From Nitrospirota bacterium (GTDB taxonomy: Bacteria > Nitrospirota > Nitrospiria > SBBL01 > JAADHI01), in contig JAJDBT010000096.1 in assembly GCA_029261215.1 (NCBI GenBank), positions 66,366-102,149 on the forward strand: a DNA stretch of 35,784 bases. The letters are read 5' to 3'. This document shows, piece after piece, positions 1-35,784 of this stretch. Under the pieces are notes generated by a model, which did no database searches, was not told the origin of the DNA, and saw nothing but the letters and a program-made list of their open reading frames with translations. The translations under genes were made by a program, and so were the position numbers. Every line of letters begins with the position of its first letter. Within the stretch, counting starts at the first letter, position 1.

Positions 1-79
1 AGGCATCGCCAGTATCGGCGGCGCAGGCACATTTGACGGCATTGTGCTTTCAGGGCTTATGGCCGCGCTCTTGGCGTAA
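1..79 (+). CDS. C-terminal end of a membrane protein, possibly DUF1614 family (partial)
   Basis: An open frame enters from the left edge and stops at TAA 77-79, giving 25 visible residues: a Gly/Ala-rich stretch with the motif GGAGTFDGI followed by a hydrophobic end (LSGLMAALLA). That glycine-rich motif followed by a terminal membrane helix is what I recall from the C-terminus of DUF1614-type integral membrane proteins, whose function is unknown. The family call rests on this short tail only. The gene converges on the minus-strand methyltransferase that follows. The 120 bases between them show no recognisable gene or hairpin. Confidence 0.45.
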   Translation, partial: GIASIGGAGTFDGIVLSGLMAALLA

Positions 80-200
80 TATCTCGGACATAAACCGCAC
101 CCAAAATATCTCCGAATAGAATAACCAACACATCTGACCCCAGAAGAGAAGCAAGTATTTGTTTTGATCGCTCTCACTCTTACAAAGAGGGCATCTATTT

Positions 201-1001
201 CTACCCTTTCCACCCAGACAAAACACAGCGTTGAACAATCAAGGGGAGAAAACTGGGTAGGTCTTCAGAGACCGTTCCCATTACATCGTCTGCAAGACGC
301 GGGTCTGTGAAACATTCATAAACATCCTCGAGAAAACCGCCGCGCAAGAGAGGGTGACGCAGAAACATCACCCCCGGCCCTGTGGCGATTTCCAGCGGCT
401 GCTCTGTGACCTCGATCTTATTAAGCCCCAGCCTGGAAAGCCATGCTCGACCTTCTTCCGCCGAGGGACGCTCTGTGATATATTCCTCTAGTTTTTTCCG
501 TTCATCACTTAATCCGCGTGTCGCCATTTCCCAATCAATCCGCTGCCAGAGAGAATCAAAACTGCCGAGCGAAGGGAAGGTCAGCGCCACCTGGCCGCCG
601 GGTTTGAGGTGCTTGAGCAGTCCTTGAAGTACTTCGAAACGATTCGGGCGAAAAAACATCACCGAAAGGTTGCCGGTAATGCGGTCAAAGGTCGGAAGAG
701 TAGAGGGAATCGCCTTCATATCCACGCATTCAAACCGTAACCAGGGCAGGTGCTTTCCCTGTATCATGCGTGCCCGTGCAATTTGATGCGGACTCACATC
801 GATGGCAAATACCTGTCCCGTCGCGCCGACTTGCTCCGCCAGATGAAAGGCGGGAATGCCCTGACCACAGGCAATATCCAGAAGCGTCGCTCCCGGAAAA
901 AGATCCAAATGGTTTAGCAAGGCTTCGGCAAAAGGCCTTGACCAATTATCCTTTGCCGGTAAAGGCCAATTTAAGAGATTTTCATTGTTACGTTCAGTCA
1001 T
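201..1001 (-). CDS. class I SAM-dependent methyltransferase
   Basis: A 266-residue cytoplasmic protein with a Rossmann-type SAM-binding fold. Motif I is LLDIACGQG (about residues 40-48), followed by an acidic strand end (VFAIDVS) for the ribose hydroxyls and a later LKPGGQVALTF strand typical of UbiE/Methyltransf_11 proteins. The substrate cannot be deduced, since the C-terminal half is not diagnostic. The ATG at 1001 lies 13 bases after an AGGAGG, a rather long spacing, but no better in-frame start is visible. It follows trmL on the same strand with a 31-base gap, so the two are probably co-transcribed. Confidence 0.85.
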   Translation of the reverse strand: MTERNNENLLNWPLPAKDNWSRPFAEALLNHLDLFPGATLLDIACGQGIPAFHLAEQVGATGQVFAIDVSPHQIARARMIQGKHLPWLRFECVDMKAIPSTLPTFDRITGNLSVMFFRPNRFEVLQGLLKHLKPGGQVALTFPSLGSFDSLWQRIDWEMATRGLSDERKKLEEYITERPSAEEGRAWLSRLGLNKIEVTEQPLEIATGPGVMFLRHPLLRGGFLEDVYECFTDPRLADDVMGTVSEDLPSFLPLIVQRCVLSGWKG

Positions 1002-1032
1002 CAGCCTGCAATTGCCTCCTCATGATTCTGTT

Positions 1033-1500
1033 TCAAAATATTGCTCCCTCAAAACCCTGTTGTCGCCAAGCTTCATAGAGTACGACCGCTACAGCGTTGG
1101 AGAGATTTAAACTCCGATTATCTGGCAGCATGGGAATACGCAGCAGGTGTTCGGCAGGCAGGCCCTCTCGGATGTGATCAGGCAAACCCTCCGTTTCCGA
1201 GCCAAAGAGAAGCGCATCTCCCCGTTCAAAGGCGACCGTGTGATAAGGTCGACCCCCAAATTTAGAACAGGCCAAAACCCGTGGTGGTTTTTCATTCGCT
1301 ATAAACTCCTCCAGACTTGCGTAAACATGTACGCTCGTAAACTCCCGATAATCGAGTCCCGCCCGGATCAGTTTTTTATCCTCCAATTCAAAACCCAGCG
1401 GGCCGATCAAATGCAAACCAGCTCCGCTGTTGGCGCAAAGGCGGATAATATTACCCGTGTTCGGCGGGATTTTAGGCTGATGTAATACAATCTGAAACAT
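1033..1500 (-). CDS. trmL: tRNA (cytidine(34)-2'-O)-methyltransferase
   Basis: A 155-residue SPOUT methyltransferase of TrmL (YibK) type, which 2'-O-methylates the wobble base of tRNA-Leu isoacceptors. Visible family signatures are the N-terminal NTGNIIRLCANSG block (residues 14-26), FGSETEGLP (99-107), and the knot-forming C-terminus with RIPM (121-124) and RSLNLSNAVAVVLYEAW (129-145). Length is standard for this minimal SPOUT enzyme. The start is supported by GAGGGG eight bases upstream of the ATG. It is divergent from folC, with about 170 bases between the starts, and is followed closely by a methyltransferase gene. Confidence 0.93.
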   Translation of the reverse strand: MFQIVLHQPKIPPNTGNIIRLCANSGAGLHLIGPLGFELEDKKLIRAGLDYREFTSVHVYASLEEFIANEKPPRVLACSKFGGRPYHTVAFERGDALLFGSETEGLPDHIREGLPAEHLLRIPMLPDNRSLNLSNAVAVVLYEAWRQQGFEGAIF

Positions 1501-1669
1501 GACTTTTTCCCCTCAAAATAAACAACGCAGTAAAAACAATCATTTAATCATATCGATCAGACAGACAGTCCTGACATAAATCCAGAGCCATCCCTTTCGA
1601 GAACATCAGGGGTTATGACGGGCTCAATCTTGAAATATTTTCCGCCTTATGATTAAATGGCCTCCGATT

Positions 1670-3022
1670 ATGACTTACTCTGAGACAATAGACTACCTTT
1701 ATCAGCGGCAAAATCAGGGCATTCGGCCGGGTCTCGCACGGATCACCTCGTTGCTCGCTCTTTTTAACCATCCGGAACAATCGTTCAAGGCCATTCACAT
1801 CGCGGGCACCAATGGAAAAGGCTCTACAGCCTCAATGGTCGCTTCAGTCCTTCAAGAAGCCGGACACCGGGTCGGGCTCTACACATCGCCCCACTTGCTT
1901 GATTTTTCAGAACGCATGCGGATCAATAATGTTCCGATTTCTCATCAAGAAATTGTAAAGCTCACAGAGCGACTTCAAAAAAGACTAAATAAAAGTTTAC
2001 CAAGGCTGGCCAGTAAAATTTCTTTTTTTGAATTCACCACCGGAATGGCTTTTCTCTATTTTGCAGAACAGGGCGTCGATTACGCAGTGGTCGAAGTGGG
2101 ATTAGGGGGGCAGTTCGACGCCACAAACCTGGTCAATTCTCTGGTTTCTTCGATCACCAGTATCGACATGGATCATGAACACTATCTTGGATCAACCCTT
2201 TCGCAGATCGCGACCGAAAAAGCCGGCATCATTAAAGAAGCCGTCCCCGTTGTTACAGCGGTTTCACAGCCCGAAGTCATTTCAATTATCGAAGAAGTCG
2301 CGCGCTTAAAAAAAGCCCCGCTGATTGAAGTCGGAAAAACAGTCTCCGCGACACTCATGACTCCTGAAGGAGCCACTTCACTCATTCATCCGATGAAAAT
2401 TCACTATACCGGACTGCGGGAATACTTCGTCGAGCTTCCGCTTTTAGGCGGGCATCAAGTCAACAACACGGCAACATCCATCGGGATTATTGAATCCCTT
2501 CAAGAACAGGGAGTTCGTATTTCTGAAAAACACATTCTTGAGGGCATCAAAAAAGTACAGATTTCAGGGCGGCTTGAAGTCATACAAAAAGACCCCCTCA
2601 TTTTACTGGATTGTGCTCATAACCCAGCGGGTGCACGGGCGCTTGGCGCATTTTTAAGCACACTTGATCCGGAACGCAAAGGAAAACATTGGTTCATTAC
2701 AGGAATTATGAAAGACAAAAAGATCGATCAAATGTTGTATCCCCTGTTTTCATGGACAGATACCTTTATTTTTACGCGCCCTGAAATCGAAAGAGCCGCC
2801 GATCCTCAGCACCTGAGCGACATCATGACCTCCCTTTTGACAAATCAGACAGAAAAACAAATGCCCGCCATAACGATAAAAGACAAGGTGCCTGATGCCA
2901 TTGACTATGCGCTCTCAAAAATGAACGCCGAGGATATTCTCGTAATCACCGGTTCTTTCTATACGGTCGGAGAGGCCAAGGGTGCACTGTTAGGAACACC
3001 TCCTTCTCTTATTCGAGGATAG
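1670..3022 (+). CDS. folC: bifunctional dihydrofolate/folylpolyglutamate synthase
   Basis: A Mur-ligase-family enzyme that adds glutamate to dihydropteroate and to reduced folates in the cytoplasm. The family P-loop GTNGKGST lies near residues 46-53. It is followed by the TSPHL segment and, in the C-terminal domain, LLDCAHNPAGA, the DxAHNP motif of the Mur/FolC superfamily. The protein is about 450 residues, normal for bacterial FolC. The start is uncertain: ATG 1670 fits the usual N-terminus (MTYSETIDYL), while ATG 1649 would add seven residues; neither has a clear Shine-Dalgarno. Its TAG is followed immediately by the lptD ATG, so translation of the two is likely coupled. Confidence 0.95.
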   Translation: MTYSETIDYLYQRQNQGIRPGLARITSLLALFNHPEQSFKAIHIAGTNGKGSTASMVASVLQEAGHRVGLYTSPHLLDFSERMRINNVPISHQEIVKLTERLQKRLNKSLPRLASKISFFEFTTGMAFLYFAEQGVDYAVVEVGLGGQFDATNLVNSLVSSITSIDMDHEHYLGSTLSQIATEKAGIIKEAVPVVTAVSQPEVISIIEEVARLKKAPLIEVGKTVSATLMTPEGATSLIHPMKIHYTGLREYFVELPLLGGHQVNNTATSIGIIESLQEQGVRISEKHILEGIKKVQISGRLEVIQKDPLILLDCAHNPAGARALGAFLSTLDPERKGKHWFITGIMKDKKIDQMLYPLFSWTDTFIFTRPEIERAADPQHLSDIMTSLLTNQTEKQMPAITIKDKVPDAIDYALSKMNAEDILVITGSFYTVGEAKGALLGTPPSLIRG

Positions 3023-5197
3023 ATGTCCCTCAGTCTTGATGACGGACAAACCCAGGGGTGTCTCTCGAAAACACACGATTCGCCACCAAATCATCGTATC
3101 TCCCACTACGCCCGTTTTTTTTTGAAGGGGCTTCTTTTTTTCTTCATCTACTCTTTACTGACCACCGGCCCTCCTAAACTTGAGGCGGCTGAAATCCCAG
3201 GTGAAAGCACCGCCCCAATTCATCTCACATCCGACCGGCTGCAATACTTTAAAGAAAAGAATCTTTATCTCGCTCAGGGAGACACTGTTGTCGAGCAGGG
3301 CCCCATGCGCCTGGAAGCAGACATGGTGCGATTCAATGAAAAAACCCGCCAACTCTCCGGCATGGGGCGAATTCATTTTTTTGATGGCGAAAACAAGATT
3401 GATGCAGACCGCATCGAAATCAACATCGATACAAAACTGGGTTTTCTCTCCAATGGAAAACTCTTTCTCAAAGAAAACAATTATTACATAGAGGGGAAAG
3501 AAATCATTCGACACGCGGACGATCAACTGGAAGTCAGCGAAGGCTCTTTCACCGCCTGCGACTGCCAGGAAAACCCCGCATGGCGCATTCGCGCAAATAA
3601 TCTGGATTTAACCGTGGATGAATATTTGGTCGCTAAACATACGCGTTTTTACATAAAAGATGTGCCCTTTTTTTATCTCCCCTACTTTATCTACCCCGCA
3701 AAACGGGATCGTCAAACCGGGCTGCTCGTTCCCCGTATTGGCTACAGTTCTCAGCACGGCTTTCGATATAAACAGGATCTCTTCATCGCCTTAAATGATC
3801 ATCAGGATGCGACCATTGCGATTGAACACCGGGGAGATAAAGGCGAAGGCTTAGGCCTTCAATACCGCTATATTCTGTCAAAAAAAGGACAGGGAGAACT
3901 TAATGCGGAATTTTTTAAAGACAATGAGGATAAGGTGGATCGCTGGCAAGTGCAATTGCGTCACCAGCAGCAATTTTCATCCCGTGTACAAGGAAAGATT
4001 GACCTGAAATATCAGAGTGAAACCTCGAATCTACGTGAGCTTTCCGATCGAACCAACGACCGGGCACAACAAAACATCGAGTCGAACGTATCGCTCACCT
4101 ATCAGGGAGAGTCGTCTTACGCCTATCTTTTGGCCCGTTATACACAAGACCTCACACAACCGACAAACAGTACCACCGCGCAGCGTCTGCCAGAAATCGG
4201 ATACAGTCTCATTGAATATCGTCCGGGCAATAGCCCGGTCTATCTAAATTTCGACACAACGGCTGTCAATTTCTGGAACGAGGCGGGACTCAACTTGCAA
4301 CGAGTCGATCTTTATCCAAAACTGGCCATGCCGCTGCGGCTTTTCCAGGGAGCCACATTAACGCCCTGGGTGGGTTTTCGGGAAACATGGTATCAGCACG
4401 GGCAACAAAGTGACGAGGCCATCAGCCGGGAAATCCTCCCTGTGGGCATCACATTTGATGGGCAGGGCACTGCACTTTGGGGTGAAACACGCCAAATCAT
4501 CCAGGGCGCGCTCTATTACGAGCATATCGACGTGCAGGATGGAGACGATCTGGTTCAAATCGATATCCTGGATGCCGTGCATGATCGTCAAAACATCACC
4601 GCAACACTGGTGCAGCGCTTCATTCACAAAGATGCCCTCGGAAACCTCGAAGAAAAGGCCGCATTAAGATTTACAGAAAGCTATCACCTAGACACAATCC
4701 CCACAGCATCGGACGAGAACCGGCGTTTTTCAGATCTTCGCACCGAGCTCACCCTGCGTCCCTGGTCTGCCCTGTCTTTGAGGGTGGATGCCTTTTATCA
4801 TCTTTACCAGGGGCAACTGACATCCATCAGCACAGATCTCGGTCTCGCCCTTGGCCCCTATCTTCATCTCACCGTCGGCCAAAGATCCACACAAGGAGAC
4901 TCCGTGCCGATTAAGGGGGATCTCTTTAACCCCTATTATCTGGGAGACCGGGAAACTGTGACACCTGAAATGGATTTCTGGTCTGGAGAAGTCGCACTCA
5001 ACACGCCTTGGGGCATCCGCTATGTGAATAGAGTGCATTATGATTCAAAACAGAACGAAATGGTTGAGATCGATCATCTCGTGGAGTACCATGCGCAATG
5101 CTGGGGAATCGGGTTTTCGTATATCGAATTTCATGACCGGAACGAATTTTCCTTCGTCCTGACATTAAAAGGACTTGGGGAGCTCGGAAGCCTTTGA
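3023..5197 (+). CDS. lptD: LPS-assembly outer-membrane protein LptD
   Basis: A 724-residue outer-membrane translocon that inserts lipopolysaccharide into the outer leaflet together with LptE. A hydrophobic segment at about residues 33-48 followed by LEAAE fits a signal peptide with an unusually long N-region, so a later start is possible. Next comes an OstA/LptA-like beta-jellyroll (about 65-160: TSDRLQYF, LEADMVRF, GKLFLKENNYY). Then comes the conserved hinge with Cys residues (GSFTACDC), the DVPFFYLPYFIYP segment and a long beta-barrel region to the C-terminus. The C-terminal GIGFSYIEFHDRNEFSF is LptD-like. The start codon abuts the folC stop. Confidence 0.93.
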   Translation: MSLSLDDGQTQGCLSKTHDSPPNHRISHYARFFLKGLLFFFIYSLLTTGPPKLEAAEIPGESTAPIHLTSDRLQYFKEKNLYLAQGDTVVEQGPMRLEADMVRFNEKTRQLSGMGRIHFFDGENKIDADRIEINIDTKLGFLSNGKLFLKENNYYIEGKEIIRHADDQLEVSEGSFTACDCQENPAWRIRANNLDLTVDEYLVAKHTRFYIKDVPFFYLPYFIYPAKRDRQTGLLVPRIGYSSQHGFRYKQDLFIALNDHQDATIAIEHRGDKGEGLGLQYRYILSKKGQGELNAEFFKDNEDKVDRWQVQLRHQQQFSSRVQGKIDLKYQSETSNLRELSDRTNDRAQQNIESNVSLTYQGESSYAYLLARYTQDLTQPTNSTTAQRLPEIGYSLIEYRPGNSPVYLNFDTTAVNFWNEAGLNLQRVDLYPKLAMPLRLFQGATLTPWVGFRETWYQHGQQSDEAISREILPVGITFDGQGTALWGETRQIIQGALYYEHIDVQDGDDLVQIDILDAVHDRQNITATLVQRFIHKDALGNLEEKAALRFTESYHLDTIPTASDENRRFSDLRTELTLRPWSALSLRVDAFYHLYQGQLTSISTDLGLALGPYLHLTVGQRSTQGDSVPIKGDLFNPYYLGDRETVTPEMDFWSGEVALNTPWGIRYVNRVHYDSKQNEMVEIDHLVEYHAQCWGIGFSYIEFHDRNEFSFVLTLKGLGELGSL

Positions 5198-5248
5198 TTC
5201 GCCGAACTTAATCAGAAACGTTTAAGACAACAAGTGGGAGACACTCTC

Positions 5249-6082
5249 ATGACTGAAAAAGACCACGCTGACGCAGAAACAATCTTCCTCATCTCCGATT
5301 CAACGGGTGAAACCGCAGAGTACATTACCAGTGCGGCCTTATCGCAATTTTCAAAAGCGGAAACCTTCATCGTTCGAAGACGGTATATTCGCACTGAAGA
5401 GCAGATCGAGGATGTGATGAAGGAAGCAAAACCCAAACATGCCTTGCTTATTTTCACCTTTGTTTCTGAAAATCTTCGTATGAAAATGCGGGAAGCCGCA
5501 CTCAATTCCGGTCTGCTCGCAGTAGATGTCCTGGGGCCGCTTTTGACGGCGATGAGTCATTTTTTCAACCGCTCTCCCCGCTCCGAACCGGGTCGCCTTC
5601 ACCGTATCGACACCGAATATTTCAGCCGTGTCGAAGCCGTACAATTTGCCGTTAAGCACGATGACGGCCAAAACCTCCACGGCGTAAAAAATTCGGACGT
5701 CGTCCTCGTCGGCCCGTCCCGAACGGCCAAGACGCCTTTGTCCATTTACCTTGCGCGATTTGGCATCAAAGTTTCGAACATCCCCCTGGTTCTAAACATT
5801 CCCATTCCAAAAGTTCTGGATGAAATTGAGCAAAACCGCGTGATCGCATTGATCATTGATCCGCATCGATTGATGGAAATCAGGGCATCGCGCTTAAAAA
5901 AGATGAAACAGGAAGGTTCAGACTATGCCGACCTTAATACCATTATTCAGGAACTGAACTACGTCCGAAAGATTTATCATCAGCACCCTGAGTGGAGTGT
6001 GATTGATGTCACAGGCCGTGCCGTGGAAGAGGTTGCGACAGACGTCAGGGCGCTCATTCGAAAGTTCGATCTGCTCAGCTAA
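5249..6082 (+). CDS. pyruvate,phosphate dikinase / PEP synthase regulatory protein (bifunctional kinase-pyrophosphorylase)
   Basis: A 277-residue PPSR (DUF299) protein. Members switch PPDK or PEP synthase off by ADP-dependent threonine phosphorylation and on by phosphate-dependent dephosphorylation, controlling the pyruvate/PEP node. The N-terminal LISDSTGETAE (about 14-24) and the P-loop-like VGPSRTAKTPLSIYLA (about 154-169) are the family's signature segments. ATG 5249 is preferred over the in-frame GTG at 5234 because GGGAG at 5236-5240 sits eight bases before it. The target dikinase gene is not in this window. It is followed by the exporter operon after about 110 bases. Confidence 0.93.
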   Translation: MTEKDHADAETIFLISDSTGETAEYITSAALSQFSKAETFIVRRRYIRTEEQIEDVMKEAKPKHALLIFTFVSENLRMKMREAALNSGLLAVDVLGPLLTAMSHFFNRSPRSEPGRLHRIDTEYFSRVEAVQFAVKHDDGQNLHGVKNSDVVLVGPSRTAKTPLSIYLARFGIKVSNIPLVLNIPIPKVLDEIEQNRVIALIIDPHRLMEIRASRLKKMKQEGSDYADLNTIIQELNYVRKIYHQHPEWSVIDVTGRAVEEVATDVRALIRKFDLLS

Positions 6083-6115
6083 GCCCTTCCCCGACTCAAA
6101 CAAGCGTTTCAAAGC

Positions 6116-6145
6116 CGGACAAAGCCAGACAAACGTGTGTATAAT
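6116..6145 (+). promoter_or_regulatory. candidate sigma70 promoter for the exporter operon
   Basis: A perfect -10 hexamer TATAAT at 6140-6145 lies 18 bases downstream of CGGACA (6116-6121), which matches four of six positions of TTGACA. It is the only good -10 box in the 113-base gap before the HlyD gene, whose AAGGAG (6177-6182) and ATG 6196 follow. Recognised by eye only. Confidence 0.4.
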
Positions 6146-6195
6146 TCGAGTCTCGATCTTATCCTGTATTCAGAACAAGGAGTACTTATTTTTCA

Positions 6196-7158
6196 ATGAC
6201 CGGACGTTTATTTGCAGTACTTTTTATTTCCATCGGCATCGTGGTCTCCTTTGCGGGTTTCCCCTTTATCGAAAAAAAAGAAGAACCCAGCGCGATTGAC
6301 CGGGTCGGCATTATTGAATCCACCGAAGTCTATTTAAGCTCAAAAATCAGTGAACGCATCGCTTCACTACCCTACAAGGAAGGGGACTTTGTCCCAAAAG
6401 ACGCCGTTGTGATTCGTTTGGAATTGGACGAAATGCGCGCCGAAGCGGCCCAGGCAGATGCGGATCTCCATCGCGGCGCAGCGGAAATCATTACCGCCGA
6501 AGCCATTTTGGCAAAAGAAGGGGCCTCGCTGGCCAAAGCACAACGTAATTTAAACCGAGTCTCAAAACTCTATCAGGATGGTTTGATTTCTACAGCCAAA
6601 CTCGACGAGGCCACCACAGACCACGACCTCGCTAAAGCCGAAATCAAGGTCGCAGAAGCCCGTATACAGTCTGCCAAAGCCCAGCTCGAACAATACCGCG
6701 CGCGGCTTGCGCTCTATCAGGTTCGCTTGAAAGAAGGTGAAATTCATACACCCATTGCGGGCCTCGTCACCATGAAAGCTTACGAAGTCGGAGAAATGGT
6801 CTCGCCGGGGATCAGCATTTTAACCCTCATCGACCCCGCTTCTGTCTGGGCTCGTATCGATCTCGAAGAAAGCGTGGTCGGGAAGATTCGGGTGGGCGGC
6901 CGGGCAGACCTGTTTTTAAATACATCTGCCCAAACTGCTTTTCCAGGGAAAATCATGGAAATTGGTTCTGAAGGGGCTTTTGCCACACAACGCGACGCAA
7001 CGCGCGGACGACAGGATATCAAGACCTTTCGCGTCAAGATCAGCGCCTCTTCAGAGAAGGGCTTACTCAAGCCAGGCATGACCGTGCGCGCCCGGATTTA
7101 TTTTGAAACGGAAGAACAACAAAAGGCCACGGCCAACCCACAAAAGAGCCAGGGATAA
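6196..7158 (+). CDS. HlyD-family periplasmic adaptor (membrane fusion protein) of an ABC exporter
   Basis: A 320-residue adaptor that bridges an inner-membrane transporter and an outer-membrane channel. One N-terminal membrane anchor (about residues 4-22) is followed by a split lipoyl domain: the first half around LPYKEGDFVPKDAVVIRL, the second around GLVTMKAYEVGEMVSPG. A long Ala/Glu/Lys-rich coiled-coil hairpin (about 75-175) separates the halves. A beta-barrel region with PASVWARIDLEE follows. Spacing from AAGGAG to the ATG is 13 bases, rather long. It is the first of four genes that together make a complete tripartite exporter; the order and single ABC-2 permease resemble the YbhG/YbhFSR type. 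The substrate is unknown. Confidence 0.9.
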   Translation: MTGRLFAVLFISIGIVVSFAGFPFIEKKEEPSAIDRVGIIESTEVYLSSKISERIASLPYKEGDFVPKDAVVIRLELDEMRAEAAQADADLHRGAAEIITAEAILAKEGASLAKAQRNLNRVSKLYQDGLISTAKLDEATTDHDLAKAEIKVAEARIQSAKAQLEQYRARLALYQVRLKEGEIHTPIAGLVTMKAYEVGEMVSPGISILTLIDPASVWARIDLEESVVGKIRVGGRADLFLNTSAQTAFPGKIMEIGSEGAFATQRDATRGRQDIKTFRVKISASSEKGLLKPGMTVRARIYFETEEQQKATANPQKSQG

Positions 7159-7168
7159 AACAAACAAA

Positions 7169-8218
7169 ATGATGAACCCAAGCGCCGTGGTCGTCCAACA
7201 TTTGCTCAAACAATACGGCTCAATCGCCGCAGTAAATGACATCAACTTTGAAGTCGCGGCTGGCACCTGCTTTGGATCTCTCGGACCAAATGGCGCTGGC
7301 AAAACAACCCTGATTCGGATTTTAAGCGGACTGATCAAACCCACTTCAGGCCAGGCATGGGTAAACGGCATCGACATTTCAAAACACCCGGATGCCGTAC
7401 GGAGACACATCGGCGTTGTCTCACAAGCCATGACCACAGACCTGGATCTGAGCGGCCGGGAAAACCTTGATATTTATGCCCGATATTTTAGTGTAGGAAA
7501 AAAGGAACGAACAGATCGCATCAAGATCTTGCTTGAGCGGATCGGATTAACAAATCGCGCCGACGACTTGGTGGCGACCTATTCCGGCGGCATGCGGCGA
7601 CGACTCGAAATCGCCCGCGGCCTCATTCATCGTCCCAGGATTCTGTTTCTGGATGAACCGACCATCGGCCTGGACCCGCAGTCCCGCCGCGTTGTTTGGG
7701 AGTTGTTAGAAGAATTTCGCCGGGACGAGCAACTCACGATTTTTTTAACCACCCATTACATGGATGAAGCCGATCGCTTATGTGATCAGATTGCCATCGT
7801 GGATCAGGGAAAAGTTGTTGTTCTCGATACGCCGGAAGGACTCAAAAAGAGTATTCCCAGCAACAAGATTGTCGAGGTCGTCATTGAAGATCAGACCAAA
7901 AAGGATGACACATGGTCCCTTGAAACCCTGATCTCACGGCTTTCCGATGATCCCTTTGTCGAAAGGGTTTCCCATCAAACAACAGATGTCCTTTCAGAAC
8001 AGATCGGCCTTCAGATTGATGTCAACAACGGCGTAAGCGCCATCCCGATTTTAATGAAGACACTCCAGGGGTGGGGTTTTAAAATTCAGGCCATTGGTCT
8101 GAAACAGGCCTCCCTTGAAGATGTTTTTATCCATTACACCGGCCGCTCCATCCGAAAAGAAGAAGGACAAAAAGTCAACTTTTTCATCGGCGCGGGCGTC
8201 CCACGAAAGATGGGTTAA
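7169..8218 (+). CDS. ABC-2 type exporter, ATP-binding subunit
   Basis: A cytoplasmic ATPase of about 349 residues that powers the exporter. It shows Walker A GPNGAGKTT, Q-loop region VVSQAM, signature YSGGMRRR, Walker B ILFLDEPTIGLD and the switch histidine in TTHYMDEA. The C-terminal extension after about residue 230 is typical of drug/ABC-2 ATPases. The reading frame is open upstream into the HlyD gene (an ATG at 7103), but the conserved protein starts at the tandem ATGs at 7169/7172, ten bases after the HlyD stop, so 7169 is preferred. The Shine-Dalgarno (AGGG at 7151-7154) is weak, suggesting coupling to the upstream gene. Confidence 0.95.
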   Translation: MMNPSAVVVQHLLKQYGSIAAVNDINFEVAAGTCFGSLGPNGAGKTTLIRILSGLIKPTSGQAWVNGIDISKHPDAVRRHIGVVSQAMTTDLDLSGRENLDIYARYFSVGKKERTDRIKILLERIGLTNRADDLVATYSGGMRRRLEIARGLIHRPRILFLDEPTIGLDPQSRRVVWELLEEFRRDEQLTIFLTTHYMDEADRLCDQIAIVDQGKVVVLDTPEGLKKSIPSNKIVEVVIEDQTKKDDTWSLETLISRLSDDPFVERVSHQTTDVLSEQIGLQIDVNNGVSAIPILMKTLQGWGFKIQAIGLKQASLEDVFIHYTGRSIRKEEGQKVNFFIGAGVPRKMG

Positions 8219-8374
8219 CTGTGAAGCCCTGCCCTATAAGTCAAAGCTTGCCTCTCATCCCTTTCCCTGATTTTTTTTCAGGACAAGGGCTGGTGAAACA
8301 CAGTCCCGGAGCGTGTTCCTACGCGAGCATGACTGCGTCGCAAGACCGCATTCGCAAAAAAGAGAGGTAAACGC

Positions 8375-9496
8375 ATGAGTTTGACACATGTATTGGCCTT
8401 TGTAGAACGCGACCTGCGAAAATTCATGCGGAATCCACTTTCAATCCTCTCGAATGTCCTGCTCCCGATTGTTTATCTTCTGATTATTGGAAACTCCTTT
8501 CAGGGGACATTAAAAAAACTGCCGCTGGGCGTCATCAATCAGGATCATGGCCCTTTTGCAAAAAGAATAATTGATCGTCTGCATGCGCTTGAAGCAGGCC
8601 CAAACACCATCAAGCTCAGCTTGCTCTTTGACGCCGGGGAAGGAGAGAAGGCCGTCCGTGAAGGACGATTAAAGGGCGCAATGATCATCCCGCCCCATTT
8701 TTCAAAAAATATCGCCCGGGGTACGATGCCTGAAGTGGGGCTGATGCTGGATAACACCGATGCCGTTTCCTCGGCGGCCCTGCAACAGGCCGTAGGAGAT
8801 GCCTTTTCCTTTTTACAGGTTGATGTCATTTCCGTACGGCCAGACCGGAACGAACCAAAACTTCGCCTGCTCGAACTCTACCGAAAACTGGATTACGATG
8901 CTTCGATTGTGCCCGGCGCGGTGGTCATGGCAATCTTCATGGGGACAATGACGACAGGCGCCTTTAACCTGGTGATGGATCGTTTTTTGGGCGTACACGA
9001 ATCCTATCTTTCTACCCCGCTTACAAAGGGGGAGTTGGTTCTGGGAATTTTAATCAGCGGCGTATTTGTAACGACGCTTGTCGCGCTGATCGTGCTCGGC
9101 TCGGGCATCATGATGACCGGATTAACAGTTACAGGAGGGCTCACTTCATTTTTTGCGGCCCTTCTGGTCATCGTGCTGACGGCCACCGGCCTTTTAAGTA
9201 TGATGTGCATTTTTTTGGCCCGCGTGGATCACCCCAGAATCGTCGGGCTTTTTGGCGGCTTTCTGAATATTATTTTCTTTTTCCCCAGCGGGGCGGTTTA
9301 CCCCGTCGAAAGTTTTCCCGATTGGCTGCATGCTTTTTCAAGGATCAACCCTGAAAGTTATGCCGTTCATGCATTGAAAACTATTCTCTTCAAAGGCATG
9401 TCCTGGCCAGCCCTGCAAGAAGATATTCTTTTTTTATCTGGATTTATGGTGCTGATGACGCTGATTTCCACAGGAATTTACAAGAGAACCCTTTAA
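8375..9496 (+). CDS. ABC-2 type exporter, permease subunit
   Basis: A 373-residue inner-membrane protein of the ABC-2/YhgE-like type. One N-terminal membrane helix (about 22-40, LSNVLLPIVYLLIIG) is followed by a large periplasmic domain (about 45-175) and then five closely spaced helices in the C-terminal half. The family segments GALVILGS-like and FFPSGAVYPVESFP are visible near the end. GAGAGG at 8362-8367 sits seven bases before the ATG. A 156-base non-coding spacer separates it from the ATPase gene, unlike the tight spacing elsewhere in this operon. It pairs with the upstream ATPase and HlyD adaptor and the downstream TolC-like channel. Confidence 0.93.
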   Translation: MSLTHVLAFVERDLRKFMRNPLSILSNVLLPIVYLLIIGNSFQGTLKKLPLGVINQDHGPFAKRIIDRLHALEAGPNTIKLSLLFDAGEGEKAVREGRLKGAMIIPPHFSKNIARGTMPEVGLMLDNTDAVSSAALQQAVGDAFSFLQVDVISVRPDRNEPKLRLLELYRKLDYDASIVPGAVVMAIFMGTMTTGAFNLVMDRFLGVHESYLSTPLTKGELVLGILISGVFVTTLVALIVLGSGIMMTGLTVTGGLTSFFAALLVIVLTATGLLSMMCIFLARVDHPRIVGLFGGFLNIIFFFPSGAVYPVESFPDWLHAFSRINPESYAVHALKTILFKGMSWPALQEDILFLSGFMVLMTLISTGIYKRTL

Positions 9497-9539
9497 AAAA
9501 ACATCACAAATGATTAGAATGCTTTTTTTTGGAGTAAAT

Positions 9540-10862
9540 ATGAACAGACAATTCCCTTACGGCTCAATGTGGATTCTAAGCCTCTTCTTTCTTTTTGGCC
9601 TACCTGTTCCAGAGACATCGGCCCAAACCCTCATTACACTCGAAGACGCCTACCGATCCGCCATCGCTCGTAGCGAATCGATTGCCATCGCACGCGAATC
9701 CCTGATCCAGTCTGAAGACGAAATCAAACGGATGAGAAGTTTTCTCTATCCCAGCCTCAAGGCCAACCTGGATTACCAGCGCCGCCGCAGATCACTGGGC
9801 GTTTCCCCTTTTATCATTCGGCCCAAATCGGAAACGGATTTTGATGTAACGCTTTCTCAGCCGCTTTACATGGGCGGCCGTGCACATTCCGGCTATCGGG
9901 ATGCAAAGCTCGCCCAAAAGGGAGAGACCTTGCAGCTTACGCTCACAAAAGAGGATCTGCTCTTTGAAATCGCCAAGGCCTATTACGAAACCCTCAAGGC
10001 CCAGAACAACGTACAGATCGCAGGCAAAGAAGTGGAGCGCCTTACAGCACACCGCCGCAGTGCTCAAAAACAACTGGAAGTCGGAGAAGTCACAAAAACA
10101 GCGCTCTTCCGGGCAGAAGCCGAACTCTCCCTCGCGCAAGCCCAGCTCATTCGGGCAAAAAATGACGTGATGGAACTTAAAGACCAGTTGGCTTTGCTCG
10201 CACGCATCGAAGGCGAATTTACCTTGAAAGATCCCAGCCCGGTTTCTCTCATGGAGCGGGCAGAAACCGAGTGGCTTGACCTCGCCCATGGAAATCGCAT
10301 TGAACTAAAACAAGAAGACATCCAGATCGAACAAGCTGCAGAAGGCATTGATTTTGCGCGGGGACGTTTTCTGCCCTCACTTTGGCTGGAACTGCAATAC
10401 CGCTGGGTTGATCAAGGACCTGAAACGTCTTTTCTGATTAAGGATGACCGCCTTGCGATCCTGAAACTAGAAATGCCCCTCTTTGAAGGCATGTTAGGGA
10501 CATCGGAAATGGCACAGGCCCGGTCTCGTCTGCGACAATCCCGACTGGAGAAACAACGACGGCAGGATGACATCTCAACACGAGTCCGCCGAGCAAGACT
10601 GACTCTCTCGTCACTGACAAGTGAATTAAAACACCTCAAGGATCAGGTGCGTTTTTCAGAAGAAGCTTTCTCACTGGCCTCACGACAATTTGAAGTGGGT
10701 TTGGGAATCAATATCGAAGTGCTCGACGCCAACAGCGCTCTGCTCGACGCAGAACGGCTTTACTCCAACACAGTGTATGACCGGGAAATCGCCATCCTGC
10801 AACTCCAAAAAGAAACGGGCCTCTTCTCTCCCCTCACTGAACGCTCAAAGAATCAGCCCTAA
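9540..10862 (+). CDS. TolC-family outer-membrane efflux channel
   Basis: An outer-membrane channel of about 440 residues. A signal peptide spans about residues 1-29 (hydrophobic WILSLFFLFGL, cleavage after ETSA). Two repeated OEP domains follow, rich in Ala/Glu/Arg heptads: the first contains LEDAYRSAIARSESIAIA and the typical YMGGRAHSGYRDAKL, the second LEMPLFEG and RQFEVGLGINIEVLDANSALLDAE, a classic TolC-family block. ATG 9540 is preferred over ATG 9510 because GGAG (9531-9534) precedes it by five bases and it gives a clean signal peptide. It completes the tripartite exporter begun at 6196. Confidence 0.92.
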   Translation: MNRQFPYGSMWILSLFFLFGLPVPETSAQTLITLEDAYRSAIARSESIAIARESLIQSEDEIKRMRSFLYPSLKANLDYQRRRRSLGVSPFIIRPKSETDFDVTLSQPLYMGGRAHSGYRDAKLAQKGETLQLTLTKEDLLFEIAKAYYETLKAQNNVQIAGKEVERLTAHRRSAQKQLEVGEVTKTALFRAEAELSLAQAQLIRAKNDVMELKDQLALLARIEGEFTLKDPSPVSLMERAETEWLDLAHGNRIELKQEDIQIEQAAEGIDFARGRFLPSLWLELQYRWVDQGPETSFLIKDDRLAILKLEMPLFEGMLGTSEMAQARSRLRQSRLEKQRRQDDISTRVRRARLTLSSLTSELKHLKDQVRFSEEAFSLASRQFEVGLGINIEVLDANSALLDAERLYSNTVYDREIAILQLQKETGLFSPLTERSKNQP

Positions 10863-11149
10863 GGCCCGACACCAATGGTCATAATTGGCCTATGGGGTCG
10901 CGCTTCTTATTGAACTGTAAGATAAAAAAACCACCTTGCTCACTGATGCCCGTAACTTTCACATTGAAAAGTTAATATACCCATTGAACCTTTCATCCTG
11001 CTTTAGAAAAGAGACATCTGCTAGAATGACACAGATTAATTGATATTTTATAGATCCTCGGCATTTAAAGGTCTGGGAGTGAATCAAAATAGTGTAAAAT
11101 GTCGAGAATCAAGACCACCCATTCAAAACAAAAAAAATAAGGAGTACAC
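10863..11149. other. non-coding gap before the Rho-like gene
   Basis: These 287 AT-rich bases separate the exporter operon from the Rho-like gene. They contain no open frame resembling the missing N-terminal Rho domain, and an in-frame TAA at 11138-11140 fixes the start of the next gene. A small inverted repeat (CCAAT...ATTGG around 10873-10889) has no T-tract. I found no convincing promoter pair. AAGGAG at 11139-11144 is the Shine-Dalgarno of the following gene. Confidence 0.5.
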
Positions 11150-12097
11150 ATGAATTCGGGGCGAAGAGGGTCACGACCGCATCAGCGTTCGGATGAGTCG
11201 GCACGCAAGGTTGTTTCACCCGGTGAAAAAGCATTTCTTGCCGGTACGGCAATAAACCCGCATTCTCGTATTGTTCTTGAGAAGGGGAGTGATGATTTGT
11301 CCGTCCGTGCACTTGATCTGATTTGTCCGATCGGGATGGGTCAGCGCGCACTTATCGTTTCATCGCCTGGGTCGGGGAAAACGACATTTTTAAAGAAGAT
11401 CTGTAATGCGGTAACAACCGGGTATCCGGACATGAAGGTCTATTGCGTCCTCGTTGATGAGCGTCCGGAAGAGGTGACTGATTTTACGCGTAATGTGAAA
11501 GCCAAGGTCTATTCTTCGTCTATGGATCACAGTCATAAAAATCATATTAAGATTGTCGAAAAGGTGATCTCTGAAGCCTATGAGGAAGCTTCTACGGGGC
11601 ATAATGTGATGATATTGCTTGATTCCCTGACGCGCCTGGCACGGGTACATAACTCACAGCAACGCAGTGGAGGGCGCACGCTTTCTGGAGGAGTCGGTGC
11701 CGGCGCACTTGAAGCCCCACGTCGTATTTTTGGTGCCGCCCGTAATGTAGAAGGTCTGGGTTCTATTACCATCCTAGCAACGATCCTGGTCGATACAGGC
11801 AGTGCAATGGATAATGTCATATTTGAGGAGTTTAAAGGTACAGGCAATATGGAACTCGTCCTCTCAAAAAAACTGGCAGATATGAGGATCTTCCCGGCAA
11901 TAGATGTCTTAAAGAGTGGGACTCGGCGTGCTGAGCTTTTGTTTGAGCCGGACGAGTACAAACGCCTCGAATTATTGTACCGGGGATTGGCAACGATGGA
12001 CAGTGTTACCGCGATGGAAAAGTTGCTGGAGCTGCTTCAGAAATATCCGAGTAACAGCGATTTATTAGCGTTATTTGAGGATTCTAAGGTCAGTTAG
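11150..12097 (+). CDS. Rho-like hexameric helicase ATPase lacking the N-terminal RNA-binding domain
   Basis: A 315-residue protein matching only the C-terminal ATPase/motor half of transcription termination factor Rho (about 420 residues in E. coli). Present are a P-loop SPGSGKT (72-78), VDERPEEVT with the catalytic Glu (102-110), Walker B ILLDSLTRLAR (155-165), a Q-loop SGGRTLSGGV (173-182), the R-loop FGAARN (194-199), EEFKGTGNMEL (226-236) and the arginine-finger SGTRR (256-260). Absent are the helical N-domain and the cold-shock/OB primary RNA-binding domain. In their place is a short Arg-rich leader (residues 1-20). The P-loop also differs from the usual Rho PPKAGKT. An in-frame stop twelve bases upstream and a strong AAGGAG make this the true start. 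It is probably monocistronic and is likely a paralogue of a full-length Rho elsewhere. Confidence 0.9.
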   Translation: MNSGRRGSRPHQRSDESARKVVSPGEKAFLAGTAINPHSRIVLEKGSDDLSVRALDLICPIGMGQRALIVSSPGSGKTTFLKKICNAVTTGYPDMKVYCVLVDERPEEVTDFTRNVKAKVYSSSMDHSHKNHIKIVEKVISEAYEEASTGHNVMILLDSLTRLARVHNSQQRSGGRTLSGGVGAGALEAPRRIFGAARNVEGLGSITILATILVDTGSAMDNVIFEEFKGTGNMELVLSKKLADMRIFPAIDVLKSGTRRAELLFEPDEYKRLELLYRGLATMDSVTAMEKLLELLQKYPSNSDLLALFEDSKVS

Positions 12098-12174
12098 GGC
12101 ATGTCATTTAAGCGTCATAAAACCAGGTCACCCTTGTGTGCACAGTGAGTGCTTCGGTGAGTGATTCGCTTTTT

Positions 12175-12220
12175 AATGACGGGAGTCTTCTGTACATTCT
12201 TCCCGTATCCGTCATTTTTT
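12175..12220 (+). terminator. probable intrinsic terminator after the Rho-like gene
   Basis: AATGACGG (12175-12182) and CCGTCATT (12209-12216) form an 8-bp stem ending in a T-run to 12220, 78 bases after the stop codon. An alternative inner pairing, ACGGGA (12179-12184) with TCCCGT (12201-12206), shares bases with it, so two competing hairpins are possible. The loop of the outer stem is long (26 bases), which lowers confidence. Confidence 0.5.
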
Positions 12221-12651
12221 AGTCCCCCTCTTTTATCCAACCTTTCACATGACACAAGCAAAGGCCCTTGCCGAGGATGCGCCGTTTTAATTTACAATCG
12301 GACAGAGCCCCCTGTATGCGCGCCCCTGTATCTTTTGTCCCTTCACCGCCACTCTTCCGTTTTCACCATGACAGCATATGATCCCTTTCCTTAAAAGAGC
12401 GTCAAAAAAAGAATGTCAACAATGAAGCATGATCGTCCTTTGGAGTGAGATCATGTATGAATCCTCTCCTCCTTCATGAGGGACAGCGAGCAGGACATCT
12501 GCTCAATCCATTAAATGCTTATGAAAGCACATCAGCCTGTCAAAACTGATCCATTGTGCCAAGCTAAAAATTTTTATTGACAGCAACGAGCTGAGGATTG
12601 AAGATACGCGAAATTCCTGCGGCGTGCGTACAGTATTGGAGGTGGGTTCAG
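12221..12651. other. intergenic region upstream of potA
   Basis: About 430 bases with no credible gene. Short open frames here encode low-complexity Pro/Ser/Phe-rich peptides. A perfect -35 hexamer TTGACA occurs at 12577-12582, but the region 16-18 bases downstream (around 12599-12606) has no good -10 box, so a potA promoter is only suggested. GGAGGTG at 12638-12644 is the potA ribosome-binding site. A tiny frame starting at ATG 12453 (eight codons) is preceded by GGAG, but nothing else supports it as a leader peptide. Confidence 0.4.
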
Positions 12652-13758
12652 TTGTTAGAAATCAGGAACATTTCACGCCATTTTGATCGTTCCATTGCCT
12701 TGGACAAGGTCAGCCTGACAATTACGGCAGGGGAATTTTTCACACTGCTCGGCCCTTCTGGCTGTGGAAAAACGACGCTGCTACGCATGATTGCCGGTTT
12801 TGACCAGCCTGATGAGGGCGATGTGCTTCTGGACGGCAAAAGCATCATCGCCGTGCCGCCAGAACGGCGGCCGCTGCATACGATCTTCCAAAACTACGCC
12901 TTGTTTCCTCATATGACCGTGGCGGAGAATATCGCCTTCCCTTTACGCATGGTGGGTTGCAGAAAACCAGAGATTGATCGCCGTGTCGCGGAGGCCTTGG
13001 AGAACGTGAGTTTACCCGACAAAGGCAAATCCTACCCGGATGCCCTGTCCGGTGGGCAGAAGCAGCGTATCGCCATTTCCCGTGCCCTGGTGAATCGGCC
13101 GCGCCTCTTGCTGCTGGATGAACCCCTGTCGGCTTTGGATGCCAAATTGCGGGAGCAGATGCAGATGGAACTGATTAAGCTGCAAAAGGAAGTCGGCATT
13201 ACCTTTATCTATGTCACCCACGATCAAGGGGAGGCGCTGGCCCTCTCACACAGGATTGCGGTCATGAACCACGGCGCGATCGTTCAGATTGATGAGCCTT
13301 CGCGTCTCTATGGTTTTCCCAACAGCCGCTTTGTGGCGGACTTTATCGGTCAATGCAATTTGCTGGGCGGCAAGGTAAGGCAGGTACAGGGTGATCGTGC
13401 CCTGGTGGACCTGGATGGCCTGGGTGTGGTGCATACCCTTATTCCGCCCCATGCGGTGATTGAGGTTGGCAAGCCATGCACACTCACCCTGCGGCCGGAA
13501 AAAACGCAAATCTCCTCCGCCCTCCCCGCTCTGCGAGGACCCGTCACGCAGAGTGAGGATGAGGCCCATTTTAAAGGGGTGGTGCATGACATGCTCTACC
13601 TGGGGGATGTCACCGTGTATAAAGTCGAACTGGCACAGGGCCTGTTGGTGGAGGCGCTGCTCGCCAATTCTTCATCGGGCCGGGCCCGTTTTTTTGAAGT
13701 GGGCGATCAGGTTGAAGTGGCTTGGCGCTTCGATGCAGGTCATCTGGTGATGGAGTAG
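12652..13758 (+). CDS. potA: spermidine/putrescine ABC transporter ATP-binding protein
   Basis: The ATPase of a polyamine importer, about 368 residues. Walker A GPSGCGKTT, Q-loop FQNYALFPHM, signature LSGGQKQR, Walker B LLLLDEPLSALD and H-loop YVTHDQGEA are all intact. A C-terminal TOBE-type regulatory domain follows (about 235-368). The conserved protein begins LEIRNISRHF, so I choose TTG 12652, seven bases after GGAGGTG; a TTG at 12598 would add 18 unconserved residues without a ribosome-binding site. First of a four-gene operon. Codon use is visibly richer in G/C third positions than in the flanking housekeeping genes, which hints at transfer. Confidence 0.94.
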   Translation: MLEIRNISRHFDRSIALDKVSLTITAGEFFTLLGPSGCGKTTLLRMIAGFDQPDEGDVLLDGKSIIAVPPERRPLHTIFQNYALFPHMTVAENIAFPLRMVGCRKPEIDRRVAEALENVSLPDKGKSYPDALSGGQKQRIAISRALVNRPRLLLLDEPLSALDAKLREQMQMELIKLQKEVGITFIYVTHDQGEALALSHRIAVMNHGAIVQIDEPSRLYGFPNSRFVADFIGQCNLLGGKVRQVQGDRALVDLDGLGVVHTLIPPHAVIEVGKPCTLTLRPEKTQISSALPALRGPVTQSEDEAHFKGVVHDMLYLGDVTVYKVELAQGLLVEALLANSSSGRARFFEVGDQVEVAWRFDAGHLVME

Positions 13759-13764
13759 TTCCCG

Positions 13765-14679
13765 ATGAAGCCAAACACAGCGAGAAATGTAGGGTCGGGA
13801 GACCGGTGGAAACGCCTGCTCGCCCTGCCTCCGATGGGATATCTGTTGATCTTCTTTGCGATTCCCACGCTCATCATGCTCTTCGCTTCGTTTCGTTATG
13901 CCGGGGAATATGGTGGCCTGGCCCCGTGGTATGGGAATGAAGACGGAAGTCTGAGTATTAATCTGACCCTGGAAAACTGGCAGCGCTTGTTCGAAACGGA
14001 TCTCTATCTCAGGCTGTTTCTCAAATCCATCATGTATGCGCTGCTTGCCACCCTGCTCTGTATTTTACTGGGTTATCCCCTGGCCCTGATGATTGCCCGC
14101 AGCCCGAAGAAACACCGTGACCTGCTGCTGTTGCTGGTAATTCTGCCGTTCTGGAGCAACTTTCTCGTCCGTATCTATGCCTGGATGATTATCTTCAGCC
14201 CCAGCGGTGCCCTGACCCGGATGATGAACGTGCTTCTTGCCACCGTTGGCCTTGCGCCCGTGAGTCTGATGTACAGTTCCACTGCGGTCATTGTCTGTTT
14301 GGTGTATGTCCACCTACCCTTCATGGTGCTGCCGCTCTATGCCAATCTTGAAAAACACAACCCGGCATTGCTTGCTGCCGCCCAGGATTTGGGCGCCAAT
14401 CGCTGGCGGCGGTTCTGGGATATCACCTGGCCGCTGTCCCTTCCGGGAGTCTATGCTGGCGCAATCCTGGTCTTCATCCCGGTGCTGGGAACCTTTGCGA
14501 TTCCCGATCTGCTGGGCGGCACAGACGGCATCATGATCGCCAATGTCATCAAACAACAGTTCGTCGAATCTCGTGACTGGCCATTTGGCAGTGTTCTGTC
14601 GATGGCTCTGACGGCAGCAGCCGTATTGGTGGTCTTGTTAAGTGCGAAAATGGGTACACGGCGGGGGACCTTGAGATGA
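13765..14679 (+). CDS. potB: spermidine/putrescine ABC transporter permease PotB
   Basis: A 304-residue inner-membrane permease with about six helices, starting with YLLIFFAIPTLIMLFAS (about residues 28-44). The BPD_transp_1 ATPase-contact loop EAA-like motif appears as AAAQDLGANRWRRFWDITWPL (about 209-229). VRIYAWMIIF and PFMVLPLYANLEK are typical PotB segments. Start ATG 13765 has GGAG (13752-13755) overlapping the potA stop, nine bases upstream. Its last bases overlap potC by four (ATGA), indicating translational coupling. Confidence 0.94.
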   Translation: MKPNTARNVGSGDRWKRLLALPPMGYLLIFFAIPTLIMLFASFRYAGEYGGLAPWYGNEDGSLSINLTLENWQRLFETDLYLRLFLKSIMYALLATLLCILLGYPLALMIARSPKKHRDLLLLLVILPFWSNFLVRIYAWMIIFSPSGALTRMMNVLLATVGLAPVSLMYSSTAVIVCLVYVHLPFMVLPLYANLEKHNPALLAAAQDLGANRWRRFWDITWPLSLPGVYAGAILVFIPVLGTFAIPDLLGGTDGIMIANVIKQQFVESRDWPFGSVLSMALTAAAVLVVLLSAKMGTRRGTLR

Positions 14680-15446
14680 AACACAAAAACCTGGCCCTTA
14701 TCCTCGCCGCAGGGGCGGTATTCACTTTTCTCTACCTGCCTCTGGTCATCGTCGTGGTCTATTCATTGAACGATTCCAAACTCAATGCGGAGTGGGTCGG
14801 ATTCACCTGGAAGTGGTATGACCAGTTGTTTCACAACCGTGCTTTGCTCACTGCGGCGAGGAATTCACTCATGATCGCGGCCATCAGCGCGGGTGCCGCC
14901 ACGGTGCTGGGCACCCTGGCGGGCATGGGCATGTATCACTACCGCTTAAAGGTCCTTCCGGCTTTGGTGCTGACGCCGATTGCCATGCCCGATATCCTCA
15001 TGGGCGTCAGTCTGCTGCTGTTTTTCATCATGCTCAATATGAGCCTGGGTCTGATCTCTATTGTCCTGGCCCACATCACCTTTTGTATCGGTTTTGTCGC
15101 CGTATCGGTACGGGCCCGCATGTCGGGTATTGACCCTTCCTTGAGCGAGGCGGCCCGTGATTTAGGGGCCTCGCCTTGGCACTGTTTCCAGAAGATCACC
15201 CTCCCCTTGCTTGCGCCGGGCATCCTTGCCGGGGCATTAATGGCCTTTACCCTCTCGATTGATGACTTTGTGATTACCTTCTTTGTCGCGGGGGTCGGCA
15301 GTTCGACCTTGCCCTTGCAGATTTATTCTATGGTCAAGATTGCAGTCACTCCAGAGGTGAACGCCATTTCCACACTGTTGATGGTGCTCACTCTGATCTT
15401 AATCACCCTGACCGCACGGCTTTTCCCCGGAGCCTTGCGCAGTTAA
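14676..15446 (+). CDS. potC: spermidine/putrescine ABC transporter permease PotC
   Basis: A 256-residue second permease subunit with six predicted helices. The N-terminal LPLVIVVVYSLNDSK and the motif TPIAMPDILMGVSLLLFF are PotC-typical. The cytoplasmic coupling loop is SEAARDLGASPWHCFQKITLPLL (about 158-180), and the late segment FTLSIDDFVITFFVAG is a hallmark of this family. It starts within the potB stop (ATGA) and is followed 27 bases later by potD. With PotA and PotB it forms the membrane complex that imports polyamine delivered by PotD. Confidence 0.94.
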   Translation: MKHKNLALILAAGAVFTFLYLPLVIVVVYSLNDSKLNAEWVGFTWKWYDQLFHNRALLTAARNSLMIAAISAGAATVLGTLAGMGMYHYRLKVLPALVLTPIAMPDILMGVSLLLFFIMLNMSLGLISIVLAHITFCIGFVAVSVRARMSGIDPSLSEAARDLGASPWHCFQKITLPLLAPGILAGALMAFTLSIDDFVITFFVAGVGSSTLPLQIYSMVKIAVTPEVNAISTLLMVLTLILITLTARLFPGALRS

Positions 15447-15473
15447 CTTTATTACAGCAGGAGGAATCTATAC

Positions 15474-16553
15474 ATGAAAAGACGATGGGTCTTTGTTGTC
15501 GGTCTCTTTGGTCTATTGATGTCTGCCATCCCCTCAGCGGCCGCCGACGGGGATCGTTTGCATTTGTTCAACTGGAATGACTACATCGCGCAGGAGACCG
15601 TCACAACCTTTGAGCAGCAGTGTCATTGCAAGGTGGTGCAGGACTACTACTCCAGTACAGAAGAGATGATGGCCAAGCTATTGGCGGGCGCCAGCGGCTA
15701 TGACGTCGTAGTGCCCACCCAGAACGCGCTACAAGCCTTGATTAAACAGAACTTCCTGCATCCCCTCGAGAAGAATCTACTCCCGAACTTCAAAAATAGC
15801 GATCCCGGATTCTTGAACCGAAGTTATGATCCGGAAAATGCGTATTCTGTCCCCTACGCCTTTACCACCACGCTGATTGGCTACAATGAACAGCGCTTGG
15901 CAAAACTGGGAATCACTGCCAGGAACTGGTCGCTCATCTTTGATCCCAGGGTGCTTTCAAAACTGCGCGGAAAGGTCACGGTATTGGATGACGCCGAAGA
16001 GGTTTTTTCCGCCGCGCTGAAGTACCTGGGCTACTCCATCAACGACCGCGATGAAAAACACCTCCGTGAGGCCCAGCAGGTCATCCTCACCGCCAAACCC
16101 TACTGGGCTGCCTTCAACTCATCCAGCTACATCAAGGAGCTGGCCGTCGGGAATATCTGGGTGGCACATGGATACTCAAGCGACATGTTACAGGCCCAGG
16201 CCGATGCAAAGGCTGCTGCGCGTGATTTCAAGGTCAATTTCGTACTGCCAACACAGGGTGCGGTCTTGGCACTGGATAACATGGTCATCCCCAAAAGCGC
16301 TAAAAATAAAGCACTTGCGCATCGATTCATCAACTTCATGCTGGAGAGCAAAAACGCCGCCACCTTGACCAACAAAATCGGCGCAGGCAATCCAAATCGC
16401 GCCGCGGCCGAGTTTATTGATGCTAAAATTCGGAAGCAGAATGCCATCTTCCCGGATGCGGCCACCCTAACTAAACTTGAAACCCTGGAGGCCTCGAATG
16501 CCAAACAACGCCGCCTCTTGAACACCCTCTGGACGGAGATCAAAATCAAATAG
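15474..16553 (+). CDS. potD: periplasmic spermidine/putrescine-binding protein
   Basis: A 359-residue solute-binding protein. The signal peptide spans residues 1-24 (hydrophobic VFVVGLFGLLMSAIPSAAA). The mature start LHLFNWNDYIAQETVTTFE matches PotD/PotF. STEEMMAKLLAG, YDVVVPTQNAL and the polyamine-pocket region with VPYAFTTTLIGYN, GYSSDML and NMVIPKSAKNK follow the family order. AGGAGG at 15459-15464 is nine bases before the ATG. It is the last gene of potABCD. No terminator is evident after it. Confidence 0.93.
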   Translation: MKRRWVFVVGLFGLLMSAIPSAAADGDRLHLFNWNDYIAQETVTTFEQQCHCKVVQDYYSSTEEMMAKLLAGASGYDVVVPTQNALQALIKQNFLHPLEKNLLPNFKNSDPGFLNRSYDPENAYSVPYAFTTTLIGYNEQRLAKLGITARNWSLIFDPRVLSKLRGKVTVLDDAEEVFSAALKYLGYSINDRDEKHLREAQQVILTAKPYWAAFNSSSYIKELAVGNIWVAHGYSSDMLQAQADAKAAARDFKVNFVLPTQGAVLALDNMVIPKSAKNKALAHRFINFMLESKNAATLTNKIGAGNPNRAAAEFIDAKIRKQNAIFPDAATLTKLETLEASNAKQRRLLNTLWTEIKIK

Positions 16554-17041
16554 GCGCTATTTCACACCCCTTCCATCAGAAATAAACATCCTCGTTTAAA
16601 AAGCAGGTGAAAATCAGCTTCAAAACCCCAAGGTGCTGAATATAGCCCAAGTCCCGCGTTCTAATCGTCTGGCACATCTTTAATTCTTTAGCGGAAAGAA
16701 AGATCCGATCTTGATCCTGAACAAGCTTCCTCCAAAATACGCCGCAGCGGTGAATGTCGGGATCAATCTGATATGGAATTGCTTTTTTTTATTTCAGATT
16801 GGCGATGCAAAATAGAAGAAACCTGCCTAGTCATCATCACCAGAAATGCTCAAAAAAGCCAACAGAAACGATAAACCTTTTATATTGTTTATTTGATTTT
16901 AGAGCGTGATCCAGAGAATTTTAGATCTTTTAATTCTGGGGAGGTTTTGTCGAGAAGTGATGCACAAAACACGCAGAACGGGCTATTTGAGTCTTGATAG
17001 AGAGATGTACGTACACAGGAGCAGTTTACGAATTATAAACA
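16554..17041. other. gene-poor region after potD with an unassigned open frame
   Basis: No intact gene is visible. On the minus strand, a frame of about 70 codons is open from about 16788 down to a TGA at 16576-16578. Its translation (for example DPDIHRCGVFWRKLVQDQD and AKELKMCQTIRTRDLGYIQH) has protein-like composition but no start codon with a ribosome-binding site, and I do not recognise it. It could be a decayed gene fragment. The rest (16790-17041) is AT-rich with scattered stops in all frames. The region ends at the transposase remnant. Confidence 0.35.
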
Positions 17042-17155
17042 AGGGCAGATTGTTTCATTTATTTTTATAAGACCCTCAAACCGCATAATGGAATCGACGG
17101 CATGATGCCTTATCAAAAGCGCCTTGAGTACGTTTATGGATCAATAAATCTGTAA
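17042..17155 (+). pseudogene. C-terminal remnant of a DDE/integrase-core transposase
   Basis: An open stretch of 37 codons ending in TAA at 17153-17155 encodes FYKTLKPHNGIDGMMPYQKR. This matches the characteristic end of rve/integrase-core transposases (FYNxxRPHxGxxGxTPYE). The frame is closed by a stop just upstream (TAA at 17036-17038), and no start or catalytic domain is present, so this is a decayed 3' end. No terminal inverted repeat could be identified. It suggests past insertion-element activity at the right edge of the Rho-like/potABCD block. Confidence 0.5.
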
Positions 17156-17188
17156 GCAACGCGACCTTTTCTAAGAGATAACGCATCT

Positions 17189-17839
17189 TTAATTCAGTTC
17201 AAATTCCCCAAAAATGGGCAGATGATCCGAATATACAAAATTCAGACATGCAAACTGCTTCATTTCAAAATGGCTCGAATAAAACATATGATCGAGACTC
17301 CAAAAACGGCCAATCATCGGCCATGAGGCCTGCGTTCTTTTTCCATCACGACATTCTGCAAGGGCACAATCTGTTTTGAAGGCCCGCATTTCTTTTCGGC
17401 GATGAGAGGCATTAAAATCGCCAACCATGAGCAAAGGTTCATTGACTGTTTTAGCGAGATCCGAAATGGCCGATAACTGACGGTTTCGGCGGAGAAACCT
17501 CGGATAGGTCCAGGGTGCAGATGCATGCACGACAAACAATTTAAAACCAGAGCGATATCCAATATGCATGATTCCTTGCGGTCTTCCCATGAAGTCCCCC
17601 TGATTCAACTCCTCAAAATCAGAAATAGGGTATTTACTAAAAATAGCGAGACTGCCTACAGGATTAGGAGAGACGATCTCAAAATAAGGATAATCTTTTA
17701 ATCGCTCGGTCACACTTGGTATTTGAAAACGTGGTAATTCGGACAAGACAATGAGATCCGCGTCCGCTTGTTTGAGCCGGTCAAGCGCATGCGGAATGCG
17801 TGGATTTTTATACCAAAGGTTAGAAAATATCAGTTTCAT
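17189..17839 (-). CDS. endonuclease/exonuclease/phosphatase (EEP) family protein
   Basis: A 216-residue metal-dependent phosphodiesterase of the DNase I-like fold. The catalytic layout is complete: Asn7 (FSNLW), Glu34 (LSEL), His105 (VVHASAPW), Asp141/Asn143 (VGDFNAS), Asp183 (SLDHMF) and Asp205-His206 (YSDHLPI). It has no signal peptide or membrane segment. The substrate could be a nucleic acid, a phosphoinositide-like lipid or another phosphodiester and cannot be read from the motifs. It lies downstream of the P450 gene on the same strand, with a strong hairpin in the 179-base gap, so linked transcription is uncertain. Confidence 0.85.
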   Translation of the reverse strand: MKLIFSNLWYKNPRIPHALDRLKQADADLIVLSELPRFQIPSVTERLKDYPYFEIVSPNPVGSLAIFSKYPISDFEELNQGDFMGRPQGIMHIGYRSGFKLFVVHASAPWTYPRFLRRNRQLSAISDLAKTVNEPLLMVGDFNASHRRKEMRAFKTDCALAECRDGKRTQASWPMIGRFWSLDHMFYSSHFEMKQFACLNFVYSDHLPIFGEFELN

Positions 17840-17945
17840 AAGGATTTCGGAGCCACACTTTTAATAAACATCATATCACAAGGAGATCAGATAGCCTTCT
17901 AATAAACGGTTCTTGGGTAAAACAAACCGCTCATATTTTTATTTG

Positions 17946-17989
17946 GCTTTCCCCTGATTTTCAGAAAAATTTGAAAATCAGGGGAAAGC
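17946..17989. repeat. perfect 18-bp inverted repeat (strong hairpin) between the P450 and EEP genes
   Basis: GCTTTCCCCTGATTTTCA (17946-17963) is exactly repeated in inverse orientation at 17972-17989, with an 8-base spacer whose ends can pair further. Neither strand has a T-run directly after the stem, so it is not a textbook intrinsic terminator. On the minus strand it lies about 30 bases beyond the P450 stop. It could be a 3'-end stabiliser, a factor-dependent termination site or a mobile repeat. Confidence 0.85.
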
Positions 17990-18018
17990 TGCATTACACA
18001 ACAACATTTGGAAAGGGG

Positions 18019-19308
18019 TTATTTTTTCTTTTGTTTTGGCCTGGATGAAGCGGTTCGTTTTTTCTTTTCCGCTTTTTTCCCCCATGAAACAACATATTTT
18101 TCAGGAAAGGGTCCATCTTGATAGTCGATCCCCATTTCCGCTTTCAGGTTAGGTCTCAGTAAAACCTGTCGAACCATTTCGGGAATCATAACCATACCGA
18201 CATATTTTCCAAGACATTCGTGATGTCCAAACCCAAAATGAAAGGTATTGTACCAGGGCCGTTTTGGATTAAACTTGTATGGATCAGGGAAAGCCGCATC
18301 ATCAAAGGTCGCGGAATAAATCAGCGGCAAGACCAGTGTGTTTTTCCGAATAAGGGTTTCCCGTTTTGTCCCTTTAGCCAAAGTATAGTTACTGGATGAT
18401 TTTCGGAAGAGATAAGGCGCAATAGGATGAAACCGTAGCGCTTCCCAGACAATCGCATCAAACTGATCATGATTGTCTAATTCGGCCGCAACAATGGCTT
18501 TTTTCAAAATACTCCGTCGGGAAATGATTTCTTGAACCACTTGTGCCACGGCTTGCGCCGTCGTCTCCACTGCCCCAATCAATAAACCTCCGGCGTTTCG
18601 GGCAAGACGATCCATGGGAAAACCCACTGATTCTGGATAAACCGTCCGTAACATCCGGGAAAAAATGTCGTCGCGTTTTTCACCAGCCTTAATTTCTCCA
18701 ATCCGCCTTGGAATCAATTCTTTCATATAATCTTGCATTTCAAGACCCGTTTCCTGATGATTCTTAACAATCGTATCCGGGTCATTCACCAGGTCAAAGG
18801 GCTGATTATGGAAGGTATTGTATTGATTCCAATAAGACCATTTCATCATTTTCTGAGGATCGACGCCATCCAAGCCAAAATATTCCTGAACCAATAATGT
18901 TGGGATTAAACGGGCATATTCATGGACTAATTCAATCTCTCCTTTGGCCTGATCCAGTTTTTCCTTAGACTTTTCAGCAATCAAGTTTCTAATTTGGGGC
19001 AAGTCATCGCGATTCAACATCGATTGCATAATCGCCTTTTCACGAAAATGTAATGGGGTTTCATCCTGAGACAACATATATTCACCCATTTTTGGTGCAT
19101 AAAGCGCCACAGTAAAAACTGTGGGAACACGCAAAACTTCAACAACATCGTCAAAACGGGCAACAAAGGTACATACGGGGGTTTTCATAATGGGTCGTTT
19201 TGCCCTCAATTCTTCAAAGAGCGGCAAAGGGGATTCATCGATCCAGCGTCGGATCATCGGAAATTGCTGATTCTTCGGGGCTTTATCATATTTTTTTAGA
19301 AAACTCAT
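18019..19308 (-). CDS. cytochrome P450
   Basis: A 429-residue soluble bacterial P450 (haem-thiolate monooxygenase). The I-helix oxygen-activating segment is IGAVETT (about 244-250), the K-helix ExxR is EALR (289-292), and the haem-binding loop is FGFGHHECLG (358-367) with ligand Cys365. The substrate is unknown. The tail is strikingly Lys/Arg-rich (about the last 20 residues, KKAEKKKR and RPKQKKK), which is not part of the P450 fold. ATG 19308 has AGGAGGT just upstream; an in-frame codon at 19344 would add 12 residues. No ferredoxin or reductase gene is adjacent, so electrons must come from elsewhere. Confidence 0.93.
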   Translation of the reverse strand: MSFLKKYDKAPKNQQFPMIRRWIDESPLPLFEELRAKRPIMKTPVCTFVARFDDVVEVLRVPTVFTVALYAPKMGEYMLSQDETPLHFREKAIMQSMLNRDDLPQIRNLIAEKSKEKLDQAKGEIELVHEYARLIPTLLVQEYFGLDGVDPQKMMKWSYWNQYNTFHNQPFDLVNDPDTIVKNHQETGLEMQDYMKELIPRRIGEIKAGEKRDDIFSRMLRTVYPESVGFPMDRLARNAGGLLIGAVETTAQAVAQVVQEIISRRSILKKAIVAAELDNHDQFDAIVWEALRFHPIAPYLFRKSSSNYTLAKGTKRETLIRKNTLVLPLIYSATFDDAAFPDPYKFNPKRPWYNTFHFGFGHHECLGKYVGMVMIPEMVRQVLLRPNLKAEMGIDYQDGPFPEKYVVSWGKKAEKKKRTASSRPKQKKK

Positions 19309-19488
19309 ATTACCTCCTGGTTGATCGGGCCTCCATGATGACAATTGGGGATTGCCGTTTGATCTATTTTTAATTTATGAAAAGGATAGGATCTACTTCC
19401 AATAAGGATGCTTATAACAAAATAAAAAAAGAAATCATAGACCTAATCGGATATGGATTTCTGTCTGTTTTCTGCTTGTCTTATAGCT

Positions 19489-19953
19489 TTATTTATTGCG
19501 AAAGGACTCAAGTCGGCGACTGACCTTGTTGCGGATCGCTTTTTTCAAAAATGGCGTCCACCCCAGAAACAACCCAAGCGGCCCCAGAGCCATCCGTGTC
19601 CACCGCCAAAGATCAAAAGTGTCTGTATGCTGAATAATGAGGCCGTCCTTAAAAGTAAACGACGCATCTACAACATTATGCACACAACGGCACTTTTCTC
19701 CGTATGTGTATACCGCCTCCCAGTGTGCAGCTCCATGCGTCGCATCGGCATGAATATCGGAAAAATGGACTTCCAAATCCTGAGCGCGGGCGCAGAGCAT
19801 ACGCCACATATCGGCAGCACACGGCCCTTCAAGACGTCCAAAAACCGGGTCTGTAAAGACAATATCGGGATGATAACAACGCACCATCTCTTCCGCGTCA
19901 TGCCCCTGAAATGCAGTGTAAAATCGTTCGATCAGCTGTTCATTCGGATGCAT
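19489..19953 (-). CDS. NTF2-like / SnoaL-like small protein
   Basis: About 154 residues with the cone-shaped NTF2 fold pattern: an N-terminal helix LIERFYTAFQGHDAEEMVRCY, then HPDIVFTDPVFGRLEG, and paired strands AHWEAVYTY and VDASFTFKDGLIIQHTDTFDLW. These features are shared by SnoaL, ketosteroid-isomerase-like and uncharacterised proteins, so an enzymatic role is possible but not shown. The basic C-terminal extension (about 125-154) is unusual. ATG 19953 is chosen; an in-frame GTG at 19968 would add five residues, and neither has ideal Shine-Dalgarno spacing. It lies upstream of the P450 gene on the same strand. Confidence 0.75.
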   Translation of the reverse strand: MHPNEQLIERFYTAFQGHDAEEMVRCYHPDIVFTDPVFGRLEGPCAADMWRMLCARAQDLEVHFSDIHADATHGAAHWEAVYTYGEKCRCVHNVVDASFTFKDGLIIQHTDTFDLWRWTRMALGPLGLFLGWTPFLKKAIRNKVSRRLESFRNK

Positions 19954-20201
19954 ATGGTTTGCCAACACTCCGGAAAGGAAGTGCCCTCATGAGTGAATCC
20001 ACGAGGGGAATACAAGACCTATAATACAAACACGAAGCCTGATGCAAGTCAGATAGCATTTTCACGCGATTTATTACACGAAATAAGGAAGATTCCAGCA
20101 GAAAATATTTTGCGATCAACCGGATTGTTTTACGCAATATTCAGAGCCAAGAGACATACGGCAGTATCTTCGATTGCATGAACACTCTTATCACCCGATC
20201 A

Positions 20202-21137
20202 TCACAAACCAGGTTTTGATCGCGTGCAATCACTTTTGGCTTTGAATTTCTGATGCATCCAAATCCCGGCTAATCCACTCATAATAAAAAGAATGCTGGA
20301 GGGTTCGGGAACGGGGGTGATATAAGGGTCGAGATTCACATGATTAAACTGGCTAAGTTCGGCCATGGCCAAAATATCAAGTGCGCTCAAAAGGTTTCTC
20401 TCACCACCCGATTGTGATGACATTGCAGGCCGCCCATTGATAAATGGATGAAAGTGACTTGTCACGCCAAAATTATTCAAGGCAAGAGGAATCGTTGTTC
20501 CCTGAAAGAAACCTGGGGTCGTAATATCAATATCTCCGTCTGTGCTCTCTGCGATAAAACGGGTATTGGCCGCGCTCATTCCAAACGCATGCCCTATCTC
20601 ATGCAATGCTGCTGAGAGTAAGTCAGTATATCTAGCATCAGCCGCATCTCCGACTGCATGAGAATAGACACGGCCTGTATTTATTCTTCCTCCTCCTAAA
20701 TCATCAAAATCCTCTCTGTAGGACAAATACTCTTCATTAAGTCCTGGGGTAGGATCCAGAAACCACTGAAAATGACCACTTAATGTATCATTGTTAAAAA
20801 GAATGGTACCCTCTGTTTCACGGTTGGGTGTCCCGCCCTGACTGTTGAGAGAATGCGTCCCTCCACCGACAGGAGCCCATCCAAAATGAAGGGTGATAAT
20901 ATGTGGATCCAGGATCGATGCTTCCCACTGGTCAGCGGCTTCGTTGAAAATATCAACCAGGTTCCCATTCCCGACGACATTTGCTTGGGGTGTTCCGCCA
21001 ATAAAATCTCGAATAATGGTAAGCGCTGAAGCATCCCCAACCACTATAAAAAAAAGAGCAAAAATGAGAAGGACGCGGCACCCTAATAATTCCAAACGCG
21101 AGCGGTGAGCAAACAGAAATATCTCTTGATTATACAT
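20202..21137 (-). CDS. secreted matrixin-like zinc metalloprotease with PEP-CTERM anchor
   Basis: A 311-residue exported protein. The signal peptide ends near residue 38 (LLIFALFFIVVGDASA). The zinc-protease motif is ALHEIGHAFGM (177-187) with HExxH at 179-183. A later SHFHPFI and an AMSSQ turn (238-242) recall the Met-turn of metzincins. Residue 189, where the third zinc ligand would fall in HExxHxxGxxH, is Ala, so another residue, perhaps His228 or His230, must serve. The C-terminus VPEPSS, hydrophobic helix, then HQKFK is a PEP-CTERM sorting signal for exosortase. ATG 21137 follows AAGGAG by six bases; a start at 21248 would hide the signal peptide. Confidence 0.85.
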   Translation of the reverse strand: MYNQEIFLFAHRSRLELLGCRVLLIFALFFIVVGDASALTIIRDFIGGTPQANVVGNGNLVDIFNEAADQWEASILDPHIITLHFGWAPVGGGTHSLNSQGGTPNRETEGTILFNNDTLSGHFQWFLDPTPGLNEEYLSYREDFDDLGGGRINTGRVYSHAVGDAADARYTDLLSAALHEIGHAFGMSAANTRFIAESTDGDIDITTPGFFQGTTIPLALNNFGVTSHFHPFINGRPAMSSQSGGERNLLSALDILAMAELSQFNHVNLDPYITPVPEPSSILFIMSGLAGIWMHQKFKAKSDCTRSKPGL

Positions 21138-21496
21138 TTTAAACTCCTTCTCTTTATGGCGATCTTTCACTTCACTGACAAGCCGAGACCTTCTTTTCTC
21201 TGCTTTTAAAATTCTCAGCGCCTGTCTTTTCTGAAAAAAAAACCACAAACTTTTTTGAATGTAGACATGCAGGGAAACCAGCGATACATCACCGCTTTCA
21301 GACGAATCTCTTGGAGGTGTTTATGTGCTCCATCAAGCATTCCATACCTTAGGTCATGATGTTTTGTTTTAGGAAAATCGCGATTGGGCTAAAGGCAATT
21401 CCTTCTTTTTAAATAAAACCCGGCCTTGCATTCTGCGGCTGGATTGACCAATACATTCGGCAATGATCTGCCTGAGCATGCACAAAACACAGACCA
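21138..21496. other. intergenic region with no recognisable feature
   Basis: About 360 bases between the PEP-CTERM protease and an SRPBCC gene. Short frames here do not look like proteins, and I see no tRNA, hairpin with T-run or clear promoter pair. The protease gene's ribosome-binding site (AAGGAG) is at its left end. Confidence 0.4.
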
Positions 21497-21955
21497 CTAC
21501 GCTTCATCCGGAATTTCCGGTTCTACGAGCTGGGCAAGCTGAAATAAGGACTCTTGCCACCCGAGGTAACAAAGCTCAACTGGAATCACAGCTGGGATCC
21601 CTTCCTGAACGATATTCATCTCGGTGCCACAGGAAACCGCCTTCAGGGAAACCGTGACCTGCATCTCGCCAGACAGGTTCGGATCATCAAACGTGTCTGC
21701 ATAGCGAATCTGCTCATATGGCGTCAGTTCGGTATAACGACACCTGAATGAATGGCCTTTACCCGTACTGAAATTTGTGAACGACATCCGATAGCCTCCC
21801 CCAACCCGCGCGTCCATTTGCTGGATCTTGCCCGTGAACCCGTGGGGAGGAAGCCACTTGCTCATCGCATCGGGATCGAGAAAAGCCCGGTAAACACGTT
21901 CAGGTAGTGTGCGAAGCACACGGTGGAGTCGAATGGTATTTGTATCCTTGGACAT
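21497..21955 (-). CDS. SRPBCC (AHSA1-like) domain protein
   Basis: About 152 residues forming a START/Bet v1-like hydrophobic-cavity fold of the Activator-of-Hsp90-ATPase-like subfamily. The opening LPERVYRAFLDPDAMSKWLPP and the strands VGGGYRMSFTNF and EQIRYADTFDDP are typical. Such proteins bind or sense small hydrophobic ligands or act as stress accessory proteins; no ligand can be named. ATG 21955 is preferred because GGAG lies nine bases upstream; earlier in-frame ATGs (21961, 21970) are possible. It lies 93 bases downstream of a second SRPBCC gene on the same strand. Confidence 0.83.
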   Translation of the reverse strand: MSKDTNTIRLHRVLRTLPERVYRAFLDPDAMSKWLPPHGFTGKIQQMDARVGGGYRMSFTNFSTGKGHSFRCRYTELTPYEQIRYADTFDDPNLSGEMQVTVSLKAVSCGTEMNIVQEGIPAVIPVELCYLGWQESLFQLAQLVEPEIPDEA

Positions 21956-22048
21956 TGTCATGGTCTCCATAATAGATAGGTGTATCCCCCATCGCCGCAA
22001 GCGTACAAGTGGGCAGCGGGCATAGGGATCAATGCATTTTAGTTTAGG

Positions 22049-22516
22049 TCAAATTCGGGTTCTTTGAACTTCAGCCGTAAGCCGATCCAGATTTTGTTCA
22101 TTTGCTTGAGAAACATATTCAGAAATGTGGCGATAGTGATCCACTGTATCGAATACCTGAGACCAAGTGACAACAGTGGCATTTCCTGACACAGTAAATG
22201 TAATGGTTAATATAAAGTGATGACCGGAAAGATGGTCGATAACCACGCGTTGATTTGGAAACACTTCAAGAAAGCGGCTTTCATTTGGATAATCCTTGCC
22301 GTCGGGGCCGTGCATTGTAAAACGCCAATATCCGCCTTCACTGAGATCAAATTCTTTAAACGAATTACTAAAACCATCCGGTCCCCACCAGCGCGCCAAG
22401 GAATCTGGATGACTAAAGGCCCTGTACACAAGCGCGCATGGCGCGTCAATCGTTCTTTGAGTGAAGTGTGCTCGTTCAGATTCAGGTGTTTTGTTTTGGA
22501 TTTTTCTATCTGTCAT
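22049..22516 (-). CDS. SRPBCC (AHSA1-like) domain protein
   Basis: About 155 residues of the same superfamily as its downstream neighbour. Signature segments are PCALVYRAFSHPDSLARWWGP (the RWWGP block is characteristic of AHSA1-like proteins), EGGYWRFTMHGPDG and PNQRVVIDHL. The two adjacent genes are only distantly similar, so this is an old duplication or independent recruitment rather than a recent tandem copy. ATG 22516 follows AAAGGA by nine bases. The function is not deducible. Confidence 0.85.
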   Translation of the reverse strand: MTDRKIQNKTPESERAHFTQRTIDAPCALVYRAFSHPDSLARWWGPDGFSNSFKEFDLSEGGYWRFTMHGPDGKDYPNESRFLEVFPNQRVVIDHLSGHHFILTITFTVSGNATVVTWSQVFDTVDHYRHISEYVSQANEQNLDRLTAEVQRTRI

Positions 22517-22802
22517 ACATCCAGTTCCTTTTCTTAAATAGCTGTTCACATCTCAATGAGAGGAGAGATCGGCTTATTTAGGGAACCCCGCTTGCTCGGG
22601 TTTCAGAAATCCGCTTATTTCGCTTAACAAGTCCCCGATATTCGGAATACACAGAATCTATCCCGTATATACTACACTGACATACAGAATGCGGCCCACT
22701 GTGCTTACAAATCTACTCAAAGCCCTGGAGCTCTATTTATAGGAAGGCCTTTTATATGCCATACTGGGAAACAAAAGTCAAAAACAAGCGGGCTTGACGA
22801 TA

Positions 22803-22832
22803 TTGACATCTTGCCCTCATCGATGTTAGTTT
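22803..22832 (+). promoter_or_regulatory. candidate promoter of tRNA-Gly
   Basis: TTGACA (22803-22808) is followed after 18 bases by TAGTTT (22827-22832), preceded by TG in the extended -10 position (22824-22825). Transcription would begin a few bases before the tRNA at 22845. The -10 match is weak (three of six). Confidence 0.4.
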
Positions 22833-22844
22833 TCAGCAATTCAA

Positions 22845-22919
<75 letters not shown>

Positions 22920-23125
22920 TTTTTAGAACCAAAATCGATCTTTAATGAGCACCCCGGGATAACCTTCCCCTGCCAGACTCGCATCGCAAGCAAACAATCA
23001 ATCATTGACGGCGCTTCAGGAAAATACTGAAGTCCTCCAAAAAGACAGGGCCTCCACTCTTTTCGACCCGGACAGATCTGGCGAAAAAAGTGCTTCGGCA
23101 TACCGTATTTCAAGAGAACGAGGGT

Positions 23126-23155
23126 TTGACACTTTATGAGATTTAGTGGCACTAT
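23126..23155 (+). promoter_or_regulatory. candidate promoter for the AmgK-MurU operon
   Basis: A consensus -35 hexamer TTGACA (23126-23131) stands 18 bases before CACTAT (23150-23155), a three-of-six -10 match, 38 bases upstream of the kinase start. By eye only. Confidence 0.35.
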
Positions 23156-23193
23156 GGCTCCGTTTTTAACCAAGGCCCTGATGGAATATTGCC

Positions 23194-24282
23194 ATGATTA
23201 ACCACGAAGCACTGCTCAAAATATTGGAGAAGATTTTTGAGAACCCGATTCGATCCCTTGAGGTTGATGCTTTAGCCGGAGACGCCTCCGACCGGGTTTA
23301 TTATCGCCTGCACTGGAAAAACAATGGCAAAGCGCGCACCTGTATTTTAATGGCAATGGCCAACACAGGTGCCGCCGTCGCATCTGAAGAAGTGACCAGT
23401 ACAGCAAGCGAACCAATCTCTGAGTTGCCCTTCTTGAATATTCAAAGACATCTCTTTAACTGCAAAATCGCGGTACCCGAAATATTTTTTTACGATAATG
23501 GCCAGGGCTGGCTGCTTTTGGAAGATCTTGGAGAGATCACCTTTGCCGATCAAGTCATGAACCACTTTGAAGATAAAAACCGTGTACTGGCATATTATCA
23601 GCAGGCGATTGATACCTTGGTTTCTCTTCAACTTTATGCCACCGCGATTTTAAATGAAAAAACCATCGCCCACGCACGCTGTTACGACCAGAACCTGTTT
23701 CAGTGGGAATTTGATCATTTTATTGAATATGGCATAGAAAAACGCAAGGGCATATCCCTTTCGGCCTTACATAAAAAAGAGATGCAAGATCATTTTTCGG
23801 GTTTATCCGCACACTTTGACGCACTGCCTAAATTTTTCACACATCGGGATTATCACAGCCGAAACCTCATGATCCAGGCCACCAGGGAAGGGACAAGAAT
23901 CAGAGTCATTGATTTTCAGGATGCGCTGATGGGGCCGGCCGAATACGACCTGGCCTCTCTCCTGCGGGATTCCTATATTGATTTATCTCAGGAAATGATC
24001 GACACCTGCCTTGCCTATTATGTCCAGCAATGGAAAGAACGCGCCCAGCGCGCAATCGATATCAACCTGTTCCGGGAATCCTTTGATTTAATTAGTCTTC
24101 AGCGCAATTTAAAAGCCGCCGGTCGCTTTGTTTACATCGACCAGGTAAAACATAAAAACCACTTACTGCCTTTTGTGACCCCCACTCTCTTGAAAGCAAA
24201 ACAAACGTTGGCGAAGTATGACCGCTTAAAACCCCTTTACGATTTGCTCTCAGAAACAGTCCCGGAGTTTCAATCATCATAA
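23194..24282 (+). CDS. amgK: APH-family sugar kinase, probably AmgK-type (N-acetylmuramate/N-acetylglucosamine anomeric kinase)
   Basis: A 362-residue phosphotransferase of the aminoglycoside-phosphotransferase fold. The catalytic loop is THRDYHSRNLM (216-226) and the metal-binding segment is VIDFQDALMGPAEYDLASLLRD (238-259). GWLLLEDLG is the hinge region. AmgK phosphorylates MurNAc/GlcNAc at the anomeric carbon in the peptidoglycan-recycling bypass, making the substrate for MurU. The assignment rests on this sequence pattern and on the MurU-like gene 22 bases downstream. An alternative is an uncharacterised sugar kinase feeding an NDP-sugar. A possible promoter lies just upstream. Confidence 0.8.
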   Translation: MINHEALLKILEKIFENPIRSLEVDALAGDASDRVYYRLHWKNNGKARTCILMAMANTGAAVASEEVTSTASEPISELPFLNIQRHLFNCKIAVPEIFFYDNGQGWLLLEDLGEITFADQVMNHFEDKNRVLAYYQQAIDTLVSLQLYATAILNEKTIAHARCYDQNLFQWEFDHFIEYGIEKRKGISLSALHKKEMQDHFSGLSAHFDALPKFFTHRDYHSRNLMIQATREGTRIRVIDFQDALMGPAEYDLASLLRDSYIDLSQEMIDTCLAYYVQQWKERAQRAIDINLFRESFDLISLQRNLKAAGRFVYIDQVKHKNHLLPFVTPTLLKAKQTLAKYDRLKPLYDLLSETVPEFQSS

Positions 24283-24304
24283 CGATATGTTTTAGGGCGA
24301 CGAC

Positions 24305-25081
24305 ATGAAGGCGATGATCTTGGCCGCAGGCTTTGGCACACGTCTCCGTCCGCTCACCGACCACAGTCCCAAACCGCTTTTGCCCATCGGCGGCCGCCCC
24401 ATGATTGAATACAATTTGCTGCTCTTAAAAAAATACGGGATCACCGAAATCATCATTAATTTGCATCACTATGGCGAGCAAATCATCAACACCCTGGGAG
24501 ACGGCTCGCGCCTCGGCCTTTCGATTACTTACTCTACCGAAGAAGGAGACCCGCTCGGAACCGGCGGCGGGATCAAAAAGGCCGCGCCTTTTTTTGATCA
24601 ATCCACATTCATCGTCATCAACGGCGATATCCTCATCGATATCGACCTCAAGAAACTCATTTCATTTCACCACGATCAAAAAACAGAAGCCACGCTTGTC
24701 CTGAGAGAAACCAATGACTTTTCAAGCTTTGGCGCGATAGAAGTGGATGACCATGGACAAATCCGAAACATTCTTGGAAAGCTTAACCTTGAAAATGTGA
24801 GCACGAAAAAATATATGTTCACCGGTTTGCACATCATTGAGGCCCGTGTGCTGGATGGCATTCCGGGTGACGTCCCCTATTATTCGATCATTGATACCTA
24901 TCTTGACTTGCTCCGCGCGGGCAAAAAATTATCGGCCTATATCACTCAAGGCTATTGGAATGATCTTGGAGCGCTTGATCGTTATTATGAGGTGGATCAT
25001 GCACTTGAAACAGGAAAACTCACACTCAGCCATATGACTGGAATCAAAGAGGAGAGCAATGAACAAAGTCAAAATCTATGA
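24305..25081 (+). CDS. murU: sugar-1-phosphate nucleotidyltransferase, probably MurU-type
   Basis: A 258-residue NTP_transferase protein. The nucleotide-binding signature is LAAGFGTRLRPLT (6-18), with PKPLLPIGGRPMIEY next, GTGGGIKKA (85-93) and the metal-binding VINGDILIDID (104-114). MurU converts MurNAc-1-phosphate to UDP-MurNAc, completing the salvage route begun by AmgK. Pairing with an APH-type kinase favours MurU over mannose-1-phosphate guanylyltransferase, which shares the fold. Its 3' end overlaps the next gene by 23 bases. Confidence 0.8.
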   Translation: MKAMILAAGFGTRLRPLTDHSPKPLLPIGGRPMIEYNLLLLKKYGITEIIINLHHYGEQIINTLGDGSRLGLSITYSTEEGDPLGTGGGIKKAAPFFDQSTFIVINGDILIDIDLKKLISFHHDQKTEATLVLRETNDFSSFGAIEVDDHGQIRNILGKLNLENVSTKKYMFTGLHIIEARVLDGIPGDVPYYSIIDTYLDLLRAGKKLSAYITQGYWNDLGALDRYYEVDHALETGKLTLSHMTGIKEESNEQSQNL

Positions 25082-25415
25082 ATATTCAAAATGCAGTACT
25101 TGCAGAAAAGCCCTGAAATACCTCGATGCACACAAAATCCCCTACGACAAGATCCCCATCGTGGATCAACCCCCCACAAAAAAAGAACTGAAAACCGCTT
25201 TAGCGCGACTGGATGGTGATTTGCGGAAACTCTTCAACACCTCTGGCACCCAGTACCGGGAGATGCAATTAAGCGCAAAAATAACAACAATGACCGTAAA
25301 AGAAGGCATCGATCTGCTGAGCAAAAACGGCAAACTGGTCAAACGCCCTTTTGTGTTGACCCAAGATAAAGCCCTCGTTGGATTTAAGGAAGCACTCTGG
25401 GACGAGGTCTTTTAA
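25059..25415 (+). CDS. ArsC/Spx-family thioredoxin-fold protein
   Basis: A 118-residue protein of the arsenate-reductase-like (ArsC/YffB/Spx/MgsR) family. It has the N-terminal redox pair Cys12-x-x-Cys15 in YSKCSTCRKAL, PPTKKELKTALARL and the C-terminal NGKLVKRPFVL segment with the conserved Arg. The CxxC pair is more like Spx/MgsR than like classical ArsC, which uses a single Cys here, but no RNA-polymerase-binding role can be inferred outside Firmicutes. It overlaps the MurU-like gene by 23 bases in another frame, so the two are translationally coupled. No arsenic genes are nearby. Confidence 0.85.
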   Translation: MNKVKIYEYSKCSTCRKALKYLDAHKIPYDKIPIVDQPPTKKELKTALARLDGDLRKLFNTSGTQYREMQLSAKITTMTVKEGIDLLSKNGKLVKRPFVLTQDKALVGFKEALWDEVF

Positions 25416-25515
25416 AAGCAATCCGCTTGCATAGTCGTCTTCATTCACCGTAGATTGGAGAGATATCAACGATGACGGTTTTACAACCGCGTTACTTTAA
25501 ATGAAGGAGGAAGTT

Positions 25516-26202
25516 ATGGCGCTTTACGAAAAAAAAGAAGAAAAGACAGAGGTAAAAGACGACCCGGCCGCCAAAGCGCTGCTGCGTCAGGCCTTTGAAA
25601 AAACGTCCCGCTGGAAAAAAGATTTTCCCGGTTTTTCCGCAACGCTTATTTTTAATGACAACGGCACAGTTTACAAAGGCGATGTACGCATTAAATCCAG
25701 AAGTGACATGACCGTCAATATGGAACTGCCACCCGGAAAAGAAGCGCTTAAAAAGTCGATTGACGAAGAAATCGGCATGATCGTCTCACATCGTGCATGG
25801 CGGACCTTTGAAGAGGCCGACGGCAAACATTCCGTCACTTTTGGCGCAACAGATGCTCACCCGATGGGCAGAGAAATCCTGATTCACGGCGACGGCATGT
25901 CTTCAAGTTATCGTCTTAAAGACGACCGCATTCGTCAGATTTCCAGAACGACGCCACGTATGCGTTTTACGATCAATATCGAAGACGTGATGACGACTGA
26001 TGATGGCAAAGCCCTGACGACACAATATGTCGTATTTTATTTTTCAGGGGATGGAAAGCTGAACGATGTCGATAGTTTCACAGAAAAACCCTGCCTTTTT
26101 GAAGGCAACTATCTTCCCGGAATCCGCCGAACCATCACAGTCGATAATGGGGCCGCAGTTGTGCGTATTCTAGAATTTAAAAATCACAAATTGCTGTCTT
26201 AA
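25516..26202 (+). CDS. DUF3386 family protein, function unknown
   Basis: About 228 residues, soluble, with no signal peptide or membrane helix. The pattern KALLRQAFEKTSRWKKDFPGF, GDVRIKSRSDMTVNME, IVSHRAWRTFEEADGKHSVTFG and EILIHGDGMSSSYRLKDDRI matches what I remember of DUF3386, best known from cyanobacteria; no activity is established. ATG 25516 follows GGAGG by five bases; an ATG at 25501 overlaps that ribosome-binding site and is unlikely. It lies 100 bases after the ArsC/Spx-like gene and converges on the glycosyltransferase gene with only 16 bases between the stops. Confidence 0.75.
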   Translation: MALYEKKEEKTEVKDDPAAKALLRQAFEKTSRWKKDFPGFSATLIFNDNGTVYKGDVRIKSRSDMTVNMELPPGKEALKKSIDEEIGMIVSHRAWRTFEEADGKHSVTFGATDAHPMGREILIHGDGMSSSYRLKDDRIRQISRTTPRMRFTINIEDVMTTDDGKALTTQYVVFYFSGDGKLNDVDSFTEKPCLFEGNYLPGIRRTITVDNGAAVVRILEFKNHKLLS

Positions 26203-26218
26203 AGTGGGCTAAACCCGC

Positions 26219-27319
26219 CTAGAGGCTTGCCATGAAATCATCCAATTTACGGGTGACATCCTCAATTTTAATGAGGGACATGGCCTCTTCGTGGCGGACA
26301 CGCGTTCCCCAGGGCACATCGTCCACACTTTTCCCTAGAAAAGTGTGGACGGCTTCGGGGTATCGATTCACCAGCCATTTTTCGCTAAGATAAGCCCGTG
26401 CGCGATCCGGATTTGTTGTGGCATAAAGACCGATGACCGGGGTTCCCGCCGCGTTGGCGATGTGCGCGGGACCGGAATCTGGCGCGATAACCACCGTTGC
26501 CCGCTTCAAAATCGCAAGCAGCTCTTTTAAACCTGTTTTTCCAATGAGATTCATAATGGGCGATTGAACCTGTTTTGAGATCTGCTCACCATACTTTTTT
26601 TCAACCACGGTGGGCGCACCAATAAGCACCACCCTTAGACCATGTTTTTTGACCGCATAGTCCGCAAGGGCTGCATAACCCTCAACATGCCAGTTTCGGA
26701 AATTTCTAAAACGTGGACTGGCGCAGGGACTGATCACCAAAGTCCGCTGATCCCCGGGCAGATATTCTGCTGCCACCTTTTCAGCCTTCGGCGGCACAGG
26801 AATGTTCCATTGAATCAGAGGCTTCTGAATACCCAATGCTTTTAAAAAACCGAGAAAACCTTCCATCACATGTTGACGGGGCTCAGCCGCGATTTGATCT
26901 GTGACAAAAAAGGATTGATAATCCTTCGCCCGTGCCCGATCAAAACCGAGCCGAATATCCGCAGGAATCATTAAACTGGCAATATTCGACCGCATCGAGG
27001 TTTGCATGTGCAGCAAAATATCAAAATGCCGTTTTTTAACCTCCAAACGTAATTTTTTGTATTCAGACCACCCCTTTGATTTGTCAAAAATGATAAACTC
27101 CACATCCGGAAGATCACCGAGCAATTGTGCTTCAAGTTTTCCAATCACCCAGCACAGCCGGGTTTTTGGCCAAAAAGCCTGGAGTGTTTTGATAACCGGA
27201 ACGGTATGGCACACATCGCCCAGGGCAGAAAATCGTAACAGACAGAGGGATTCTGGCGGGGATGTGAGTGGCAGAGGATTTTGATGACCCCTTCTTATCA
27301 ACGGATTAAAAACCAGCAC
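26219..27319 (-). CDS. glycosyltransferase family 9 (heptosyltransferase-like) protein
   Basis: A GT-B enzyme of up to 366 residues. The N-terminal LLRFSALGDVCHTVPVIKTL is the family-9 opening; the donor-site region is VIAPDSGPAHIANAAGTPVIGLYATTNP. This matches ADP-heptose:LPS heptosyltransferases of the lipopolysaccharide inner core. Exact step (WaaC, WaaF or WaaQ type) is not resolved. The start is probably the GTG at 27319, with GGAG 11 bases upstream; it leaves about 27 residues before the conserved strand. This 5' end overlaps the divergently transcribed Kdo-kinase gene by about 36 bases. A functional link in LPS core synthesis is likely. Confidence 0.88.
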   Translation of the reverse strand: MLVFNPLIRRGHQNPLPLTSPPESLCLLRFSALGDVCHTVPVIKTLQAFWPKTRLCWVIGKLEAQLLGDLPDVEFIIFDKSKGWSEYKKLRLEVKKRHFDILLHMQTSMRSNIASLMIPADIRLGFDRARAKDYQSFFVTDQIAAEPRQHVMEGFLGFLKALGIQKPLIQWNIPVPPKAEKVAAEYLPGDQRTLVISPCASPRFRNFRNWHVEGYAALADYAVKKHGLRVVLIGAPTVVEKKYGEQISKQVQSPIMNLIGKTGLKELLAILKRATVVIAPDSGPAHIANAAGTPVIGLYATTNPDRARAYLSEKWLVNRYPEAVHTFLGKSVDDVPWGTRVRHEEAMSLIKIEDVTRKLDDFMASL

Positions 27320-27997
27320 TTTTTATATGACTCCAGCATCTTGAAAGAAATCACTCCCGCGCACTTTGAGCCAGCGGCATGGCGCAAAGCCGGAAAGGTC
27401 ACCCACGAAGCGCAAGGCAGGGGAAACACGCTTTTTATTTCTGAGTCGCCCCACAACTTTGTGCTGCGCCATTATAAACGAGGCGGCATCGTTTCGAAAC
27501 TGATTACGGATCACTATTTCTGGCAAGGTCTGTCTCGCACGCGGGCCTGGCGAGAATGGGATCTGTTGCAATTGATGATTGAAGAAACGCTTCCCGTACC
27601 TCAAGCAGTTGCTGCGCGCGTTGTAAAATCTGGCTGTGTTTACACGGCCGACCTTTTGATGATCGCGCTGCCCGAATGTCAATCTCTGGCAGAAAAACTC
27701 AAAGAGAAGACATTGACGGATGACATTCTTTACAAGGCGGGAGAAACGATTCGCCGCTTTCATGATCATCAAATCTATCATGCGGACTTAAACGCCCATA
27801 ATATTTTAATCAACACAGAGAACCGGATTTACTTGATTGATTTTGATCAAGGACGTCAACAACGCGGTGAAACATGGAAAGCGGCAAACCTCGCCCGACT
27901 TGAGCGCTCTCTTTCCAAAGTGGCAAGAGCAGCGGGAGGCATGGATTTTCCTACAACAAAATGGCAGCACCTGCTTAAAGGTTACACAAAAAAATAA
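27284..27997 (+). CDS. kdkA: 3-deoxy-D-manno-octulosonic acid (Kdo) kinase
   Basis: About 237 residues with a protein-kinase-like fold that phosphorylates Kdo of the LPS inner core. The N-lobe has FVLRHYKRGGIVSKLITDHYF and LSRTRAWREWDLL, characteristic of KdkA. The catalytic loop is YHADLNAHNIL (165-175) and the metal site IDFDQGR (185-191). ATG 27284 has AGAGG six bases upstream; a TTG directly before it is less likely. It is head-to-head with the heptosyltransferase gene, consistent with an LPS-core locus. Confidence 0.92.
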   Translation: MTPSYQRIKNQHFLYDSSILKEITPAHFEPAAWRKAGKVTHEAQGRGNTLFISESPHNFVLRHYKRGGIVSKLITDHYFWQGLSRTRAWREWDLLQLMIEETLPVPQAVAARVVKSGCVYTADLLMIALPECQSLAEKLKEKTLTDDILYKAGETIRRFHDHQIYHADLNAHNILINTENRIYLIDFDQGRQQRGETWKAANLARLERSLSKVARAAGGMDFPTTKWQHLLKGYTKK

Positions 27998-28143
27998 TTC
28001 AAGAACCGAGAAAAGATCCGCATCAGTGCGACTTGTATATCATAAAACCAGACAAGAGAGGAAGGAGACAAAGCAATTCGTTTGAGAAGGATTGAACAAT
28101 TTCAGGGAGAAAAAAGAGAAGATCTCGAAAAAAACAGGATTTA

Positions 28144-28182
28144 TAAAAAACAAGAGCTGGGCCCAAATACAGCACCCAACTC
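28144..28182 (-). terminator. intrinsic terminator downstream of the exported OB-fold-like gene
   Basis: Read on the minus strand, GAGTTGGG (28182-28175) pairs with CCCAGCTC (28161-28154), with one G-T wobble, and is followed by TTGTTTTTT. It lies 38 bases past the stop of the 28220 gene and probably ends the minus-strand cluster. Confidence 0.6.
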
Positions 28183-28219
28183 TAAAATGCACAAAATACC
28201 CCTATTTAAGAAAAAGGAC

Positions 28220-28606
28220 TTAGCTCCAATCTCTCATTAGGGTGTCCGCAACAATAAAGTGATCTGCCAACATCCCCGCATATCGTCCCTGATGGTGGTA
28301 GACCCCCTGCACGATCACACGGTTGTTGAGAATATTATAAGGCGGAAAATCACTAAAAACAGTCACAGACTGACCATCTTCACCCAGTTTTGTCTCAACA
28401 AAATTGGATCCCAGGCGGCCACGTTTTGTTTCAGCGGATCGTGCCCAGCCCATAACAGCAACACGCTTGCCATCAAAAGCCTCACTCAATTCCGAGACAT
28501 CGACCAAGACAGGCAATTCTTTTGCGATGATGGTATAGGTCATTAAGAATAGTACAGAAACAGCTGTCAGACAGACGACAGTCAATATTTTTTTTATTTT
28601 ATTCAT
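28220..28606 (-). CDS. small exported protein with OB-fold-like pattern, function unknown
   Basis: A 128-residue protein. The N-terminal 28 residues are a basic tip plus hydrophobic helix (VVCLTAVSVLFLMTYTII), either a signal peptide or an anchor. The rest, VDVSELSEAFDGKRVAVMGWA, NFVETKLGEDGQSVTVFS and NNRVIVQGVYHHQGRYAGMLADHFIVAD, follows the alternating strands of a small OB-fold, as in periplasmic tRNA_anti-like or CcmE-like domains. I cannot name a family. GGAGG eight bases before the ATG supports the start. It is the last gene of the minus-strand copper/iron-protein cluster and has its own candidate promoter and terminator. Confidence 0.7.
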   Translation of the reverse strand: MNKIKKILTVVCLTAVSVLFLMTYTIIAKELPVLVDVSELSEAFDGKRVAVMGWARSAETKRGRLGSNFVETKLGEDGQSVTVFSDFPPYNILNNRVIVQGVYHHQGRYAGMLADHFIVADTLMRDWS

Positions 28607-28629
28607 GATTCTGCCCTCCCTTGACCCTA

Positions 28630-28638
28630 ATTATATCA
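28630..28638 (-). promoter_or_regulatory. extended -10 promoter for the exported OB-fold-like gene
   Basis: On the minus strand the sequence reads TGATATAAT, a perfect -10 hexamer with the extended TGn element, 24 bases before the ATG at 28606. No good -35 box is spaced correctly, which an extended -10 can tolerate. Confidence 0.5.
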
Positions 28639-28801
28639 TTGATTCTTAAAATAAGGCCTCAATCTGATATTTTCAAGCCCTCTTACCCCCATATTGCTTC
28701 ATGCTACAGAAAAATTCACAGAAAAAAGAAGGTTTCGTTTTCGGTTTTTTGAGGAAAGGAAAAAAACTGAGAGGCATTTTAAATCAACGGTAACAGGATA
28801 T

Positions 28802-29365
28802 TCAGAGTACGTTTTTTTCAATGACTTGAAGTTTTTGCGTAACCTGCTTTTTTTCTTCATCGGATAAAGAAGCGTCGCAAATTTTAAAGAGAATCTGATC
28901 TTCCTTACTCATGTGGAGTCTTAGTTGGGCAATCGTTTGGTTTCCCACTGAAGTGACCTCCCTCAAAACCCGGTCGCGGGCAGATCCTGTCAATTTACAC
29001 AATACATTCACACCGCGCTTCCAGTTTAAAAGCGCGGACCTGATCTTGAGATGTTCTTCAAGCATCACCCCAATCGGGCCGTCTTCCTTGCCAATATATT
29101 CTGCCAAAACAGGGAAAAGCGCCTCTTCTTCCATCAAGAAATGAAGCAGCATTCGTTGGGATAACTCATTGACCCAATCTCGTAAACGAGATTGCTCGAC
29201 GAGACATCTTTTTAGGGCGGTACTGCTTGGCAGGCTGTCTAGGTATTGCAATGTGCGCTCAATCGTGGCCAAACCTTGAAGTGTGCGCTGGTGTTCCTGT
29301 TTTAAAATTTCAATAGGATCGGGGTTTATCGCATCGGCATGATCTATTTTTAAATGATGGTTCAT
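28802..29365 (-). CDS. hemerythrin HHE-domain protein
   Basis: About 187 residues, a four-helix bundle expected to bind a di-iron centre. The ligand set appears complete: His25 (KQEHQRT), His75 and Glu79 (LLHFLMEEEALFP), His105 (LEEHLKIR), His141 and Glu145 (LHMSKEDQILF). Such proteins bind or sense O2, NO or iron, or repair iron centres. ATG 29365 has GAGG nine bases upstream; ATGs at 29374 and 29380 overlap that site or lie before it. It follows the CopD-like gene by 35 bases and is probably co-transcribed with it. Confidence 0.88.
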   Translation of the reverse strand: MNHHLKIDHADAINPDPIEILKQEHQRTLQGLATIERTLQYLDSLPSSTALKRCLVEQSRLRDWVNELSQRMLLHFLMEEEALFPVLAEYIGKEDGPIGVMLEEHLKIRSALLNWKRGVNVLCKLTGSARDRVLREVTSVGNQTIAQLRLHMSKEDQILFKICDASLSDEEKKQVTQKLQVIEKNVL

Positions 29366-29400
29366 AAATGCCATCCTCAAAAAAAGCAGTTTTTAGTCCA

Positions 29401-29859
29401 TTAAAACCCACGAACCAGGGAAACGGCAGACAGGACGATCAAAAGACCAACGACAAGGTTAATGCGTGCGATCCACCGACCTGTTTTGAGATAAGTATGC
29501 TTTCTTTCAGGGGACTGCTCACGGCCTCTCGACTTAGGGCCAAAGATAAAATCATGCAACAACGTCAGCAGAACCATCACAAACACCAAAACAAACTTGA
29601 CCTTCAAAACATATCCATACTCACTGATCAGAAGCCCGTTTTGCATGAGCCTCAGGAGCCCCGTCGCAAAGAGCACTGCAAAAGAGATCCAGCCATAAAG
29701 TCTGAATCGCCTACCGACAAAGCGAATCAATACGGCTCTTTGTTCACCCGCCAAACAAAGCCGCAAAGAAGGCACAAGAATGATCGAAAAAAAGAGCATG
29801 CCACCAATCCAAAACATCGCCGCAATGACATGAATCCAGATCACAATTAAAGAAAACAT
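29401..29859 (-). CDS. CopD-like four-helix membrane protein
   Basis: About 152 residues with four predicted membrane helices (roughly 3-25, 45-65, 75-95, 125-148). The first helix contains HVIAAMFWIGGMLFF, the HxxAAxxWIGGxxF motif of CopD-like proteins, which are associated with copper resistance or uptake; related unannotated membrane proteins share it. RFRLYGWISFAVLFATGL fits the second helix region. ATG 29859 follows GGAGG by four bases. It sits 66 bases after the cupredoxin-like gene and just before the hemerythrin gene. The copper role is inferred from family resemblance and neighbours. Confidence 0.75.
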   Translation of the reverse strand: MFSLIVIWIHVIAAMFWIGGMLFFSIILVPSLRLCLAGEQRAVLIRFVGRRFRLYGWISFAVLFATGLLRLMQNGLLISEYGYVLKVKFVLVFVMVLLTLLHDFIFGPKSRGREQSPERKHTYLKTGRWIARINLVVGLLIVLSAVSLVRGF

Positions 29860-29925
29860 CTGCCCTCCATGATTCAATTTTAATATTCATTTGATTGAGT
29901 GGGGCTTTTTTCTCAAGACAGAGAT

Positions 29926-30864
29926 TTAATCCATAATGATGCGTTCATCATCCTCGTGCAGCATGTGGTCTTCAGGCGTTGCGGTATCAATTCGGGTCTG
30001 CTCCTGTGTTTCATAGACCGGTCGTTTCACTTCAGACGCATCTAATTCATAATTCAGATTGCTCACGGTATGGGTTTTTACAGTCACCACTTGCTCATGA
30101 ACACTAAAATGAGGGTGCCAGATACTGACCGTGTAGGTACCAGGTGGAACACCGTCAATGTGATAAGACCCGTCTTTCGCGGTCTTCGCATAGTAGGGAT
30201 TATTCACCACAAAACCCCAGCTCTGCATAAATTCATGCATGCCGCAAATCATCTGCGAAATGCGTTTTCCCTTTTTATAATGCAATACCCCGCCGCGCAC
30301 CTGATCTGAAATAGAAAGCGGCGTGTTTAAAATAATGTTTCCTTTTTCGTTTTGATAGACCTGGATATTATGGACCACAGGGTCCCGATTGATCATATTC
30401 ATGCGTTGATGGTTATGGATAATGGCTACATTGGGATGTTCGTGATGCATCTCTCCCGCTTCATCCACCGAGAACATTTCGTTATCGGCAACTTCACTCG
30501 GGTGAAACATGCAATCCACTGCCACAAAATCGGCCACCGTCGGACGATACGGTTTTCCTTGTTTTATATTTCGGATGGAAACTACGGCTTCCCATAAACC
30601 GTGCGTCTTCCTGTCCACGATAAACTCTTTCAACCTGACATTGCCCTGGCCGTCCGATATTTTTTTGCAAAAGGGGCCAAAGGGAAATTGGATAAGTGAA
30701 AAAACACGGGGTTTTGGGATCTCACCGCCCAAGGTAATTCTCCCGGAAATCGTCCCGCCATTTTCTACATCGACCTCATCGTAGCCGAATGCCAAGGGAT
30801 GTCCAATCACCCCAACAAGGCTCATCATCATGATCATTAGGCTTAATTGATACCTGCTTTTCAC
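29926..30864 (-). CDS. periplasmic cupredoxin-like protein with carboxypeptidase-regulatory-like domain
   Basis: A 312-residue exported protein. The signal peptide covers about residues 1-26 (MIMMMSLVGVIGHPLAFG). A beta-rich domain opens with GGTISGRITLGGEIPKP (36-52). The central cupredoxin-like part has RDPVVHNIQVY (160-170) and QMICGMHEFM (204-213), giving His165, Cys207, His210 and Met213 as a type-1-copper-like set. A CarboxypepD_reg-like repeat then reads KDGSYHIDGVPPGTYTVSIWH (230-250). A His-rich run (140-152) may also bind metal. Start is GTG 30864, nine bases after AGGAGG. It follows the giant oxidase on the same strand, with a terminator between them, so an electron-transfer or copper-delivery partner is plausible but unproven. 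Confidence 0.8.
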   Translation of the reverse strand: MKSRYQLSLMIMMMSLVGVIGHPLAFGYDEVDVENGGTISGRITLGGEIPKPRVFSLIQFPFGPFCKKISDGQGNVRLKEFIVDRKTHGLWEAVVSIRNIKQGKPYRPTVADFVAVDCMFHPSEVADNEMFSVDEAGEMHHEHPNVAIIHNHQRMNMINRDPVVHNIQVYQNEKGNIILNTPLSISDQVRGGVLHYKKGKRISQMICGMHEFMQSWGFVVNNPYYAKTAKDGSYHIDGVPPGTYTVSIWHPHFSVHEQVVTVKTHTVSNLNYELDASEVKRPVYETQEQTRIDTATPEDHMLHEDDERIIMD

Positions 30865-30882
30865 GCCCTCTTTCCTCCTCTT

Positions 30883-30928
30883 GAAAAAAAGTCGGGGCAG
30901 AGGATGATCCCATCCCCCTGCCCCGACT
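30883..30928 (-). terminator. strong intrinsic terminator of the multicopper oxidase gene
   Basis: AGTCGGGGCAG (30890-30900) and CTGCCCCGACT (30918-30928) are a perfect 11-bp inverted repeat with a 17-base loop. On the minus strand the stem is followed directly by a run of seven T (30889-30883, the first also pairing), 22 bases after the oxidase stop codon. This is a textbook Rho-independent terminator and separates the oxidase from the downstream cupredoxin-like gene. Confidence 0.88.
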
Positions 30929-30949
30929 GGATTACAGAGTCACCTCCAT

Positions 30950-33900
30950 TTATTTTTCAATCATGGAAACGGGTCCAGGTGTTTCATTCAATCCTGAAAA
31001 CGCTCCAGGTGCTCCTTTTTGCGGAAGATCCGCCCTTCGGCCACCCATACCACCGCCTGAGTTGAGCGGCAGGATTGTTTGGTTTCCCGCAGGAAGGACC
31101 TTTAAATAGCCCCACTGTCCAGCCGCTGTGTAAGGTAAGCGGTGGTTTTGCCAGAGATAAACACCCGGTAACTGGGTGGGTCCCCCTGCTGCGCGAAGAA
31201 AGACATCCAGATTTTCGGATGAACCAAATTCCTCGGTGTGGAACAGATCCGCACCGGGCATGTTGATCTTAAGCGGCCATTGATGTCCTTCAAGGGCAAA
31301 CATCTGATTCTGCTCGTTGAAGGCGCCAAAGACATGGATCCGAACCGGATCACCCGCATGTGCGAGAATCGTCGGCGTAACAGGATCGGTCGATCCCGCA
31401 ACACAAGGCTGGAACATGGTGCCGAGTTCACAACCATTCTCTTCACGATACATCCAGGGTTCGATCCGGTAGTTTACACCCGTCAAACCCGCAATCTGCT
31501 GAATGTAGGGCATAAACGCGGTTCCGATGATGTTGTCTTCATCCTGAAAATACAGCGAGACGTCACGATAGTCTGAACGTCCTGCCATTTTCGGATTGGT
31601 CCGATCCAGGATGACATCCACGGCCCAGGCATTTTTAAGGGAAACATCTTCACCGGTCATCGGATCGCGATATTTTGCGCCCCGAGGGCCAACGATGATT
31701 CCTCCGAATAAACCGTCCCGGACGGAGTTAATGAAGTTACCCCAATCCCACACAATCGCTGAAAACTCGCCATATTCTGGCGGTGCATAGAAGGTGTAGG
31801 TTCGCGTTTTTCCGGGTGCAACCGTCTGATCCCCAGGATTATTCCCGACGTTTACGCCTTGGGAGTCCTTCGGGTCAAAGGCCAGCATGTCCGCGCTAAA
31901 AGACGCTTTATGCTCCTTCATGTTGTTTCGGAGTTTGACCTTGATACAGTCCCCGGAGTTGACATGCAGCGTCAGCGGATGCGGCATTGCACCTTCCGCG
32001 ACTTTTGCCATATCACCTTCCAGCATGAAGAGCTTGCCTTTTGGATTGGAGACCTGAAGTTTACGATCAAAATCCACCTCGATAAAATCCGGTGCATTCG
32101 GGTTGTACTTCAGAGCCATATCCGTTGCAACCACGTCGAAGCGTTTCACAGGGGCGTCCCCTGGACACACATTTTTCGCCGACTTGGGAATCTCGCCGAA
32201 ACCAGGAAGTTTCTTGAGGTTTTTCGTCTCTTCATCCAGAACCCTGAAAATACCCCAGCTGCCTTCAGCAAGATGAGAAGGACGACCATCAAAATGGAGA
32301 TAGTCTCCTGCCATTTTCTGCGGTCCACCGGCTCGGGTTACGAAATCATATCGTTCCGCGATTCCGATGTGATGCGCATTACGAAGATCCGACTGATCCG
32401 CATAACGCTCCGTCCGAAAAGCATGCCCTGCCAGATGCCAGGTATGCGTTTCATTCATCATCGTATGCAGCATTCTAAAGACAACCGTATCTCCGAGATA
32501 AGCCCGAAGCAAAGGTGTCCCAGGATCTTTTTTATGCGCAAGGCTCGAAAAGACCAGCGATGGATCCGGATTGTTGATCAGACGCTTGGCAATGGATTCC
32601 GCTCTAAAAAAGAATCCGCCCCCTGTCGTATGGGTACCACCATTCAGCATCGGCACGGCAGTAAAATCCAGGTCATAGGGCATCTGGAAAAACAACACCT
32701 GACCCGCATCAATCGCAGCCCGTTTGGTCTGTCCTGGCGGATTGCCTTCCGTCACCACCTGTGCCGTATAAGGCATCGTGTCATGAAGGAACTGCGCCAT
32801 TTCACGGAAGCTGCCGCTATACCCATAACCCACCGGCTCATTCGAGTGAATGTCTGCGATCGGGCCACTCCGGATTTGCTGACCCGTGACGGGATCATGA
32901 TAGGTCGATCCAATCGGCTCAATAATCAGCGCACCGACCGCGCCGTGAGGCCAGGTCGTGCCGCCCAGAGCATGGTCATGCCAGAACACGGTACCGACAT
33001 CGGCATCTGCCCAGAGACGATAGCGCACCCATTCCACAGACACGATTTCGTCTTTTTTGTGGGCATGGCTCAAGGGCTCGCTGAAGGTCAGGGTATCCAC
33101 CCCTGTCGCGGCATCGTGTTCGATCTTCCGAATCCAGCGAACCTCAGAAGTCTCGACCTGATGCATACCGATCATGATGTCGGTATCTTCATGATAAGGC
33201 GTCGCCTTATCACCCATCTTGATCTTGATGCTCATCGAACCCTGACGAACGGGTTCTGTGACCAAGGCATTCATCGGTGCCGGGAGCCCTCGTGTTTCTT
33301 TTTTACCCAGCATGGTAAAGGGCCGAACCGACTGATCATAGGAATAACCCGTGATCACGCCGTCTGAGGCCTGATTGTCAAACTGGATAAAGTGAGGATG
33401 AATGTTGATCTTCGACATCTGGAAGTTGGTCGGATTGTTATCAATCCACTCACTCTTCAAGATGACGTCGATGCAGTCATACACATTTGCCCGATACACC
33501 AGCGGTTTGGCAAGATCCGGGTTTGCCCGGACTTTGGCGACGTCTTCCTGCAGGACGTAGATGAGTCCGTCAGGATCCACCACTTTGCTCTGCTCCCCGA
33601 TGCCTTCGTTCATGGTAATCGGGGTTTGAATAAAGTGGATGGTGTATTGTTTTCGACCGGCACCTTCAGGACACAGGCTCCAGCGTCCCTGCTCACCCGG
33701 ACGGGCGGGCTGAGTCGTTTCTTCACCGGGTGCACCCACACTACCCGGATCGGTCGGGAGAGATCCGTTGTCTTTGTCCATATGGATAGGCTCAAGCCAG
33801 GGGGCTGGCCCATGATGACGGGCAAAGGGCACACGTTTCCCAAAATGGGGTTTGAAGTGCGGCCAGGCCAGTTTCCCTGTTTTCCGTTCAAACAGGATGG

Positions 33901-35784
33901 GTGGCCGTTTCCCAGGCATCGGACTTTTGTATTTCGGATTCGGGAACTGACCCGTGTCTTCTCTCTCTCCCATCGCCTTAAGGCCGTCCCAACTCCAATC
34001 CCAAACAGTCGCGTCATAGGCCAAAATCTGACCTTTTTCGTCAGAGGTATGCCCAGGCTCTCCCGCAGGGGGAAGCATCATTTTAACCCAGTCTTTGATG
34101 GAAATGTCCGGGATGGGCTTCGACCAGTCTGAGGCCTTTTTGGTGATGTTCCATTTTTTGTCAAACCAGTCCATGGTATTGCCAACCAGTTTGTCAGAGG
34201 TGACTGCGGGTTTCATCCGGCCTTTACGGTCGGGCAATTCCTGCAAGGGCGCCATGGCGTCGGTGCTGACAAAGGGATAGTCACCGGACTGGATGGTGTT
34301 GTATACCCGCCAGTAACCCCACATGCCCGCCACATAGTGATGTGCGACGTGACAATGGAAAAGAAAGTCTCCGGCCAACTGCTGACACAAACCGGAACCA
34401 CATTCGGTCTGAAGGTCAAGCACTTCAGACGGCCCGATGACTTCGACGTCCACGCGGTCAGAAATGGTTCGGATCACGGGAAATTTCACGGGGTTGTCCC
34501 AGGCGGCAGTCAAAAGCTCTTCACCTTTGCCATCGGCCTTGGGCTGACGCAGCCAGCGAATGGTGCCGCCGTGTGGATGATGGGAATGAAAGACTTCTCC
34601 ACCACCATGCACCAGACGGAATTTTGCCGGGTCACCCATGTAGGACCGGGGAACGGTGGTTGGCGCATCTCCAAAGGTATAGGAGCTGTAGGCCATGGAT
34701 TCATCTTCAAAATGAAAATATTTTTCCTGCATCGCCAGGTTGTTGATCCCAAACGGCTCTGAACGGAAGTTCATGGCACGTGCGGAAGGACGATAGGCAT
34801 CGGTGTTCGGATCACGCTGCGGAATCATTTCCCCATCCCGGTTCAGAGGACGGAAAGATTCATCTCCCACTTCGTGATAAACCAGTGTAAATTCACGAAA
34901 ATCTTTGGAAACAGGGTCAATCACATCGTCATAGGCAATCATCATCTGCCAGCCACTTTCAGCTTCTTTGCCTGTGATCGGGTCAAGGTATCGCGATCCC
35001 ATCGGCTCCACGATAAATGCACCAATCAAACCCAGACTGCCCGGTTCACGACCTGCGTGGCTATGAAAGGCATGTCCGCCTTCCTGTTCGTCGGGCTGAA
35101 TGTACCATTCAAAAACCTGAGATGCTCCGGACTTGACGTTCGAATCCGGATTCACTGAAGTTGCGGGCTGACCTGTGGCCTGAATCACCATGCTGGAACC
35201 ATGAATATGAAGTCCCGCATCTTCTTCCTCAACTTCGTTGCGGAAAGTGATCACCATGCAGTCACCCTGATTTCCACGAATAATCAAAGGAGCGATCTTG
35301 TCGGTCTGAAGCCCCAAAGATACCGCACCCGGATCAAAACCCGGTTTATCACGGGCTTCACGGTTCATCCGCTCTTCCTCTTTAATCGCAGGAATATCTT
35401 TCGTGATGGCATACATGTAGCCCGGATGAAAATCGAGCCATTGGTTCAAGGTGATCTCCACGTTGATCGCGGTAATATCCAGTTTTTTCACAGGCGCATT
35501 ACTCGGACAGCGGCCTGCATTTGAAACAGTTTCGCTCGCGCCGGTCGGCCCAAGAAACCAGCTTCGATCCATTTGCTGCATTGCGCTCAAGTTGCTGAAC
35601 GGGCCCGTATTTCCTGTGGCTTCGGCATGACCCTTGATATCGCTCATCAAGGAACTCATCGCCCGATCCACCTGGGATGTACGACCGGTATCTCCCTCTT
35701 TCGTCTCTTCTCGCTTGATCTGGGCTTTTAATTTCGCCTTCCAGTCCGCAGAAGCAACCATTTGAGCATCCGTCTTTTCCGAAT
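30950..35784 (-). CDS. giant multi-domain multicopper oxidase, MofA/MnxG/OmpB-like (N-terminus beyond window)
   Basis: At least 1603 residues from ATG 35761, but the frame stays open to the window edge and no signal peptide is seen, so the true start lies outside. Three double-cupredoxin units are recognisable from the repeated GA[FL]I[VI]EP.GS.Y.DP.TG (from 247, 942 and 1352). Copper motifs, numbered from that ATG, are HIH 185-187, HSH 233-235, HSHHPH 392-397, HCH 469-471 with His475 and Met480, HPH 788-790, HDH 928-930, and HTWHLAGH 1106-1113. The third unit has lost nearly all ligands (WDW where HxH is expected). Size and layout resemble the giant bacterial oxidases linked to Mn(II) oxidation (MofA, MnxG) and Geobacter OmpB. 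The metal substrate is inferred, not shown. A strong terminator follows. Confidence 0.88.
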   Translation of the reverse strand, partial: SEKTDAQMVASADWKAKLKAQIKREETKEGDTGRTSQVDRAMSSLMSDIKGHAEATGNTGPFSNLSAMQQMDRSWFLGPTGASETVSNAGRCPSNAPVKKLDITAINVEITLNQWLDFHPGYMYAITKDIPAIKEEERMNREARDKPGFDPGAVSLGLQTDKIAPLIIRGNQGDCMVITFRNEVEEEDAGLHIHGSSMVIQATGQPATSVNPDSNVKSGASQVFEWYIQPDEQEGGHAFHSHAGREPGSLGLIGAFIVEPMGSRYLDPITGKEAESGWQMMIAYDDVIDPVSKDFREFTLVYHEVGDESFRPLNRDGEMIPQRDPNTDAYRPSARAMNFRSEPFGINNLAMQEKYFHFEDESMAYSSYTFGDAPTTVPRSYMGDPAKFRLVHGGGEVFHSHHPHGGTIRWLRQPKADGKGEELLTAAWDNPVKFPVIRTISDRVDVEVIGPSEVLDLQTECGSGLCQQLAGDFLFHCHVAHHYVAGMWGYWRVYNTIQSGDYPFVSTDAMAPLQELPDRKGRMKPAVTSDKLVGNTMDWFDKKWNITKKASDWSKPIPDISIKDWVKMMLPPAGEPGHTSDEKGQILAYDATVWDWSWDGLKAMGEREDTGQFPNPKYKSPMPGKRPPILFERKTGKLAWPHFKPHFGKRVPFARHHGPAPWLEPIHMDKDNGSLPTDPGSVGAPGEETTQPARPGEQGRWSLCPEGAGRKQYTIHFIQTPITMNEGIGEQSKVVDPDGLIYVLQEDVAKVRANPDLAKPLVYRANVYDCIDVILKSEWIDNNPTNFQMSKINIHPHFIQFDNQASDGVITGYSYDQSVRPFTMLGKKETRGLPAPMNALVTEPVRQGSMSIKIKMGDKATPYHEDTDIMIGMHQVETSEVRWIRKIEHDAATGVDTLTFSEPLSHAHKKDEIVSVEWVRYRLWADADVGTVFWHDHALGGTTWPHGAVGALIIEPIGSTYHDPVTGQQIRSGPIADIHSNEPVGYGYSGSFREMAQFLHDTMPYTAQVVTEGNPPGQTKRAAIDAGQVLFFQMPYDLDFTAVPMLNGGTHTTGGGFFFRAESIAKRLINNPDPSLVFSSLAHKKDPGTPLLRAYLGDTVVFRMLHTMMNETHTWHLAGHAFRTERYADQSDLRNAHHIGIAERYDFVTRAGGPQKMAGDYLHFDGRPSHLAEGSWGIFRVLDEETKNLKKLPGFGEIPKSAKNVCPGDAPVKRFDVVATDMALKYNPNAPDFIEVDFDRKLQVSNPKGKLFMLEGDMAKVAEGAMPHPLTLHVNSGDCIKVKLRNNMKEHKASFSADMLAFDPKDSQGVNVGNNPGDQTVAPGKTRTYTFYAPPEYGEFSAIVWDWGNFINSVRDGLFGGIIVGPRGAKYRDPMTGEDVSLKNAWAVDVILDRTNPKMAGRSDYRDVSLYFQDEDNIIGTAFMPYIQQIAGLTGVNYRIEPWMYREENGCELGTMFQPCVAGSTDPVTPTILAHAGDPVRIHVFGAFNEQNQMFALEGHQWPLKINMPGADLFHTEEFGSSENLDVFLRAAGGPTQLPGVYLWQNHRLPYTAAGQWGYLKVLPAGNQTILPLNSGGGMGGRRADLPQKGAPGAFSGLNETPGPVSMIEK

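Follow-up and report, generated by a model that had tools for sequence, protein, structure and literature searches.

The five genes that close the analyzed stretch of DNA (the window, 35,784 nucleotides) center on a giant multicopper oxidase (MCO) of the MnxG type and on an exported cupredoxin (CRD) whose gene accompanies that of the oxidase throughout the class Nitrospiria. The pair is best read as a predicted periplasmic, O2-reducing MnxG-type oxidase with its own blue-copper partner, that is, a metal or electron oxidase with a general aerobic role, an interpretation that we consider about equally likely to be right or wrong. Readable in the sequence itself are the export signal, the copper ligands, the type-1 site of the CRD, the class-wide linkage and the upstream sigma-54 and enhancer-like sites.

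The five consecutive open reading frames at 28220-35784, all on the minus strand, are genuine in the ORF list of the window, as a sequence-only reading of this DNA had claimed. By descending coordinate, their order is MCO, CRD, CopD-like protein, hemerythrin (Hmr) and OB-fold protein (OBF) (Table 1). The window ends with its contig, C121 (102149 bases), and the MCO frame, 1603 aa within the window, is open to the window edge and hence incomplete. The genome containing this contig (3.37 Mb, 97% complete) belongs to Nitrospiria. The same GTDB genus includes a MAG named Candidatus Manganitrophaceae (JAADHI) and the Oslofjord tunnel MAG OFTM336, and Candidatus Manganitrophus sp. GAC4 is a member of the same order; the tunnel from which the OFTM MAGs were obtained has manganese oxides in its biofilms. 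Elsewhere, the window encodes a cytochrome P450 (18019-19344, Pfam E 2e-21) and an ABC transporter operon (12598-16553) with an ATPase and a solute-binding protein, possibly of the polyamine type.

Table 1. Features of the oxidase locus, in window coordinates
Feature	Position	Strand	Evidence
Giant MnxG-type multicopper oxidase (MCO), 5' end missing at contig end	30950..35784	-	ORF, 9bxa match, Cu-oxidase_3
Copper motif C (HxxHxH; H392, H395, H397), MCO domain 2	34571..34588	-	Invariant, 55 relatives
Copper motif D (HCHxxxHxxxxM; H469 to M480), MCO domain 2	34322..34357	-	Invariant, 55 relatives
Copper motif A (HxH; H788, H790), MCO domain 3	33392..33400	-	Invariant; aligned to MnxG HIH
Copper motif B (HxH; H928, H930), MCO domain 3	32972..32980	-	Invariant; aligned to MnxG HDH
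GC-rich hairpin with downstream T-run in the MCO-CRD gap	30884..30928 (about)	-	Sequence and fold
CRD, exported cupredoxin inside a carboxypeptidase-regulatory-like sandwich, 312 aa	29926..30864	-	77-sequence conservation, model, fold matches, Pfam
CopD-like four-helix membrane protein, 158 aa	29401..29877 (probable ATG start 29859)	-	PF05425; recurs near MCO
Hemerythrin-domain protein (Hmr), 192 aa, without evident signal peptide	28802..29380	-	PF01814
Exported or membrane-anchored OB-fold protein (OBF), 128 aa	28220..28606	-	Model, fold searches

The best solved relative of the MCO is MnxG (PDB 9bxa, E 3.8e-82), with five matching stretches that make most of the chain homologous; the kinship with Mn(II)-oxidizing enzymes noticed earlier is thus borne out by homology to a Mn(II) oxidase. 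In profile comparisons, the MCO is far closer to MnxG than to CopA or CueO. Against the NCBIfam model of the manganese-oxidizing MnxG equivalog (NF041487), the MCO scores 118.5 bits and does not reach the curated cutoff of 3100. Among 55 relatives, no variation is seen at H392, H395, H397, H469, C470, H471, H475 and M480 of domain 2 or at H788, H790, H928 and H930 of domain 3. These residues make up the full type-1 and trinuclear set in the permuted order C, D, A, B that is also found in MnxG, the aligned, homologous multidomain chain of the Mnx complex of marine Bacillus, and the trinuclear site would lie between domains 2 and 3. The 9bxa sequence has Ala at position 340, the place of a type-1 His, and presumably represents the H340A mutant. 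The MCO differs from MnxG in being about 400 residues longer, in its linked cupredoxin and in additional HxH pairs of domain 1 (H185/H187 and H233/H235), which are present in most members of the family and missing from some. By homology, the protein is a MnxG-type multicopper oxidase, with this family taken broadly.

Close homologs of the MCO are encoded in Nitrospira and Manganitrophus genomes. As far as the available portions of the two papers go, the MCO very probably belongs to the same family as the giant oxidase of Nitrospina gracilis and Ca. Nitrospira defluvii (PMC3578206) and the 'two novel MCOs' reported for every Manganitrophaceae genome (PMC9040806). The same portions contain no mention of a cupredoxin partner, sigma-54 control, a hairpin or gene conversion. 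The oxidase family is already known, and no description of the module together with its regulation was found in this part of the literature.

The CRD contains a complete type-1 copper site, in agreement with the earlier suggestion of an exported protein resembling type-1 copper proteins. The ligands H165, C207 and H210 are conserved in 77 of 77 sequences and M213 in 99% of them, and they are arranged in a short C-x2-H-x2-M loop, which we take to be of the amicyanin type, with the amicyanin spacing. Sequence searches of the CRD against solved structures gave no significant match. In the predicted model (pLDDT 82), residues 81-194 match plastocyanin and amicyanin at a modest Z of 5-6, and the remainder matches carboxypeptidase-regulatory domains. 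The CRD thus shares with amicyanin and plastocyanin the ligand set H, C, H, M and the fold matches, but differs from them in its low identity (~10-20%) and in the placement of the cupredoxin within a carboxypeptidase-regulatory-like sandwich. It is a candidate periplasmic carrier, or electron donor, for the MCO.

The MCO is present in 57 of 58 relatives. In a phylum-wide sample, 44 genomes have a match, 40 of them in the class Nitrospiria; the remaining four show weak, partial matches. The CRD starts less than 400 nt downstream of 44 distinct MCO genes and is located just upstream of the MCO in four loci (L067, L069, L075 and L099), and about a dozen MCO paralogs have no CRD close by. The complete order MCO-CRD-CopD-Hmr-OBF recurs in two other loci (L035 and L048), and the order without the last gene in L031. 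In Manganitrophus, CopD is upstream and Hmr downstream of the MCO, and OBF homologs lie close to the other MCO locus; some Nitrospira MCOs have a CopD homolog (33-39% identity) within ~5 kb. Within the source order, CopD and Hmr recur at one of two paralogous MCO loci, the second being devoid of CopD. From these counts, linkage is strong for the CRD, moderate for CopD and Hmr, and looser for OBF, so that the recurrent partners on which the sequence-only reading depended do exist in related genomes. Genes for SUMF1/FGE (formylglycine-generating-enzyme-like) proteins also recur near MCOs in Nitrospira-type genomes (L071, L084, L088, L094 and others).

The CopD-like protein scores 47.2 bits with PF05425 (gathering score 32.1, E 3e-12) and, at 45.1 bits, does not reach the cutoff of 195 for the NCBIfam CopD equivalog. 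The hemerythrin domain matches PF01814 (68.7 bits, E 9e-19), with the HHE His and Glu residues invariant across 8 homologs. The label 'OB-fold-like' given previously to the last protein proved correct by modeling and fold searches: only one of five models is confident, and the fold searches return an OB-fold, and sequence searches against solved structures yield no significant match.

The terminator postulated after the oxidase gene corresponds to a real hairpin with a T-run. Across the class, the sequence of this hairpin is altered and its pairing retained: of 44 compared rows, one being a duplicate, 39 show at least 12 stem pairs. The proposal of several transcription units fits poorly, given that the hairpin in the window ends only ~20 nt before the CRD start, too short a distance for an intervening promoter. 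A single operon, with partial termination or transcript processing at the hairpin, is therefore likelier from the geometry than independent transcription units, although a promoter might lie within the MCO coding sequence. A promoter had also been proposed in front of the OBF gene. This candidate was rejected: the 7 promoter-like matches are at the chance level (5.3 +/- 2.3 expected), and relatives show little conservation of the intergenic region.

The N-terminus of the MCO, including the signal peptide, is encoded on a separate contig. The source genome contains a second MCO copy, 92% identical, on contig C84 (L101, G000:C84 1-4835), and the starts of two contigs, C63 and C124, match the first 30 residues of the MCO frame with 100% identity. 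By synteny, the window copy (locus A) continues to C124 (compared with L031 and L026) and the C84 copy (locus B) to C63 (compared with L024 and L025). The two contigs give different signal peptides, each followed by a His-rich stretch; an identity of 141 bases where the contigs begin was set aside as a likely assembler overlap. The Sec-type signal peptide predicts only export across the inner membrane, and the description of the locus as extracellular was accordingly an over-reading. Within one genome, DNA identity between copies A and B is 88-90% and patchy, with 150-base blocks of 95-99% next to others of 75-80%, as seen in the source genome, OFTM244 and OFTM336. Positional counterparts between species are just 77-79% identical, and same-genome copies cluster in the MCO tree. 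Gene conversion between loci A and B is the simplest explanation of this pattern.

Upstream of locus A on C124, a CRP-like gene (identified by Pfam) precedes the MCO; its homologs share a C-x2-C-x8-C motif. The region below this gene (L052, G000:C124, ~1-650) contains a sigma-54 promoter and overlapping TGTC-N10-GACA palindromes, and is assigned to the window copy by synteny rather than by contiguous sequence. At the sequence level, the promoter, TGGCATGTTGTTTGCT, has zero mismatches to TGGCAYG-N4-TTGCW; L031, L040 and L043 show the same perfect match, and Manganitrophus comes close to it. Palindromes of the form TGTCTA-N6-TAGACA are located ~90-110 bases upstream of it. In 39 kb of MCO-upstream DNA, TGTC-N10-GACA occurs 15 times against 1.0 expected, a count that includes related, non-independent genomes. 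In the source genome, the pattern is confined to the MCO promoter and one place without a sigma-54 promoter. A wider regulon is unsupported: a reversed control pattern likewise gives 0-2 matches per genome, so that the case rests on the upstream enrichment. Genes for PAS-domain sigma-54 activators adjoin three MCO loci (L026, L062 and L084), and a 70% identical protein is encoded elsewhere in the source genome (G000:C46:40722-42104). No good match to FNR or CRP boxes was found in the MCO upstream region.

If the MCO and CRD are indeed an O2-reducing oxidase and its blue-copper partner, the type-1 copper of the MCO would take up single electrons, supplied either by a reduced metal (Mn(II), Fe(II) or Cu(I)) or by the cupredoxin in its reduced form, and O2 would be converted to water at the trinuclear site. 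CopD may aid copper loading, Hmr and the CRP-like protein could respond to O2, NO or the redox state, a PAS-type sigma-54 activator would turn the operon on, and the hairpin would keep the MCO transcript more abundant than the downstream one. The role of the MCO would then be metal handling or oxidant removal, common to nitrite and manganese oxidizers, and not the energy-yielding step of manganese oxidation. The dedicated metal-oxidation locus envisaged previously is not supported, the MCO-CRD pair being class-wide and present in genomes with and without NXR-like genes, including Nitrospira with nitrite-oxidoreductase-like genes.

Oxidant defense, as proposed for the Nitrospina and Nitrospira MCO in the available part of PMC3578206, could operate, for example, through Mn(III) that destroys superoxide. 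The near restriction of the MCO to one class of the phylum and the proximity of Hmr and the CRP-like regulator are consistent with such a role, but it leaves the dedicated cupredoxin unexplained and appears rather unlikely. A function in copper homeostasis, with the MCO as a cuprous oxidase, the CRD as a periplasmic copper carrier and CopD in uptake, seems unlikely. Periplasmic copper oxidases of other families act in this capacity, and a CopD-like gene is found here as well as close to some of the Nitrospira MCOs; however, the second locus lacks CopD, no further copper-resistance genes were seen at the locus, and the MCO is much nearer to MnxG than to either CopA or CueO. Still less probable is energy-conserving oxidation of Mn(II) (or Fe(II)), in which electrons would pass from the MCO through the cupredoxin to the respiratory chain instead of O2. 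The source genome belongs to the Manganitrophus order, related genomes come from biofilms with manganese oxides, and the consulted part of PMC9040806 notes that the Manganitrophaceae MCOs would need a periplasmic carrier to act in lithotrophy, a position that the CRD could fill. Against this, the pair occurs throughout the class with no enrichment in manganese oxidizers, the complete trinuclear site favors O2 as the acceptor, and the same source favors Cyc2 and PCC_1. The full version of this scheme, with oxidation of Mn(II) or another metal, a dedicated cupredoxin feeding the respiratory chain, energy conservation and sigma-54 control, is very unlikely. Finally, a tie of the module to nitrite oxidation was rejected because no NXR-like gene of ~1150 aa was found in the source genome, whereas the Nitrospira controls show one.

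The role assigned so far to the giant Nitrospiria MCO is speculative. MnxG-like genes are nearly universal in Nitrospiria and hence unsafe as markers of manganese oxidation in this class. The class-wide cupredoxin partner and the specific promoter signature make the role of the MCO testable.
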